64,000 nt of DNA, from contig NZ_CP042345.1 of the NCBI RefSeq assembly GCF_007954425.1, positions 2,292,001 to 2,356,000 of the forward strand, written 5' to 3'. Each line of letters starts with the position of its first letter. Within the stretch, counting starts at the first letter, position 1. This document shows positions 1 to 64,000 of this stretch, piece after piece. The position numbers and the translations under genes were made by a program. This DNA comes from Novosphingobium ginsenosidimutans. GTDB lineage: Bacteria > Pseudomonadota > Alphaproteobacteria > Sphingomonadales > Sphingomonadaceae. A model generated the notes under the pieces. It was given only the letters and a program-made list of their open reading frames with translations, searched no databases and was not told where the DNA came from.

Positions 1-694
1 TTGGCTGGCCTTCGCAGAGGCGCGCAATGCGGCGGGCAATGCCTGCCGCACCGTGAACGAAGCTGACCCCTGGTCCGAAGGCTGCGGCAAGTTCCGCCTC
101 GACCAGCGGAAAGTGCGTGCAGGCCAGAACGACGGTATCGATCGCCGCGCCGGCGGGCTGATCGCGCAGTGCGGCTGCGGCGGGCAGGTAGACAGCCGGA
201 TCGACGGGTTCGCCGCGCAGCTTGGCCTCCGCCGCAGCGACAAGCTCCGGCGCGGCGGCGCGCAGCAGCTGCTTGCCTTGCGCAAATTCGGCCTCCAGCC
301 GGTCCACATAAGGCTGGCGGATCGTTGCGGCCGTGCCCAGCAGGCCAAAGGTTCCGCTGCGGGTTTGTTCGGCCGCCGGTTTGATCGCAGGGACGGTGCC
401 GACGATCGGGATTTCCAGCACGTCTCGGACCATGCCAAGGGCGATGGTGGAGGCGGTGTTGCAGGCGATGCAGACCAGCCGCGGGCGATAGCGTTCGGCC
501 ATCCGCCCAAGCAGGCCGCAGACCCTTGCCGCGACCTCGGCCTCAGTCTTGGGGCCATAGGGCAGGCCACCGTTGTCAGCCGCGTAGATCACCGGCGCAT
601 CGGGCAAAAGCGTGCGTACCTCGGACAGGACCGACAGCCCGCCGACCCCGGAATCGAACAGGAGCAAGGGCGAAGCAGGATCGATTTCGGACAT
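1..694 (-). CDS. murI: Glutamate racemase, 3' end cut by window edge
   Basis: Cytoplasmic, cofactor-independent enzyme that converts L-glutamate to D-glutamate for peptidoglycan. About 231 codons are visible and the stop lies outside the window. Reading from the ATG at 694, the translation begins MSEIDPASPLLLFDSGVGGL, which carries the N-terminal DSGVGG motif. It continues with YADNGGLPYGPKT, the first catalytic cysteine in ACNTAS and the second in ACTHFPL. This is the complete active-site set of the family. It is divergent from plsY, with a 75-base gap holding both promoters. The plus-strand frames over it are shadows. Confidence 0.93.
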   Translation of the reverse strand, partial: MSEIDPASPLLLFDSGVGGLSVLSEVRTLLPDAPVIYAADNGGLPYGPKTEAEVAARVCGLLGRMAERYRPRLVCIACNTASTIALGMVRDVLEIPIVGTVPAIKPAAEQTRSGTFGLLGTAATIRQPYVDRLEAEFAQGKQLLRAAAPELVAAAEAKLRGEPVDPAVYLPAAAALRDQPAGAAIDTVVLACTHFPLVEAELAAAFGPGVSFVHGAAGIARRIARLCEGQP

Positions 695-769
695 ATCCCC
701 CCGGGCCGGTCTTGCCGGTGTGCCACCCTTGTAGCTACGATCAGTTGGTAAAGGGAAGGGATCGTTCGG

Positions 770-1351
770 ATGGAAAACCTGGTTGCACTCGGGCTGGGCT
801 ATGCGCTTGGGTCGATCCCTTTCGGGCTTATCCTGACCAGTCTTTCCGGCGCGGGTGACCTCAGAAACATCGGCTCGGGCAATATCGGTGCCACCAACGT
901 GCTGCGCACTGGGCGCAAGGGCATCGCAGCGGCTACCCTGCTGCTCGATTTGCTCAAGGCGCTGGCCGCCGTCCTGCTCGTCCGCCACTTCTGGCCGGGG
1001 CATGAGGCTCTGGCCGCGCTTGGCGCGATCCTTGGCCATTGCTTTCCGGTCTGGCTGCGGTTCAAGGGCGGGAAGGGCGTTGCTTCGATGATGGGCGCCT
1101 CGCTGGGCCTGGCCTGGCCGATTGGCCTGGCTTACGCTGTAACCTGGCTAGGGTTGCTGGCGGTTTTGCGGATTTCATCCCTAGCCGGCATGACCGCCGC
1201 GATCGTTGCGCCGATTGCGGCCTGGTGGATCGGCAAGCTCGATTATGCACTGGTGCTTGCTGGCATTGCGGTGCTCGTACTGATTCTCCATCGCGGCAAT
1301 ATCCAGCGGCTGCTAGCGGGGACCGAACCGCGCGTGGGCGGCAAGGGCTGA
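770..1351 (+). CDS. plsY: Glycerol-3-phosphate acyltransferase PlsY
   Basis: Inner-membrane enzyme that transfers an acyl group from acyl-phosphate to glycerol-3-phosphate, the first step of phospholipid synthesis. The 193-residue protein is the usual family length and has about five hydrophobic segments. It carries the family loops GSIPFG, GSGNIGATNVLR (acyl-phosphate/G3P binding) and FKGGKGVA. The ATG follows a purine-rich AGGGAAGGGA stretch. Its TGA overlaps the ATG of dprA by one base, so the two are translationally coupled, an arrangement I recall from other alphaproteobacteria. Confidence 0.95.
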   Translation: MENLVALGLGYALGSIPFGLILTSLSGAGDLRNIGSGNIGATNVLRTGRKGIAAATLLLDLLKALAAVLLVRHFWPGHEALAALGAILGHCFPVWLRFKGGKGVASMMGASLGLAWPIGLAYAVTWLGLLAVLRISSLAGMTAAIVAPIAAWWIGKLDYALVLAGIAVLVLILHRGNIQRLLAGTEPRVGGKG

Positions 1352-2433
1352 TGGAGGCGCTCAGTCAGGCGGAGGCATTTGCCCGGATCCGCCTGCTGCG
1401 TTCGCCCAACGTCGGGCCGGTGTCCTATCGGCAGTTGCTGCGCCGCTTTGGCACCGCAGAGTTGGCGATAGCGGCTCTGCCGGACCTGGTTAAAGGCAGT
1501 GGTGGCTATCGCCCGGCAAGCGAGGAACGCGTTTCGGTGGAGGTGCAGGCCGTCCGGGCGGCGGGCGCGCGCTATCTGTTCCACGATTCGCCAGACTATC
1601 CGCCGCTGCTGGCCGAACTTGACGGCGCGCCGCCGATCCTCACCTGTCGAGGTGATGCCGACCTCGCGCAAAAGCCTTGCGTGGCCATTGTCGGCGCGCG
1701 CAATGCTTCTGCGGCGGCCGTAAAGTTGGCGCGGATGTTCGCTGGGGAACTGGCCGAGGCGGGCTATGTGGTGGTTTCGGGCCTGGCTCGCGGAATCGAT
1801 GGCGCGGCGCACCAGGCCAGCCTGTCCAGCGGCACGATTGGCGTCATCGCCAGCGGGATCGAGATTGCCTATCCGCCCGAACATGCCGAGTTGCAGGAGG
1901 CGGTTGCCATGCGTGGCCTCTTGCTGGCCGAACAGCCACCAGGAACCGAACCGCTGGCGCGCCACTTCCCTTCGCGCAACCGGATCATCGCCGGAATTGC
2001 CGCCGGGACCTTGATTGTCGAGGCTGCACCCAGGTCCGGCTCGCTGATCACCGCGCGGCTGGCTGGCGAGGCGGGGCGCGAGGTGATGGCAGTGCCCGGT
2101 TCGCCGCTCGACAGCCGCTCGCAGGGCTGCAACCAGCTGATCCGCGATGGGGCCACGCTGGTTCAGCGCACCGAGGACGTGATCGAACTGCTGACCAGCT
2201 TCCAGGGGCAGCCTCGCTTGGTCCTGCGCGAAGCATCGAAGGACTGGGAGCTTGCCGAGACGGCAGATGACCCGGCCGACATTGCCAGCCTGCTGACCAC
2301 GGCACCGGTCGCGGTTGACGAACTGGTCCGGCAGAGTGGCGCTTCCACCGGGGCCGTACAATTGGCCCTGCTTGAGCTGGAACTCGCGGGCACCCTGGTT
2401 CGCCATGCCGGCGGACGGGTCAGCCGAACCTGA
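1351..2433 (+). CDS. dprA: DNA-processing protein DprA/Smf
   Basis: Binds incoming single-stranded DNA and loads RecA during natural transformation, and is widely kept in non-competent bacteria. The 360-residue protein has an N-terminal helical SAM-like region (about 1-70), a Rossmann core with VAIVGARNAS, GLARGIDGAAH, SGIEIAYPPEH and FPSRNRIIAG, and a C-terminal winged-helix-like domain (about 295-360). The frame is open upstream to 1039. The ATG at 1351 is chosen because it gives the normal N-terminus and overlaps the plsY stop by one base. Confidence 0.94.
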   Translation: MEALSQAEAFARIRLLRSPNVGPVSYRQLLRRFGTAELAIAALPDLVKGSGGYRPASEERVSVEVQAVRAAGARYLFHDSPDYPPLLAELDGAPPILTCRGDADLAQKPCVAIVGARNASAAAVKLARMFAGELAEAGYVVVSGLARGIDGAAHQASLSSGTIGVIASGIEIAYPPEHAELQEAVAMRGLLLAEQPPGTEPLARHFPSRNRIIAGIAAGTLIVEAAPRSGSLITARLAGEAGREVMAVPGSPLDSRSQGCNQLIRDGATLVQRTEDVIELLTSFQGQPRLVLREASKDWELAETADDPADIASLLTTAPVAVDELVRQSGASTGAVQLALLELELAGTLVRHAGGRVSRT

Positions 2434-2443
2434 GGAGCAAGTC

Positions 2444-2794
2444 ATGACCGAACTCGTCTTTCCCCGCCGGATGTTCCGCTGGGCGGCGATCTATGGCGTT
2501 ATTGTCCTTGCGCCGCTCTACCTAACGCCGCTGCCGCCAGTGATGGCCGAGACATTTCTGGGGTTTGTCGGCCTGGCACTCGTCTTCCAGGTAGTTTTCT
2601 GGATCATTGGCGGAGATCCGGTGAAGTATCGCGCCCTGATGCTGCCCGCCGTGGCCGAGAAGCTGGTGTTCGGGCTGCCCGCGCTGGCGCTCTTTGCCCA
2701 GGGCTATCCGGTTGCCGCGCCCGTGGCCTTCTTCGCCGCGATCGATCTGGCGCTGGGGCTGGGCTTCTGGCTGGCCTGGCGGCGAACCCCCTAG
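2444..2794 (+). CDS. Small integral membrane protein, function unknown
   Basis: A 116-residue protein with three to four strongly hydrophobic stretches: around WAAIYGVIVLAPLYLTPL, FLGFVGLALVFQVVFWIIG, LVFGLPALALFA and VAFFAAIDLALGLGFWLAW. I recognise no named family. The ATG at 2444 follows a GAGGAG ribosome-binding site ten bases downstream of the dprA stop, so it is probably the last gene of the plsY-dprA operon. Its end overlaps the convergent gene at 2791 by four bases. It could be a multipass sensor or transport accessory protein; nothing in the sequence decides. Confidence 0.75.
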   Translation: MTELVFPRRMFRWAAIYGVIVLAPLYLTPLPPVMAETFLGFVGLALVFQVVFWIIGGDPVKYRALMLPAVAEKLVFGLPALALFAQGYPVAAPVAFFAAIDLALGLGFWLAWRRTP

Positions 2795-3351
2795 TCGTTG
2801 CGATCACACGGCGGGTCCATGTCCCCGCTCCTGCAGACGACCGAGCCGCTCAGCACGGCATCGGCCCATTGCAGGTCGTCTTCGGTCGGTACACTGCGGA
2901 AGGCAACCTGGCGCGCCAGCAGGTCCTGCTCGCCTGACACGACAAGCAGGACGAAGGTCTCGGGCCTGCCGGTCGCGGGGACCTGCGGGCAATCGACCCG
3001 TAATTGCGCCGCGGGCCGGCCCGAAACGGTCAGCTCGGTGGGGGTGCTGCTCGTCGCGCCGGGGCAGGAACCGATCACGCCGCGCGTCATCAGCCGGGCG
3101 AAGTCTGCCGCCCCAATACGCGCAGCGATGCCGGCGAATCGCTGCGTCGTGATCATCCTCGACCAGCGCTGCACATTTTCGCCCTGCGGCACTTCCTCGC
3201 GGATCGAACGCTGTTGATCACCTGCTTTGTAGGCGACGACATAGCCCGGCAGCAGGGCTCCCTCCAGCCGTTCTGCCGGAGTGGTCTGCGCAGTCAGGCT
3301 TGACGGTGCCACCGCCAGCGCCAGCCCGATCATGCTCCAAAACCGGACCAT
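2791..3351 (-). CDS. Secreted protein of unknown function
   Basis: A 186-residue protein with a cleavable-looking signal peptide (MVRFWSMIGLALAVAPSSLTAQ, cut probably after LTAQ). The mature part is about 164 residues with a few cysteines (SCPGATS, RVDCPQVP, VVCRSGDMDPPC) that could form disulfides in the periplasm. I do not recognise the family; small periplasmic proteins of this type are common in sphingomonads. It is convergent with the membrane protein at 2444 and divergent from topA, sharing a gap of about 80 bases. Confidence 0.75.
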   Translation of the reverse strand: MVRFWSMIGLALAVAPSSLTAQTTPAERLEGALLPGYVVAYKAGDQQRSIREEVPQGENVQRWSRMITTQRFAGIAARIGAADFARLMTRGVIGSCPGATSSTPTELTVSGRPAAQLRVDCPQVPATGRPETFVLLVVSGEQDLLARQVAFRSVPTEDDLQWADAVLSGSVVCRSGDMDPPCDRND

Positions 3352-3429
3352 TCATCCCCCTTGACGGCGGGCCAGCAGGGCCGCCACCCTCGCGTGTACG
3401 TATACGCGTAAGGATTGCAATCACCCGTC

Positions 3430-5961
3430 ATGCAACTTGTCATCGTAGAATCCCCGGCCAAGGCCAAGACCATCGAGAAGTATCTGGGCAAGGATTTCAC
3501 CGTCCTCGCCTCCTACGGCCACATCCGCGATCTGCCGCCCAAGGACGGCTCGGTCCGCCCGGACGAGGACTTCGCGATGGACTGGGAACTCTATGGCGAC
3601 AAGGCGAGCCGGGTGAAGGCGATCACCGATGCGGCCAAGACCGCCGACCGCCTGATTCTGGCCACCGACCCTGACCGCGAGGGTGAGGCGATCTCGTGGC
3701 ACGTTCAGGAACTGCTGGCCAAGCGCAAGGCGCTGCCGAAGGACGTCCAGCGCGTAACCTTCAATGCAATCACCAAGGAAGCCGTGACCACTGCCATGGC
3801 TCAGCCGCGCGAGCTGGATCATGACCTGATTGATGCCTATCTGGCCCGCCGCGCGCTCGATTACCTGTTCGGCTTCACGCTTTCGCCGGTGCTGTGGCGC
3901 AAGCTCCCCGGGGCCAAGAGCGCCGGCCGCGTCCAGTCGGTTGCGCTCCGCTTGATCTGCCAGCGTGAGCATGAGATCGAGCTGTTCCGGCCGCAGGAAT
4001 ACTGGTCAGTCGCCGCGCAGCTGGAGCATGACGGGACGGCCTTCACCGCCCGCCTGGTCAAGTTCGATGGCGAGAAGCTGGAGAAGCTCAGCCTGGGCGA
4101 CCAAGGCAGCGCCGAGCGGGCCAAGGCTGCCGTCGAGGGCGGAGCCTTCCGGGTCGAGGAGGTCGAGACCAGGCCGACCCGCCGCAACCCCTGGCCGCCG
4201 TTCACCACTTCCACCCTACAGATGGAAGCCGCGCGCAAGCTGGGCTTTGCCGCCGCGCATACCATGCGGGTGGCGCAGAACCTCTATGAGGCCGGCGCAA
4301 TCACCTACATGCGGACCGACGGGGTGCAGATGGATCCCAGCGCCATTTCGGCGGCGCGCAAGGCGATCAGCGATCGCTACAACAATGGCCATTACCTGCC
4401 AGAAAAGCCGCGCCATTACGAAACCAAGGCCAAGAATGCCCAGGAAGCCCACGAAGCAATCCGGCCGACCGATTTCGGCCGCGATCACTTCGGCAGCGGC
4501 GACGAGGCGCGGCTTTACGAACTGATCTGGAAGCGCGCGATTGCCAGCCAGATGGCCAGTGCTCAGATCGAGCGCACCACCGTTACCCTGCGCGACGGAA
4601 CCGGCAGACACGAACTGCGCGCCACGGGCCAGGTCGTAAAGTTCCCCGGCTTCCTGGCTGTCTATGACGAAACGCTCGACCAGAAGCCCGGCGATGACGA
4701 AGATGACAGCGGCCTGCTGCCGGTGATGGCCAAGGGTGACAGCCCGGCCAAGCGCGGGGTTGAGGCCAGCCAGCACTTCACCCAGCCGCCGCCGCGCTAC
4801 TCCGAAGCAACGCTAGTCAAGCGGCTGGAAGAACTCGGCATCGGCCGCCCTTCGACCTATGCCGCGACGATTCAGGTGATCAAGGATCGCAACTACGTCC
4901 GGACCGAGAAAAACCGTTTCTTTGCAGAGGAATCCGGCCGCCTTCTCACCGCGTTCCTTGAACGCTTCTTCCCGCGCTATGTCGCCTATGACTTCACCGC
5001 CGGGATGGAAGAAGAGCTGGACGATGTCTCGGGCGGGCGGGCTGAATGGAAGGCCGTGCTCGCCGCATTCTGGAAGGACTTCAAGCCCAAGTCGGACGAA
5101 GTGATGGGCCAGAAGCCGTCCGAAGTAACCGAGGCGCTGGATGAGTACCTTGCCGACTATCTGTTCCCTGCCCAGGAAGACGGCGGCGATCCGCGCAAGT
5201 GCCCGAACTGCGGCAATGGCCGCCTGTCCCTGCGCGGCGGGCGGTTCGGGGCCTTTGTCGCCTGCTCGAACTATCCGGAGTGCAAGTTTACCCGCAAGTT
5301 TGCCCAGCCCGGCGGCAATGGTGGCGAGGCCGATGGCGAGATCGGCAAGCATCCCGAAACTGGCGAGCCGATCAGTCGCAAGGCTGGCCGCTTTGGTCCG
5401 TACATCGAAATGGGCAGCGGCAAGGAAGCCAAGCGCAGTTCGATCCCCAAGGACATTGGCGAGCTTGATCTCGATTGGGCGGTCAAGCTGCTCAGCCTGC
5501 CGCGCACGATCGGCAATCACCCCGAGTCGGGCGAACCGATCACGGCCAGCCTCGGCCGCTATGGCCCCTACCTGGCGCACCAGGGCAAGTACGCGAAGCT
5601 GCGCTCCACGGCCGAGATTTTCGAGACCGGAATGAACAGCGCCGTAGCCAAGTTGGCCGAGGCGGCGAGCGGGGGTGGGCGCGGTGCGCGCGCGGTGGCC
5701 GAGCCGCTCAAAACCTTCGGTCCGCACCCCGAAAGCGGCGGCGAGATGAAGTTGATGGCGGGTCGCTATGGTCCTTATGTCACTGACGGGACGACCAATG
5801 CGACATTGCCGCGGGACAAGCAGCCCGAGGCCCTGACGGCTGAGGAAGCCGCTACGCTGATCACCGAAAAAGCTGCCAAGGGCCCAGCCAAGAAGGGCGG
5901 TCGCAAGAAGGCTCCGGCCAAGAAGAAGGCACCAGCAAAGAAGGCCGCCAAGAAGAGCTGA
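3430..5961 (+). CDS. topA: DNA topoisomerase I (type IA)
   Basis: Relaxes negative supercoils through a transient 5'-phosphotyrosine link. The 843-residue protein starts MQLVIVESPAKAKTIEKYLG (TOPRIM domain), with ATDPDREGEAISWH for Mg2+ binding and the active-site tyrosine in ITYMRTDGVQ. The C-terminal part has one four-cysteine zinc ribbon (CPNCGNG...CSNYPEC) and three cysteine-less repeats of the type HPETGEPI...GRFGPYIEMG. It ends in a lysine/alanine-rich tail (about 30 residues) for DNA or RNA-polymerase contact. A start five codons upstream (3415) is possible, but 3430 matches the family N-terminus. Confidence 0.97.
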   Translation: MQLVIVESPAKAKTIEKYLGKDFTVLASYGHIRDLPPKDGSVRPDEDFAMDWELYGDKASRVKAITDAAKTADRLILATDPDREGEAISWHVQELLAKRKALPKDVQRVTFNAITKEAVTTAMAQPRELDHDLIDAYLARRALDYLFGFTLSPVLWRKLPGAKSAGRVQSVALRLICQREHEIELFRPQEYWSVAAQLEHDGTAFTARLVKFDGEKLEKLSLGDQGSAERAKAAVEGGAFRVEEVETRPTRRNPWPPFTTSTLQMEAARKLGFAAAHTMRVAQNLYEAGAITYMRTDGVQMDPSAISAARKAISDRYNNGHYLPEKPRHYETKAKNAQEAHEAIRPTDFGRDHFGSGDEARLYELIWKRAIASQMASAQIERTTVTLRDGTGRHELRATGQVVKFPGFLAVYDETLDQKPGDDEDDSGLLPVMAKGDSPAKRGVEASQHFTQPPPRYSEATLVKRLEELGIGRPSTYAATIQVIKDRNYVRTEKNRFFAEESGRLLTAFLERFFPRYVAYDFTAGMEEELDDVSGGRAEWKAVLAAFWKDFKPKSDEVMGQKPSEVTEALDEYLADYLFPAQEDGGDPRKCPNCGNGRLSLRGGRFGAFVACSNYPECKFTRKFAQPGGNGGEADGEIGKHPETGEPISRKAGRFGPYIEMGSGKEAKRSSIPKDIGELDLDWAVKLLSLPRTIGNHPESGEPITASLGRYGPYLAHQGKYAKLRSTAEIFETGMNSAVAKLAEAASGGGRGARAVAEPLKTFGPHPESGGEMKLMAGRYGPYVTDGTTNATLPRDKQPEALTAEEAATLITEKAAKGPAKKGGRKKAPAKKKAPAKKAAKKS

Positions 5962-6006
5962 AGCAGGTCGTCGCAGCGTTGGGATTTCGGAAAGGATTGT
6001 TGCTTA

Positions 6007-6032
6007 CCTCGAGCGGGGCGGGCCTCGAGGAG
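6007..6032 (+). promoter_or_regulatory. Hairpin overlapping the ribosome-binding site of the 87-residue gene
   Basis: CCTCGAG (6007-6013) can pair with CTCGAGG (6024-6030) around a ten-base loop. The right arm contains the start of the GAGGAG Shine-Dalgarno (6027-6032) that serves the TTG start at 6040. The pairing would partly hide the ribosome-binding site. Pairing and spacing are seen directly; any regulatory effect is inference. Confidence 0.35.
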
Positions 6033-6039
6033 TGCGACC

Positions 6040-6303
6040 TTGATCGAGATCGAAATCCAAAACGAATCCTACCAGAGCCAGGAGCGGCTGCGCTTCGCCT
6101 CTGTGCCGCGCATCGGCGAAGGCATCCGGCTGCAGGAACCGAACGGCTTCTGGGCTTCCTACGATGTTCTCGACGTATGGTACCAGAAGGCCGATTTCGG
6201 CGATGTCTGGATGCCCTATATCCATGTCCGCCGCACTGCTGGCGAAATTGGCGGGATGCTGCCGGGCGTGGCTGGCGGGGAGGTCGTGCCATTCGCGACC
6301 TGA
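6040..6303 (+). CDS. Small conserved-looking protein, function unknown
   Basis: An 87-residue acidic protein beginning MIEIEIQNESYQSQERLRFA, with no signal peptide or membrane segment. The middle (VPRIGEGIRLQEPNGFWASYDVLDVWYQKADFG contains alternating hydrophobic residues, written here only in part) looks like a small beta-barrel. The only start is TTG at 6040, supported by GAGGAG seven bases upstream. The next gene, a receiver protein, begins 36 bases after its stop, so co-transcription is likely. I do not recognise a family. Confidence 0.7.
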   Translation: MIEIEIQNESYQSQERLRFASVPRIGEGIRLQEPNGFWASYDVLDVWYQKADFGDVWMPYIHVRRTAGEIGGMLPGVAGGEVVPFAT

Positions 6304-6338
6304 TCAAACGCTCGCACCAGCCGGTTAAGCCTGCGGCG

Positions 6339-6785
6339 ATGGGCCGCGCGGCTATTCCTCCGGTCCAGATGCCATCGGCGCCGGTCGCCGTGCCACAGCC
6401 GCAGCCTGAGGCACCGCGCCAGCGCCACTGTCTGATCGTCGACGATTCGCGCGTGGTGCGAAAGGTCTCGCGCCGGATCGTCGAGGCACTCGGCTATGTC
6501 GTGACCGAGGCTGAGAATGGCCAGGAAGCGCTTGGCCGCTGCCAGCTGTCGATGCCCGATCTGGTCCTGCTCGATTGGGACATGCCGATCATGACCGGGA
6601 TTGAATTCATCGCCTCGTTCCGGGCGATCCGAGGCAACGAGAAGGCCAAGGCGGTGTTCTGCACCAGCAAGTCTGGCGCGCATGACATCCACCGCGGCAT
6701 TGCTGCCGGGGCGGACGAATATGTCACCAAACCTTTCGACGAGGCGACCTTGCGCGCCAAGTTGCAGGCGATCGGCGCGATTTGA
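6339..6785 (+). CDS. Stand-alone response-regulator receiver protein (CheY-like)
   Basis: A 148-residue protein with a proline-rich leader of about 30 residues and then a single receiver domain. The acidic pair is in CLIVDDSRVVRK, the phospho-acceptor aspartate in LVLLDWDMPIMTG, the conserved Thr/Ser in FCTSKSG and the lysine in YVTKPFD. There is no output domain, so it probably works by protein-protein contact in a phosphorelay. The frame stays open upstream over the preceding gene, but ATG 6339 is the first plausible start. A start at the ATG of MPSAP, ten codons later, is the alternative. Confidence 0.85.
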   Translation: MGRAAIPPVQMPSAPVAVPQPQPEAPRQRHCLIVDDSRVVRKVSRRIVEALGYVVTEAENGQEALGRCQLSMPDLVLLDWDMPIMTGIEFIASFRAIRGNEKAKAVFCTSKSGAHDIHRGIAAGADEYVTKPFDEATLRAKLQAIGAI

Positions 6786-6983
6786 GCGCATCTTGCGCGC
6801 ACTGCACCCACGCAGCCCTGCGGAGTCGCCGGACTTTAGTTGATGAAACACGCGCGCAGCGCCATATAGGCGAGCGCGACAAGTGCATGAATTAACGTTA
6901 CAAAGAGCGACCACCAGTTTATCGCGTTCGGGCCGGGTAGGAAAATCCTGGGGGCCTGCCGCTACTTGGGCTAGGTCAGCTTG

Positions 6984-7163
6984 ATGGCCGAACAGTTCAC
7001 CAAGCACCGCCAGCCGTGGAAGAGCGACGAAGTCGCCAAGCTGCGTACCCTTGCCGCCAAGGGCAAGGGGCTGAAAGAGATCGCCAAAGCGCTCAACCGC
7101 AGCGAGGAATCGACCAAGGAACGCGCCAAGATCGACGGGATCGGGATTGTCAAGCTGCGCTAG
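6984..7163 (+). CDS. Small basic HTH-like protein
   Basis: A 59-residue, lysine-rich protein. The sequence WKSDEVAKLRTLAAKGKGLK followed by EIAKALNRSEESTKERAKI reads as a SANT/Myb- or sigma-region-4-like helix-turn-helix in which KEIAKALNRSEESTK would be the recognition half. TTG at 6981 directly precedes the ATG used here. It overlaps the convergent hydroxylase gene by four bases. DNA binding is an inference from the helix pattern and charge. I know no named function. Confidence 0.65.
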   Translation: MAEQFTKHRQPWKSDEVAKLRTLAAKGKGLKEIAKALNRSEESTKERAKIDGIGIVKLR

Positions 7164-7879
7164 CTGATCTTCCGGAACGCCAGCATCTCGCCGATCTGCC
7201 GGGTCGATCCGGGATGGAAGCCCGCTTCTTCCTGCCAGTCCTTCGGATTGCGGAAGGTGCCGAACAGGATGTCGAAGATCGGCAGATCGCCATAGTTATA
7301 GGCATGGACGCCGCGTTGGTGGTGGATCGAATGGCTCTCCGGCCGCTGGACGATGTAGCCCAGCCATTGCGGCGTCTTGATGTTCACGTGTTGGAACATC
7401 GCCGGGAAAGTGCCGATCGCACTGATGATCAGCGCTGCCTCGGCTGATACGCCCACAATCCAGACCAGCGAGAGCGAGCCGAGCAGGGCCCAGGCCATCG
7501 AATCGAGCGGATGGAACCAGAAGGCCCCCCAGATATCGACGCGTTCAGCGCTGTGATGCATCTGGTGGGTATGGCGCCACAACCAGTCAAAGCTGTGCAT
7601 GGTGCGGTGCCACCAATAGACCCCCAGCTCATAGACGAAGAGGCCGCCGATCACCTGCAACCACAGCGGATAGGTATCGGCCGGGATCAGACGGTACTGG
7701 CCCAGCAGGCTGTCCCACAGCAGCGGGGCATAAGTGATGATCGCGAAATAGCTGAGCGCGGACACTGTGCCGAGCAAGCGCCATTGCGGCACGTCGGCCA
7801 GTTCGTGCCCGCGCCCGAAATAGTCGAACAGCGCCAGCAACACGAACATGCCTAGCGCGATGTAGTGATATGTACCCAT
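7160..7879 (-). CDS. Fatty acid hydroxylase / sterol desaturase family protein
   Basis: Integral-membrane di-iron enzyme of 239 residues, about four transmembrane segments. The three histidine clusters are all present: HRTMH, HTHQMHH and HSIHHQRGVH, the expected metal ligands for O2-dependent hydroxylation or desaturation of a lipid. The substrate cannot be read from the sequence; carotenoid, sterol-like and fatty-acyl substrates are all known in the superfamily. The start at 7879 is preferred over a TTG/ATG 15 bases upstream because GGGGAGA lies just before it. It is monocistronic on the minus strand, facing the small HTH gene. Confidence 0.88.
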   Translation of the reverse strand: MGTYHYIALGMFVLLALFDYFGRGHELADVPQWRLLGTVSALSYFAIITYAPLLWDSLLGQYRLIPADTYPLWLQVIGGLFVYELGVYWWHRTMHSFDWLWRHTHQMHHSAERVDIWGAFWFHPLDSMAWALLGSLSLVWIVGVSAEAALIISAIGTFPAMFQHVNIKTPQWLGYIVQRPESHSIHHQRGVHAYNYGDLPIFDILFGTFRNPKDWQEEAGFHPGSTRQIGEMLAFRKIS

Positions 7880-7956
7880 CGGCAGTCTCCCCACTGAAAC
7901 TGCGACCCCGATGCAGGAAGACTAAGCCAGCTTTGACTATCGGGCAAATGCTGCCC

Positions 7957-8877
7957 TTACTTCACCCATTCCAGTCCGAGCTCTTCGTAGATTTCCTTGT
8001 CCTCGCCCCACTTCTCGTCGACCTTGACGTGGAGGAAGAGGTGGACCTTGGTGCCGAGCAGGTCGGTCAGTTCCTTGCGCGCCGCTTCCCCGATCGATTT
8101 CAGCCGCGCGCCGCCCTTGCCGAGGACAATGCCCTTCTGGCTGTCGCGGGCGATCACGATCTGCTGGTGGATCTCGACCGAGCCGTCCTTGCGTTGGGTG
8201 TAGCTTTCGGGTCGGACCGTGCTGTCATAGGGCAGCTCGTCGTGGAGCTGGCGGTAAAGCTGTTCGCGGGTGATTTCGGCGGCCAGCAGGCGTTCGCTGG
8301 CATCCGACACCTGGTCTTCGGGATAGTGCCAGGGGCCCTCGGGCATCAGCTCGGCCAGGCGGGTCTTGAGTTCGGGCACGCCGTCGCCGGTCAATGCCGA
8401 GATGAAGAACACTTCGGAGAACTGGCCTTCGCCGGCCAGGGCCTGGGCGGTGACCAGCAGCGGCTCCTTGGCCACTTCATCGACCTTGTTGAGCACCAGG
8501 ATCTTGCGTTCCGGGCGACCGGCCAGGCTGGTCAGGATCGGTTCGAGGTAATCGAGCTTCTTTTTGCGGCCATCGACGATCAGCAGGATCGCATCGGCTT
8601 CGGCCGCGCCTTCCCAGGCGGCATTCACCATCGCCCGGTCGAGCCGGCGGCGCGGCTCAAACAGGCCGGGGGTGTCGGCGAGGATAATCTGGGCGTTGCC
8701 TTCCAGCGCGATCCCCATCAGCCGCGCCCTGGTGGTCTGCGCCTTGGCCGAAACGATCGCGACCTTCTGGCCGACCAGGGCATTCACGAGGGTGGACTTG
8801 CCCGCATTGGGGGCGCCAAGCACGGCAATCAGGCCGCAGCGGGTGGGGGCTTCGATATCAGTCATTGCGGGCGCCAT
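7957..8877 (-). CDS. era: GTPase Era
   Basis: Ribosome-associated GTPase that helps mature 16S rRNA. Up to 306 residues: GTPase domain with G1 GAPNAGKS, G2 region TTRARLMG, G3 DTPGLF and G4 NKVD, then a C-terminal KH domain whose GxxG is IVLGKGGARLKSIG. The alternative ATG at 8865 shortens it by four residues. It follows rnc by about 30 bases on the same strand, giving the classic order lepB-rnc-era. Confidence 0.97.
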   Translation of the reverse strand: MAPAMTDIEAPTRCGLIAVLGAPNAGKSTLVNALVGQKVAIVSAKAQTTRARLMGIALEGNAQIILADTPGLFEPRRRLDRAMVNAAWEGAAEADAILLIVDGRKKKLDYLEPILTSLAGRPERKILVLNKVDEVAKEPLLVTAQALAGEGQFSEVFFISALTGDGVPELKTRLAELMPEGPWHYPEDQVSDASERLLAAEITREQLYRQLHDELPYDSTVRPESYTQRKDGSVEIHQQIVIARDSQKGIVLGKGGARLKSIGEAARKELTDLLGTKVHLFLHVKVDEKWGEDKEIYEELGLEWVK

Positions 8878-8906
8878 AACGGAGCCGGGGGAAATTGTCG
8901 AAGGAC

Positions 8907-9575
8907 TTACCCAAACCGCTTCATGAAGGCTTCGGCGGCCTTGGTTTCGGCTTCCTGCTTGCTGCCCGCAGTCGCTTCCGCTTCACCCACGCCGTGGACG
9001 CTGACAGCAACGGTGAAGCGCGCGGCATGATCCGGCCCGGTTCGCTCGACCAGGCGATAGTCGGGCATCTTGCGGCGGTTGCCTGCGCACCACTCCTGGA
9101 GTGCGGACTTGGGGTGCTTGCGCTGGCCGGTCTGGCCGCCGACGGCATCGGCCCAGAGCCGGCGGACCATGGTGCGGGTGGCATCAAAGCCGTGGGTGAC
9201 AAAGCTGGCCCCGATTACCGCTTCCATCACATCGCCCAGGATATTGTCGCTGTCAGCGCCGCCATCGTCGCGCGCCTGCTTGCCCAGACGGATGTGGGCA
9301 CCAAGATCGATGGACCGGGCGATCCGGGCGCAGGTGGCGCGTGAGACAAGCGCGTTGAGCCGCTGCGAAAGGCGGCCCTCGTCACCTGACTCCGCGGCAT
9401 GGAGCCATTCGGCAATGACCAGGCCGAGCACGCGGTCACCAAGAAACTCCAGCCGCTGATAATCACGCGCTGCCCCCGTTGAGCCGTGCGTCAGAGCTTC
9501 AAGCCACAGGCCTTCATCGACTGGCTCGCGGTCCGCCAGGCCGGTCAGGAAAGCATGGGTCTCGGCTGCCAGCAT
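8907..9575 (-). CDS. rnc: Ribonuclease III
   Basis: Double-strand-specific endoribonuclease that processes rRNA precursors and mRNAs. The 222-residue protein has the signature RLEFLGDRVLGLVIAEWL (catalytic Glu/Asp) and a second acidic site at DNILGDVMEAVIGA, followed by a dsRNA-binding domain (about 153-222; AGSKQEAETKAAEAFMKRFG). The open frame extends upstream to 9689, but that part overlaps lepB. The ATG at 9575 lies four bases after the lepB stop and gives the normal length. Confidence 0.96.
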   Translation of the reverse strand: MLAAETHAFLTGLADREPVDEGLWLEALTHGSTGAARDYQRLEFLGDRVLGLVIAEWLHAAESGDEGRLSQRLNALVSRATCARIARSIDLGAHIRLGKQARDDGGADSDNILGDVMEAVIGASFVTHGFDATRTMVRRLWADAVGGQTGQRKHPKSALQEWCAGNRRKMPDYRLVERTGPDHAARFTVAVSVHGVGEAEATAGSKQEAETKAAEAFMKRFG

Positions 9576-9579
9576 TGCC

Positions 9580-10449
9580 TCAAAAGGTCCCGCCCAGGCG
9601 GTCCCAACGTGCGGCGCTGAACCAGGTCCAGGGCTTGAACCATTCGACGCTGCCGTCGGTCGACCACATGACAACGCTGGCCCGGCCAACCAGGTTGTCC
9701 ATCGGCACCAGACCGATGCCCCGACCGGGTTCGGCCGGGAAGCGGCTGTCTTCGGAATTGTCGCGGTTATCGCCCATCAGGAACAGGTGGCCTTGGGGCA
9801 CCAGCACCGGCTCCGTATTGTCCATCTGGCGCGTGCCCAGGTCGAGCACCTCGTAAAACCGCCCGCCGGGTAGGGTCTCGCGATAGCGCGGATAGCGGCA
9901 GACATCCGTTCCATCTGGGCGCTTGGCAACGAACTGGAGCGAATAGCACTGGGTGTTGGGCGAAATCGCGATCTCGAAATCGGCGATCCGCTGTTTCGGT
10001 ACCGGCACCCCGTTGAGATATAGCTGGCCATCGACCATCTGCACCAGATCGCCGGGCAGGCCAATCACGCGCTTGATATAGTCCAGCTCTTTCAGCGGCG
10101 GCTGCTTGAAGATCACCACGTCGCCGCGTTCTGGCGGCGATGCAAGAACGCGCTCCTCCGGCAGCACGGGCAGGCCGAAGGGGAGCGAATAGCGCGAGTA
10201 GCCATAGGGCCACTTGGCGGCGAGCAGGTAATCGCCGTTCACCAGCCGCGGCAGCATCGATTCGCTTGGAATATTGAAGGGCGAGAAGACGAAGCTGCGG
10301 AACAGCGTAACCAGCACAACCAGCTTGAGCAGGAAAATCAGGAAGCTGTCTTCCTTGCGAGCCTGATGCTGTGAAGGCGCACTTTCCGGCGCTGCCGCAG
10401 GGGCTTTGGGGGCAGGTTCGGGTGCAGCAGTGGCGACCGGTTCGTTCAT
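9580..10449 (-). CDS. lepB: Signal peptidase I
   Basis: Inner-membrane serine protease (Ser-Lys dyad) that removes signal peptides. The 289-residue protein has an alanine/proline-rich cytoplasmic N-terminus and one strong transmembrane segment (FLIFLLKLVVLVTLFRSFVF). The catalytic serine is in NIPSESMLPRL, the catalytic lysine in YIKRVIGLPGD, and box E is GDNRDNSEDSR. ATG 10449 is chosen because AAGGA lies just before it. It is the first gene of the lepB-rnc-era operon. Confidence 0.96.
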   Translation of the reverse strand: MNEPVATAAPEPAPKAPAAAPESAPSQHQARKEDSFLIFLLKLVVLVTLFRSFVFSPFNIPSESMLPRLVNGDYLLAAKWPYGYSRYSLPFGLPVLPEERVLASPPERGDVVIFKQPPLKELDYIKRVIGLPGDLVQMVDGQLYLNGVPVPKQRIADFEIAISPNTQCYSLQFVAKRPDGTDVCRYPRYRETLPGGRFYEVLDLGTRQMDNTEPVLVPQGHLFLMGDNRDNSEDSRFPAEPGRGIGLVPMDNLVGRASVVMWSTDGSVEWFKPWTWFSAARWDRLGGTF

Positions 10450-10610
10450 TATCCTTTCCATCGGAGCGCCGGCGGCGCGCGTCAAGGGCTAGCTTCATCG
10501 CGCGGCACGGGCAGGTCAGCAGCAATGGCCTGGCCCGAATACGTTTTTATCGCTCTTTCCCTTAAGGGTGCAGGCGGGCATTAGGGCGCCGACTTGAAGG
10601 AGTACGAAAA

Positions 10611-12125
10611 ATGAGCGACGCCGTCGCCGCAGCCTGGGCAAATCTGAACGATCTGCCGCGTCCGAGCCTGGCCCAATTGTTCGCCGATCCGGGCCGGGTC
10701 GACGTGCTCTCTTCACGGCTTGAGCTGCCCGGTGGGGCGATCCGTTTTGACTGGTCGAAAACCCATCTTGATGCCGCGCACCTGGCTGGTTTTACCGCAC
10801 TGGCCGAGGCGACTGGCTTTAGGCGGATGCGCGGCGCGATGTTTGCGGGTGAAAAGATCAACGTCACCGAAGACCGCGCGGTGGAACATGCCGCGCAGCG
10901 CGGCGTCGGGCGTGACAGCAGCGTTGAGGAAGCTGCGGCGCTCCACGCCCGGATGGCCGGGCTGGTCGCAGCGATCCATGGCGGCGCTCTGGGCGAAGTA
11001 CGCCACCTGATCCACATCGGGATCGGCGGTTCGGCGCTCGGCCCGGCCTTGGCACTTGATGCACTGACCCGCGATGGCTCGGTGGTTGACGTCCACGTGG
11101 TTGCCAATATCGATGGCTGCGCGCTGGAAGCGGCCTTTGCCAGGTGCGATCCGGCGACCACGCTGATCGCTGTGGCCTCGAAAACCTTTACCACCACCGA
11201 GACCATGACCAACGCCGCCTCAGCGCTCGCCTGGCTGCGCGAGAACGGGGTCGATGATCCCTATGGTCGGGTGATTGCGCTGACTGCATACCCCGACAAG
11301 GCGGTCGAGTGGGGCGTGGATGAAACCCGGGTGCTGCCCTTCGGGGAGAGCGTTGGCGGGCGCTACTCGCTGTGGTCCTCGATCGGCTTCCCGATAGCAC
11401 TCGCGCTCGGCTGGGACGAGTTTGCCGAGTTCCTCGATGGCGCCGCAGCCATGGACCGGCACTTCCTGGAGACTGACGGGGCCGACAATCTGCCGCTGCG
11501 GGCCGCCTTTGCCGACCTCACCTATGCCCGCCTGCGCGGCTGCCAGACCCGCGCGGTTTTTGCCTATGATGAGCGGCTGCGGCTGTTCCCGTCCTACCTC
11601 CAGCAGCTCGAGATGGAATCGAACGGCAAGGCGGTGAAGGCCGATGGCCGCCCGGTCGACGGAGCAACGGCGCCGATTACCTGGGGCGGGGTGGGGACTG
11701 ATGCCCAGCACGCCGTGTTCCAGCTGCTGCACCAGGGGACCCATGTGGTGCCGGTCGACTTCATCGCCTGCATCGCGGCGGGGGATGAACTCTCGCCAGA
11801 ACATCACCGCAACCTGCTTGCCAATTGCTTTGCACAGGGGGCAGCGCTGATGGCGGGCAAGACCTCGGACGATCCGGCACGGGCCTATCCGGGTGATCGC
11901 CCCTCGGCTACGATCCTGTGCGAGGACCTCAATGCAGCCACGCTCGGCGCGTTGATCGCCTTTCATGAGCACAGGACCTTCGCCAATGCCGTGCTGATGG
12001 AGATCAACGCCTTTGACCAGTTCGGGGTCGAGCTGGGCAAGGAAATTGCCAAGTCGATTGGCACCGAAGGCGCGGCGTTCGATGCCAGCACCACCGCGCT
12101 GCTTGCCGAGGCGGGGCTAGCCTAG
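10611..12125 (+). CDS. pgi: Glucose-6-phosphate isomerase
   Basis: Interconverts glucose-6-phosphate and fructose-6-phosphate in the cytoplasm. The 504-residue protein shows the family marks HIGIGGSALGPALALDA, VASKTFTTTETM (phosphate-binding Thr/Ser), the catalytic Arg/Glu region VGGRYSLWSSIG and QLEMESNGK with the active-site glutamate, a histidine in QLLHQGTH, and a C-terminal FDQFGVELGKEIA carrying the catalytic lysine. The ATG follows GAAGGAG. The 160-base gap to lepB carries the divergent promoters. Confidence 0.97.
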   Translation: MSDAVAAAWANLNDLPRPSLAQLFADPGRVDVLSSRLELPGGAIRFDWSKTHLDAAHLAGFTALAEATGFRRMRGAMFAGEKINVTEDRAVEHAAQRGVGRDSSVEEAAALHARMAGLVAAIHGGALGEVRHLIHIGIGGSALGPALALDALTRDGSVVDVHVVANIDGCALEAAFARCDPATTLIAVASKTFTTTETMTNAASALAWLRENGVDDPYGRVIALTAYPDKAVEWGVDETRVLPFGESVGGRYSLWSSIGFPIALALGWDEFAEFLDGAAAMDRHFLETDGADNLPLRAAFADLTYARLRGCQTRAVFAYDERLRLFPSYLQQLEMESNGKAVKADGRPVDGATAPITWGGVGTDAQHAVFQLLHQGTHVVPVDFIACIAAGDELSPEHHRNLLANCFAQGAALMAGKTSDDPARAYPGDRPSATILCEDLNAATLGALIAFHEHRTFANAVLMEINAFDQFGVELGKEIAKSIGTEGAAFDASTTALLAEAGLA

Positions 12126-12166
12126 GCCGCCTTTCAGTCCCATATGGGCCGCAAAGGGAGTTTCCG

Positions 12167-13513
12167 ATGGCAGAATTCGACTACGACCTGTTCGTGATCG
12201 GCGCAGGATCGGGGGGCGTGCGCGCCAGCCGGATCGCCGCCTCGCATGGCGCGAAGGTGGCCGTGGCCGAGGAATTTCGCGTCGGCGGCACCTGTGTGAT
12301 CAGGGGCTGCGTGCCCAAGAAGCTGCTGGTCTATGGCAGTCACTTTGCCGAAGATCTGGCCGATGCCCGCCGCTTCGGCTGGGATACCAGTGGCGCAACG
12401 TTCGACTGGCCGACCCTGCGAGACAACGTTGCGGCCGAAGTTGACCGGCTGGAAGGGCTCTATGGCCAGACGCTGGGCAATGCGAAGGTTGAGGTGTTCC
12501 GCGAACGTGCCGTGGTGGCCGGGCCGAACATGGTCCAACTCGCCAGCGGGCGGACCATCACCGCCGCCAATATCCTGATCGCGACCGGGGCCTGGCCGGG
12601 CCAGCCGCCAATCCCGGGGGCAGAACTGGGCATAACCTCGAACGAGGTGTTCCACCTGCCCGCTCTGCCGCGCCGCGCCGTGATTGCGGGCGCTGGCTAC
12701 ATCGCCAATGAGTTTGCCGGAATCTTCAACGAACTCGGCGTCGAGGTGACCCTGGCCACGCGTGGCGACAAGATGCTCCGGTCCTACGATCAGGAGATTG
12801 TCGGCAAGCTGCTCGACATCAGCCGCCACAAGGGCATCGACGTTCGCCTGAACTTCCCGTTCCGCGCGGTAACGCGCCAGGCTGATGGCAGCCTGCTGGT
12901 CGATGGCGGTGATGCCGGGCCGATCGAGACCGATCTGGTACTCTGGGCGATTGGCCGTGTACCCAATACCAAGGGGCTGGGGCTTGAGGCTGCCGGTATT
13001 GCGCTGGATGGCGAAGGCGCGGTTGTGGTCGATGCGTACAACCGTACCAATGTGCCTTCGATCTATGCAGTGGGTGACGTGACCAACCGGGTCCAGCTGA
13101 CCCCGGTCGCGATCCGCGAGGGCCATGCCTTTGCCGATACCGTCTTTGGCAACAACCCGCGCACGATCGACTATAGCGCGATCCCGACCGCGGTGTTCAG
13201 CAACCCGCCGATTGCCGGTGTCGGCCCCACCGAGGACGAGGCCCGCGCGCTCTATCCCGAGCTCAAGGTCTATCGCAGCGACTTCCGGGCGATGAAGAAC
13301 GTATTGGCCGACCGGCCCGAGCGTGCGCTTTACAAGATGCTGGTCGATGGCGCGACTGACCGCGTGGTCGGCCTGCACCTGATCGGCCCGGACTCGGCCG
13401 AAATTCTGCAGGCCGCAGCCATTGCCGTGAAGGCTGGTCTGACCAAAGCGCAGTTCGACGATACCGTCGCACTGCACCCCAGCATGGCCGAAGAACTGGT
13501 GTTGATGCGCTAG
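12167..13513 (+). CDS. gor: Glutathione-disulfide reductase
   Basis: FAD- and NADPH-dependent enzyme keeping glutathione reduced. The 448-residue protein has FAD motif VIGAGSGGVRAS, the redox-active pair Cys43/Cys48 in GGTCVIRGCVPKK, an NADPH motif GAGYIANEFAGIFNELG followed by an arginine in ATRGDKMLR (NADPH rather than NADH), the second FAD motif IYAVGDV, and the C-terminal catalytic histidine in ALHPSMAEE. It begins 41 bases after pgi, possibly the same operon. The window also encodes a GST and a MAPEG protein, in line with active glutathione use. Confidence 0.95.
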   Translation: MAEFDYDLFVIGAGSGGVRASRIAASHGAKVAVAEEFRVGGTCVIRGCVPKKLLVYGSHFAEDLADARRFGWDTSGATFDWPTLRDNVAAEVDRLEGLYGQTLGNAKVEVFRERAVVAGPNMVQLASGRTITAANILIATGAWPGQPPIPGAELGITSNEVFHLPALPRRAVIAGAGYIANEFAGIFNELGVEVTLATRGDKMLRSYDQEIVGKLLDISRHKGIDVRLNFPFRAVTRQADGSLLVDGGDAGPIETDLVLWAIGRVPNTKGLGLEAAGIALDGEGAVVVDAYNRTNVPSIYAVGDVTNRVQLTPVAIREGHAFADTVFGNNPRTIDYSAIPTAVFSNPPIAGVGPTEDEARALYPELKVYRSDFRAMKNVLADRPERALYKMLVDGATDRVVGLHLIGPDSAEILQAAAIAVKAGLTKAQFDDTVALHPSMAEELVLMR

Positions 13514-13567
13514 TTGCGTTTTGCAACTTAACCGCTAGTCTCCCCGCAAAACACGGGGAGAAATTGC

Positions 13568-14290
13568 ATGAACCTTGCGGGCAAGACCATCCTGGTCACC
13601 GGCGGGACCGACGGGATCGGCGCCCAGCTGATCCGTCAGCTGCGGGAAAAGGGCGCGACCGTCATCACCCAGGGCCGTAATGCCGAGCGGGTTGCCGCAA
13701 CCCGCGCTGCCGGGTTTGAGGTAATCGAGGCTGACCTTTCCACCCAAGCTGGTGTCGAGGCCGTACTCGCCGGCGTTGCGGGCCGGCAGATCGACGTTCT
13801 GGTCAACAATGCCGGGGCCGGGGTCGATCATGACTTCCGCGAAGCGGCACCCGATCTGGCGGCCTCTGACGCGACGATTTTCCTGAACCTCAATGCCCCG
13901 ATCCACTTGATCGCGGGGCTTATGCCAGTGCTGAAGGCGCGGCCGGAGGCGATGATCGTCAACGTCACCTCAGGCCTCGCCATTGCACCGCGCGCGGGCG
14001 GACCGGTCTATTGCGCGACCAAGGCGGCGCTGCGGTCCTATTCGCAGGCGCTGCGCTTTCAGTTGCAGGGCACCGGTGTGCACGTGCTGGAGGCTTTGCC
14101 GCCGGTGGTGGAGACCAAGCTGACCGCCGGGCGCGGCAGCAAGAAGATGGCGCCGGATGAATGCGCCCGCCAGATCGTGGCTGGAATGGAAGGCAATGCG
14201 GATGAGGCCAACGTCGGCATGGTCAAGGTGCTGCAGCTGGTGAACTCGATTTCACCCGCGCTGGCGCGCAAGATCATGATCCGGTTTTAG
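13568..14290 (+). CDS. Short-chain dehydrogenase/reductase, DltE-like
   Basis: A 240-residue Rossmann protein with the cofactor motif TGGTDGIG, NNAG at VLVNNAGAG, catalytic Ser in NVTSGLA and the intact YxxxK pair in YCATKAAL. The C-terminal half (TKLTAGRGSKKMAPDECARQIVAGM) resembles the DltE/YkvO-type SDRs seen beside transport and cell-envelope genes. The substrate is unknown. The ATG follows GGGGAG. A second NAD(P)-dependent enzyme follows after 12 bases, so the two are probably co-transcribed. Confidence 0.85.
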   Translation: MNLAGKTILVTGGTDGIGAQLIRQLREKGATVITQGRNAERVAATRAAGFEVIEADLSTQAGVEAVLAGVAGRQIDVLVNNAGAGVDHDFREAAPDLAASDATIFLNLNAPIHLIAGLMPVLKARPEAMIVNVTSGLAIAPRAGGPVYCATKAALRSYSQALRFQLQGTGVHVLEALPPVVETKLTAGRGSKKMAPDECARQIVAGMEGNADEANVGMVKVLQLVNSISPALARKIMIRF

Positions 14291-14302
14291 GGAGTAACGA
14301 CA

Positions 14303-15319
14303 ATGGCAGGCACGGTCTTCGTCTCGGGCGGCAGCGGCTATATCGCGGGCTTCCTCATCCGTCAGTTGGTCGCAGGGGGCTGGATGGTCCACACCTCGAT
14401 CCGGGATCTCGCCAAGGAAAGCGCGGTGCGCGCCAGCCTGGCGGTCGATGACAGCAAGCTCAAATTCTTCGCGGCTGACCTGATGAGCGACGCCGGCTGG
14501 ACTGAGGCGATGGCGGGCTGCAGCCATGTGGCTCACGTCGCATCGCCGCTGCCCAGCAATGCCCCCAAGACCGATGACGAGCTGATTGTGCCAGCCCGCG
14601 ACGGGGCCCTGCGCGCGCTCAAGGCCGCCAAGGCAGCGGGGGTGAAGCGTTTTGTCATGACCAGCTCGATGGCAGCGATCGCCTATGGCCACGGCCGTTC
14701 AAAGTCGGTCTTCACCGAGGCCGACTGGACCGATCCGAACAGCCCGGATGCCTATGCCTACGTCAAATCAAAGACCATCGCCGAGCGCACCGCACGCGAC
14801 TGGGTGGCGGCCGAGGGCGGGGAGATGGAGTTCGTGACGGTCAATCCCGCGCTGGTGCTCGGACCGCTGCAATCGGGCGATTTCTCGACCTCGCTTGAGG
14901 CAATCAAGAAGCTGCTCGAAGGCTCGTTGCCAGGCCTGCCGAATTTCGGCTTTGGTGTCGTTGATGTGCGCGACGTAGCCGATATGCACGTGCGCTGCCT
15001 GGAGCAGCCGGACATGGCGAACGAGCGTTTCATCTGCTCCGGCCCGTTCCTGATGATGGCCGAAGTCGCCGCGATCCTGCGCGAAGGGCTGGGGCCGCAA
15101 GGGCGCAAGGTGCCCACGCGCAAGCTGCCCGACTGGCTGATGCGGCTGGTCGGGCGGTTCGATCCGGTAGTGCGGCAGGTGCTGGGCGAACTCGGCAATG
15201 TCCGCGATACCGATATCAGCCACGCCCGCACCAAGCTCGGCTGGAACCCGCGTCCGCCTGAGGAAAGCATCCTCGATACCGCTCGCGACATGATCCGGCT
15301 GGGGATCGTGAAGGTCTAG
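14303..15319 (+). CDS. NAD-dependent epimerase/aldehyde reductase family protein
   Basis: A 338-residue extended-SDR protein of the dihydroflavonol-4-reductase-like group. It has the Rossmann motif VSGGSGYIAGFLIRQL (GxxGxxG), serine triad member in MTSSMAAIAYG and the YxxxK pair in YAYVKSKTIAE. These enzymes usually reduce small aldehydes or ketones with NADPH. Its end overlaps the convergent ScfR-type regulator gene by four bases. Confidence 0.85.
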   Translation: MAGTVFVSGGSGYIAGFLIRQLVAGGWMVHTSIRDLAKESAVRASLAVDDSKLKFFAADLMSDAGWTEAMAGCSHVAHVASPLPSNAPKTDDELIVPARDGALRALKAAKAAGVKRFVMTSSMAAIAYGHGRSKSVFTEADWTDPNSPDAYAYVKSKTIAERTARDWVAAEGGEMEFVTVNPALVLGPLQSGDFSTSLEAIKKLLEGSLPGLPNFGFGVVDVRDVADMHVRCLEQPDMANERFICSGPFLMMAEVAAILREGLGPQGRKVPTRKLPDWLMRLVGRFDPVVRQVLGELGNVRDTDISHARTKLGWNPRPPEESILDTARDMIRLGIVKV

Positions 15320-16716
15320 CCGACCCGGTACGGTACCACCCCGCGCTGGTCGGGATCGACGCTGATTGCGCGGTCGCTTGGTGGGAAGGCGCGCTGGTCG
15401 CAATCGGCGCGGGGGCAGATGCGGCAGGAAATGCCGATCCGCGCCGCCGCGCTGGTGGAGCGCAGATCGAGGCCATCGGCGTAGATGAACTCGCTGGCGT
15501 GCTCGGCCTCGCAGCCCAGCGCCACGGCATAGCGGCGCGGGGCGCGGTCGTATGAGCCAGAGGGCTTCACCAGCCCCTTGGCCATCGAGACATAGCGCAC
15601 CCCGTCGGGCGTCTCGGCCAGCTGGACCAGGATCCGGTCGGGGATCGCCACGGCCTCGTGCACGATCCACAGCGGGCAGGCCCCGCCAAACCGGGCGAAT
15701 TGCAGGCGGGTCGCCGAATGACGCTTGGTGATGTTGCCGGCCATGTCGACCCGGCAGAAGAAGAATGGCACCCCGCGCGCATCCTCGCGCTGGAGAGTGG
15801 AGAGGCGGTGGCAGGCCTGTTCGAAACTGACGCCGAACTGCTGCGCCAGCCGGTCGATATCGTGCCGCACCGCGCGCGCGGCGCTGCGGAAGCGGCGATA
15901 GGGCATCAGCAATGCGCCCGCCGCGTAATTGCACAGGCCGACGAAGAGGAGCTGGCGGCTGGCGGTGCTGCGCAGTTCGGCGCTTTCCACCACGGCAGCG
16001 ATTTCATCCTTCAGCGCCAGCGCGGCAAGCTGGTGAGCAAGCTGGAAGCGGCGGGTTTCGGAAGGCTGGCCGGGGTCGATCGTCAGGTGGCCCATTTGCG
16101 CATCGTAAGAGCGCAGTCCGGCTTGCCCCGAATAGATCAGCGAGACCGAGAGCGCGCCCTTGAGGTATCCTTCGATCGCGGTGGTATCGGGGGAGGGAGT
16201 GCCCAGCCGTTCGCCCATTGCCTCGGCCGCGCGGTCGAGGCTGTCGACATAGTTGCCCGCCAGGTGGAACCAGTCGCGCACTTCCTCCCAGGGCAGGCGT
16301 GGGCCGCTGGTGCCCTCGGCCGCCAGTGCCTCGTCTACCATCTGCAGCCGCTGGCCGGATCGGCGGTAGGCTTCGTGCAGGGCAATGAAACGTTCGGCCA
16401 GTGCCGGCTGCTGTTCGGCAAAGCGGGCCAATTGCGCGGCATCCATGGGTTCGGCAAACAGCGGATCGGCATTGGCTTCGCGCAAGGCGGCCAGCCGTGT
16501 TTCGGCATCACCGGCACCAATCTCGCGCCAGTCGAGCGGGAAGGCACGGCTCAGGCGTTCGATGAGTGCTGGAGTGAGTGGGCGGTCATCGTTCTCCAAT
16601 TGCGATAGGTAGGAGGTGCTGATCGCCAGCCGCGCGGCTAGTTCGGCCTGCTTCAGGCGGTGCTCGGCGCGGATGGCCCGCAGGCGGGTTCCGGCGAAAA
16701 GGCGGCGCGGCGTCAT
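15316..16716 (-). CDS. ScfR-type (short-chain fatty acyl-CoA) transcriptional regulator
   Basis: A 466-residue XRE-family regulator of the RamB/MccR/PccR group. The N-terminal helix-turn-helix (about 8-65) contains [20 protein letters not shown]. The middle part is helical. The C-terminus carries the cysteine signature [16 protein letters not shown] typical of this group. It is transcribed away from pccB across a 110-base gap that holds three TTTGCAAA-like half-sites. In Rhodobacter PccR controls propionyl-CoA carboxylase, so direct control of the neighbouring pathway, and probably autoregulation, is the natural reading. That it is the exact PccR orthologue is inference. Confidence 0.9.
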
Positions 16717-16729
16717 GGTGCTGTCGTAG

Positions 16730-16760
16730 TTTGCAAACTCTCACTTCGCAACTTCGCAAA
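16730..16760. promoter_or_regulatory. Probable ScfR/PccR operator
   Basis: TTTGCAAA at 16730-16737 is followed by TTCGCAAC at 16745-16752 and TTCGCAAA at 16753-16760. It lies between the divergent regulator (start 16716) and pccB (start 16827). From memory, PccR of Rhodobacter recognises paired TTTGCAAA boxes; the half-sites match but the spacing here (7 and 0 bases) differs from the published four. Position and repetition are seen; binding is inference. Confidence 0.7.
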
Positions 16761-16826
16761 TTCACATTGGACATTGCCGTCTTGCCGTTCCATCCCGCAG
16801 GCTTGGAATTGGGAAACGGGGATTTC

Positions 16827-18355
<1,529 letters not shown>

Positions 18356-18359
<4 letters not shown>

Positions 18360-18580
18360 TCAACTGGGTCGGCGCTTTGTTTTTCATGGCCGCGAGTGCC
18401 TGCTTTTCGTGGGAGTTGCGCGCTGCGTTAAGGGACAAGATTACGTTCTTTGATGGCTGGTATGGAGAGCGTGAGTGGTCGCCGGGGCGGTACTGGTTCG
18501 GAGTAACGTTAAACGTTTCGGCGCTGGCCATCTGTGTTGTCGTTGGTGTCGGGTCGCTTTGGAATGCGGTAAAAGGGTAG
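18356..18580 (+). CDS. Small two-helix membrane protein inside the propionyl-CoA cluster
   Basis: A 74-residue protein with hydrophobic segments at about 3-20 ([16 protein letters not shown]) and 48-66 ([19 protein letters not shown]), joined by a charged loop rich in aromatic residues ([19 protein letters not shown]). The ATG overlaps the pccB stop by four bases and the epimerase gene starts ten bases later, so it sits in the operon. The DNA is visibly less GC-rich than its neighbours. I do not know a family or function. Confidence 0.7.
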
Positions 18581-18589
18581 GACACGGAA

Positions 18590-19042
18590 ATGAAACTAGG
18601 CCGCCTCAACCACATCGGCGTGGCAACACCGTCCATCGCGGACTCCATCGTCTTCTACCGCGACGTCATGGGCGCGACGAAGATTCATGAGCCGTTCGAT
18701 CTGGAATCCCAGGGCGTGAAGGTCTGCTTCGTCGATACGCCGGGCGCCGATGGTGCGCTCAACGGCACGCAGATCGAACTGATCGAGCCGCTGCCGGGCA
18801 ACACCTCGATCCAGAGCTTTCTCGACAAGAACCCCGCCGGCGGCCAGCATCACGTCTGCTACGAAGTGCCCGACATCCACGCCGCCAAGGCCGAGTTCGA
18901 GGCCATGGGCAAGCGCGTGCTGGGCGAACCGCGCATTGGGGCTCACGGCACGCTGATCTTCTTTATCCACCCCAAGGACATGGGCGGGGTGCTGACTGAA
19001 ATCATGGAAACGCCAAGCGAGGATACGCACTGGTCGAATTGA
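18590..19042 (+). CDS. mce: Methylmalonyl-CoA epimerase
   Basis: Metal-dependent VOC-superfamily enzyme that interconverts (S)- and (R)-methylmalonyl-CoA, linking the carboxylase to the mutase. The 150-residue protein has paired beta-alpha-beta units: LGRLNHIGVATPSI with the first metal histidine, IELIEPL, GGQHHVCYEVPDI with another histidine and LTEIMETP with the last glutamate. The ATG follows a GGAA-containing stretch (ACACGGAA). Context between pccB and the mutase makes the assignment firm. Confidence 0.95.
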   Translation: MKLGRLNHIGVATPSIADSIVFYRDVMGATKIHEPFDLESQGVKVCFVDTPGADGALNGTQIELIEPLPGNTSIQSFLDKNPAGGQHHVCYEVPDIHAAKAEFEAMGKRVLGEPRIGAHGTLIFFIHPKDMGGVLTEIMETPSEDTHWSN

Positions 19043-19048
19043 AGCACG

Positions 19049-19134
19049 TGTCAGCCCGGACTTGTTCCGGGCCAGTGCTGCCTGTGGGGCAGTGAAGGAT
19101 GATAGCACCGCCCCGGAACAAGTCCGGGGTGACA
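19049..19134. repeat. REP-like inverted repeat downstream of mce
   Basis: The 17-base arm CCCGGACTTGTTCCGGG (19055-19071) is matched exactly by its reverse complement at 19112-19128. With flanking TGTCA the arms grow to 23 bases with one mismatch. A 40-base spacer separates them. Each arm is itself a near-palindrome (CCCGGA/TCCGGG). This is the form of REP/BIME elements in GC-rich alphaproteobacteria. It lies between two co-directional genes and could act as a bidirectional terminator or mRNA stabiliser. Confidence 0.85.
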
Positions 19135-19143
19135 AGTGAGAGG

Positions 19144-19941
19144 ATGAGTACGGTGGCAGACTACGAAACGATCCTGACCGAGCGCGTGGGCAATGTGCTC
19201 AAGATCACCCTCAACCGGCCAGAGCGGCTCAATGCTGCTTCGATCCCGCTGGCGGACGAGCTGGGCGCGGCCTTCTATGACCTGGGCGATGCGCGCGCGG
19301 TGGTGATCACCGGGGCGGGCAAGGGCTTTTGCTCGGGCGCCGACCTGGCGGCCCGCGGCGAAGCGAGCGCCTTGCAGCAAAAGGGCGGCAGCCACCGCGC
19401 GCTGCAGAACCACTACAACCCGCTGGTCAGCCAGATCCTGCGTGCGCCGGTGCCGGTGGTGACCGCGGTCAATGGCGCCGCGGCCGGCGTCGGTTGCTCA
19501 ATTGCCCTCGCTGGCGATTTCGTGCTGGCCGGCAAGAGCGCCTATTTCCTCCAGGCCTTCGTCAACATCGGGCTGGTGCCCGACGGCGGCAGCACCTGGC
19601 TGCTGGCCCGCGCCATCGGCCGCGCCCGCGCCACCCGGATGATGATGCTGGGCGAAAAGATCAGCGCCGAGCAGGCCGAAGACTGGGGCTTGATCTACAA
19701 GGCAGTCGACGATGCCGTGCTGATGGACGAGGCAATGGCGCTCGCCACCCGCCTGTCCGAAGGGCCGACCGTGTCCTATGCCACCATGAAGGCCAACATC
19801 CAGACCGCGCTTGATGGCACCCTGCCGCAGGTGCTTCTGGCCGAAGCGGAAGGCCAGCGCATTGCCGGCGCCAGCGACGACGCGCGCGAGGGCGGTCTGG
19901 CCTTCCTCCAGAAGCGCAAGGCCGAGTTCAAGGGCCGCTGA
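19144..19941 (+). CDS. Enoyl-CoA hydratase/isomerase family protein (PaaG-like)
   Basis: A 265-residue crotonase-fold enzyme. The CoA-binding region is NRPERLNAASIPLADELGAA, the oxyanion loops are GKGFCSGADLAARGE and GAAAGVGCSIALAGD, and FVNIGLVPDGGSTWLL resembles the PaaG-type isomerase (ring-opened phenylacetyl-CoA or 2-enoyl-CoA isomerases). The precise substrate is not readable. ATG 19144 is chosen over an upstream frame that runs through the repeat. Its TGA overlaps the GST start by one base. Placement suggests acyl-CoA oxidation feeding the propionyl-CoA route. Confidence 0.87.
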   Translation: MSTVADYETILTERVGNVLKITLNRPERLNAASIPLADELGAAFYDLGDARAVVITGAGKGFCSGADLAARGEASALQQKGGSHRALQNHYNPLVSQILRAPVPVVTAVNGAAAGVGCSIALAGDFVLAGKSAYFLQAFVNIGLVPDGGSTWLLARAIGRARATRMMMLGEKISAEQAEDWGLIYKAVDDAVLMDEAMALATRLSEGPTVSYATMKANIQTALDGTLPQVLLAEAEGQRIAGASDDAREGGLAFLQKRKAEFKGR

Positions 19942-20552
19942 TGCTGTTTTTCAACAGCCCGAACCCGGCGCCTAACCCGCGCCGGGTCCGCATCTTTGCG
20001 GCGGAGAAGGGGATCGCGCTGCCCATGCGCGATCTCTCGATTCCGGCTCGGGAGCACAAGTCCGAAGAATTCCTGGCGATCAACCCGCGCGGCCAAATCC
20101 CCGCGCTGCAACTCGATGACGGCACTGTGATCGCCGAAAGCGTCGCGATCTGCCGCTATCTCGAAGCGCTGCACCCGCAGCCACCGCTGTTCGGCACCGG
20201 GGCGCTGGAACAGGCCCGGGTCGAAATGTGGAGCCGCCGTGCCGAACAGGTGCTGGGCACTCCGGTCAGCGCGGTCTGGGTCCACACGCACCCGTTCACT
20301 GCGCGCCTGCCCAGCCGCAACGCCGAATGGGGCGAGGCGAACCGCCCGCGCGTCGATGATGCCATGCGTTTCTTCGATGTCTCGCTGGAAGGCCGCGAGT
20401 TCCTCGCCGCCGATCACTTCACGATCGCCGATATCCTGCTGCTGACCACAATCGACTTCGCTGGCTTCATCGGCATTCCGATCCCTGACGATCTTCCCTC
20501 CCTGCGCGCCTGGCACGCGCGCGTTTCCGCCCGGCCCAGCGCCGCGGCTTGA
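19941..20552 (+). CDS. Glutathione S-transferase family protein
   Basis: A 203-residue cytosolic GST: thioredoxin-like N-terminal domain (about 1-78) with [14 protein letters not shown], the cis-proline/Glu-Ser segment [20 protein letters not shown], and an all-helical C-terminal domain with the capping motif [14 protein letters not shown]. The catalytic residue near the N-terminus is probably the serine or asparagines of [13 protein letters not shown]. It is coupled to the upstream hydratase (TGATG) and lies 11 bases before the mutase. A role in the cluster is not evident; detoxifying reactive acyl intermediates is possible. Confidence 0.87.
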
Positions 20553-20563
20553 ATGGTGTACCA

Positions 20564-22687
20564 ATGACGAAACCGACCGTTACCGAATGGCAGGCTGCAG
20601 CGGCCAAGGAAGTGAAGGGCAAGGACCTTACCTGGAACACGCCCGAGGGCTTTGCGATCAAGCCGCTGTACACGGCTGAGGACGCTGGCGATCCGGGCCT
20701 GCCCGGCTTTGCGCCATTCACCCGCGGCGTGCGCGCCTCGATGTATGCCGGACGTCCCTGGACGATCCGCCAGTATGCGGGCTTCTCGACCGCCGAGGAA
20801 TCGAACGCCTTCTATCGCCGCAACCTGGTGGCCGGGCAGAAGGGGCTTTCGGTCGCCTTCGACCTTGCCACGCACCGCGGCTATGACTCGGATCACCCGC
20901 GCGTGGTCGGCGATGTCGGCAAGGCCGGCGTGGCGATCGACAGCGTCGAGGACATGAAGATCCTGTTCGACGGCATCCCGCTCGATCAGATGTCGGTCTC
21001 GATGACCATGAACGGCGCGGTGATCCCGATCCTAGCCTTCTTCATCGTTGCCGGGGAAGAGCAGGGGGTTGCCCGCAACCTGCTCGACGGAACCATCCAG
21101 AACGACATCCTCAAGGAGTTCATGGTCCGCAACACCTATATCTACCCGCCCGAGCCGAGCATGCGGATCGTCTCGGACATCATCGCCTATACCTCGGCGG
21201 AAATGCCCAAGTTCAACTCGATCTCGATCTCGGGCTATCACATGCACGAAGCCGGGGCGACGGCGGTGCAGGAGCTGGCCTTCACGATTGCTGACGGCAA
21301 GGAGTACGTCGAACGCGCGATGGCCGCCGGGCTCGACATTGACAAGTTCGCCGGCCGCCTCAGCTTCTTCTTCGGCATCGGCATGAACTTCTTCATGGAA
21401 GTCGCCAAGCTGCGCGCCGCGCGGACGCTGTGGCACCGGGTGATGGATGGGCTGGGCGCCAAGGACGAACGCAGCAAGATGCTGCGCACGCACTGCCAGA
21501 CTTCGGGCGTCTCGCTGCAGGAGCAGGACCCCTACAACAACGTCATCCGCACCACGATTGAAGCGATGGCAGCCGTGCTGGGCGGCACGCAAAGCCTCCA
21601 CACCAATGCGCTCGACGAGGCGATTGCCCTGCCGACCGATTTCTCGGCCCGGATCGCGCGCAACACCCAGATCGTGCTGGCCGAAGAAAGCGGGATCACC
21701 AAGGTCGTCGATCCGCTCGGCGGGTCCTATTACGTCGAGGCGCTGACTTCGACGCTGGTGGAAGAGGCCTGGAAGCTGATCGAGGAAGTAGGCGCGCTGG
21801 GCGGCATGACCAAGGCGGTCGCCTCTGGCATGCCCAAGCAGCGGATCGAACAGGCCGCCGCCGCCAAGCAGGCGCGGATCGACCGGGGCGAGGACGTGAT
21901 CGTCGGCGTCAACAAGTACAAGCTGGCGCAGGAAGACCAGCTCGACACGCTGGAGGTGGACAACCACGCCGTGCGCGATGCCCAGATCGCCCGGATCAAG
22001 GCGGTCAAGGCCGCGCGGGATGAGGCCAAGTGCCAGGCCGCGCTGGCCGCGCTGGCCGCCGGGGCAAAGGGCGGGGAAAACCTGCTGGCACTCGCCGTCG
22101 AAGCCGCCCGCCACCGCGCCACACTGGGCGAAATCAGCGATGCGATGGAAAGCGTGTTCGGCCGCTATGGCACCCAGCCGGTGCCGGTGACCGGGGTCTA
22201 TGGCCCCGCCTATGCCGAGGACGCGCGCTACAACCAGGTGCTGGAAGGGGTCGAAGCGGTTACCCGCCGCCTGGGCCGCAAGCCGCGCTTGCTCGTCGCC
22301 AAGATGGGCCAGGACGGCCACGACCGCGGCGCCAACGTGATCGCCAGCGCGTTTACCGACATGGGCTTTGACGTGACCTCCGGCCCGCTGTTCCAGACGC
22401 CGGAAGAGACCGTGGCGCTGGCGCTGGAGAAGGATGTCGACGCCGTCGGCGCCTCCTCGCTCGCCGCCGGGCACAAGACGCTGGTTCCGCAGCTGATCAC
22501 CTTGCTCCGCGACGCCGGACGCCCCGACATCAAGGTCATCGCCGGCGGCGTCATCCCGCCGCAGGACTATGACTTCCTGCGCGAAGCGGGAGTGCAGGGG
22601 ATCTACGGCCCCGGCTCCAACGTCGTCGAATGCGCTGCCGACATGCTCCGCCTGCTTGGCCACAATATGCCGCCTCTCGAGGCCTAA
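20564..22687 (+). CDS. scpA: Methylmalonyl-CoA mutase, single-chain type
   Basis: Adenosylcobalamin enzyme converting (R)-methylmalonyl-CoA to succinyl-CoA. The 707-residue chain is the homodimeric type: substrate-binding barrel (about 20-550) with [38 protein letters not shown] and [12 protein letters not shown], then a C-terminal B12 domain (about 575-707) with the DxHxxG base-off motif in [15 protein letters not shown] second, small subunit is therefore not needed. ATG 20564 is chosen because it gives the family N-terminus [10 protein letters not shown]. Confidence 0.97.
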
Positions 22688-22698
22688 GGAACGATAAG

Positions 22699-24717
<2,019 letters not shown>

Positions 24718-24737
24718 CGGGCCGGGCGTTCACCGCC

Positions 24738-25172
24738 ATGCCCACCGTCTGGACCATCGGTTACGAGCAAACCGCGATGCCTGCCTTCCTTGCCGCCCTG
24801 CAAGGGGCGGGCATTGAGGTCCTCGCCGATGTCCGCGCGATAGCTGCGTCACGAAGGCCTGGCTTCTCCAAGAACGCGCTGGCGGCAAATCTGGCTGAAG
24901 CAGGGATCGAATACCGCCACTTTCGCGCGCTTGGCACGCCGGCCGATGGCCGGGCGGCGGCGCGAGCGCTGGATCTGCCAAAGCTGGAGCGGATCTATGC
25001 CGGCCAGCTCGAACTGCCCGAAGCCCTCGCTGCCGGCGCTGAACTCGCCGCCCTGGCCCGCGAACGCCGCGTGGCACTGCTCTGCTATGAGCGAGAGCCT
25101 GGCTGCTGTCACCGCACCTTGCTGCGCAAGGCTATGCTGGCGGACTGCGACGCGGTCGATCTCTACCCCTAG
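24738..25172 (+). CDS. DUF488 family protein
   Basis: A 144-residue cytoplasmic protein with the family marks TIGYEQT near the N-terminus, VLADVRAIAASRRPGFSK, and CYEREPGCCHRTLLRKAM near the C-terminus. The conserved cysteine, histidine and arginine suggest a small enzyme or nucleic-acid binder, but no function is established that I know of. It follows pccA by 20 bases and overlaps the convergent cyclase gene by four bases. Confidence 0.85.
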   Translation: MPTVWTIGYEQTAMPAFLAALQGAGIEVLADVRAIAASRRPGFSKNALAANLAEAGIEYRHFRALGTPADGRAAARALDLPKLERIYAGQLELPEALAAGAELAALARERRVALLCYEREPGCCHRTLLRKAMLADCDAVDLYP

Positions 25173-25933
25173 CCCACCAGCGCCACCGCCCGGATCCACC
25201 CGGCGCTGGCGCCTTCGATCTTCACCGGGAAGCAGCTTAGCGTAAAGCCGTGCGGGGGCAGGGCGGCGAGGTTGGTGAGCTTTTCGATCTGCCAATAGGG
25301 GCGGATGCGGCCAGCCTTGTGGCCTTCCCAGATGATCGCCGGGTCCCGCTTTTCCGCCCAGCGGCGGGCGGTGTGGCTGAAAGGGGCGTCCCATGACCAG
25401 GCATCGGTGCCGACCACCTCGACCCCGCGCTCGGTCAGCCAGAGTGTCGCTTCGGCGCCGAGGCCGACGCCCTGGTCGGTGAAGTTCTCGGTGCCATAGA
25501 TTGCGCCCGACTGGACCAGCACGATGTCGAGCGGCTGGAGCGTGTAGCCGATCCGCGCCAGCTCTGCCTCGACTTGGGCGGCGCTGACGACGGTGCCGTG
25601 GGGCAGGGCGCTGAAGTCCAGCTTCACGCCGGGGCGGAAGAAGCGGTCAAGCGGCGCCTCGTCAATGCTCGGGGCCTTGCGGGCACCGCTGTCGGTGGTG
25701 GAATGGTAATGCCACGGCGCGTCCATGTGGGTGCCGTTGTGGGTCGAGAGTGTCAGCGTCTCCACCGCCCAGCCTTCGCCATCGGGCAGGTCTTCCTTCT
25801 GCAGGCCCGGAAAGAACAGCGCGATCTGTTCCCAGCTGGTCTCATGCGTGGTGTAGTGGATCTGCGGCCGCATCACCGGCGGGTCGGAGACCACGTGGTT
25901 GGTGATCGGAATCGAGAGATCGATGAATTGCAT
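25169..25933 (-). CDS. Cyclase/kynurenine-formamidase-like metal hydrolase
   Basis: A 254-residue member of the cyclase (Pfam PF04199) superfamily. The metal-binding HxGTHxDxPxH signature is STHNGTHMDAPWHYHST, and the conserved C-terminal HTARRWAEKRDP and FPVKIEGASAGWIRAVAL segments are present. Known relatives hydrolyse N-formylkynurenine or isatin or act in polyketide ring closure; the substrate here is open. It is divergent from an acyl-CoA thioesterase, with a LiuR-like palindrome between. Confidence 0.88.
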   Translation of the reverse strand: MQFIDLSIPITNHVVSDPPVMRPQIHYTTHETSWEQIALFFPGLQKEDLPDGEGWAVETLTLSTHNGTHMDAPWHYHSTTDSGARKAPSIDEAPLDRFFRPGVKLDFSALPHGTVVSAAQVEAELARIGYTLQPLDIVLVQSGAIYGTENFTDQGVGLGAEATLWLTERGVEVVGTDAWSWDAPFSHTARRWAEKRDPAIIWEGHKAGRIRPYWQIEKLTNLAALPPHGFTLSCFPVKIEGASAGWIRAVALVG

Positions 25934-25954
25934 TGTCCACCCCGCCTTGACCGG

Positions 25955-25972
25955 CTTTACGTTTACGTTAAG
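25955..25972. promoter_or_regulatory. LiuR-like palindrome between the cyclase and thioesterase genes
   Basis: The 18-base sequence CTTTACGTTTACGTTAAG fits the dyad CTTnACGTnnACGTnAAG. Weaker outer arms TTGACC (25948-25953) and GGTCAA (25972-25977) flank it. It lies nine bases before the thioesterase ATG and 22 bases before the cyclase start. MerR-family LiuR regulators of acyl-CoA and branched-chain amino-acid catabolism use ACGTnnACGT-type boxes in proteobacteria. No regulator gene is adjacent. Function is inference. Confidence 0.55.
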
Positions 25973-25980
25973 GTCAACTC

Positions 25981-26757
25981 ATGAGCCTACCTGCAATCCT
26001 AGCCGCCGCCCGCCCGACCGCAACCGGTCTTGTCGCCACAATCACTGAAGAGTGGATGCAGGGCCGTACCTCCTATGGCGGGCTGTCGTCCGCCCTTGCG
26101 CTCGAAGCCGCGCGCCAGGTGGCGGATGATCTGCCGCCACTGCGCTCGGCCACCATCAACTTCGTCGGACCGCTGGCGGGCGAGGTGGAGGTTGCCACGC
26201 GAGTCCTGCGCCGTGGCCGCAACGCCACCTGGATCGCGGCCGAAGTCACCAGCGAGGCTGGCATCGGCCTGACCGCAACCTTCGTTTTCATGGGCCCCGT
26301 GGAGAGCAGCCTGCACCTCCACGATGCGCCGCCGCCCCAGGGCCTGATCCCGGTCGACGAGGCCGCAGTGCTCCCCGAACACCTTGGCCCGCTGTTCACC
26401 CGCAACTTCGAACGCCGCTTCGCCATGCCGCGCGGCGATGACAAGGTCCCCGAGCTGGTCTGGTGGGTCCGCCTCAAGGAGCGCGCCGGGATCGACCCGA
26501 TGGTCGAACTGTTGCTCTGCGCCGATGCCCTGCCGCCGGGGGTGATGCCGCTGATGAGCAAGACCACGGCGGTCAGCTCGATGACCTGGATCGTCAACCT
26601 CCTTACTCCAGCGCCCGTCAGCCGCGATGGCTGGTGGCTGCTGCGCGCTGCCGGCAACTATGCCGAACACGGCTGCTCCAGCCAGGACATGGGCATCTGG
26701 AACGCCGATGGCGAGGCAATCGCTGCGGGCATGCAATCCATCGCCCTGTTCGGCTAA
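25981..26757 (+). CDS. Acyl-CoA thioesterase family protein (double hotdog)
   Basis: A 258-residue protein with two hotdog halves. The N-terminal half contains MQGRTSYGGLSSALALEAAR (substrate-channel GG) and SATINFVGPLAGEVEV; the C-terminal half contains LMSKTTAVSSMTWIVNLL and WLLRAAGNYAEHGCSSQDMG. This is the TesB-like/4HBT_3 arrangement that hydrolyses acyl-CoA. The chain-length preference cannot be read. It is convergent with the POT transporter (four-base overlap) and may share the LiuR-like control site. Confidence 0.85.
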   Translation: MSLPAILAAARPTATGLVATITEEWMQGRTSYGGLSSALALEAARQVADDLPPLRSATINFVGPLAGEVEVATRVLRRGRNATWIAAEVTSEAGIGLTATFVFMGPVESSLHLHDAPPPQGLIPVDEAAVLPEHLGPLFTRNFERRFAMPRGDDKVPELVWWVRLKERAGIDPMVELLLCADALPPGVMPLMSKTTAVSSMTWIVNLLTPAPVSRDGWWLLRAAGNYAEHGCSSQDMGIWNADGEAIAAGMQSIALFG

Positions 26758-28256
26758 GCCAGCCGCCGCCCCATCACCAGCTTGAACGCGGCAAAGCCGA
26801 CCAGGCCCGCCGCCGCAGTGCCAACGTGCATCAGCCAGAAGCTGGGCGTGTCCATGGTCGAATACCAGCCGCCGATGATCCCCACCGTCTTGTTGGCGGC
26901 GAAGAAGGTCAGGTAGTAGATCCCGACCACGGTCGCGACGATCGCCTTGGGCGCCACTTTGGTGAACAGCGCCAGGCTGACCGGCATGATGTGCGAGAAG
27001 CCGATCGAGTTGAGCAGGTGGAACATCACCGGCCAGAACAGCCCGATCTTGCCCGACCCTTGCGTGATCGCGGCCAGGTAAAGGCACAGCCCGCCGCCCA
27101 TCACGAAGACCGAGCCGATGATCATCTTGCCGATCTCGTCCGGCTCCCACGCGCCCTTGTCGCTGCGCCACTTCCAGAACAGCGCGACCGCCGCCAGCAT
27201 CGAGAAGCTGAGCGCCGCGTCGATCGTGATCATGTAGCTGGTGGGGAGCGTGGTGCCAAAGAAGGTCAGCTGGAAATGCTCATCCGCCCAGACCAGGTAG
27301 GCGTTGAAGATCTGCTGGTTGGTCAACATGGCGAGCGCCAGGATCGGGATCAGCAGCAGCAGAGCAAAGACCCGCGGCCGGTCTGCCGCCGTCACCGCCG
27401 CCAGGAGGCCGAGCGCGACGGCCAGGCCCACTTCGCCCGAAAAGCCGATGGCGGCAAAATCCGGCACCAGCTTGCCCAGCACGAACAGCACGGCCAGTGC
27501 CGCAGCGGTGAAGCCCAGCAGCCGCTTGCTGTCCAGCCCATCGGCAGAGGCCTTGGCATCGGCCGCCCGGTCCTCCTTGGGCAGCCACGGCCCGGCCTTG
27601 ATGTAGAGCAGCAGCCCCGCCACCATCACCACGCCGGCCGTGCCAAAGCCGTAATGCCAGCCGACCTTTTCACCCAGCGTGCCCGAGATCAGCGGCGCGA
27701 TGATCACACTGACGTTGATCGCGATGTAGAAGATCTGGAAGGCCATGGCCCGGCGCAGGTCGTTGGGGCCGTACAGCTCACCCACCTGGCTGGCGATATT
27801 GCCCTTGAACAGCCCGACGCCGACCACCAGCGCCAGCAGGGCGAACAGGAACAGCCCCTCGAAAGCCATCAGGAAGTGGCCCAGCGCCATGACCACGGCA
27901 CCCGCCAGCAGCGTCGCCCGCCGCCCCAGCCAGCGGTCGGCAATCAGGCCGCCGGCGATCGGGGTCAGGTAGACCAGGCTGGTGTAATCACCGAAGATTG
28001 CCGAGGCGAGCGGCTGGCCTTCCTTGCCATCATAAGCCGCGCCTTGCAGCCACTGCAGGCCGATAACGTTGCCGATATGCTCGGGCAGCAGCAGGTACTT
28101 AACCATGTAGAGCACCAGCAGCGTCTGCATGGAATAGTAAGAGAACCGCTCACACCCTTCGACAAAGGCGAGGTATCCCAGCCCCTTGGGATGGCCCAGG
28201 AAGGCCCGGTCATGGGCGGGCAGTTCAAGCTCTGGCGTGGCTTCGGCGGCAGTCAT
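26754..28256 (-). CDS. POT-family proton-dependent oligopeptide transporter
   Basis: A 500-residue inner-membrane protein with about 14 predicted transmembrane segments. The POT signature ExxERFxYY is FVEGCERFSYYSMQTLLVLY near the N-terminus, and a second family segment is FQIFYIAINVSVIIAPLISG. These transporters take up di- and tripeptides with protons. The long loop around LLYIKAGPWLPKEDRAADAK separates the two bundles. No peptidase lies next to it. The upstream gap of 341 bases holds its promoter. Confidence 0.92.
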   Translation of the reverse strand: MTAAEATPELELPAHDRAFLGHPKGLGYLAFVEGCERFSYYSMQTLLVLYMVKYLLLPEHIGNVIGLQWLQGAAYDGKEGQPLASAIFGDYTSLVYLTPIAGGLIADRWLGRRATLLAGAVVMALGHFLMAFEGLFLFALLALVVGVGLFKGNIASQVGELYGPNDLRRAMAFQIFYIAINVSVIIAPLISGTLGEKVGWHYGFGTAGVVMVAGLLLYIKAGPWLPKEDRAADAKASADGLDSKRLLGFTAAALAVLFVLGKLVPDFAAIGFSGEVGLAVALGLLAAVTAADRPRVFALLLLIPILALAMLTNQQIFNAYLVWADEHFQLTFFGTTLPTSYMITIDAALSFSMLAAVALFWKWRSDKGAWEPDEIGKMIIGSVFVMGGGLCLYLAAITQGSGKIGLFWPVMFHLLNSIGFSHIMPVSLALFTKVAPKAIVATVVGIYYLTFFAANKTVGIIGGWYSTMDTPSFWLMHVGTAAAGLVGFAAFKLVMGRRLA

Positions 28257-28597
28257 GTCATCCCCCCGGATGGTTTCGTTGGTAACTGGCTACCCGCCGG
28301 GACGGATCGAGGCAAGCGGCACCGGCGGCGCAGCAGCGTTACGTTGGACTTGACACAGTTGACACCTTGTCCGCTTCTTCCAACATCGCGAACCCCGCAG
28401 AAAAGCTGGGGTTCCAGTGTGAAGCAGGCTGTTTGTACGACTGGGCGAAGAAAAAAACCTGCCCCAGACACACCAAGGCCGCGCAGCCGGCGCGGCCTAT
28501 TGCGGTCAGGACGGGCGGCAACGCGACTCATCGCGCGGGGCTGGGCTGGGGCATGGCCAGGAGGATGACAGGTTTTCGCAGTGTAGGAAAATGCCGC
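28257..28597. other. 341-base intergenic region with hairpins and a doubtful 60-codon frame
   Basis: There is no convincing gene. The region holds TTGACA twice (28350-28355 and 28359-28364), a hairpin GAACCCC...GGGGTTC near 28388-28412, and a strong GC hairpin GGCCGCGC/GCGCGGCC at about 28480-28498 beside a run of seven A (28450-28456). On the minus strand that run is T7 and lies downstream of both the porin gene and the GC hairpin, so it may form part of a terminator. A TTG-started frame (28521-28339, minus) encodes 60 residues with one hydrophobic stretch, but its start is poor. Confidence 0.4.
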
Positions 28598-29929
28598 TCA
28601 AAAATGCGCCGTCGCATTGAACGAGATGTAACGCGTGTCGCCGCCTGCCGGGGCGTTGGGCGCGCGGTGCAGGAAGTGGCCTTTGATCAGGGTCAGCGCG
28701 TCGATTTCCAGTTGCAGGCGTTTTGGCACTGCCCACCAGCGCACGCGGCCTTCGATCTGCTGGCCGGCGAAGCGGCCGGTGCGGCCGAGCGGATCGCGCA
28801 CGCCAGTGGTGGCGAAGGCATCGGTGGCCGAGGCGAGCCACATTGCGCGGTAGCTGGCGAAGAAATCGAGCCGCTTTGACGGTGCGGCTTCGAACCGCAC
28901 GCCGGGGGTGACGATGTTGGCGCGGGCTATGGCGTTGTAGAGGCCGGCTGGGGCGAGGTCGGCGCGGCGCATCCCGAACAGTGTATCGAACCGGCCATAG
29001 TGCGCACCGCCGGAATCGCCGCTGGCATAGTCGAACTCGAGCGAGAGCCGCGCGCCAAGCGCGCCGGGGAAGGTGTAGCCAGCATCGGCATGGGCGAACC
29101 AGGCGCGCACCGGCTTGCGCGGGGCCGTGGCGGCCAGCGACGTGCTGGCGCGGCCCCATTGGCCGATCACCTCAACCTCGTGATCGAACTGGCCGGCCTT
29201 GGGATCGCGGATCAGCCGCAGGCCGATGGTATTGAGCGAGCGGTCGCGGCTGGGGCGGCCCGGCGCGTCGCGCTCACCCAGGTGGAAGAACGTGACTTCG
29301 GCCATGGTCCGCCCGATCGCCTGGGGCTTGGCCACCAGTCCGCCCCACAGCACCAGGTCGAAGCTCTCGCGGTCTAGTGCCACGCGGTTGCTGGCCAGGC
29401 CCTGCGGATCGTCAGGCCGCCGGCTCTGCGGCAGGACATAGATCGCTGTCGCGGTGAGCCCGCTTTTCAGCGTCAGGTCGGCGCGCAGGCCGGTGTAGCT
29501 GTTGGTGGTGTTGCGATAGTCGTCCGCCGCGACCAGCCGGCGCGAGCCCAGGTTGAGCAGCGAGCGCCCCGCTTTCAGCGTCAGCTTGCTGCCCGGCCCG
29601 AACGGCGCGGTGATATCGGTGGCGACATAGGCCGAGACCAGTTCGAGCGTATTGACCTCACCGGTGGTGACCGGCGTGCCCGGCTCTTGCAGATAGACGC
29701 GGCTGTCCCACAGTTCCCCGCCGATCCGCCAGCTATCCTGGCGGTACTCAGCGGCCAGGATGGTGCGGACGTTGAACAGGTCGTCATTGCGATCAAACCC
29801 GACCCGTGCCTGGTTTTCGATCGCCTCATACCGCGCTCGAACGCTGCCTGACAGCGACAGGCCATCTTCGGCCTGCGCGACCTGCGCAGAAAGAGTAACA
29901 ACCGGAACGATCAGAGCAATCAGACGCAT
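28598..29929 (-). CDS. Outer-membrane channel, alginate-export family
   Basis: A 443-residue secreted protein with signal peptide (MRLIALIVPVVTLSAQVAQA) and an antiparallel beta-strand pattern, ending in phenylalanine (SFNATAHF) as outer-membrane barrels do. The opening LSGSVRARYEAIENQAR and AGRSLLNLGSRRLVAADDYRNTTNSY with alternating strands fit the alginate-export/AlgE-like group, which in sphingomonads also covers general substrate porins. The substrate is unknown. It is transcribed in the same direction as the POT transporter but 341 bases upstream. Confidence 0.85.
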   Translation of the reverse strand: MRLIALIVPVVTLSAQVAQAEDGLSLSGSVRARYEAIENQARVGFDRNDDLFNVRTILAAEYRQDSWRIGGELWDSRVYLQEPGTPVTTGEVNTLELVSAYVATDITAPFGPGSKLTLKAGRSLLNLGSRRLVAADDYRNTTNSYTGLRADLTLKSGLTATAIYVLPQSRRPDDPQGLASNRVALDRESFDLVLWGGLVAKPQAIGRTMAEVTFFHLGERDAPGRPSRDRSLNTIGLRLIRDPKAGQFDHEVEVIGQWGRASTSLAATAPRKPVRAWFAHADAGYTFPGALGARLSLEFDYASGDSGGAHYGRFDTLFGMRRADLAPAGLYNAIARANIVTPGVRFEAAPSKRLDFFASYRAMWLASATDAFATTGVRDPLGRTGRFAGQQIEGRVRWWAVPKRLQLEIDALTLIKGHFLHRAPNAPAGGDTRYISFNATAHF

Positions 29930-30260
29930 ACACCCTCCATCGGCCCTGGCGCGCCAGGGTTGCAGCAGGATGACGCTTGAGCGGCATGGCCGCTTACGGC
30001 CGGGAGGTCATCTTGCCCCGACGCGCTGCTGATTAGCGTCAGCACCGACCGGCGGCAAGGCCTGGAGCACCGCGTGATCGCCCAGCGCCAACTTGTCCGC
30101 GCCATCATGCCGCGCCCGATGCGGGGCGGATCAGCCATGCAGGCCAGCACTATCGCCAGTTTACGCTCTGTGCGAGAGGCTGGATGGCTGGCGCGGCTGG
30201 AACTGACGTTCAGTTACTTCCAGCGGGAAGAGCGCGGCAATCGCTGATGAGGATATCGCA
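29930..30260. other. 331-base intergenic region between the outer-membrane protein and an SDR
   Basis: It contains the divergent promoters and a TetR-like palindrome at 30201. A frame opening at GTG 30074 and closing at TGA 30247 (57 codons) could encode a small protein whose second half starts MQASTIASLRSVREAGWL, but it has no clear Shine-Dalgarno and overlaps the palindrome. I treat it as unproven. Otherwise there are short GC hairpins (for example CTGGCGCGCCAG at 29946-29957) and nothing else. Confidence 0.4.
30201..30215. promoter_or_regulatory. Operator-like palindrome upstream of the SDR gene
   Basis: AACTGA-CGT-TCAGTT is a perfect six-base inverted repeat with a three-base centre, ending 45 bases before the SDR start codon. 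Its size and symmetry are those of TetR-family operators. No TetR gene is visible next to it. The repeat is seen; binding is inference. Confidence 0.45.
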
Positions 30261-31049
30261 ATGGATCTGAGGATCGCGGGGCGCAAGGCGCTGGTCAATG
30301 GCGGCAGCGCGGGCATGGGGCGCGGGGCGGCGCTGGCGCTGGCGCGCGAGGGGGCCGAGGTGTTCTTCTCGGCGCGCGGAGCCGAACGGCTGGAAGCCAC
30401 CTGCACCGCCATCGCCGCCGAGACCGGCGCGAAAGTGCACGCGATCATCGCCGATCACGCCAGCGACGTGGGCCGCGCGGCGATCCTGGCCGCTTGCCCC
30501 GATCCCGATATCTTCGTCGCCACCTGTGCCCCTCCGCCGTTTACCGGCGATTTCCGCGATGTTTCGCGTGAGGCGCTCGCCCAGGCGGTGGCAACGGCGC
30601 TGCTCAGCCCGATCGATTACATCAAGGCCGTTACCGTGCCGATGGTTGAGCGGCGCTGGGGGCGGATCGTCAATATCAGCACCGGGGCGGCGAAGTACCC
30701 CGCGGCGATGCGGGTGCTTTCCGGCCCGCCGCGTGCGGCCCTGGCCAACTATTGCCACGCGATCTCGAAGGAGCTGGCGCCGCATAACGTCACGATCAAT
30801 TCGGTGCTGCCGGGGATGCACCACACCCCGGGGATTGAGGAGGTGCTGGGCCCCCGCGCCGCGGCCAACGGGCGCAGCTATGACGAGGAAGTCGCCGCTT
30901 TCGTCAAGGCTGTGCGCATTCCCGCCGGGCGCTTTGGCGATGCCGAGGACCTGGGCGCGCTGGTTGCCATGTTCTGCAGCGATCAGGCGAGTTACGTCAC
31001 CGGCCAGTCACTGGTGGTTGATGGCGGGATCGGCACGTCGACGTTCTAG
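30261..31049 (+). CDS. Divergent short-chain dehydrogenase lacking the YxxxK pair
   Basis: A 262-residue SDR-fold protein. The cofactor loop is VNGGSAGMGRG (NGGSxGMG instead of TGxxxGxG) and the end VTGQSLVVDGGIGTSTF is typical of FabG-like SDRs. Where the catalytic Tyr and Lys should stand (residues 154 and 158) the protein reads SGPPR, so both are replaced (Ser and Arg). A group of divergent SDRs with Ser/Asn...Arg at this place exists in proteobacteria, and their chemistry is unclear. The start is supported by GAGGA. It may bind a nucleotide without classical dehydrogenase activity. Confidence 0.85.
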   Translation: MDLRIAGRKALVNGGSAGMGRGAALALAREGAEVFFSARGAERLEATCTAIAAETGAKVHAIIADHASDVGRAAILAACPDPDIFVATCAPPPFTGDFRDVSREALAQAVATALLSPIDYIKAVTVPMVERRWGRIVNISTGAAKYPAAMRVLSGPPRAALANYCHAISKELAPHNVTINSVLPGMHHTPGIEEVLGPRAAANGRSYDEEVAAFVKAVRIPAGRFGDAEDLGALVAMFCSDQASYVTGQSLVVDGGIGTSTF

Positions 31050-31066
31050 GCCGACCCCGGCATCCC

Positions 31067-31471
31067 CTATCCGGCGTTCGCCACGCGGATGATCCCGCCA
31101 ATCAGCGAGCCGAGCACGAAGATGTAGATCGGCGGCATCGAGATATAGAGCGGGATCAGCCGCTTCTCGGCCGCCTTGTGATAGCCCAGCGCATAGAGCA
31201 CCCGCATGAACGGCCAGATCGCGCCGATCCCGGCCGCCCACACCGGGCTGACGACAAAGGCAAACAGCCACAGGCCGGGCAGGAACAGCGCCAGGTGTTC
31301 CAGGGTGTTCTGGTGCGCGCGGACATAGCGTTCATACTCGGGCGGCCCGCTGTGCGACGGTGGCTCGATCTTGAAGCGCCCCCGCGCCAGCCCGGCCATC
31401 AGCAGGGTGAAGTAATAGGCCAGCAGCGCCAGCGCGCTGACGATCACGACATAGCTGTAAGGATCGGTCAT
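31067..31471 (-). CDS. MAPEG family membrane protein
   Basis: A 134-residue integral-membrane protein with four hydrophobic helices, as in MAPEG proteins (membrane-associated glutathione and eicosanoid metabolism). The family segment with an arginine/asparagine pair is YERYVRAHQNTLEHLALFLP. It may act as a microsomal-type glutathione transferase, consistent with gor and a GST in this window, but many bacterial members have no known substrate. ATG 31471 is preferred to a TTG 33 bases upstream. It lies 77 bases downstream of the bciA-like gene on the same strand. Confidence 0.85.
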   Translation of the reverse strand: MTDPYSYVVIVSALALLAYYFTLLMAGLARGRFKIEPPSHSGPPEYERYVRAHQNTLEHLALFLPGLWLFAFVVSPVWAAGIGAIWPFMRVLYALGYHKAAEKRLIPLYISMPPIYIFVLGSLIGGIIRVANAG

Positions 31472-31548
31472 GGATGCGTGTGCCTTCCCCCAAGGAAGCG
31501 CCAAGGCTGGCTGAACCCAGGCGGGGCGGCAACTCGCACTTTTGCAGC

Positions 31549-32490
31549 CTAGAAGACTGCGTGATCGCCTCGCTCAACCTGTTCGGTGCCATCGATCAAC
31601 CGGCGGTAATAGTCGAACAGCAGGTCGCTGCCGGTCGCGGGGGTGGCCTCGGCGTCATAGCGCCCGGTGGCGGGATCGCGCACCAGCATCGATTCGGTCG
31701 CATAGTAACGGCCGATCCGGGCAAGATCAGCCTTGCGGGCCGCCGCGGGCAAGACATGGCCGAGCAGGCTGAGCAGCGCGATAATGGCGTCGAGCACTTT
31801 GACCGAGACGTGGCGAAAGCGCGGCGGCTGGCCCAGCAGCCGGAACAGCGCCTCGCCCTGATCACGCGGGGTTATCGCAGGACCGGGGCCGCCGATTGGA
31901 AGGATGCGGTTGTGGCGGCCCGGGTCCGTCACGCAATCGGCCAGGAAGGCGCCCAGGTCGCGGTCGCTGATCGGCTTGCAGGCGGTCAGTCTGCCATCGC
32001 CAAACACCAGAAAAGGCTTGCCTTGCCGCACCCGCTCGACCTGGCCTGACAGCGACTTGAAGAACGCGGTCGGCCGGACGATCGACCAGGTCAGGCCCGA
32101 TGCGATCAGCGCTTGTTCAAAGGCCAGTTTGGCGTGCTGGAACGCCAGCAGCGGCTTTTGCACGCAGATCGCCGAGAGCAGGATGAATTGCGGGATGCCA
32201 GCCTGCTGCGCGGCGGCGAGCGCTGTCATATGCGCGCGGTAATCGATCGCCCAGGCATCGTCCGGACTGCCCGTGCGCGAAGCGAGGCAGGACAGCACGG
32301 CATCGAAGCGCTCGCCCCGGATGCCGTCGCGGCTGAGCCAGTCTGGGTCGGTCGGATCGCCCACCCGGACGGTCGCGCCTGCCAGGGTATCGATTTGGCG
32401 CCGGCTGAGGCAGACCACCCTGTGTCCGCGCCCCAGCAGCGCCTGCACAGTCGCGCGGCCGATCGTACCGGTCGCACCCAGCACAAGCAC
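31549..32490 (-). CDS. bciA: Divinyl (proto)chlorophyllide 8-vinyl-reductase, BciA type
   Basis: NADPH-dependent atypical SDR that reduces the 8-vinyl group in bacteriochlorophyll synthesis. The 313-residue protein has the Rossmann motif LVLGATGTIGRATV, then the run VRPTAFFKSLSGQVERVRQG, GDGRLTACKPISD, PIGGPGPAITPRDQGE and PATGRYDAEATP, which I know as the core of BciA proteins. The GTG start has no Shine-Dalgarno. The frame stays open with protein-like sequence for about 50 codons upstream without ATG, GTG or TTG, so the true N-terminus is uncertain (for example a rare ATT at 32550). No other photosynthesis gene lies in this window. Confidence 0.8.
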   Translation of the reverse strand: MLVLGATGTIGRATVQALLGRGHRVVCLSRRQIDTLAGATVRVGDPTDPDWLSRDGIRGERFDAVLSCLASRTGSPDDAWAIDYRAHMTALAAAQQAGIPQFILLSAICVQKPLLAFQHAKLAFEQALIASGLTWSIVRPTAFFKSLSGQVERVRQGKPFLVFGDGRLTACKPISDRDLGAFLADCVTDPGRHNRILPIGGPGPAITPRDQGEALFRLLGQPPRFRHVSVKVLDAIIALLSLLGHVLPAAARKADLARIGRYYATESMLVRDPATGRYDAEATPATGSDLLFDYYRRLIDGTEQVERGDHAVF

Positions 32491-32697
32491 GCGCCGGCCG
32501 GATCGGTCCGCTTCGCTCTGGCCTGCCGATTGGTTTGGAGTGTCCGGAATAACTGCTGCCCGCGCTTGTTTTGCCGATTGATCGGACCAGCCGGTCGGAT
32601 CGTCAACTCCGATCTTGGGCGGCCTATCTCAACCGCCAGTGTTCCTTCGGTCGGCCCAGACTAAACCCCCACCGATAGCGGCGCAGAGGAGCAGGCG

Positions 32698-33471
32698 ATG
32701 GGCATTCTCGACAAGTTTCGGCTCGATGGCCAGGTTGCGGTGGTGACCGGGGCCGGCAAGGGGATCGGGCGGGCGATCGCGCTGGGCCTGGCCGAGGCGG
32801 GGGCGGATGTGGCGGTGGCCTCGCGCACCCAGGCCGATCTCGATGCCGTGGCGGCGGAAATCCGGGCGCTGCGGCGGCGGGCGTTGCCGCTGGTGACCGA
32901 TGCGACCGATGCCGCCGCGCTCGAGCGGCTGGCGGCGGAAACCGTGCGCCAGCTCGGCAAGCTGACGATCTGGGTCAACAATGCCGGCGGCATCCCCGAT
33001 GGCACGCCGCGCTATCTGACGCGCACTTCGGAGGACAGTTTCGACGCGCAGATCGCGCTAAACCTCAAGGGCGTCTGGCTGGGCGCGACCATCGCCGCGC
33101 GGGCGATGAGCGCCGATGGCGGGGCGATCATCAACATCTCCTCGCGCTCGGCCTATGGCCCGCAGGTGAAGAACGGGCCCTATGGCGCGGCCAAGGCAGC
33201 GGTGAACAGCCTGACGACCACGCTGGCGGTGGAAGTGGCGCCGAAGATCCGCGTCAATGCCGTCGCGCCGGGACCAATCCCGACCGAGAACTTCGACGAT
33301 TGCATGGGCACCGACACCGAGGAAAAGCGCGCCAAGCTGCTGGAGATGATCGGCATCCCGCTGGGCCGCTATGGCGAGCCAGAGGATATCGCCGCAGCCG
33401 TGGTCTACCTCGCCTCGCCCGCCTCAAGCTGGGTGACGGGGCAGTGCCTTTATGTCACCGGCGGCCGCTGA
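32698..33471 (+). CDS. Short-chain dehydrogenase (FabG/hydroxysteroid-dehydrogenase-like)
   Basis: A 257-residue classical SDR with all catalytic parts: cofactor motif TGAGKGIGRA, NNAG in VNNAGGIPDG, Ser in NISSRSAYG and the YxxxK pair in PYGAAKAAVNS, ending VTGQCLYVTGG. It resembles 7-alpha-hydroxysteroid dehydrogenase and FabG-type 3-oxoacyl reductases; the substrate is undetermined. The ATG follows GGAGCAGGCG. It is convergent with aroB with a 17-base overlap. Confidence 0.88.
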   Translation: MGILDKFRLDGQVAVVTGAGKGIGRAIALGLAEAGADVAVASRTQADLDAVAAEIRALRRRALPLVTDATDAAALERLAAETVRQLGKLTIWVNNAGGIPDGTPRYLTRTSEDSFDAQIALNLKGVWLGATIAARAMSADGGAIINISSRSAYGPQVKNGPYGAAKAAVNSLTTTLAVEVAPKIRVNAVAPGPIPTENFDDCMGTDTEEKRAKLLEMIGIPLGRYGEPEDIAAAVVYLASPASSWVTGQCLYVTGGR

Positions 33472-34567
33472 GTTCCGCGTCAAGGAACGTCGCCACTTCG
33501 CCAAGGTCCACGTCCTTCGCCAGGAAGGCTTCGCCGATCTGACGGAGGAGGACGAAAGGCAGGGTGCCGGCGTCCATCTTCTTGTCGTGCAGCATGTGCG
33601 CGACCAGGGCCTGACCATCGCAGTTGAGGCCGAGCGTGGCGATCTCGCTCGCCATGCCGACATCGGTGAAATGGGCGGCGATCCGCTCTGCATCCGCCGC
33701 CGCAATCAACCCGCGCCGGGCCGAGAAGCGCGCGGCGAGGACCATGCCAAGCGCGACGCCTTCGCCGTGGAGCAGGCGGTTGGAAAAGCCGGTCTGCGCT
33801 TCCAGGGCATGGCCGAAGGTGTGGCCGAGGTTGAGCAGGGCGCGCAGGCCCAGCGTCTCGCGCTCGTCGGCCTTGACGATGGCCGCCTTGGCCGCGACCG
33901 AATGGGCGACGGCATATTCGCGCAACGCTGCGTCTCCGGCCAGCATCGCCGCGCCATTGATCACGCACCAATCGAAGAACGGCGCATCGCCGAGCAGGCC
34001 GTATTTCACCACCTCGGCATAGCCGGCCAGCAGCTCGCGCTGCGGCAGGGTGCCCAGCGCATCGAGATCGGCGAGCACAAGGGCGGGCTGATGGAACGCA
34101 CCGACCAGGTTCTTGCCAGCCGGCGTGTTGATCGCGGTCTTGCCGCCGACGCTGGAATCAACCTGGGCGAGCAGTGTGGTGGGAACCTGGATGAAGTTAC
34201 AGCCACGCTTCAGGATCGCGGCGGCGAACCCGGTCAGATCGCCAATCACCCCGCCGCCGAGCGCGATAATGTGATCGCCGCGCTCCACTTCCTCGGCCAG
34301 CAGCCAGTCAACCGTGGCGGCAAGCTGCTCCCAGCTCTTGGTCGCCTCGCCCGGTGGTAGAATGCGCCAGGCCGCTTCGTGTCCGGCAGCCGCCAGCGAG
34401 GCTTCGACCGCGGCCCCGCAGGCCTTGTGGACATGGGCATCGGTCACGATCGGCACGCGCCGCTTGCGCAGGCGCGGTCCCGCGAGTTCGGCCAGCCGTG
34501 GCAGCAATCCGCTGCCTACCTGGACCTCGTAAGGGCGCCCAGCGATGTCGACCGGGATTACAGCCAT
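33455..34567 (-). CDS. aroB: 3-Dehydroquinate synthase
   Basis: Second enzyme of the shikimate pathway; NAD+ and divalent metal dependent. The 370-residue protein shows the NAD-binding GGGVIGDLTGFAAAILKRG, substrate segment VPTTLLAQVDSSVGGKTAIN and metal-binding NLGHTFGHALE with its glutamate/histidine neighbours. It follows aroK on the minus strand with a ten-base overlap, so the two steps are translationally coupled. Confidence 0.97.
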   Translation of the reverse strand: MAVIPVDIAGRPYEVQVGSGLLPRLAELAGPRLRKRRVPIVTDAHVHKACGAAVEASLAAAGHEAAWRILPPGEATKSWEQLAATVDWLLAEEVERGDHIIALGGGVIGDLTGFAAAILKRGCNFIQVPTTLLAQVDSSVGGKTAINTPAGKNLVGAFHQPALVLADLDALGTLPQRELLAGYAEVVKYGLLGDAPFFDWCVINGAAMLAGDAALREYAVAHSVAAKAAIVKADERETLGLRALLNLGHTFGHALEAQTGFSNRLLHGEGVALGMVLAARFSARRGLIAAADAERIAAHFTDVGMASEIATLGLNCDGQALVAHMLHDKKMDAGTLPFVLLRQIGEAFLAKDVDLGEVATFLDAELSGRR

Positions 34568-35142
34568 GCGTCGATTTCCTTCAGAACCCGCGCCACCGTG
34601 CGCGCCTGCGGGCCGCGACCCGAGGTAATATGGATCGGCGCCTCGGCATAGGCCGGGCGGCGCTCTTCACGCAGCCGGGTCAGGATTTCGCGCGGGTCGC
34701 CCTGGCGCAGCAAAGGCCGGGTGTTCTTGCGCGCGGTGCGCTCAACCAGGGTGTCAATATCGGCGTCAAGCCAGACCGTGATCGCCTTTGACAGGATCAG
34801 CGCCCGGGTTTCGGGGTTGACAAAGGCCCCCCCGCCGGTCGCGATCACTTTACGCCGTTCATGGACATTGGCGCCATCCATCAACCGCGCGATTACGCGC
34901 CGCTCGCCATCACGGAAGGCGGCTTCGCCGTGGCGCTCAAAGATTTCGGCAATGGTCAGCTGTGCCGCTTCTTCGATCGCCTCGTCAGCGTCGACGAAGG
35001 GCAAGTGGAGCAGGGTGGCGAGGCGCCGCCCGATGCTCGACTTGCCGGTGCCCATCATCCCCACCAGCACGATCGGACGATCGATCCGCCGCGCCAGGGC
35101 GGCGATCTCAGCATTCGAAAGCTCGGTTTCGTCATGGTCCAT
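34558..35142 (-). CDS. aroK: Shikimate kinase
   Basis: Phosphorylates shikimate with ATP. The 194-residue protein has Walker A GMMGTGKSSIGRRLA, the substrate aspartate in FVDADEAIEE, GERRVI and GGGAFVNPETR for shikimate binding, and the lid RPLLRQGDPREIL. ATG 35142 is chosen, since the open frame above it has no family sequence. It overlaps aroB. Its start lies 84 bases from the divergent tiny gene at 35227. Confidence 0.96.
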   Translation of the reverse strand: MDHDETELSNAEIAALARRIDRPIVLVGMMGTGKSSIGRRLATLLHLPFVDADEAIEEAAQLTIAEIFERHGEAAFRDGERRVIARLMDGANVHERRKVIATGGGAFVNPETRALILSKAITVWLDADIDTLVERTARKNTRPLLRQGDPREILTRLREERRPAYAEAPIHITSGRGPQARTVARVLKEIDAWL

Positions 35143-35226
35143 TGCGGCCCTGCCTATAGATGGGCTAACCGGGTTCGCAAGTATGGGACGGGTTTCAGCG
35201 CAGAAAGGCAACGTGTGGCGGTGAGC

Positions 35227-35355
35227 ATGCGCAAGGGATGGCTGGTGCTGGCTCTGGCCGCTGCCGCGTTGCTGGGCTGGGCCTGGCACGACGGCGGCGA
35301 AGTCCCGCAACGCCTGATTGCGCAGCCGGTTACGCTGCCCGGAGTGAACGCATGA
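35227..35355 (+). CDS. Tiny single-span protein ahead of the secreted 617-residue protein
   Basis: A 42-residue protein (MRKGWLVLALAAAALLGWAW and a short polar tail) with one hydrophobic segment and a positively charged N-terminus. ATG 35227 is preceded by an in-frame GTG at 35221. The TGA overlaps the next ATG (ATGA at 35352), which argues that it is really translated and coupled. The function is unknown; it may be a lipid-bilayer anchor or a leader peptide. Confidence 0.55.
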   Translation: MRKGWLVLALAAAALLGWAWHDGGEVPQRLIAQPVTLPGVNA

Positions 35356-37205
35356 AGCGGAGTGCTCTGCTGCTGACGCTTGGCTCGGCCCTGGCGCTTA
35401 CTTCGGCGTTGGTTGTGGCGCAGGATGCGCCCGAATCGCTGCTGCCGCCCGGCTTTGACAAGCCGCGCGCGGCACCGAAACAGGCCCCGGCGGCGCCGGT
35501 GACTGTGACCAAAGGCAGCACCAGCAGCGGATCATCCAGCGTTTCGGTGCCAGTGGTCCAGCAGGTGCCGGGCGCAGCAGCCGGTTCCGCCGCGCCCGGT
35601 CTGCCGCCGGGCGTTCGCGTGCCGACCCTGCAAGAGCTGGAGCGGATGTCCCCGGAAGAGCTTGACGAGCTGCTCGGCCTCAAGCCGCGGTCCGACATGC
35701 CGCCTGCCGCCCGCCGCTCGCTGAAGCAGGTTGGCGTGCTGGCCGATTACGAGGGCGGGCTGCCCGCCGGAGCGCTGGCTAACCAGAGCGGGGCGCTGGT
35801 CCGCGCCGCGCTCGATGGCAACAAGGGGCAGCTTGTCTCGCGCTGGGGGCATATCCTGCTGCGCCGCGCGCTGGCTTCGCGGCTCGATGCACCGCAGGGC
35901 ATGAACCCGGCCGATTTCGCTGCCAGCCGCGCCGCCCTGCTGGTGCGGATGGGTGAGGGCGAAGTGGCCCGCGCCGTGGTGCAGGATGTCGATGCCGGCA
36001 ACTTCACTGACAGCCTGACCCGCGCCGCGCTTGATGCCTATGCCTTCACCGCCGACATCACCGGGATCTGCCCGGTCATCGCGGTCCAGGGCGGCGCGCG
36101 CAAGGATGCCGAATGGCGCGTGCTGCGCACCGTTTGCCAGGCCTTCCAGGGCGATGGTGCCGCTGCCATGGCGCAGCTGGACCGGATGCAGGGCGGCAAG
36201 GTCTGGCCTGAGATCGATATGCTGCTGGCGCAGAAATACGCCGGGGCCGCCGGTAAATCCCGCCGGGCCGTGACGATCGAGTGGGACGGGGTCAGCGTGA
36301 TGACCCCGTGGCGTTACGCCTTCACCATTGCGACCGGGCTTGAGCCGCCAGCGGCGCTGATGCGCAATGCCCCTGATCGCTATGCCTATGCCGCTGCGCT
36401 GGCGCCGATGGTACCGCTGACCACGCGGGCGAGCGGGGCGGACAAGGCCGCCGCCGCCGGAATTCTCTCCAGCGCGGCAATGGTCGATCTCTACAGCCAG
36501 ATCTATGCGCAGGAAGACATTACGGGCGAATGGGCCGACCGGGCAGGCCTGCTGCGCACGGCCTATACCGGAGAGACGCCCAAGGACCGGATGGCCGCGA
36601 TTGCCCAGTTGTGGGATGGTGCCAGCGATCCCCGAACGCGCTATTCGCGCCTGGTGCTGACCGCCTATGCCGCTGCGCGCATGCCGGTGGAAGATGGCTT
36701 TGCCGGCCAGTCGGCCGATCTGGTTGCGGCGATGCTGGCCGCGGGGCTTGATGCCAATGCGCTGCGCTGGACGCCGCAGGCCGAGGTTGGCTCGCTGACC
36801 TGGGCGCAATTGACGCTGGCCTCGCCAGTGCGCGGCAACCTGGTGGCATCGGGCGCGCTGGAATCGTTCTATTCCGACGACGCGAGCGACAATTACCGCA
36901 AGTCACGCTTCCTGCTCGCCGGCCTTGCCGGTCTTGGCCGGGTTGATCAGGCCGTGGCCGCGAACTTCGCGGCGAAGCTGGAGATTGACCTTAACCGCCA
37001 GACCCGCTGGACCCGGTTGATTAGCCAGGCTGCGGATGTGAACAACCCGGCGCTGGTATGCTTCCTGGCGGGCGTGGGAATGCAGGGCGATGGCTGGGAC
37101 AAGATGACCAGTGTGCACCTCTATCACATCGTCTCGGCGCTTAACCGGGTGGGCCTTTCCGCCGAAGCCCGGATGATTGCGGCCGAGGCAGTGGCGCGGG
37201 GATAA
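35352..37205 (+). CDS. Large secreted protein of unknown function
   Basis: A 617-residue protein with a signal peptide (KRSALLLTLGSALALTSALV, cut near VVAQ), then a proline/alanine/serine-rich linker of about 90 residues, then a long alpha-helical region without recognisable motifs. Helical repeats (for example ALVRAALDGNKGQLVSRWGH and TRAALDAYAFTADITG) suggest a solenoid. Position between aroK and xerD and coupling to a tiny membrane peptide are what I can add. I know no family name. It is probably a periplasmic scaffold. Confidence 0.75.
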   Translation: MKRSALLLTLGSALALTSALVVAQDAPESLLPPGFDKPRAAPKQAPAAPVTVTKGSTSSGSSSVSVPVVQQVPGAAAGSAAPGLPPGVRVPTLQELERMSPEELDELLGLKPRSDMPPAARRSLKQVGVLADYEGGLPAGALANQSGALVRAALDGNKGQLVSRWGHILLRRALASRLDAPQGMNPADFAASRAALLVRMGEGEVARAVVQDVDAGNFTDSLTRAALDAYAFTADITGICPVIAVQGGARKDAEWRVLRTVCQAFQGDGAAAMAQLDRMQGGKVWPEIDMLLAQKYAGAAGKSRRAVTIEWDGVSVMTPWRYAFTIATGLEPPAALMRNAPDRYAYAAALAPMVPLTTRASGADKAAAAGILSSAAMVDLYSQIYAQEDITGEWADRAGLLRTAYTGETPKDRMAAIAQLWDGASDPRTRYSRLVLTAYAAARMPVEDGFAGQSADLVAAMLAAGLDANALRWTPQAEVGSLTWAQLTLASPVRGNLVASGALESFYSDDASDNYRKSRFLLAGLAGLGRVDQAVAANFAAKLEIDLNRQTRWTRLISQAADVNNPALVCFLAGVGMQGDGWDKMTSVHLYHIVSALNRVGLSAEARMIAAEAVARG

Positions 37206-37240
37206 GGGCCCTGTCCGCCGCGGTCGAGGCGTTCCTCGCC

Positions 37241-38095
37241 ATGCTGGCTGCAGAGCGCGGCGCTGCGGCCAATACGCTGGCCGCTTACCGCCGCGATCTT
37301 GAGACTGCTGAGGAAATCATTGGCCCGCTTAGCGGAGCGACCCGCGATGATCTCGCCCGGCTGGCTGGAGCCTGGGTGAAGCTGGCACCCTCCAGTCTTG
37401 CCCGCAAATGCTCCGCCCTGCGCCAATGCTTCGGCTTCCTGGTCGACGAAGGCTGGCGCGGCGACGATCCTTCACCCGCGCTGCCGCGCCCGCGCACCCG
37501 GCGCCCGCTGCCACGCATCCTTGGTCACGGTGACGTCGAGGCGCTATTCGCGACGGCCGAGGCCGAGGCGGCAAGTGACAGGCCGGAGGCCGTGCGGCTG
37601 CTCACCTTGCTTGAGCTGCTTTACGGCTCTGGCCTGCGTGCCAGCGAACTTGTTTCCCTGCCGCTCAACGCCGTGCCGCGCGATGCGCCATTCCTGACGG
37701 TTACGGGCAAAGGCGGGCAGCAACGGATGGTCCCGGTGAGTGGTCGTGCGCGGCAGGCGCTGTCGCGTTGGCTGGCGCTCCGCGGTGACAAGGGGCGATT
37801 GCTGTTTCCCTCGACTGGCAAGAGCGGCCACCTGACGCGGGTTCGCCTGTTTCAGCTGCTGCGCGCCCTTGCCCTGCGCGCGGGGCTCGATCCTGAACGG
37901 GTCAGTCCGCACGTGCTGCGCCATGCCTTTGCCACCCACTTGCTGGAAGGCGGAGCTGACCTGCGCGTGCTGCAAACGCTGCTGGGCCATGCCGACATTG
38001 CGACGACCCAAATCTACACCCACGTCGACTCCACCCGGTTGGTGGAACTGGTCAACGCACGGCATCCTCTTGCCCATCGCCGCCCGGCGGGCTAG
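37241..38095 (+). CDS. xerD: Site-specific tyrosine recombinase XerD
   Basis: Chromosome-dimer resolution recombinase acting with XerC at dif. The 284 visible residues include the SAM-like N-terminal domain (NTLAAYRRDLETAEE) and the catalytic set: Arg in GSGLRASEL, Lys in TGKGGQQRMVP, His-x-x-Arg in HVLRHAFATHLL, His in LLGHADI and the nucleophile Tyr in TQIYTHVD. The frame is open upstream, with family-like LSAAVEAFLAM directly before the ATG, so the real start may be a few codons earlier (CTG at 37211). It is not a mobile-element integrase: length and motifs are those of the core recombinase. Confidence 0.9.
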   Translation: MLAAERGAAANTLAAYRRDLETAEEIIGPLSGATRDDLARLAGAWVKLAPSSLARKCSALRQCFGFLVDEGWRGDDPSPALPRPRTRRPLPRILGHGDVEALFATAEAEAASDRPEAVRLLTLLELLYGSGLRASELVSLPLNAVPRDAPFLTVTGKGGQQRMVPVSGRARQALSRWLALRGDKGRLLFPSTGKSGHLTRVRLFQLLRALALRAGLDPERVSPHVLRHAFATHLLEGGADLRVLQTLLGHADIATTQIYTHVDSTRLVELVNARHPLAHRRPAG

Positions 38096-38104
38096 CGCGG
38101 GGGC

Positions 38105-39052
38105 ATGATTTCCTATCTCGAGTTCGAAAAGCCGGTCGCCACGCTTGAAGCGCGGATTGCCGAACTGCGCGCCGCAGCCGAAGGCGGCGATGTCGATATC
38201 GCGGCGGAAATCCGCCGGCTTGAGACAAAGAGCGCGGACCTTTTGGCCAGCACCTATGCTGCGTTGACTCCCTGGCAGAAGACCCAGGTCGCGCGGCACC
38301 CCATGCGCCCGCATTTCCGCGATTTCATCGCTGGAGCCTTCACCGATTTTGTCCCTTTGGGCGGGGACCGCTGCTTTGGCGAGGATCACGCGATCATCGG
38401 CGGGCTGGCCAAATTGGGGAACCGCCGCGTGGTGGTGATCGGGCACGAGAAGGGCCACGACACCCAGAGCCGGATCAAACACAATTTCGGCATGGGCAAG
38501 CCCGAAGGCTATCGCAAGGCGATCCGCCTGATGGAACTGGCCAGCCGGTTCGGCCTGCCGGTGGTCACGCTGGTGGACACCTCGGGCGCCTTCCCGGGCG
38601 TTGAGGCCGAAGAGCGCGGCCAAGCCGAGGCAATTGCCCGTTCGACCGAGGCCTGCCTGGCGCTGGGCGTGCCAATGGTGGCGGCGATCGTGGGTGAGGG
38701 CGGTTCCGGCGGCGCCGTGGCGCTTGCCAGTGCGGAGCGCGTGCTGATGTTCGAACACGCGGTCTATTCGGTGATCAGTCCGGAAGGTTGTGCTTCAATT
38801 CTGTGGCGCACCTCTGAAAAGGCGGCCGATGCGGCGGAAGCGATGCGGGTGACTGCTCAGCATCTGCTCGAACTTGGCGTGATCGACCGGATCGTCAAGG
38901 AGCCGGTCGGCGGGGCGCATCGCGATCCGCAGCAGGCGATTGCAGCCCTGGCCAAAGCGATCGGCGAAGAGCTCGATGCTCTTGCCAAGCATAGCCCGGC
39001 CAAGCTGCGCGCGCTGCGCGAAGAGCGCTTCCTGCGCATCGGTGAAGCCTGA
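38105..39052 (+). CDS. accA: Acetyl-CoA carboxylase carboxyltransferase subunit alpha
   Basis: Works with AccD to move a carboxyl group from biotin-BCCP to acetyl-CoA, giving malonyl-CoA for fatty acid synthesis. The 315-residue protein has the N-terminal coiled coil ([20 protein letters not shown]), [52 protein letters not shown] and [20 protein letters not shown]. The order is normal. It follows xerD by nine bases. Confidence 0.96.
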
Positions 39053-39152
39053 CGCGAGGGGGGGCAGCGCCCTGCGCGGGAACTTTTGCTGTTCCAATTC
39101 CGTTCATCCGGTCTAGCGATATTACCGGGTCAACTGAACAGGAAAGCTTTTC

Positions 39153-40646
39153 ATGCCTAGCAGTATCAGACACATCGCGCTCGCCTCGGCTGGCCTGGCG
39201 ACGATCCTGGCTTCGTCGGCATGTGGCGGCGGCGCAGCAAGTGCGCAGGCCGTGGCCAAGCCCGCGCCGGTCCAGGCGATCAGCGCCAAGGACAAGGCCG
39301 AAGGGGCCAAGGCGCACCCGCAACTGCTGGAGGAATTTGGCGGTGCCGAGAGCGGACCGCAGGCGGCCTACGTCGAGACCGTTGGCAAGAACATTGCGGT
39401 TCAGTCAGGCCTCAGCAATGCGCGCGGGGACTTTACGGTAACGCTGCTCAACTCGCCGGTGAACAACGCCTTCGCCATTCCTGGCGGCTATATCTACACC
39501 ACGCGTCAGCTCGTTTCGCTGATGAACAACGAGGCGGAACTGGCCGCGGTGCTGGGCCATGAGGTTGGCCACGTCGCCGCACGCCATGCCGCAAAGCGCC
39601 AGAGCGCGGCAACCAAGAATACCATCTTCGGCGTGCTCGGTGCCGTGCTGGCAGGTGCTGTCCTGGGCAACAACCAGGTCGGACAGGCGTTGCAGCGCAC
39701 CCTGCTGCAGGGTTCGCAGCTGCTGACGCTGCGCTATTCACGCGGGCAGGAGACCGAATCCGACAACCTTGGCATCGATTACCTGCGCCGCGCGGGTTAT
39801 GATCCGCGGGCGATGAGCACGGTGCTACAATCGCTTGCCAATCAGAATGCACTTGATGCGCGGTTGATGGGATCGAGCAATCAGGTGCCCGAATGGGCCT
39901 CGACTCACCCGGATCCGGCCTCGCGCGTGCGCACGGCGCTGGCGCGGGCGGGTAGCAGTGCCACGGGTGTAACCAATCGCGACACCTTCCTGACCCGGAT
40001 CGCCGGCATGACCTATGGCGACGATCCCAGGCAGGGCGTTGTCGATGGACGCCGGTTTACCCATCCGGACCTGAAGCTTGCCTATGATGCGCCAAGCGGG
40101 TTTTACATGATGAACGGCACCCGCGCCGTTTCGATCAATGGCCAGTCGGGCCGCGGGCAGTTTACCACCGGGCCGTTCTCGGGCGATCTCGATGCCTATG
40201 TGCGCGACGCCTTTGGCGCGCTGACTGAGCAGGGCCAGCAGAAGATCGATCCGGGCCAGGTCAGCCGGACCACGATCAATGGCCTGCCCGCTGCCTATGC
40301 GACGACGCGGGTCAACACGGGTCAGTCGACGGTTGAGGTTACCGTCTTCGCCTATCAGTTCGGGCCGGACCAGGCCTTTCACTTCGTGACGATCACCCAG
40401 CCAGGCGGGACCGGCGTGTTCGATCCGATGTTCCGATCGATGCGGCGGATCACGGCGGCCGAAGCGGCGGCGATCAAGCCCCGCAAGCTGGCGGTGATCG
40501 CGGCGCGACCGGGGGATACGGTCCAGTCGCTGGCCAGCCGCATGGCCTATACCGACGCGCCGCTGGACCGGTTCCTGGTGCTCAACGGCCTGACCGCCAA
40601 CAGCCGCATCGTTCCTGGTCAGAAGATCAAGCTGGTAACCTACTGA
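39153..40646 (+). CDS. M48 family zinc metalloprotease with LysM-like tail
   Basis: A 497-residue exported protease. The N-terminal signal is hydrophobic and ends near LASSACGGG, close to but not a perfect lipobox. The M48 core (about 50-270) carries the zinc-binding HEVGHVAARHA (HExxH) and the third ligand glutamate in ETESDNLGIDYLRRAG. The C-terminus (about 440-497) is LysM-like: VIAARPGDTVQSLASRM and RFLVLNGLTANSRIVPGQKI. Related proteins (BepA/LoiP group) act on outer-membrane proteins; the tail suggests peptidoglycan binding. Confidence 0.88.
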   Translation: MPSSIRHIALASAGLATILASSACGGGAASAQAVAKPAPVQAISAKDKAEGAKAHPQLLEEFGGAESGPQAAYVETVGKNIAVQSGLSNARGDFTVTLLNSPVNNAFAIPGGYIYTTRQLVSLMNNEAELAAVLGHEVGHVAARHAAKRQSAATKNTIFGVLGAVLAGAVLGNNQVGQALQRTLLQGSQLLTLRYSRGQETESDNLGIDYLRRAGYDPRAMSTVLQSLANQNALDARLMGSSNQVPEWASTHPDPASRVRTALARAGSSATGVTNRDTFLTRIAGMTYGDDPRQGVVDGRRFTHPDLKLAYDAPSGFYMMNGTRAVSINGQSGRGQFTTGPFSGDLDAYVRDAFGALTEQGQQKIDPGQVSRTTINGLPAAYATTRVNTGQSTVEVTVFAYQFGPDQAFHFVTITQPGGTGVFDPMFRSMRRITAAEAAAIKPRKLAVIAARPGDTVQSLASRMAYTDAPLDRFLVLNGLTANSRIVPGQKIKLVTY

Positions 40647-40671
40647 ACGATTGCTCCAGACAAACGAAAGA

Positions 40672-40695
40672 GGGCGGCGGGTTTCCCCGCCGCCC
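40672..40695. terminator. Bidirectional terminator
   Basis: A perfect ten-base stem GGGCGGCGGG/CCCGCCGCCC with loop TTTC lies between the M48 protease (plus) and the first Flp pilin gene (minus). On the minus strand it is followed by TCTTTCGTTTG, which is T-rich enough for intrinsic termination; on the plus side by CCCAATTCTGTT. Confidence 0.8.
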
Positions 40696-40725
40696 CCAAT
40701 TCTGTTGGCCTTTCGGCCGTGCCGA

Positions 40726-40911
40726 TTAGGCGCCAGCCGAACCGTTGGCGGTCGCCATGCTGTCACCGGCAGTGTTGAAGGTGGTCTTCAGTTCGTTACC
40801 CAGACCCTGCATGGCAGTGATCGCAGCAACGGCGATGAGAGCGGCGATGAGGCCGTATTCGATCGCGGTGGCACCAGCTTCGTCACGGAACAGCTTGTTG
40901 ATGAACTTCAT
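40726..40911 (-). CDS. Flp-type type IVb pilin
   Basis: A 61-residue prepilin. After the leader MKFINKLFRDEAG the mature part begins ATAIEYGLIAALIAVAAI, with the glutamate at position 5 of the mature chain and the YGLIAALI segment that defines Flp pilins. TadV-like peptidase would process it. The open frame is longer upstream, but ATG 40911 gives the standard leader. It is followed on the same strand, 94 bases upstream, by a second pilin. No tad secretion genes are in this window. Confidence 0.9.
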   Translation of the reverse strand: MKFINKLFRDEAGATAIEYGLIAALIAVAAITAMQGLGNELKTTFNTAGDSMATANGSAGA

Positions 40912-41005
40912 GGTCAGTCTCCTGTAGCAGTCTTCAGTACCCGGCTCTTTCCCTGTCACCCGGATCGAGCGATCCCCGAGTTAGGTGATAAGTCTTGCGA
41001 AATGT

Positions 41006-41200
41006 TTAACCGCCGGTCGCAGCCTCGTTGGAAGCAGCAACCTTAGTGTTGACAGTGGTCCAGACTTCCATGTTGGCGTCGGCAAATCTTTGCAGAGCAC
41101 TAAACATGGCAATCACGACCAGTCCCACGATCAGCCCCATTTCAACGGCCGACGTGCCCCGTTCGTCACGGATCAGGTTTATGAGGAGTTTGTTCTTCAT
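41006..41200 (-). CDS. Second Flp-type pilin
   Basis: A 64-residue prepilin-like protein: leader MKNKLLINLIRDERG, then TSAVEMGLIVGLVVIAMFSA. The Glu at mature position 5 is kept, but the aromatic YGLI of the first pilin is replaced by MGLI, so it belongs to a different pilin subtype. It has no assembly genes beside it. It could be a minor pilin or work with a distant tad locus. Confidence 0.85.
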   Translation of the reverse strand: MKNKLLINLIRDERGTSAVEMGLIVGLVVIAMFSALQRFADANMEVWTTVNTKVAASNEAATGG

Positions 41201-41280
41201 CGTTCCCTCTCCGCGTTTGGTGCGGGTGAGGGTTGAGATCGCATCACAGTCCTAACGATTTATTGAGAACGGACCTTAAC

Positions 41281-41685
41281 GTGCAAAATAATCCGACAAT
41301 CATTCCGGTGGTGGCGGCCGCTCTGATTGCCGCCAATGGCCGGATACTGCTGCACCAGCGCAAGCTGGATGGAGCGCTTGGCGGGCTATGGGAGTTTCCG
41401 GGAGGCAAGGTGGAACCGGGGGAAAACCCTGATTCGGCGCTGGTTCGCGAACTGGCAGAGGAACTGGGCGTGGCCGTCGATCCGGCGGATCTTGTCTATC
41501 TCGCCAGCGCCAGCGAGCCCGGCAATCCACATGTCATTCTGCTTTACACTTGCCGCGTCTGGGCCGGAGAACCGGTCTGTCTGGCTGGGGAGGCCATAGC
41601 CTGGGTAGCCCCGCAGGACCTGCTGGCGCATGAAATGCCGCCGCTCGACGTGCCGCTGGCACAGGCACTGATTTCGTCGATTTAG
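41281..41685 (+). CDS. mutT: MutT-type NUDIX hydrolase
   Basis: Hydrolyses 8-oxo-dGTP and so prevents mutagenic incorporation. The 134-residue protein has the Nudix box GGKVEPGENPDSALVRELAE followed by ELGV, with FPGGK before it, and an N-terminal VVAAALIAANGRILLHQRK typical of MutT. The start is GTG 41281. The frame above it (from 41233) begins with a weak TTG and has no family sequence. It is monocistronic. Confidence 0.9.
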   Translation: MQNNPTIIPVVAAALIAANGRILLHQRKLDGALGGLWEFPGGKVEPGENPDSALVRELAEELGVAVDPADLVYLASASEPGNPHVILLYTCRVWAGEPVCLAGEAIAWVAPQDLLAHEMPPLDVPLAQALISSI

Positions 41686-41730
41686 CCGCTTGCCAAGCCG
41701 GAACGACCTGCCTATGAGCGCCACTCCAAC

Positions 41731-41807
41731 GCGCCCGTAGCTCAGCTGGATAGAGCATCAGACTACGAATCTGAGGGTCGGACGTTCGAATCGTTCCGGG
41801 CGCGCCA
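41731..41807 (+). tRNA. tRNA-Arg (anticodon ACG)
   Basis: The seven-base acceptor GCGCCCG pairs with CGGGCGC (41797-41803), discriminator G 41804, encoded CCA 41805-41807. D-stem/loop starts GTAGCTCAGCTGGATAGAGC. The anticodon stem TCAGA/TCTGA brackets loop CTACGAA with ACG at 41765-41767. The T-arm contains GTTCGAATC. Length is 77 nt with CCA. It lies alone between mutT and the phospholipase D gene. Confidence 0.97.
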
Positions 41808-42020
41808 TTTTCCCCAAACCATCGATTTCCGGGTCTCGGAGCGGCGTGCTGCCGAAGGCAGCGCGAGGCGTTCTGAGTTGATTGTGAAATCGGCTTTAGA
41901 CGCAGCCAGCTTCAAAGCCGCAGCTGGCCTCCTCATTTTGGACCACAGGCTCGCACGCAACCAAACCGGTGTCCGAACGGTTTTTGCTGCCCAGTGCCCC
42001 CTGAACCGCTAAGAGACCCT

Positions 42021-43517
42021 GTGGCCGACGAACCCAAAGCCCAGTCCCCTTCCGTTTGGCGTTATGCACGGGCGAGCCGCGTTCACGTGGTCATTGATGC
42101 CGCACCCTATTTCGCCCTGATGCAGCAAGCTTTCATGCGCGCGCGCCAACGGATCATGATGATCGGCTGGGATTTCGACACACGAATCTTGCTGGGGCAG
42201 GGGCGGCGCTGGTGGAACCGGCCGGATAAGCTTTCGCAGCCGGCGCGGCTCGGCCCCTTCATGCTGTGGCTGTGCAAGCGCACGCGCGGACTGGAAGTGC
42301 GGGTGCTGAAATGGAACTTCGGCGCGCTCAAGTTCGTCTTCCGCGGCTCGATGATCCTCGATCTCTGGCGCTGGTGGCGCAGCCCGGCGATCGACTTCAA
42401 GTTCGATTCCGCGCATCCGCTTGGCTGCAGTCATCACCAGAAGATCGTGGTGATCGACGATCGCTTTGCCGTCTGCGGAGGGATCGACATGACCGCCGGA
42501 CGCTGGGACACGCCCGAGCACAAGGAACATGATCTGCGCCGCCGCCTGCCCTTTTCGCCGCGGCTGTTTGGCCCGTGGCACGATCTGACCCTGATGGTTG
42601 AGGGCGACGCAGCCCTCGCGCTGGGCGAACTGGGACGGGAACGCTGGGCTCAGGCTGGCGGCAAGGCGATGGAGCCGTGCCGGCCGCAGGTGTCCAGCCC
42701 CTGGCCCTCAACGCTCAAGGCTGATTTCAACGATGTCGAGGTGGGCATCGCGCGGACCCGATCGCAGTGGAACAACGTCAGCGAAGTGCGCGAGATCGAG
42801 GCGCTGTTTCTTGAGCATATCGCCCGGGCGCGTCATTTCATCTACGCTGAAAGCCAATACTTCGCCGCCCGCAAGATTGCCGAGGCAATTGCCAAGCGCG
42901 TGGCCGAACCCGATCCGCCTGAGATCGTGCTGATCAACCCGATCTCTGCCGAAGGCTGGCTGGAGGAGGTAGCGATGGACGGCGCGCGGGTTCGGTTGAC
43001 CCACGCGATCGAGGATGTCGACCACCGTAACCGCTTCCGCATCTTCATTCCCCATAACGCCGCCGGCACTCCGATCTATGTTCATTCCAAGACGATGATC
43101 GTCGACGATGAGGTGCTGCGGATCGGTTCGGCCAACATGAACAACCGTTCGTTGGGACTGGACAGCGAATGCGACATGTTCATCGATGCCGCCCGTCCGG
43201 GCAACGGCCATGCGCGTGCCGGTATTACCAAGCTGCGTTACGCCTTGCTGGCCGAGCATCTGGGCCTGACGCGGCGTGAAGTTGAAGCGGCGCTGGAACG
43301 CGATCCTTCGATGTTCAACCTGATCGAGAATGCGCCACGCAAGGGCAAGTACCTTGAACCTTTTGCCTTGCGTCCCCTCAGCGAAACGGAGAGAGCAGTC
43401 GCAGATAACGCCCTGCTTGATCCGGAGCGGCCCGAAGAACTGTTCGAGCCGCTCAACAAGCGCCGGGGGCTGTTTCGCCGCGGCAGCTTCCTGCGCCGCC
43501 CGCGACTGGAGGTGTGA
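42021..43517 (+). CDS. Phospholipase D family protein (two HKD motifs)
   Basis: A 498-residue protein with two catalytic HKD motifs, HHQKIVVIDD (about 138) and HSKTMIVDD (about 355), plus WDFDTRILL and GSANMNNRSLGLDSECDMF. It hydrolyses or transfers phosphatidyl groups; some bacterial members synthesise cardiolipin and others are envelope hydrolases. There is no signal peptide. GTG 42021 has AAGAG just upstream; a GTG at 41994 would add nine residues but has no ribosome-binding site. It is followed two bases later by folE. Confidence 0.87.
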   Translation: MADEPKAQSPSVWRYARASRVHVVIDAAPYFALMQQAFMRARQRIMMIGWDFDTRILLGQGRRWWNRPDKLSQPARLGPFMLWLCKRTRGLEVRVLKWNFGALKFVFRGSMILDLWRWWRSPAIDFKFDSAHPLGCSHHQKIVVIDDRFAVCGGIDMTAGRWDTPEHKEHDLRRRLPFSPRLFGPWHDLTLMVEGDAALALGELGRERWAQAGGKAMEPCRPQVSSPWPSTLKADFNDVEVGIARTRSQWNNVSEVREIEALFLEHIARARHFIYAESQYFAARKIAEAIAKRVAEPDPPEIVLINPISAEGWLEEVAMDGARVRLTHAIEDVDHRNRFRIFIPHNAAGTPIYVHSKTMIVDDEVLRIGSANMNNRSLGLDSECDMFIDAARPGNGHARAGITKLRYALLAEHLGLTRREVEAALERDPSMFNLIENAPRKGKYLEPFALRPLSETERAVADNALLDPERPEELFEPLNKRRGLFRRGSFLRRPRLEV

Positions 43518-43519
43518 GG

Positions 43520-44125
43520 ATGGGATGCGATCATGAGCCCGAGCTGGACGAGAACGGCAAGCTGCCGGTACCGCCCGAAGTGCAGGAAGCAATCCGTACC
43601 CTGATCCGCTGGTCGGGCGATGATCCGCAGCGCGAAGGCCTGATCGATACACCATCGCGCGTCGCGCGCGCCTGGAAGGAGTACTGCCAGGGCTATGGCG
43701 AGGATCCAGCCTATCACCTCTCGCGCCAGTTCGAGGAAGTGGGTGGCTATGACGAGCTGGTGCTGCTGAAGGATATCCCCTTCCAGTCGCACTGCGAGCA
43801 CCATATGGCGCCGATCACCGGCAAGGCTGCGATTGCCTATATGCCAAAGGATCGCGTGGTCGGAATTTCGAAGCTGGCCCGCGTGCTCCACGCCTTCGCC
43901 CGGCGCCTGCAGATCCAGGAGCGGCTGACCGCCGAAGTCGCCCAGTGCATCTGGGATAACCTTCACCCGCACGGCGTGGCCGTGGTGATCGAGGCGCAGC
44001 ACGGCTGCATGACTGGCCGCGGCGTGCGCACGCCGGGGGTGGGGATGGTCACCAGCCGGCTGATGGGGTGCTTCCTGGATGACAACCGCAGCCGCAAGGA
44101 AGTGCTGAGCCTGATGGGCTACTGA
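43520..44125 (+). CDS. folE: GTP cyclohydrolase I
   Basis: First step of tetrahydrofolate/pterin synthesis. The 201-residue protein has the zinc ligands in SHCEHHMAPITGKA and CMTGRGVRTPG, the GTP-binding AIAYMPKDRVVGISKLARVL and QIQERLTAEVAQCI. The length is typical. ATG 43520 lies two bases after the phospholipase D stop, with TGGAGG upstream. The next thioesterase gene starts one base after its stop. Confidence 0.96.
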   Translation: MGCDHEPELDENGKLPVPPEVQEAIRTLIRWSGDDPQREGLIDTPSRVARAWKEYCQGYGEDPAYHLSRQFEEVGGYDELVLLKDIPFQSHCEHHMAPITGKAAIAYMPKDRVVGISKLARVLHAFARRLQIQERLTAEVAQCIWDNLHPHGVAVVIEAQHGCMTGRGVRTPGVGMVTSRLMGCFLDDNRSRKEVLSLMGY

Positions 44126-44126
44126 C

Positions 44127-44555
44127 ATGACTGCCTTGGTGCCCGTGATGACAGTCGGGGAGCTGTCGGACTTCTTCGTACAGGCCTTTCCGGTTGGGGA
44201 TCATGACCGGCTGGGGCGAATCGATAGCATCGAGCCTGGCTTTGTCCGGCTGGCGCTGGAGCCTGACAGCAGCAACCTGCGCCCCGGCGGGATCGTCTCG
44301 GGTCCAACCCAGATGGGGCTGGTCGATCGGGCAGCCTATGCGGTGATCCTGGCGCATATCGGCCCGGTCGCCATGGCGGTAACCAGCAACCTCAACATGA
44401 GCTTTCTGCGCGCGGTCAAGCAGCAGACGGTATGGTGCGATGCCGTGCTGCTTAAGCTGGGCAAGCGGCTGGCGACGGTCGATTGCCGGCTGTGGCAGGA
44501 TGACCCGGCCAACGTGGTCGGGCAGGCGGTCGTGACCTACGCCATTCCCGGGTGA
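44127..44555 (+). CDS. PaaI-like hotdog thioesterase
   Basis: A 142-residue single hotdog protein. NLRPGGIVSGPTQMGLVDRA is the family's helix with the active-site Gly-Gly-Ile and an aspartate, and VTSNLNMSFLRAVKQQTVWC is the second conserved strand. The substrate is unknown (acyl-CoA or aromatic acyl-CoA). It sits close behind folE, a common position for small hotdog proteins in sphingomonads as far as I recall. It is followed by a convergent DUF3147 gene. Confidence 0.85.
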   Translation: MTALVPVMTVGELSDFFVQAFPVGDHDRLGRIDSIEPGFVRLALEPDSSNLRPGGIVSGPTQMGLVDRAAYAVILAHIGPVAMAVTSNLNMSFLRAVKQQTVWCDAVLLKLGKRLATVDCRLWQDDPANVVGQAVVTYAIPG

Positions 44556-44556
44556 A

Positions 44557-44913
44557 CTAGACTGGCCAGCCCCAACGGCGGCCGGCGACTTGCATCAGCC
44601 AGTAACCCAGCCAGCCGGTCACCACGAAGGCGGTAAGGGCCAGCGGGAAGGCCACACCCTTGCGCAGCACGGTGGCGATCACGACAAAGGCCGGCAACGA
44701 GGCCAGCACATAGAGTGTGGAGGAAAGCGCGAAGCTTGCGATCCGGGCGCCGTCGCCCGTATCGCGCCACAGCCAGATCATCGCCAGGGTCGAAACCAGC
44801 GGCAGGCTGGCGATCAGCCCGCCCCAGCCGGGGCTGCGGCGGGCCAGTTCGGAGGCAGCGGCGATCAGCGCGCCGGAAAGCAGCGCTTTCAGCGCCAGCT
44901 GCCCCCAATCCAT
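44557..44913 (-). CDS. DUF3147-like small membrane protein
   Basis: A 118-residue protein with three to four hydrophobic helices: LALKALLSGALIAAASEL, GGLIASLPLVSTLAMIWLW, STLYVLASLPAFVVIATVL and LTAFVVTGWLGYWLM. This spacing and the GGLIASLPL motif match the DUF3147 group. No function is known. It starts five bases after the stop of the peroxiredoxin gene on the same strand and may be co-transcribed with it. Confidence 0.8.
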   Translation of the reverse strand: MDWGQLALKALLSGALIAAASELARRSPGWGGLIASLPLVSTLAMIWLWRDTGDGARIASFALSSTLYVLASLPAFVVIATVLRKGVAFPLALTAFVVTGWLGYWLMQVAGRRWGWPV

Positions 44914-44918
44914 CGGTC

Positions 44919-45398
44919 TTAGAGGTTTTCGAGCAGGTGTTCGGCCGAGCTGACCTTGAACTCGCCCGGGGCTTCGACGTGCAGCTGCTCAACCACGCCG
45001 TCATTGACGACCATGGAGAAACGCTGGCCGCGCAGGCCCAGGCCAAAGCCCGAACCGTCCATCGTCAGGCCCACGGCCTTGGCGAAATCGGCGTTGCCAT
45101 CGGCCAGCATGGTGATGTCCGACGATCCCGAAGCCTTGTTCCAGGCACCCATCACGAAGGGATCGTTGACTGCAGTACCGACGATTTCGTCGATGCCCTT
45201 GGCCTTTAGTTCGTCAGCCTTTTCGACGAAGCCCGGCAGGTGCTTAGCCGAGCAGGTCGGCGTGAAGGCACCGGGGACGGAGAACAGCGCCACGCGCTTG
45301 CCCTTGAAATATTCAGCCGACTGGACGGCTTCGGGACCGTTCTCGGTCGCCTTGACCAGCTTCACGTCGGGCAGCTTGTCGCCAACAGCAATCGTCAT
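44919..45398 (-). CDS. Peroxiredoxin (Prx5 type)
   Basis: A 159-residue thiol peroxidase. The peroxidatic Cys49 lies in FSVPGAFTPTCSAKHLPGF, and the arginine of the active site is in FGLGLRGQRFSMVVNDG. No second conserved cysteine is seen, so it is probably one-Cys or glutaredoxin/glutathione-reduced. ATG 45398 is chosen; the frame above it is not family sequence. A glutathione reductase gene lies elsewhere in this window. Confidence 0.93.
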   Translation of the reverse strand: MTIAVGDKLPDVKLVKATENGPEAVQSAEYFKGKRVALFSVPGAFTPTCSAKHLPGFVEKADELKAKGIDEIVGTAVNDPFVMGAWNKASGSSDITMLADGNADFAKAVGLTMDGSGFGLGLRGQRFSMVVNDGVVEQLHVEAPGEFKVSSAEHLLENL

Positions 45399-45570
45399 AT
45401 TCGTTCTCCTGTCTGGAATGGAATTCTTGCTGGTGGGATATAGTCCGCGCCGGCCGCAGGGCAACGGGCGGTTATGCTTAATTTTGCTTTACCCCGCCGC
45501 TTTAAGAACCGGTAAAGACGATGGCGCAGTCTGCTGGTGCGGGAACAGGGTCCCGCCGGGAGACTGCAAG

Positions 45571-46029
45571 ATGGGGATCGCAAAGGGAATCGCTGCGGCT
45601 GCGGCCGTACTTGGGATGCTGGCATCGGTGCCTGCCGAGGCCAATTCAGCAACGCAGGCGGAAAAACTGCGACGGCTGGACATTATGCTGATGGTAACGG
45701 GGCTACGCTGCCGCAACACGCCGGACAATTTTCAGGCCGACTATCAGCGCTTCACCACCAAGCATATTCTGGCATTGAATGGCGCTGCGCGCCAATTGCA
45801 GTGGCAGCTATCGGCTCGGGTCGGCCCGGCCCAGGCTGCTCGTGCGCTCGACAAGCTGAGCGTGACGATGGCCAACACTTATGGCCAGGGGCACCCGTGG
45901 CTGAGCTGTGCCGAACTAAAGGTCGCAGCCCGCAGCCTGGCGCAGGCTGAGGGGCCGGCGGTTCTGGCCGAAGCGGCGGATCAGTTGCTGGCCAGCAACG
46001 GCTCAGCCCGCTTTGCCTGGGCGCGTTGA
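45571..46029 (+). CDS. Small secreted helical protein of unknown function
   Basis: A 152-residue protein with a signal peptide (MGIAKGIAAAAAVLGMLASV, cut near AEA). The mature protein has two cysteines (TGLRCRN and WLSCAEL) that may form a disulfide, and otherwise amphipathic helices. The frame is open far upstream, but ATG 45571 fits the signal peptide and has a GGGAGA sequence eight bases before it. It ends 131 bases before ahcY. I recognise no family. Confidence 0.7.
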   Translation: MGIAKGIAAAAAVLGMLASVPAEANSATQAEKLRRLDIMLMVTGLRCRNTPDNFQADYQRFTTKHILALNGAARQLQWQLSARVGPAQAARALDKLSVTMANTYGQGHPWLSCAELKVAARSLAQAEGPAVLAEAADQLLASNGSARFAWAR

Positions 46030-46043
46030 GCGCCTCAGGAAAC

Positions 46044-46063
46044 ATATAAAGCAATCTTTATAT
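46044..46063. promoter_or_regulatory. SahR-like palindrome upstream of ahcY
   Basis: ATATAAAG-CAAT-CTTTATAT is a perfect inverted repeat with eight-base arms, about 97 bases before the ahcY GTG. It is strikingly AT-rich for this GC-rich DNA. ArsR-family SahR regulators respond to S-adenosylhomocysteine and control ahcY and met genes in proteobacteria, with palindromes of this size and composition. The palindrome is seen; the identity of the binder is inference. Confidence 0.65.
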
Positions 46064-46090
46064 TTGCCTCCCGAAAGGTGAGCGGCTAAG

Positions 46091-46131
46091 GGCAGCGTCA
46101 TGATTGGCGCTGCCTGTTGCCGTTTGCGGCA
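46091..46131 (+). other. Two leader hairpins between the palindrome and ahcY
   Basis: GGCAGCG (46091-46097) pairs with CGCTGCC (46108-46114), and TGCCG (46118-46122) pairs with CGGCA (46127-46131) across TTTG. They stand within 70 bases of the GTG start. I could not fit them to the SAH riboswitch consensus, so I list them only as secondary structure. Confidence 0.45.
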
Positions 46132-46160
46132 GGGCGCCTGCGATGTTCAGGAGAAGACCC

Positions 46161-47573
46161 GTGGCCACTGCCGCCCAGACCCGTGACTATGCCATCGCCG
46201 ATATCGGCCTTGCCGATTTTGGCCGCGCCGAGATCAAGATCGCTGAAACCGAAATGCCGGGCCTGATGGCGCTGCGCGAGGAATTCGGCGCCGCGCAGCC
46301 GCTGAAGGGCGCCCGGATCACCGGTTCTCTGCACATGACGATCCAGACCGCAGTGCTGATCGAGACCCTTGTAGCACTGGGCGCCGAAGTGCGCTGGGCC
46401 ACCTGCAACATCTTCTCGACCCAGGACCACGCCGCTGCTGCCATCGCCGCAGCCGGCATTCCGGTCTTCGCCATCAAGGGAGAGAGCCTGGCCGATTATT
46501 GGGACTATGTCGGCTCGATCTTCGATTGGGACGATGGCACCGGCCGCACCGCCAACATGATCCTGGATGACGGCGGTGATGCCACCATGTTCGCGCTGTG
46601 GGGCGCCCGCGTCGAAGCGGGTGAGGACCTGTTCGAACCCAGCAATGCCGAGGAAATCGAATTCGTCCGCGCGCTCAAGGCCTTCCTGAAGCGCAAGCCG
46701 GGCTACCTCACCATGTCGGTCGCCCACATCAAGGGCGTTTCGGAAGAAACCACCACCGGCGTCCACCGCCTGTACCAGATCGCCAAGGACGGCAAGCTGC
46801 CGTTCCCCGCGATCAATGTGAACGACAGCGTCACCAAGTCGAAGTTCGACAACCTCTATGGCTGCAAGGAATCGCTGGTCGATGCGATCCGCCGCGCCAC
46901 CGATGTGATGCTGGCCGGCAAGGTCGCCTGCGTCGCCGGCTTCGGCGATGTCGGCAAGGGCTCGGCCGCCTCGCTGCGCCAGGGCGGCGCCCGCGTGATG
47001 GTCACCGAAATCGACCCGATCTGCGCGCTCCAGGCGGCCATGGAAGGCTATGAAGTCGTCACCATGGAAGAAGCCGTGAAGCGCTGCGACATCTTCGTCA
47101 CCGCCACCGGCAACGAAGACGTCATCACGGCCGAGCACATGAAGGCGATGAAGCCGATGAGCATCGTCTGCAACATCGGCCACTTCGACAGCGAGATCCA
47201 GATCGCCGCGCTCGACAACTACAAGTGGACCGAAGTGAAGCCAGGCACCGATCTGGTCGAATTCCCGGACGGCAAGCAGATCATCGTGCTGGCCAAGGGC
47301 CGCCTGGTGAACCTGGGCTGCGCCACCGGCCACCCCAGCTTCGTCATGTCGGCCAGCTTCACCAACCAGACGCTGGCGCAGATCGAACTGTTCACCAAGA
47401 GCGAGCAGTACAAGAACGAAGTCTATGTCCTGCCCAAGCACCTGGATGAAAAGGTTGCGGCGCTGCATCTGGACAAACTGGGTGTCCAGCTGACCAAGCT
47501 CAGCGAAAAGCAGGCCAAGTACATCGGTGTGCCGGAAGCCGGTCCGTTCAAGCCGGATCACTACCGCTACTGA
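46161..47573 (+). CDS. ahcY: Adenosylhomocysteinase
   Basis: NAD+-dependent hydrolase that removes S-adenosylhomocysteine, sustaining methylation. The 470-residue protein has [53 protein letters not shown], the NAD motif [15 protein letters not shown] and the C-terminal [11 protein letters not shown]...KPDHYRY. The start is GTG 46161, backed by AGGAG eight bases upstream; the longer frame from 46104 is less likely. The gene lies behind a SahR-like palindrome. Confidence 0.97.
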
Positions 47574-47658
47574 TCGACGCGTCCCAGCCACGCGCCGGGA
47601 TGACGATATCGTGAGGGCTGCGCTTGCCATTGCGCGCCCTCGCGCATAGCTGGAAGCC

Positions 47659-50016
47659 ATGACGCTTTCCCCGACCGCGCTGGTGTTGATCGGGCTGCTG
47701 CTTTCGGCCTGGACCGTTGCGGCGGCCTGGGCGGTGCTGGCGGCGCGCGGACGTGAAAAGCGCGCCGAAGGCGGCCAGCGGCAGGCGCGGCGGCTGGCGA
47801 GGATGGTTGATGAAAGCCCGGCGATTCCCTTGCTGGTCCGCGCCGATGGCCGGATCGAGGCGCCGCAGCGCCTGGCCAACTGGCTGGGGCTGGAAGTGGT
47901 CCCGCAGTTCCTGACCGAGCTTGATGGTGGCCGGATCGACGGCGGCGGTGGCGGACTGACGGGCGAGCAGCTCAATGAGCTGATCGAAGCCGTGCGGCGC
48001 TGCCAGCGCACCGCCAATCCGTTTCGCATGGTGGTGACGCCCAAAGGCTCGAAACGTAGCCTGGCACTGCGCGGACACCTGGCCGATCCGCAGATTTCGC
48101 CGGGTGGAGCCGCGCTGGTCTGGGTCTTCGACTTTTCCGACAGCGAGAGCGAGCTGGTTCAGCTGCGCGATGCGGCGCGGCGGGCGCAGGAAGATTTTGC
48201 CGCTCTCGTCGGCTTGATCGAAGCCGCGCCGATGCCGATGTGGTTTCGCGGCCCCGATGGCGAATTGCGGCTGGTGAACTCGGCTTACGTTGAGGCCGTG
48301 GCTGGTGAAGATGCCCGCCAGGTCGTGGCTGACGGGATCGAACTGGTCGAGAGTATCGACGGCCTGACAGCAAAACAGGTCGCGCTCCAGGCGGCCGGCA
48401 AACATCTGCCGATCGAACGGATCGTCCCTGCCACGATCGGTGGTCAGCGCCGTTCGCTGCGCGTTTCCGATCTGCCGCTGGGGCAGGAAGGGATCGCCGG
48501 CTATGCGGTCGATATCGAGGACATGGAGCAACTCGGCCGCGACTTCCGGGCTTTCCGCGAGGCCCAGCGCTCGATGCTTGATCAGCTTTCGGCCGGGGTT
48601 GCCCAGTTCGACGCGCGCCGCACGCTGACCTTTGCCAACCAGCCGTTCCTGCGGATCTTTGGGCTCAAGCCCGCCGTGCTAATCGATCCCGCACCGTTCG
48701 AGCGCCTGCTCGACCTGGCCCGCGATGGCGGCAAGGTCCCCGAGGCGCGCGACTTCCCGGCCTGGCGGCGCGAGAAGGCCGGTTGGTTCCTGGCCAGCGA
48801 GGCGCAGGAAGAAACCTGGTCGCTGGCCGATGGCACGCACCTGCGCGTCGTGGCCCAGCCGTTGCCCGATGGCGGCCTGCTGCTCATTGCCGAGGACCGG
48901 ACCGAACAGCTCCGCCTCTCCGCTAACCGCGACACGTTGCTGCGCACCCGCACCGCAACCTTCGACAGTCTGTTTGAATCGCTCGCGGTTTTCGCCCCCG
49001 ACGGCAAGCTCCAGCTCTGGAACCGGCGGTTCGCGGCCGATTGGGGCCTCGACGATACGATCCTGGATAGTCACCCGCGGATCGAAACGCTGCTCGAACG
49101 GATCGCGATGCGGCTCAAGAAGCCTGAGCGGGCGAAGCAAGTCGGCGATGTGGTCCGCGCCGCGACCCTCGATCGCCGCCAGACCGGGGGCCGGGCGGTC
49201 TTGGCCGATGGCCGCACGCTCGAATTCGCCGGGGTGCCGCTGCCCGATGGCAATGGCCTGCTGACCGTGCTTGACATCACCGACAGCCAGAAGGCCGAGG
49301 AAGCTCTCAAGCAGCGCGCTGCCGCGCTGGAAGAGGCTGATGCGCTGAAGACCCGCTTCCTCGCCAACATGAGTTATGAATTCCGCACGCCGCTGACCTC
49401 GATCGGCGGTTTTGCCGAACTGCTCGATGCCGGACTGGGCGGGGAACTGTCCCCGCAGGGTCATGAATATGTTGCGGCGATCCTGACCTCGGTCGACCGG
49501 CTGGGCGAACAGATCGAATCGGTGCTCGACCTGTCGCAGAGCGAGGCCGGGCTGCTGCCGCTGGTACGCGAGGAGGTCGAGCTCTACCCCCTGGTCACAA
49601 AACTGGTCGAAGACCGCGCGCCCCGCATCCGCGAGGCTGGCCTCTCGCTCGACCTGCGGGGTGACAAGGGGGTCGGCCGGATCACCGGCGATGCCCGGCG
49701 GCTCGCGCGTGCAATTGGCCACGTGCTCGACAATGCGATTGCCGCGACGCCACCTGGCGGACGGGTGCTGGTCGAGTTGTCAGGCCGCAAGGGCCGGGCG
49801 CGGATCGTCATTTCCGACAACGGACCGGGGATGGATGCTGCCACGCTGGCCCGTGCACTCGAAGGGATCAAGCTGTCGACCGATGGCAAGGCGATCGAAC
49901 GCCGCCAAGGCCTGGGCCTGCCGCTCGCCCGGCGGCTGGTCGAGGCCCATGGCGGCACGCTGGAACTGCTGTCCGAGCCAGGGCAGGGCACCGCCGCGAT
50001 CATCGACCTGCCGTGA
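47659..50016 (+). CDS. divL: DivL-type atypical histidine kinase (Tyr instead of His)
   Basis: Membrane-linked cell-cycle protein of the CtrA/CckA pathway. The 785-residue chain has one N-terminal transmembrane helix (VLIGLLLSAWTVAAAWAVLA), several PAS-like regions (about 180-540) and a HisKA-like helix with FLANMSYEFRTPLTSIGGF, where the usual histidine is Tyr573. The HATPase part keeps the N box HVLDNAIAATP, DNGPGM and GLGLPLARRLVEAHGG. Caulobacter DivL also has tyrosine there, so it is read as a pseudokinase acting on CckA. Neighbours tsaE-amgK-murU agree with the alphaproteobacterial order. Confidence 0.9.
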   Translation: MTLSPTALVLIGLLLSAWTVAAAWAVLAARGREKRAEGGQRQARRLARMVDESPAIPLLVRADGRIEAPQRLANWLGLEVVPQFLTELDGGRIDGGGGGLTGEQLNELIEAVRRCQRTANPFRMVVTPKGSKRSLALRGHLADPQISPGGAALVWVFDFSDSESELVQLRDAARRAQEDFAALVGLIEAAPMPMWFRGPDGELRLVNSAYVEAVAGEDARQVVADGIELVESIDGLTAKQVALQAAGKHLPIERIVPATIGGQRRSLRVSDLPLGQEGIAGYAVDIEDMEQLGRDFRAFREAQRSMLDQLSAGVAQFDARRTLTFANQPFLRIFGLKPAVLIDPAPFERLLDLARDGGKVPEARDFPAWRREKAGWFLASEAQEETWSLADGTHLRVVAQPLPDGGLLLIAEDRTEQLRLSANRDTLLRTRTATFDSLFESLAVFAPDGKLQLWNRRFAADWGLDDTILDSHPRIETLLERIAMRLKKPERAKQVGDVVRAATLDRRQTGGRAVLADGRTLEFAGVPLPDGNGLLTVLDITDSQKAEEALKQRAAALEEADALKTRFLANMSYEFRTPLTSIGGFAELLDAGLGGELSPQGHEYVAAILTSVDRLGEQIESVLDLSQSEAGLLPLVREEVELYPLVTKLVEDRAPRIREAGLSLDLRGDKGVGRITGDARRLARAIGHVLDNAIAATPPGGRVLVELSGRKGRARIVISDNGPGMDAATLARALEGIKLSTDGKAIERRQGLGLPLARRLVEAHGGTLELLSEPGQGTAAIIDLP

Positions 50017-50035
50017 GGGGATCAGCAATCAAAAT

Positions 50036-50154
50036 CCCCCCTCCTCTTCAGAGGAGGGGTATGGGGGTGGTGGCGATGCCTTGCATCGTGCGATTTATGC
50101 CCGGGGCTGCCGGCTTGCACCACCCCCCGACCCCCTCCTCTGAAGAGGAGGGGG
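50036..50154. repeat. REP/MITE-like element between divL and tsaE
   Basis: Inverted arms begin CCCCCTCCTCTTCAGAGGAG (50037-50056 onward) and are matched, as reverse complement, up to 50154; the first 23 bases are identical and the rest nearly so over about 37. Each arm is itself palindromic (CCCCTCCTCT/AGAGGAGGGG). A central hairpin CGATGC/GCATCG stands at 50074-50088. The whole could fold as a cruciform. It contains no ORF; tsaE starts six bases after it. Confidence 0.85.
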
Positions 50155-50160
50155 AGTAGC

Positions 50161-50610
50161 ATGAGGATTCCACTGCCAGACCTGGCCGCGACCGCGGCGC
50201 TGGGCGCGCGGATCGCCGCTGTGCTGCGGCCCGGCGATGTCGTGGCCCTTTCAGGCGGGCTGGGCGCGGGCAAGACCACGCTGGCGCGGGCGATCATTGC
50301 GGCGCTCGGCCATGTGGGCGAGGTCCCTTCGCCCAGCTTTGCGATCATCGAAACCTACGATCCGCCGGCTGTGCGCCTGCCGCTGGTCCATGCCGACTTC
50401 TACCGCCTGAACCGGCCCGAGGAGGCCGATGAGATCGGGCTCGACGATTACCGCGAAGGCGCTGCCCTGATCGCCGAATGGCCCGATCAGGCCGGCGGCT
50501 TTGCGCATGAGCCAGGCTGCCTTGCCATTACAATCGAAACTGCGGAAACGGAGCGGACTGCGATTGTCGAGCCGGGGGCCGATTGGTTAGGGCGGATGGG
50601 ATGGAACTGA
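50161..50610 (+). CDS. tsaE: tRNA threonylcarbamoyladenosine synthesis ATPase TsaE
   Basis: ATPase that cycles the TsaBD complex in t6A37 tRNA modification. The 149-residue protein has the Walker A GGLGAGKTTLARAI and SPSFAIIETYD, with HADFYRL and DEIGLDDY as the conserved acidic region. The ATG stands just after the repeat element. Its stop overlaps amgK by ten bases. Confidence 0.93.
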   Translation: MRIPLPDLAATAALGARIAAVLRPGDVVALSGGLGAGKTTLARAIIAALGHVGEVPSPSFAIIETYDPPAVRLPLVHADFYRLNRPEEADEIGLDDYREGAALIAEWPDQAGGFAHEPGCLAITIETAETERTAIVEPGADWLGRMGWN

Positions 50611-51584
50611 ACTTTCCCGAAGGGCTTGAGGCGTTTCTGGCCAGTGCTGGCTGGGGCGAGGCGGCGATCGAACCCCTTGCGGGCGATGCATCGTTCCGCC
50701 GCTATTTCCGTATCCGCAGGGGCGAGCGGAGCGCCATGCTGATGCATGCGCCGCCGCCCAACGAGGATCCGGCACCGTTCCTGCGGGCGGCCAAGTGGCT
50801 TGATGGCAATGGCTTGCGCGCGCCCCGGATCCTGGCCGAAGATGCTGCCCGCGGTCTCGTCCTGTTGGAGGACTTTGGTGAAGTCCGGATGCGCGAGTAT
50901 CTGGACCAGTGGCCGGACGATGAGCGTGAAGTCTACCAGGCGGCGATCGACGCGCTGGTCGAACTGCACCGCATGCCGCCGGGGCCTTTTCTCGACTATT
51001 CGCTTGCCGAATATCAGCGCGAGGCCAAGCTGTTCGTGGATTGGTACTGCCCGGCGCAGAACCTCTACATCGATGGCCCGGGCTATGCGGCGGCCTGGGA
51101 AGCTGTGCTCAGCTCGATGCTGCCGCGTCAGCGGCCCGGCGTGGTGGTGCTGCGCGATTACCATGCCGAGAACATCATGCTGCTTGGCTCGTTGCAAACG
51201 CAGGGCCTGCTCGATTTCCAGGACGCGCTGGTCGGCCATCCGGCCTATGACCTGGTTTCGCTGCTGCAAGATGCACGCCGCGATGTCTCGCCCGAGCTGG
51301 AGGCGGCGATGTTTGACTATTACGTCAGCAAGGCCGCGCCTGGACCTGATTTCGCAGCAGACTATGCTCGGTTAGGGGCACAGCGGAACGCCAAGATCGT
51401 GGGCATTTTCGTCCGACTGTGGAAGCGCGATGGCAAGCCGCGCTACCTCGATTACATCCCGCGGGTCTGGGCCCTGCTTGAGCGTGACCTGGCCCACCCG
51501 GCGCTCGCCCCCGTGGCGCGCTGGTTCGATGCCAATGTGCCAGCCGAGCTACGCCAGTCAGGCGGGGGCCACTGGCAGCCGTGA
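50601..51584 (+). CDS. amgK: N-acetylmuramate/N-acetylglucosamine kinase AmgK
   Basis: Anomeric sugar kinase of peptidoglycan recycling. The 327-residue aminoglycoside-phosphotransferase-fold protein shows GDASFRRYFRIRRG near the N-terminus, LLEDFGEVRM, catalytic VLRDYHAENIML (Brenner HxD-like) and GLLDFQDALVGHPAYDLVSLL with the metal aspartate. The adjacent gene is MurU, the partner enzyme in the recycling route known from Pseudomonas and Caulobacter. It overlaps tsaE by ten bases and murU by four. Confidence 0.88.
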   Translation: MELNFPEGLEAFLASAGWGEAAIEPLAGDASFRRYFRIRRGERSAMLMHAPPPNEDPAPFLRAAKWLDGNGLRAPRILAEDAARGLVLLEDFGEVRMREYLDQWPDDEREVYQAAIDALVELHRMPPGPFLDYSLAEYQREAKLFVDWYCPAQNLYIDGPGYAAAWEAVLSSMLPRQRPGVVVLRDYHAENIMLLGSLQTQGLLDFQDALVGHPAYDLVSLLQDARRDVSPELEAAMFDYYVSKAAPGPDFAADYARLGAQRNAKIVGIFVRLWKRDGKPRYLDYIPRVWALLERDLAHPALAPVARWFDANVPAELRQSGGGHWQP

Positions 51585-52309
51585 TCGATCTGCCCGGCAC
51601 TGCGATGATCATGGCTGCGGGTAAGGGCACGCGGATGATGCCGCTCACCGCGACCAGGCCTAAGCCGCTGGTCGAGGTGGCAGGGGTGAGCCTGCTCGAT
51701 CACGTGCTTGATTTGCTGGCCGATGCCGGGATTGGCCGGATCGTTGCCAATGTCCACTACCTGCCCGATCAGATCGAGGCGCACCTGGCGCGCGAGAGCC
51801 GCTTCCGCGTCACCATCTCGGACGAGCGCGAACTGCTCCGCGATACCGGCGGCGGACTGGTCCAGGCCCTGCCGCTGATCCCGGACGATCCATTCTTCTG
51901 CATCAATGCCGACAACTGGTTCACCTGGCGCGGCACCAACCCGCTGGTCCGGCTGGCCGAGGCCTGGGACCCGGCGCGGATGGACGTGCTGATGCTCGTC
52001 GTACCGCACGAACGCGCCCGCAACACCAAGGGGGTCGGTGATTTCGACCTGGGTGAAGACGGGCGCCTGTCACGCGAAGGGCCGAAGGGACCGCGCGGCT
52101 ATGACTGGACCGGGGTGCAGCTGCTGGCCAAGCACCTGATCACCGATCCACCGGCTGACGTATTCTCCACCAATATCTTTTGGGATCGAGCCATCGCCGC
52201 CGGGCGCTGCTTCGGGCTGGTCCACCAGGGCGAATGGTTCGATGTTGGCTATCCCGAAGCAATCGGCCTGACCGAGGCCGCGCTCGCCAGTGCCGCAGCC
52301 GATGGCTGA
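51581..52309 (+). CDS. murU: N-acetylmuramate-1-phosphate uridylyltransferase MurU
   Basis: Converts MurNAc-1-P to UDP-MurNAc, bypassing de novo synthesis and fosfomycin's target. The 242-residue protein has the nucleotidyltransferase signature AAGKGTRMMPLTATRPKPLVE, ADNWFTW for metal binding and GEWFDVGYPEAIGLTEAAL at the end. The start is GTG 51581, overlapping the amgK stop (GTGA). Its end overlaps addB by eight bases. Confidence 0.9.
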   Translation: MIDLPGTAMIMAAGKGTRMMPLTATRPKPLVEVAGVSLLDHVLDLLADAGIGRIVANVHYLPDQIEAHLARESRFRVTISDERELLRDTGGGLVQALPLIPDDPFFCINADNWFTWRGTNPLVRLAEAWDPARMDVLMLVVPHERARNTKGVGDFDLGEDGRLSREGPKGPRGYDWTGVQLLAKHLITDPPADVFSTNIFWDRAIAAGRCFGLVHQGEWFDVGYPEAIGLTEAALASAAADG

Positions 52310-55295
52310 ACGAGCCGGGCCAAACGTATATTCCATTGCCGCGCATCGCGGGTTTGCCGATGCGCTGGTGGCAGGGCTGATCCCCCGTTATGCCGAGTCT
52401 GACCTGGGCCTGGCGCGGCTGACCCTGCTGCTCCCCAGCCGCCGTGCCGAGCGGATCGTTACCGAAGCCTTCGTACGCCTTTCAGGCGGCGGCCTGCTGC
52501 TGCCACGCATGGCGGTAGTGGGTGATCTCGATCTCGACGAAACGCTGGGGCCGCTGCTTGATCCGCTGGGAGCGGGAAGTGCGGTGCCGCCCGCTGCCGA
52601 TCCGGCGCGGCGCTGGTTGCGACTGGCCGAATTGCTGCGAGCGGAACTCGGCCAGGATGCCCCCAAGGCCCCGGGTCTGCTGCGGCTGGCTTTCGATACC
52701 GCGCGGACGATGGACCGGCTGGCGATCGAGGGGATCGAACTTGGTGACCTGTTGCAGGAACGCGTCGCCGGGATCGTCGGCGATCTGGCCAGCCACTGGC
52801 AGGAATCGACCCGCCATTTCGCGCGCGTTCAGGCGCATTGGCTGGCCGAGCTAGCGGTCCGGGGCGAGGTCGATCCGCCGGTTCGGCGCAATCTGCTGTT
52901 CGATCATGCGGCGCGGCGCTGGCGCGATACCCCGCCCAGCCAGCCGATCGTCGCAGCCGGGATCACCAGCGCATCACCCAGCCTTGCACGGCTGTTGCGG
53001 ACCATAGCCGACTTACCCAATAGTGCGGTGATCCTGCCCGATCTCGACCTGGCGCTGGATCAGGAAACCTGGGACGCCCTCGGCTGTGCGGGCGTGCCGG
53101 ACGAACCGGATGGCCCGCCGTTTGGCGAGCGCGATGCCCTGACCCATCCACAGTACCACCTCAAGCTGCTGCTCAACCGGATGGGGGTGAACCGGGCGGA
53201 GGTTGATCCCTGGCACCGTGCCGGTCTGGCTGCCGCGCCGCCAGAGCGGAGCCGGGCGATCTCCAACCTGTTCCTGCCCCCGGAAGGTAGCGCGCGCTGG
53301 GTTGACCTCAAGGCCGAGCAGCGCCGCCTCTCGGGCGTGCGGCTGATGGAAAGTGCCCATCCGGGCGAGGAGGCGCAGGCCATTGCCGTGCTGATCCGCG
53401 AGGCGCTGGAGCAACCGGAACGGCGGGTCGCGCTGGTCACGCCGGATCGCGGTTTGGCTGGCCGCGTCGTCGCGCATCTCAGGCGCTGGAATATCGTTGC
53501 CGACGATTCCGCCGGGCAACCGTTGCCGCAGACCACGGCGGGACGCGTCCTGCTGCTGCTGGCCGAACTGGCGGGAACCGAGGCGGCGCCGGTCCCGCTG
53601 ATGGCGCTGCTGGTCCACCCGCTGGTCGGGGCGGGGGAAGGGCGGGCGGCCTGGCTTGAGAACGCCCGCGCGCTTGATCTGGAACTGCGCGGACCGCGTC
53701 CCAAGCCGGGCTTTGCACCAGTTGAGACGGCCGTGGCCAAGCTTGCCAAGCGCGAGCGGGGCGAGGGCATTGCCGCGTGGTGGCAGCGTGTTGCGGAGTT
53801 GCTCGCCCCGGTCCTGGCCTTGCCGGAAGAGACCTCGCTGGCCGAGGCGCTCGACGTGCTGTCTGCCGCCGGTGAGGCGCTGTGCGGCTCGAGGCTGTGG
53901 GGTGAGGCCGATGGCCGCGCGCTGGCCGGCTGGGTGGAAGAACTGCGCGATGCGAGCGCCGCAATCGGCACCCGGCTTGCCCGTGCGGACCTGCCCCAAG
54001 TTCTACGCGATGCGATGGACCGCGTGCCGGTGCGTCCGCCGTGGGGCGGCCATCCGCGCATCGCGATTTACGGTCTGCTCGAAGCGCGGATGAGCCGGGC
54101 CGACCTGGTGATCTGCGCCGGGCTGACCGAAGGGTCATGGCCGGCCAGCCCCTCGCCCGAGCCGCTCTTGCCGCCAGCCGTGCTGCGCGCGCTGGGCGTG
54201 CCGGCGGGCGAGTTCCGCATTGGCCTGGCTGCGCATGACCTGGCCGGGGCGCTCGGCGCGCCTGAGGTGGTGCTGAGCTGGGCCCAGCGCGATGAGGCCG
54301 GCCCGGTGATCCCCAGCCGCTTTGTGCTGCGGGTTGAAGCGATGCTGGGTGAGCTGGCAGATAGTCACCGCGAACGCCGCGCAGTCGAACTGGCACGGGC
54401 GATCGATTACGCCCAACTGCAGCCACCTTACCCGCAGCCCAAGCCGGTCCCTAGCGCCGAGCAGCGCAATGTCGCGCTCAACGTCACGGCGATCGACCGG
54501 CTGCGCGGCGATCCCTACCAGTTCTATGCCCAGGCAATCCTGCGGCTGCGCGCACTTGACGGACTGGATGCCGATCCGACTGCGGCCTGGCAGGGCACGG
54601 TCGTCCACAACGTGATGGAACGCTGGCACAAGGCCGGGGGCAGGGCGGGCGAGCTGCTCGCGATCGCCTCGGAAGAACTGGCCGAAATGCAGGCCCACCC
54701 CGTCACGCGCAGCCTATGGTGGCCGCGGCTGCAACGCGGGCTCGAATGGATCGACGCCCAGATCACCCGCGATCGCGGTCTGGGCCGCGAAGTGCTGGCG
54801 AGCGAGATCAAGGGCCACTTCACCCTGGCCGGGGTCATGATCAAGGGCCGCGCCGACCGGATCGATCGCGGCGCCGACGGGCAGCTGATCGTGGTTGATT
54901 ACAAGACCGGCGCACCGCCCAAGGGCAAGCAGGTGCAGGAAGGCTTTGCGCTGCAGCTTGGCACGCTGGGGCTGATGGCCGCCGCCGGGGGCTTTGAAGG
55001 AATTGCCGGGGTACCGAGCGGCTTCGAGTACTGGTCGTTCGGGAAAGACGACAGGAGCGAGACCGGCTTTGGCTATTGCTTTGAACCGGTGCTTGAGCCC
55101 CCGAAGAAGTCGGGCATACCGCGCGACAAGTTCCTGAGCGAGACCGAGCGATACCTGATCGATGCGATTGACCGCTGGATCAAGGGTGACGAGGCCTTCG
55201 TGGCGCGGCTCAATCCGGACCTGCCGGGCTACAACGATTACGACCAGCTAATGCGGCTGGACGAATGGCAAGCGCGCGGCGAGGCTGAGGCATGA
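52302..55295 (+). CDS. addB: Double-strand break repair protein AddB
   Basis: Nuclease/structural subunit of the AddAB helicase-nuclease that resects DNA ends for RecA. The 997-residue protein begins MAERAGPNVYSIAAHRGFAD, has LLLPSRRAERIVTEAFVRLS (degenerate Walker region), GLTEGSWPASPSPEPLLPPA, and a C-terminal RecB-like nuclease core with GRADRIDRGADGQLIVVDYK (Asp, Asp-x-Lys). The length and order with addA are as in other alphaproteobacteria. Stop and start of addA overlap by ATGA. Confidence 0.93.
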   Translation: MAERAGPNVYSIAAHRGFADALVAGLIPRYAESDLGLARLTLLLPSRRAERIVTEAFVRLSGGGLLLPRMAVVGDLDLDETLGPLLDPLGAGSAVPPAADPARRWLRLAELLRAELGQDAPKAPGLLRLAFDTARTMDRLAIEGIELGDLLQERVAGIVGDLASHWQESTRHFARVQAHWLAELAVRGEVDPPVRRNLLFDHAARRWRDTPPSQPIVAAGITSASPSLARLLRTIADLPNSAVILPDLDLALDQETWDALGCAGVPDEPDGPPFGERDALTHPQYHLKLLLNRMGVNRAEVDPWHRAGLAAAPPERSRAISNLFLPPEGSARWVDLKAEQRRLSGVRLMESAHPGEEAQAIAVLIREALEQPERRVALVTPDRGLAGRVVAHLRRWNIVADDSAGQPLPQTTAGRVLLLLAELAGTEAAPVPLMALLVHPLVGAGEGRAAWLENARALDLELRGPRPKPGFAPVETAVAKLAKRERGEGIAAWWQRVAELLAPVLALPEETSLAEALDVLSAAGEALCGSRLWGEADGRALAGWVEELRDASAAIGTRLARADLPQVLRDAMDRVPVRPPWGGHPRIAIYGLLEARMSRADLVICAGLTEGSWPASPSPEPLLPPAVLRALGVPAGEFRIGLAAHDLAGALGAPEVVLSWAQRDEAGPVIPSRFVLRVEAMLGELADSHRERRAVELARAIDYAQLQPPYPQPKPVPSAEQRNVALNVTAIDRLRGDPYQFYAQAILRLRALDGLDADPTAAWQGTVVHNVMERWHKAGGRAGELLAIASEELAEMQAHPVTRSLWWPRLQRGLEWIDAQITRDRGLGREVLASEIKGHFTLAGVMIKGRADRIDRGADGQLIVVDYKTGAPPKGKQVQEGFALQLGTLGLMAAAGGFEGIAGVPSGFEYWSFGKDDRSETGFGYCFEPVLEPPKKSGIPRDKFLSETERYLIDAIDRWIKGDEAFVARLNPDLPGYNDYDQLMRLDEWQARGEAEA

Positions 55296-58200
55296 GCCGC
55301 GTCTTTCCCCTGACGCACGAACAGCGCCCGGCGGTTGAGCCGTCCGAGGTCGTCTGGCTCTCGGCCTCGGCCGGCACGGGCAAGACCCAGGTGCTGTCGG
55401 CCCGCGTGCTGCGGTTGCTGCTTGAACCGGCGGTGCAGCCCGATCAGATCCTGTGCCTGACCTTCACCAAGGCCGGCGCGACCGAAATGGCCGCGCGCAT
55501 CAACGAGGTGCTTGCGCGCTGGGTGCGGCTTGATGCCACGACCTTGGCCAAGGAACTGCTGGCGATCGGGGCGGACCATGGGCCGGACACCGTGGCCCGC
55601 GCCCGCAAGCTGTTTGCCGCCGTGCTCGATTGCCCGGGCGGGGGGCTGCGGATCGATACGATCCACGCCTTTGCGCAGTGGCTGCTGGCCGCCTTCCCGA
55701 ACGAGGCCGGGCTGCTGCCTGGCGTCAAGGCGATGGAAGACCGCGACAAGGATCTGCTCCTGCGCGAGGTGCTGGCCGACCTGCTGCTGGTGGCGGAACG
55801 GACAAACGATGCGCCGACGTTGGATGCCCTGGCGCGGCTTTCGGTGCGGATGGGGCCGGAGAAAGTCCCAGCCTGGCTGCTGCGCTGCGCCGCCGCGCGC
55901 GAGGCGTGGGAAGGGCCGGGTGGTTGGCAGCCGCCCATGAAGGACGGTGTCCATCGCTTGCTCGGCCTGCCAGCCGATGCCGGGCCTGGCGACCTGCTCT
56001 ACCTGTGCAGCAACGGCGTGTTCGATACCGAAGCGCTGGAGTGCTGCCTATCGGCCTATTCCGCCTGGTCGGCCGCGACCGGCACCAAGGTTTCCGCACT
56101 GATCCGCGACTGGCTGGAAAGCGGCCCGACTGAGCGTCTGGCCGGCCTCGATGCCCTGCACAAGGAGCTGTTTGGCAAGGAAGGCCAGATCAAGAACCTC
56201 AAGTCGCTGGTCAAGCTGGAAAGCGGGATCGAGGAGGCGGCCTTTGCCGTGTTTGATAGCTCCATGGCGGTGCAGGAGCGGCGCGCCCTGCTGGAGCTGG
56301 TCGATTTCCTGGTCCCGGCGCTGGAAGTCGGGCGCAAGTTCGCGCTGGCCTGGGAAGCGGCCAAGGCGCGGGCCGGGTTCATCGATTTTGATGACCAGAT
56401 CCGCCAGGCGGCGCAGCTTTTGACCCGCAACGACCTGTCCGAATGGATCCGCTACAAGCTCGACCGGCAGTTCGATCACATCCTGGTCGACGAGGCGCAG
56501 GATACCAATGCCGCGCAGTGGCAGATCATCGGCGCGCTGACCGACGAGTTCTTTGCCGGCCAGGGCGCGCGCGACGACAAGCTGCGCACGCTGTTCGTGG
56601 TGGGCGATTACAAGCAGGCGATTTTCCGGTTCCAGGGAACCAGCCCGGAAAACTTCGCCAAGGCCAAGGCGCGGGTCGATGACATGATGCGCGATGCGGC
56701 GGCCAACCTGGCCGAACAGCGCAGCGGCGGGGCAGGGCGGACCTTGCAGGACCTGGACCTGGGCCAGAGCTTCCGCACGGCCCGGGCGATCCTTGAATTC
56801 GTCGACCAAGCCATTGGCTTGGTGGGCCATGAAGGGCTCGGGCTCGCCACGCCACCCGAACCGCACGTTGGGCAGGAGCGCCCCGGTCAAGTCACGCTGT
56901 GGCGCGTGATCGGCGGCGAGAGTAGCGATGGCGAGGAAGGGGAGGCGGCCGACGAGGGCGCCGAAGGCTGGCTCAGCCGTGGCGATCGCCAGATGGCTGA
57001 GCGGATCGCGCGGCAGGTGCGCGACTGGCTCGATCATGGCTTCCCGCTGGTCAAGGGTGAGGCGGAAGGCAAGGCCCGCCGCGCCACGGCCGGCGACGTT
57101 ATGGTGCTGGTCCGCAAGCGCAAGGAACTGGCCGGTCTGATCGTGGCGCGGCTCCATGCGGCGGGCGTTCCGGTGGCCGGGGTTGACCGCTTGCGGCTGG
57201 CAACGCCGCTGGCGGTGCGCGATCTGATGGCGGCGCTGCGCTTTGCGGTGCAACCGGGCGACGACCTCAACCTCGCCTGCCTGCTAGTCTCGCCGCTGCT
57301 CGGCTGGAGTCAGGACGATCTGCTGCGCTGGGGCTGGCGACCGGAGGGGGTCGGGCTCTACGAACACCTGCGCAAGTCGCGCGGCCAGCCGGAAGTTGAC
57401 CGCGTCTGGCACCAGCTGGGTGACCTGCTGCGGATCGCGGACTTCGAACCGCCGCGCGCCTTGCTGCACTGGATCCTGACCGGGCCGTGGCAGGGGCGCA
57501 AGCGGCTGGTCGCGCGTCTGGGGACCGAGGCGAACGACCCGATCGACGAGCTGCTCAGTGCCGCCGGCGCCTATGCCGCCAACGAGGTGCCCAGCCTGAC
57601 CGGCTTCATCCGCTGGTTCGATGCCGGAACCAGCGAGCTGAAGCGCGAGGCCGGCAAGAGCCGCGATGAAGTGCGGGTGATGACGGTCCACGGCTCCAAG
57701 GGCCTGCAGGCGCCGATCGTGATCCTGGCCGATGCGGCGGACAATCCGGCGCGCAGCCGGGGCAGCCCGGTGGAGTTGGAGGACCCGGCCAGCGGCAAGA
57801 CGATCCCGCTCCCCGGCCTGCCGCAGAGCCAGCAACTTGGTCGGATTGCCGACGTAATCACTGCCAACGCCAAGGCCGAGATGGAGGAGCACTGGCGGCT
57901 GCTCTATGTCGCCATGACCCGGGCCGAGGAGGCGCTGTTCATCGGCGGCGCGCTGACTGCGCGCGAGAAGGCGCCGCACGCCGATAGCTGGTATGCGCGC
58001 CTCGCCGGGCTGTTTGACGAAGCCGACTGGGTCGAGGATGCGCGTTGGGGCGCAACGGTAACCTATGGCGATGCGCCCGCGATCGCGGCGCCGCCCAAGC
58101 CGGGCGATGGCGGCGAACTGCCGTTGCTGCCGGCCTGGCTCGAGCGCCCGGTCGCTGCCGAACCGCGCCCGCCGCGCCCGCTTGCACCATCGTCGCTGGG

Positions 58201-58765
58201 TGAGGACCTGGCGACCGATCCTCCATTCCCGCCGGGAGCGGGGCAGGCGGCTGCGCGTGGTGTCCTGCTACACAAGCTGCTCGAACGGCTGCCCGAACTG
58301 CCGGTGCCCGACCGCAAGGCCGCGGCTGAGGCCTGGCTGGCAAGGAACGGCGGAGATTTCACCGCGCCGGAACGGGCCGACATGGTCCGCTCGGCGCTGA
58401 CCGTGCTCGCTGAACCGGCCTGGGCTGACCTGTTTGCACCGGGCGCGCTGGCCGAAGTGCCAATCGCCGCGACGGTCGGCGGGCAGGTGGTGGTTGGAAC
58501 GATCGACCGAATGGTGGTCCTGCCCGACCGGATCCGCCTGGTCGATTTCAAGACTGCGCGGCGTCCACCCGAAAGCCTTGATGCCGTGCCGGTCTCGATC
58601 CTGCGCCAGATGGCAGCCTATGCCGCCGCGCTGGAGGCGGCCTATCCGGGCCGGACGGTTGAGGCGGCGCTGCTTTACACGCAGGCTCCGCGTCTGCTGG
58701 CCCTGCCCGATGATCTGCTGGCCGTTCACAAGCAGGCATTGCTGGCCGCGCAGGAAAGCTTTTGA
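55292..58765 (+). CDS. addA: Double-strand break repair helicase AddA
   Basis: UvrD-like helicase plus nuclease subunit of AddAB. The 1157-residue protein has Walker A SASAGTGKTQVLSARVLRLL, motif Ia CLTFTKAGATEMAAR, motif II HILVDEAQDTNAAQW, motif III VGDYKQAIFRFQGT, VRVMTVHGSKGLQAPIV and LLYVAMTRAEEALFIGG. The C-terminal nuclease contains GTIDRMVVLPDRIRLVDFK with the active-site aspartate and lysine. It ends 66 bases before trxA, a common synteny. Confidence 0.95.
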   Translation: MSRVFPLTHEQRPAVEPSEVVWLSASAGTGKTQVLSARVLRLLLEPAVQPDQILCLTFTKAGATEMAARINEVLARWVRLDATTLAKELLAIGADHGPDTVARARKLFAAVLDCPGGGLRIDTIHAFAQWLLAAFPNEAGLLPGVKAMEDRDKDLLLREVLADLLLVAERTNDAPTLDALARLSVRMGPEKVPAWLLRCAAAREAWEGPGGWQPPMKDGVHRLLGLPADAGPGDLLYLCSNGVFDTEALECCLSAYSAWSAATGTKVSALIRDWLESGPTERLAGLDALHKELFGKEGQIKNLKSLVKLESGIEEAAFAVFDSSMAVQERRALLELVDFLVPALEVGRKFALAWEAAKARAGFIDFDDQIRQAAQLLTRNDLSEWIRYKLDRQFDHILVDEAQDTNAAQWQIIGALTDEFFAGQGARDDKLRTLFVVGDYKQAIFRFQGTSPENFAKAKARVDDMMRDAAANLAEQRSGGAGRTLQDLDLGQSFRTARAILEFVDQAIGLVGHEGLGLATPPEPHVGQERPGQVTLWRVIGGESSDGEEGEAADEGAEGWLSRGDRQMAERIARQVRDWLDHGFPLVKGEAEGKARRATAGDVMVLVRKRKELAGLIVARLHAAGVPVAGVDRLRLATPLAVRDLMAALRFAVQPGDDLNLACLLVSPLLGWSQDDLLRWGWRPEGVGLYEHLRKSRGQPEVDRVWHQLGDLLRIADFEPPRALLHWILTGPWQGRKRLVARLGTEANDPIDELLSAAGAYAANEVPSLTGFIRWFDAGTSELKREAGKSRDEVRVMTVHGSKGLQAPIVILADAADNPARSRGSPVELEDPASGKTIPLPGLPQSQQLGRIADVITANAKAEMEEHWRLLYVAMTRAEEALFIGGALTAREKAPHADSWYARLAGLFDEADWVEDARWGATVTYGDAPAIAAPPKPGDGGELPLLPAWLERPVAAEPRPPRPLAPSSLGEDLATDPPFPPGAGQAAARGVLLHKLLERLPELPVPDRKAAAEAWLARNGGDFTAPERADMVRSALTVLAEPAWADLFAPGALAEVPIAATVGGQVVVGTIDRMVVLPDRIRLVDFKTARRPPESLDAVPVSILRQMAAYAAALEAAYPGRTVEAALLYTQAPRLLALPDDLLAVHKQALLAAQESF

Positions 58766-58831
58766 GCCAAGGCGATTGCCGAAGCGCGCGCGGCTACCTA
58801 GATTGACGAACAACCCTTCAGGAGATTCCCC

Positions 58832-59152
58832 ATGGCCACCAAAGCCGTTACCGATGCCAGCTTCGCCGCAGATGTGCTGGGTTCTGACAAGCCCGTTCTG
58901 GTCGATTTCTGGGCCGACTGGTGCGGCCCCTGCAAGATGATCGCCCCTGCGCTGGAGGAAATCAGCGAAGAATTGGCCGATCAGGTGACCATCGCCAAGG
59001 TGGACATCATGGAAAACACGGACGTTTCCGCCCAGTTCGGCGTCCAGTCGATCCCGCTGATGATCCTGTTCAAGGATGGCAAGCCGGTCGCCCAGAAGCT
59101 GGGCGCTGCGCCGAAGAGCCAGCTCAAGGGCTGGCTGGAAAGCGTTCTCTAA
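58832..59152 (+). CDS. trxA: Thioredoxin
   Basis: A 106-residue cytoplasmic disulfide reductase. The active site is FWADWCGPCKMIAPALEEI (WCGPCK), cis-proline in VQSIPLMILFKDG. The length and all family marks are normal. The ATG follows CAGGAGA. Its TAA overlaps the end of the convergent IMPase-family gene by four bases. Confidence 0.97.
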   Translation: MATKAVTDASFAADVLGSDKPVLVDFWADWCGPCKMIAPALEEISEELADQVTIAKVDIMENTDVSAQFGVQSIPLMILFKDGKPVAQKLGAAPKSQLKGWLESVL

Positions 59153-59952
59153 AGCGCGGCCATCCGCTCCGCCAGTTCATCCCACAGGGCCGGGCTGGCG
59201 GCGCCGATCAGGCTGGGGCGCAGGTGCTCATCGACCCGGTAGGGCTTTCCGTCCGGCCGGGCGACCTTGCCGCCAGCCTCGTTGAGCAACAGCACCCCGG
59301 CAGCGTGATCCCAGGCCAGGGTGCGTTCAAAGATCGTGATGTCGTTTTCGCCCAGCACGATCCGCGGGTACTGCTCAGCCGCGCAGCGTGGGATGTCGAC
59401 CAGGGTATAGTGCGGGGCGATGTGGGTCTTTAGCGCCTCGCGCCGGGCCGGGTCGGCAAAGACCAGCGAAATCGCGGCAATCGGCGGGGTCTCGCCGCTG
59501 GAGCGGGCGGTAATCCGCTCGCCATCAATCCAGGCGCCCTGGCCCTTCTGCGCCGTGCAGAAGCGGCCGCGCAGCGGATCGTAGATCCAGCCGCCGATGG
59601 TTTCCCCGGCTTCGGCCAGGGCGACCATGATCCCGAAGGGCGGCTTGCCGCCGGCGAAGTTGTTCGTCCCGTCGATGGGGTCGATAATCCAGCACAGCGC
59701 ATCGCCTAACCGGTCCATCAGCGCCGGATTGGCCTCGCAGGCTTCCTCGCCAACGATGGTCGCGTCGGGCAGGATCTTCGCTAGCCCCTCGGCCAGGATT
59801 ACTTCGGCTTCGCGATCGGCCACGGTGACCAGCTCGCCAACCGACTTGTCGATCACTTCGTGGGCTTCAAGCTGTTGGTAGCGCGGCATGACAGCACGCG
59901 CTGAAGCATCCTTGATGACCGCAAGGACCGCCGCATCGAGCGCCGCGCTCAT
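59149..59952 (-). CDS. Inositol monophosphatase family protein
   Basis: A 267-residue metal-dependent phosphatase. The metal sites are GEEACE, the WIIDPIDGTNNFAGG motif (family DPIDGT) and the C-terminal AWDHAAGVLLLNEAGG. It could be an inositol/other sugar phosphatase, a 3'-phosphoadenosine 5'-phosphate phosphatase, or a histidinol-phosphatase (HisN type); sequence alone does not decide. Its start overlaps the argJ stop by four bases, so they are coupled. Confidence 0.88.
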   Translation of the reverse strand: MSAALDAAVLAVIKDASARAVMPRYQQLEAHEVIDKSVGELVTVADREAEVILAEGLAKILPDATIVGEEACEANPALMDRLGDALCWIIDPIDGTNNFAGGKPPFGIMVALAEAGETIGGWIYDPLRGRFCTAQKGQGAWIDGERITARSSGETPPIAAISLVFADPARREALKTHIAPHYTLVDIPRCAAEQYPRIVLGENDITIFERTLAWDHAAGVLLLNEAGGKVARPDGKPYRVDEHLRPSLIGAASPALWDELAERMAAL

Positions 59953-61175
59953 GAGCGGTAATCCGCGTTGATCGAGATGTAGCCGTGGGTCAGGTCGCAG
60001 GTCCAGACGGTGGCGCGGCCATCGCCCAAGCCCAGGTCGACCTCGATCGAGATGTCCTGTCCCTTGAGGTGCGCGGCCACGGGCGCCTCGTCGTAATCGG
60101 CCAGCGGCTGGCCTTCGCGCGCGGCCCAGGTGCCGCCAAAGCCGATCGACAGCCGGTCACGGTCGGCCGGTTCGCCGGCCTTGCCCACGGCCATGACGAC
60201 GCGGCCCCAGTTGGCGTCCTCACCGGCAATGGCAGTCTTGACCAGCGGCGAGTTGGCGATGGCCAGGCCAATCTTGCGGGCGCTCTCGTCGCTGACTGCG
60301 CCGCTGACGGTCACGGCGATGAACTTCTGCGCGCCTTCGCCGTCGCGGACGACCAGGTGGGCCATCTGCCGGCAGACATCCTCCAGCGCGGCGGCAAAGG
60401 CATCGGCACCGGGGCTGTCGAACGAGGACAGCGGGGCATTCCCGGCTGCGCCGGTGGCAAAGGCCAGCACGGTGTCGCTGGTCGAAGTATCGCTATCGAC
60501 CGTGATGCAGGAAAAGGTCCGCTGGTTGGCCGCGGAAAGGAGCTGCTGGAGGAACCCCGGCTCAACCGCTGCGTCAGTGAAGATGTAGCCCAGCATGGTC
60601 GCCATATCGGGCGCGATCATGCCGCTGCCCTTGATGATCGCGCCGAGCGTCACCGTCCGGCCATCGACCACGGCCTTGGCCATGGCGCCCTTGGCGAAGG
60701 TGTCGGTGGTGCCGATTGTCTCGGCGGCGGCTTGCCAGTCGCACGGCTCGGCTAGCAGCGCCGCCTCGATCCCGGCCTTGGCCTTGTCCTTGGGCAGCGG
60801 CACGCCGATCACCCCGGTCGAAGAAACGAAGACCTGCTCCTGCGGACAGCCGAGGTGCGCGCTGACCTGGGCCATGATCGCCTCAACCGCCTCGCGCCCG
60901 CGATAGCCGGTAAAGGCGTTCGAATTGCCGGCATTGACCACCAGCGCACGCGCGTGACCTTGCGCCACATTCTGTCGGCCCAGCTCGACTTCGGACGAGC
61001 AGCATATGTTGCGTGTGAACACACCGGCGACCGCCGTACCTTCGGCCAGCTCGATGAAGGTAAGGTCGCAGCGGCCCCAGTCCTTGTACCCGGCGCGGGC
61101 GACGCGCGGCGTAACACCGGCAATTGGCGGGATCGCGGGGAAGGGGCGGGCAAGGGGCGAAACGGGGTGGGCCAT
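59949..61175 (-). CDS. argJ: Bifunctional ornithine acetyltransferase/N-acetylglutamate synthase ArgJ
   Basis: Transfers acetyl from N-acetylornithine to glutamate in arginine synthesis. The 408-residue precursor splits itself before the threonine of MATMLGYIFTDAAV; the preceding segment KGSGMIAPD is typical. Other marks: AVAGVFTRN, VNAGNSNAFTG, VSSTGVIGVPLP and DSDTSTSDT. It ends in DLTHGYISINADYRS, the family C-terminus. It is transcribed ahead of the IMPase-family gene. Confidence 0.96.
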   Translation of the reverse strand: MAHPVSPLARPFPAIPPIAGVTPRVARAGYKDWGRCDLTFIELAEGTAVAGVFTRNICCSSEVELGRQNVAQGHARALVVNAGNSNAFTGYRGREAVEAIMAQVSAHLGCPQEQVFVSSTGVIGVPLPKDKAKAGIEAALLAEPCDWQAAAETIGTTDTFAKGAMAKAVVDGRTVTLGAIIKGSGMIAPDMATMLGYIFTDAAVEPGFLQQLLSAANQRTFSCITVDSDTSTSDTVLAFATGAAGNAPLSSFDSPGADAFAAALEDVCRQMAHLVVRDGEGAQKFIAVTVSGAVSDESARKIGLAIANSPLVKTAIAGEDANWGRVVMAVGKAGEPADRDRLSIGFGGTWAAREGQPLADYDEAPVAAHLKGQDISIEVDLGLGDGRATVWTCDLTHGYISINADYRS

Positions 61176-61208
61176 GGAGGCTCCCCTAACGAGCCGCTGC
61201 GGCTCTGC

Positions 61209-62081
61209 CTATCCCCCCAGCCGCACCAACGCTGTTGGGGCGGCGGTGGTGCGCGGGGTTACCTTCCATTCCAGCCGCTGGCCGGTGGGGCCCGCGATGG
61301 GGCCTTCATCGGTGTTGTTGGCCAGGATCGTGCCGTCGGTGGTCAGGACCAGCGTGCCGTTGAGCTCGGGCAGTTTCAGGCCCCCGTCGTCCTTGTCTTT
61401 TGAGCCCAGCGCCGCGCCCATGGCGGCCAGCTGGCCCATGTTGGCCATCGGATTGCCCTGGCCGGGCTGGCCAAAGGCCGGGGCGTCCATCCGCACCGCG
61501 CCATCGGCGCGCTTGTTCAGCACAACAAAGGCATTGGCCATCGGGAAGCGTTCCATGGTCGGGAACTGGAAATCGTAATCGAGCCGGCCAGCAATGGCGA
61601 AATCGACCACGAACAGGCCATCGCCCTTGTAGACGACCGACTTCCAGCCGGCCTGGCGGCGCAGGCGGTCGGCCAGCTCCTCGGCGGCCTTGGGGCTGGA
61701 TGGGTCGATCCCGCCCAGCATGACCTTCATCATTTCCGCATCGCGCTTGCTCTTGTCTTCGGCAGACTTGCGGTCTTCTTCCCAATCGGCCTTCTGCTTG
61801 GCGAGCTCATCCTTGGAGCATTCGCGTTCGTCCGCTGCGGCATTGTCGGTGTAGCAGGGCGCGGCCTTGAACGGTTCCAGGTCCTTGGCCTTGCTGCCCA
61901 GTTCAGCCAGCTTGCTCAGCCCCAGCAGATAGATCTCACCGTTGTAGGAATAGCTGAAACGTCCGTCCTTGCGCAGGTCGATTGCCGACGTGAAGCTGCC
62001 GGGAGAGACGAAGCAGCCGCTCAGCAGCAGGGTTGCTGCCGCGACCAGGGTTGCGGCAACTCTGCGGGCATTAGTGATCAT
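61209..62081 (-). CDS. Lipoprotein of unknown function
   Basis: A 290-residue exported protein with a clear lipobox: LVAAATLLLSGC, with acyl-cysteine at about residue 23. The mature part has an acidic, lysine-rich helical segment (KDELAKQKADWEEDRKSAED) between two beta-rich regions, the second with RLDYDFQFPTMERFPMANAF. I recognise no family. ATG 62081 is chosen because it starts the signal peptide; the frame above it overlaps rlmB. It lies six bases after the rlmB stop on the same strand. Confidence 0.8.
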   Translation of the reverse strand: MITNARRVAATLVAAATLLLSGCFVSPGSFTSAIDLRKDGRFSYSYNGEIYLLGLSKLAELGSKAKDLEPFKAAPCYTDNAAADERECSKDELAKQKADWEEDRKSAEDKSKRDAEMMKVMLGGIDPSSPKAAEELADRLRRQAGWKSVVYKGDGLFVVDFAIAGRLDYDFQFPTMERFPMANAFVVLNKRADGAVRMDAPAFGQPGQGNPMANMGQLAAMGAALGSKDKDDGGLKLPELNGTLVLTTDGTILANNTDEGPIAGPTGQRLEWKVTPRTTAAPTALVRLGG

Positions 62082-62086
62082 GGCAT

Positions 62087-62893
62087 TTACCCCTGCGGAC
62101 GAACTGCCAGGGCATATAGCGCGATTGCTGCCGCATTGGAAACATTGAGACTTTCGACCGCGCCCGACATCGGCAGGCGGGCGATCGCGTCGCAATGTTG
62201 CGTGATGTTGTGGCGCATTCCGTCACCTTCGGCGCCCAGCACCAGCGCCACGGGGCCAGCGGGCAGGGCCTCTCCCAAGGTGGCCTTGCCTTCGCCATCA
62301 AGACCGATCCGCCAATAGCCCGCTTCGGCCATTTCTTCGAGCGCGCGGGCCAGGTTGACCACGCGGACCCACGGCACCACTTCGAGCGCGCCCGAGGCGG
62401 ACTTGGCAAGCGTGCCGGATTCGGGCGGCGAGTGCCGGTCTTGCGTGACGATCGCGGCGGCGTTGAAGGCGGCGGCCGAACGCATGATCGCGCCGACATT
62501 ATGGGGATCGGTCACCTGGTCGAGCACGACCAGCGGCCGGGCGGGATCGCCCTGCATCACCTCGTCGAGGAAGCGGTCTTCCAGCGCATCGCAATCGAGC
62601 ACCAGACCCTGGTGCGGCGCATCGCGGGCGACAAGGCGGGCAAGATCGGCCGGCTGGGCATATTCAACCGGGAAATCTGGCGGCAGCTCGCCATCGAGCG
62701 AAGCCACGCCCTCGCGCGTCGCCCACAGCTTGCGGTGATTGCGTTCCGGGTTCTTGAGCGCCGCTTCGACCGCATGACGACCCCACAGGCGCACGGCGCC
62801 GGCGCTGGCCCGGCCCGAACCGCGCCCGCCCTGCATGCGGCCCGCGCGGCCACGCAGGGCACGGCTGGGCTTGGTGTCACGATTGCGGCTCAT
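62087..62893 (-). CDS. rlmB: 23S rRNA (guanosine-2'-O-)-methyltransferase RlmB / TrmH family
   Basis: SPOUT-fold RNA 2'-O-methyltransferase. The 268-residue protein has a basic N-terminal tail (about 35 residues, RNRDTKPSRALRGRAGR), substrate-binding domain with LWGRHAVEAALKNPER, and the SPOUT knot motifs DPHNVGAIMRSAAAFNA, LVLGAEGDGMRHNI and LPMSGAVESLNVSNAAAIAL. RlmB is the likeliest member, but other TrmH-type enzymes cannot be excluded. It precedes the lipoprotein gene and lies 41 bases from tRNA-Tyr. Confidence 0.9.
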   Translation of the reverse strand: MSRNRDTKPSRALRGRAGRMQGGRGSGRASAGAVRLWGRHAVEAALKNPERNHRKLWATREGVASLDGELPPDFPVEYAQPADLARLVARDAPHQGLVLDCDALEDRFLDEVMQGDPARPLVVLDQVTDPHNVGAIMRSAAAFNAAAIVTQDRHSPPESGTLAKSASGALEVVPWVRVVNLARALEEMAEAGYWRIGLDGEGKATLGEALPAGPVALVLGAEGDGMRHNITQHCDAIARLPMSGAVESLNVSNAAAIALYALAVRPQG

Positions 62894-62934
62894 GTGGCGA
62901 ATCCCCTGCTGGTTATCGGGTCACTAGGGGATGG

Positions 62935-63020
62935 TGGTGGACAGGGCTAGATTCGAACTAGCGTACGCTTGCGCGGGCAGATTTACAGTCTGCTGCCTTT
63001 AACCACTCGGCCACCTGTCC
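62935..63020 (-). tRNA. tRNA-Tyr (anticodon GTA)
   Basis: Reading the minus strand, acceptor GGACAGG (63020 downward) pairs with CCTGTCC; discriminator A and encoded CCA end at 62935. The D region is TGGCCGAGTGGTTAAAGGC, the anticodon stem GCAGA/TCTGC brackets loop CTGTAAA with GTA at 62986-62984, and a long variable arm (class II) precedes the T-arm with GTTCGAATC. It is 86 nt with CCA. Confidence 0.97.
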
Positions 63021-63170
63021 ACACCAGTAAGCCGGTGCCGGGTTGCCCCGGAATGTGGCCCCCAGGGGGACCGTCCGGCCGAGAGAGCGCGCCTTTGGAC
63101 AAGGCGGGCCGTGCTGTCAATGGGCCAATCGACTTGTCGTGCGCCTTCGCGGCGGATAGGAAGCCGCGCC

Positions 63171-64000
63171 ATGAGCGAAATCACCCCCGTGATCTCGGCG
63201 ACGGGCCTCTATACCCCGCCCGAGACAATCACCAATGACGAGCTGGTCGCCAGCTACAACGCCTATGTGGAACTCCACAATGCCCGGCACGCGGCCGAGA
63301 TCGCTGCCGGCAAGGTGGAGGAACTGCAGCCGAGTTCCGCCGAGTTCATCGAAAAGGCCAGCGGCATCAAGTCGCGCCATGTGATGAGCAAGGCCGCGAC
63401 GCTCGATCCCGAAACGATGGGGCCGCGCTGGCCGGAACGCTCGAACGACGAACTGTCGGTCATGGCCGAGATCGGCGTGAAGGCGGCGCTCGATGCGCTG
63501 CAAGCGATCGGGCGCGATCCCAAGGATGTCGATGCGGTGCTCTGTGCCGCGTCCAACATGCAGCGGCCTTACCCGGCGATGGCGATCGAGATCCAGCAGG
63601 CGCTGGGCATCGAGGGCTTCGCCTTTGACATGAATGTCGCCTGTTCTTCGGCCACGTTCGGCATCCAGACGGCGGCCGATTTCATCCGCAGCGGCAATGC
63701 CCGCTCGGTGCTGGTGGTCAGCCCGGAGATCTGCACCGGCCACAACAACATGAAGAACCGCGACAGCCACTTCATCTTCGGTGACGTGGCGACCGCCGTG
63801 CTGGTTGAGGCCAAGGACATCGCGCCAGAGCAGCACTGGGAGATCGTCGGCACCCGGCTGAAGACGGTGTTCTCCAACAACATCCGCAACAATTTCGGCT
63901 TCCTCAATGCAGCCACGCCGGAAACCATCGGCACGCCCGACAAGTTGTTTGTCCAGGAAGGGCGCAAGGTGTTCAAGGAAGTGGTGCCGATGGTGGCGAC
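63171..64000 (+). CDS. Beta-ketoacyl-ACP synthase III family protein, 3' end cut by window
   Basis: A thiolase-fold condensing enzyme, 276 residues visible and open at the right edge. Start ATG 63171 follows AGGAAG. The sequence opens ISATGLYTPPETITNDELVA, carries EFIEKASGIKSRHV, and the catalytic Cys158 in DMNVACSSATFG. The next conserved segment is NRDSHFIFGDVATAVLVE. It is close to the PA3286-like FabH paralogues that use acyl-CoA from beta-oxidation, as far as I recall, rather than the housekeeping FabH. The substrate needs testing. Confidence 0.88.
   Translation, partial: MSEITPVISATGLYTPPETITNDELVASYNAYVELHNARHAAEIAAGKVEELQPSSAEFIEKASGIKSRHVMSKAATLDPETMGPRWPERSNDELSVMAEIGVKAALDALQAIGRDPKDVDAVLCAASNMQRPYPAMAIEIQQALGIEGFAFDMNVACSSATFGIQTAADFIRSGNARSVLVVSPEICTGHNNMKNRDSHFIFGDVATAVLVEAKDIAPEQHWEIVGTRLKTVFSNNIRNNFGFLNAATPETIGTPDKLFVQEGRKVFKEVVPMVA

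Follow-up and report, generated by a model that had tools for sequence, protein, structure and literature searches.

Does a lone short-chain dehydrogenase/reductase (SDR) gene, set among genes with no evident tie to pigment synthesis and lacking a conventional start codon ahead of its Rossmann fold, encode the 8-vinyl reductase BciA, and does its presence in the genome of Novosphingobium ginsenosidimutans mark the host as a phototroph? The gene lies in a stretch of 64,000 nucleotides (positions 2,292,001 to 2,356,000 of contig NZ_CP042345.1), referred to here as the window.

The bciA locus

On the minus strand of the window, an open frame of 359 codons from stop to stop was found at 31549-32628. 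The longest ORF within it that opens with ATG, GTG or TTG covers 31549-32490 (minus strand) and encodes 313 amino acids from a GTG situated at the first Rossmann strand of an atypical SDR. When read from an in-frame ATT, the gene covers 31549-32550 (minus strand) and encodes 333 amino acids. The original prediction had ended the gene at 32550 while describing a GTG start; position 32550 is the first base of the ATT (32550-32548), and the GTG is at 32490. Upstream, a classical SDR (adh_short_C2) is encoded divergently at 32698-33471 on the plus strand. Downstream, a MAPEG-family membrane protein is encoded at 31067-31468 on the minus strand, with no sign of a role in pigment synthesis.

Identity of the gene product

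The gene encodes a BciA-type 8-vinyl reductase, as had been proposed from the sequence, and this is now backed by sequence comparison, phylogeny, fold and co-occurrence with the photosynthetic reaction centre. The four segments on which the proposal was based (RPTAFFKSLSGQ, GRLTACKPISD, PGPAITPRDQGE and TGRYDAEATP) were all located in the translation. Over its full length of 313 amino acids, the protein shares 68% identity with the representative of a 90% cluster named divinylchlorophyllide 8-vinylreductase from Cereibacter (Rhodobacter) sphaeroides subsp. megalophilum (P0148), which is not itself the experimentally characterised sequence; the likeness to the BciA of this group (PMC4214422) extends to a common SDR make-up. 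At least 120 homologues with 70-98% identity were present among the matches listed from a large protein database (at least 8000 candidates scored), many of those listed bearing the source name divinyl chlorophyllide a 8-vinyl-reductase. A chance resemblance is excluded by these homologues together with the full-length identity to the C. sphaeroides-group enzyme. For comparison, the accessible part of PMC4214422 gives 61% identity between the BciA proteins of R. capsulatus and R. sphaeroides.

Domain searches placed the protein in the SDR superfamily, with NAD_binding_10 (2.5e-22), Epimerase and NmrA being the only three Pfam matches at 0.001, and an N-terminal dinucleotide-binding motif, GATGTIG, was identified. 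NCBIfam returned four matches (the highest at 25 bits against a cut-off of 400), and no curated cut-off was passed, as no model named BciA was among them. The predicted structure of the 333-residue version (mean pLDDT 87.5) adopts an atypical-SDR fold. Among the chains compared, Foldseek ranked eugenol synthase, complex I NDUFA9, pinoresinol-lariciresinol reductase and QOR2 as the closest solved folds; eugenol synthase, pinoresinol-lariciresinol reductase and NDUFA9 share 18-21% identity with the window protein and differ from it in substrate. The name BciA was absent from the best 50 rows of this comparison and from the 13 sequences returned by a PDB sequence search at 0.01.

The possibility that the gene encodes a general SDR with no part in pigment synthesis was addressed with a tree of 59 rows (40 fetched loci, 17 proteins and two paralogues from the host genome), a comparison that had been proposed with the prediction. 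The window sequence belongs to a clade of 11 rows (support 100/92) within the BciA group, adjoining P0010, P0011 and L120, with other SDRs distant; eleven of the 14 rows from its own genus sit in other branches. The other SDR matches in the host genome reach 33% and 31% identity over parts of the query only. A general SDR is ruled out by the tree and by the identity to P0148.

Photosynthesis genes of the host

The original prediction had left the host as either an aerobic anoxygenic phototroph or a recent loser of phototrophy, and had pointed to a whole-genome search for puf and bch genes as the means of deciding. This search, on a single contig of 3,118,872 bases (100% complete), uncovered a photosynthesis gene cluster at C1:1,827,853-1,865,612. 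The 20 frames scanned, two of them without an NCBIfam match, include those named bchI, bchD, bchC, bchX, bchY, pufL, pufM, pufC, bchP, bchF, bchN, bchB, bchH, bchL, bchM, puhA, acsF and 5-aminolevulinate synthase, with bchI scoring slightly below its cut-off (466.2 against 466.95 bits). Pfam identified two LH1 antenna genes in the cluster, giving pufBALMC when taken with pufLMC, and bchZ was found at 1,838,680. Both pufL and pufM are intact. Their presence, with the surrounding cluster, rules out a loss of phototrophy, so that the first of the two proposed alternatives stands and the second does not; gene content marks the host as a potential aerobic anoxygenic phototroph. Between a tRNA-Leu gene and this cluster lies a stretch (L086-L087, G000:C1:1815687-1827813) that resembles a mobile island bordering the cluster, with a D12 DNA methyltransferase, a resolvase and frames of low GC3.

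The absence of pigment genes beside bciA, correctly noted in the original prediction, proved to be the usual arrangement. In the host genome, bciA and pufM are separated by 481,810 bases (approximately 482 kb). Twenty of 28 family genomes, that of the host included, carry both genes on one contig (the remaining eight, with the genes on different contigs, were left out), and the distance, with circularity ignored, exceeds 100 kb in 16 of the 20 and is within 30 kb in four. A distant bciA is thus not odd. Rhodobacter sp. CZR27 likewise has a bciA away from pigment genes, flanked by sox genes and benzoate genes on a replicon of 860 kb; this case came from a plasmid collection, which contained three matches at 1e-30 among its 72,556 records and served only as an anchor for CZR27. 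The sequence TGT-N12-ACA, which we take to be a PpsR-like pattern, occurs three times in the window against 4.3 expected, with none of the occurrences close to bciA. No literature linking bciA, a photosynthesis gene cluster and a sphingomonad was found.

Co-occurrence of bciA with the reaction centre

The distribution of bciA (E-value cut-off 1e-50) was compared with that of the reaction centre in a family sample of 298 genomes and a genus sample of 195, with at least six genomes common to both. In the family sample, bciA was identified in 31 genomes and a reaction centre above cut-off in 55 (a 56th, G118, was dropped, with a match of 19.1 bits that contained stops), such that 28 genomes held both, three bciA only, 27 the reaction centre only and 240 neither. 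The corresponding numbers for the genus sample were 29, four, six and 156, and a cut-off piece of bciA turned up in one of the six (G477). The gene therefore tracks the reaction centre strongly, 28 of 31 bciA genomes in the family and 29 of 33 in the genus possessing it. Four genomes of one genus (G006, G100, G162, G211) have two separate reaction-centre gene pairs each (four PF00124 matches in two places).

Among the seven genomes with bciA only, BchZ was found in G428, a partial BchZ below cut-off in G022 and AcsF in G063, G365 and G454. Reaction centre, BchZ and AcsF were not found in G371, the 83% complete draft genome of Novosphingobium sp. UBA6722, nor in G033, which is a single contig, 99% complete, with an intact bciA. 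The bciA of G033 (L100/L159) is at G033:C1:2570034-2570978. This genome may have lost its cluster, lack a plasmid or use BciA in some other way. On account of G033 and of the 27 and six genomes with a reaction centre and no bciA at 1e-50, the link between bciA and phototrophy is not absolute.

G033, where none of the three photosynthesis markers was found, and the lack of any named pigment gene beside the window gene are what would favour reading the latter as a relic of lost phototrophy or as an SDR with no part in pigment synthesis. This reading is very improbable, given the host's own cluster with intact pufL and pufM, the open and conserved frame of bciA, the distance of other SDRs and the strength of the co-occurrence described above.

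Proposed function and alternative 8-vinyl reductases

We consider it very probable that the window gene is the bciA of a phototroph within the Sphingomonadaceae, its product being an atypical SDR that most likely reduces the C8-vinyl group with NADPH. In the proposed pathway, BciA would convert the C8-vinyl group of 8-vinyl-chlorophyllide a to an ethyl group, most likely using NADPH, ahead of the chlorophyllide reductase encoded by bchXYZ. The substrate, the use of NADPH and a partial redundancy with chlorophyllide reductase are inferred from published work on C. sphaeroides and R. capsulatus. Chlorophyllide reductase can also reduce the vinyl group in Rhodobacter species, according to the accessible parts of PMC4214422 and PMC4432870, and since bchXYZ is capable of this, pigment may still be formed when bciA is lost.

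BciB, an FrhB-type protein unrelated to BciA, catalyses the identical reaction (accessible part of PMC4214422). FrhB/FdhB domains are absent from the window protein, and a BciB-like gene was not found in the host genome. The sole FrhB-type protein of the host, at C1:2,930,761, was considered as a second reductase of this type and rejected: its neighbours, judged from sequence, resemble exosortase and capsule-export genes, suggesting a polysaccharide-export cluster, and it shares only 23% identity over 189 residues with its FrhB-type counterpart in G157, a phototroph that lacks bciA. Given this weak similarity and polysaccharide-like setting, BciA is likely to be the dedicated enzyme of the host.

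Thirteen reaction-centre genomes (G003, G057, G101, G171, G173, G219, G251, G289, G305, G309, G327, G347 and G471) lack both BciA at 1e-50 and an FrhB match with the span that such matches have in 19 other phototrophs without bciA. An alignment search at 1e-10 over the same genomes returned only a weak match of 5.6e-11 in G251; FrhB matches of a different span occur in G003, G057, G101 and G219, and G471 is 87% complete. These phototrophs may rely on chlorophyllide reductase alone.

The start codon of bciA

The start of the gene had been described as odd, and this much is real. Between 32628 and 32490 the frame, open for 46 codons upstream of the GTG, contains no ATG, GTG or TTG, and pairing with the anti-Shine-Dalgarno sequence is weak and badly spaced both for the ATT at 32550 (-2.9 kcal/mol at -17), which lies 20 codons before the GTG, and for the GTG at 32490 (-5.4 kcal/mol at -19). 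The short tail of the GTG version, however, is not in itself foreign to the family. Of 133 distinct bciA loci surveyed (two more were skipped, the motif being missing), 17 lack a usual start in the range -4 to -35 codons; 12 of these carry one at -2 or -3. An ATG occurs within 35 codons in 99 loci, and in 18 of them the closest one stands two to three codons before the Rossmann strand. Eight loci from the genus (L133, L135, L137, L140, L141, L143, L146, L147) have their nearest bciA ATG three codons before this strand; in these the ATG reads ATGA and is overlapped by a TGA in another frame, as in translational coupling. Five loci, namely the window, L119, L051, L106 and L121, had no usual start within the 45 codons scanned. 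In P0148, by contrast with the window gene, an annotated Met precedes a 12-residue tail.

The only relative of this lineage compared at the DNA level was Novosphingobium sp. UBA6722 (L006, the same locus as L119/L158), whose bciA is 84% identical. A second family sample searched for more DNA of the clade added none: seven of 397 matched at 1e-140, and the two new ones, in G503 and G534, are 71-72% identical. UBA6722 shares with the window the ATT, the GTG and a divergent SDR neighbour with a matching N-terminus. Upstream of bciA in the window is a promoter-like pair, TTGACG-17 bases-GATCAA (32578-32606, minus strand), matched in UBA6722 by TTGACC and GATCAA at identical spacing, and transcription may start from this TTGAC-17-GATCAA element, as its presence in both genomes suggests. 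A consensus promoter scan yielded no sites, the pair falling below its threshold, so that the case for a promoter is its conservation between the two genomes. In UBA6722 the ATT lies below the element and 16 codons before the GTG, with 12 bases more before the ATT and 12 fewer after it than in the window; usual in-frame starts occur only about 60 codons or more upstream, whereas the window frame has none.

Two readings of the start were weighed and are about equally likely. The first, to which we give a little under an even chance, is initiation at the AUU (32548-32550, minus strand), a near-cognate codon as in infC, yielding 333 residues with a disordered tail such as most orthologues have; expression would then depend on IF3. 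The residue encoded by the ATT faces the annotated Met of orthologues (MPDT, MTD, MSE; MPDTAPTPRR in P0162 against IPDTPNQ in the window), I-P-D-[ST] recurs at that place in two further clade proteins (P0005, P0009), and the annotated tail is 10-20 residues long in 151 of the 231 motif-bearing proteins listed. Between the window and UBA6722, the eight codons after the ATT differ by 1, 2 and 5 changes at codon positions 1, 2 and 3, a coding-like pattern, as against 29, 33 and 116 in the 313 codons of the body and 0, 2 and 1 in the five codons before the ATT, but these counts are tiny and come from two genomes. In addition, the likeness continues upstream past the ATT in L006, P0005 and P0009, in P0003, also of the clade, the annotated Met lies elsewhere, 14 residues before strand 1, and the long tail is dispensable within the genus. 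Near-cognate starts are also rare, according to the accessible part of PMC5472188. Residues 1-13 of the 333-residue version fall below pLDDT 50 in the predicted model, suggesting a disordered tail. With an assumed transcript start, the RNA of each of the two genomes is predicted to be more accessible at the ATT than at the GTG, by a difference too small to tell between the readings (0.62 against 0.37, and 0.32-0.37 against 0.22).

The second reading, which comes close to an even chance, is initiation at the GTG (32488-32490, minus strand), right at the first Rossmann strand, producing 313 residues and no tail. It is the first canonical start past the putative -10 hexamer, no start codon being present in any frame over the 87 intervening bases of the window, and it is preserved in both genomes compared. 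The absence of start codons from the leader is nevertheless uninformative, since start codons are likewise missing from 26 of 59 other tails, and L006 has one start-like codon there. Six clade proteins (P0001, P0002, P0004, P0006, P0007, P0008) are annotated from this residue, even though the codon is GTG in only 24 of the 133 loci; these are gene-caller placements known at the protein level and hence weak evidence. The codon at this place is ATG or TTG in none of the 133 loci. The 18 of 99 loci whose nearest ATG lies two to three codons earlier favour this reading. In the predicted model, the GTG (residue 21) would cost strand 1 (residues 20-24) its first residue only.

Precedents for near-cognate initiation are infC (ATT) and Streptomyces sigR (GTC), as given in the accessible part of PMC5472188. 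In the accessible text of the BciA papers, the term start codon is used for other genes, and nothing was found on the start of bciA itself. In G091, a bciA without an in-frame upstream ATG, GTG or TTG (L106, on C1 upstream of a minus-strand match at 1190312-1191133) has an in-frame ATA five bases past a GGAGG (-11.5 kcal/mol), overlapping an out-of-frame ATG AAA TAG. Judging by this AUA behind a strong Shine-Dalgarno sequence, bciA may have acquired near-cognate starts on more than one occasion.

Implications

In function the window gene is an ordinary bciA, and its start codon, the one unusual feature, is a modest curiosity. A single bciA far from the photosynthesis genes correctly predicted a host bearing the cluster, making the gene usable as a marker in fragmentary sphingomonad genomes; five of the seven bciA genomes without a reaction-centre match had BchZ (one partial) or AcsF. 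Tentatively, and with rather less confidence than for the AUU start itself, one lineage of sphingomonad phototrophs may translate bciA from a conserved AUU, which would tie pigment maturation to IF3 in a manner likened to infC of E. coli and sigR of Streptomyces. A true AUU start would add a metabolic gene to the rare cases of conserved near-cognate initiation, and would mean that gene callers cut bciA short throughout this lineage.
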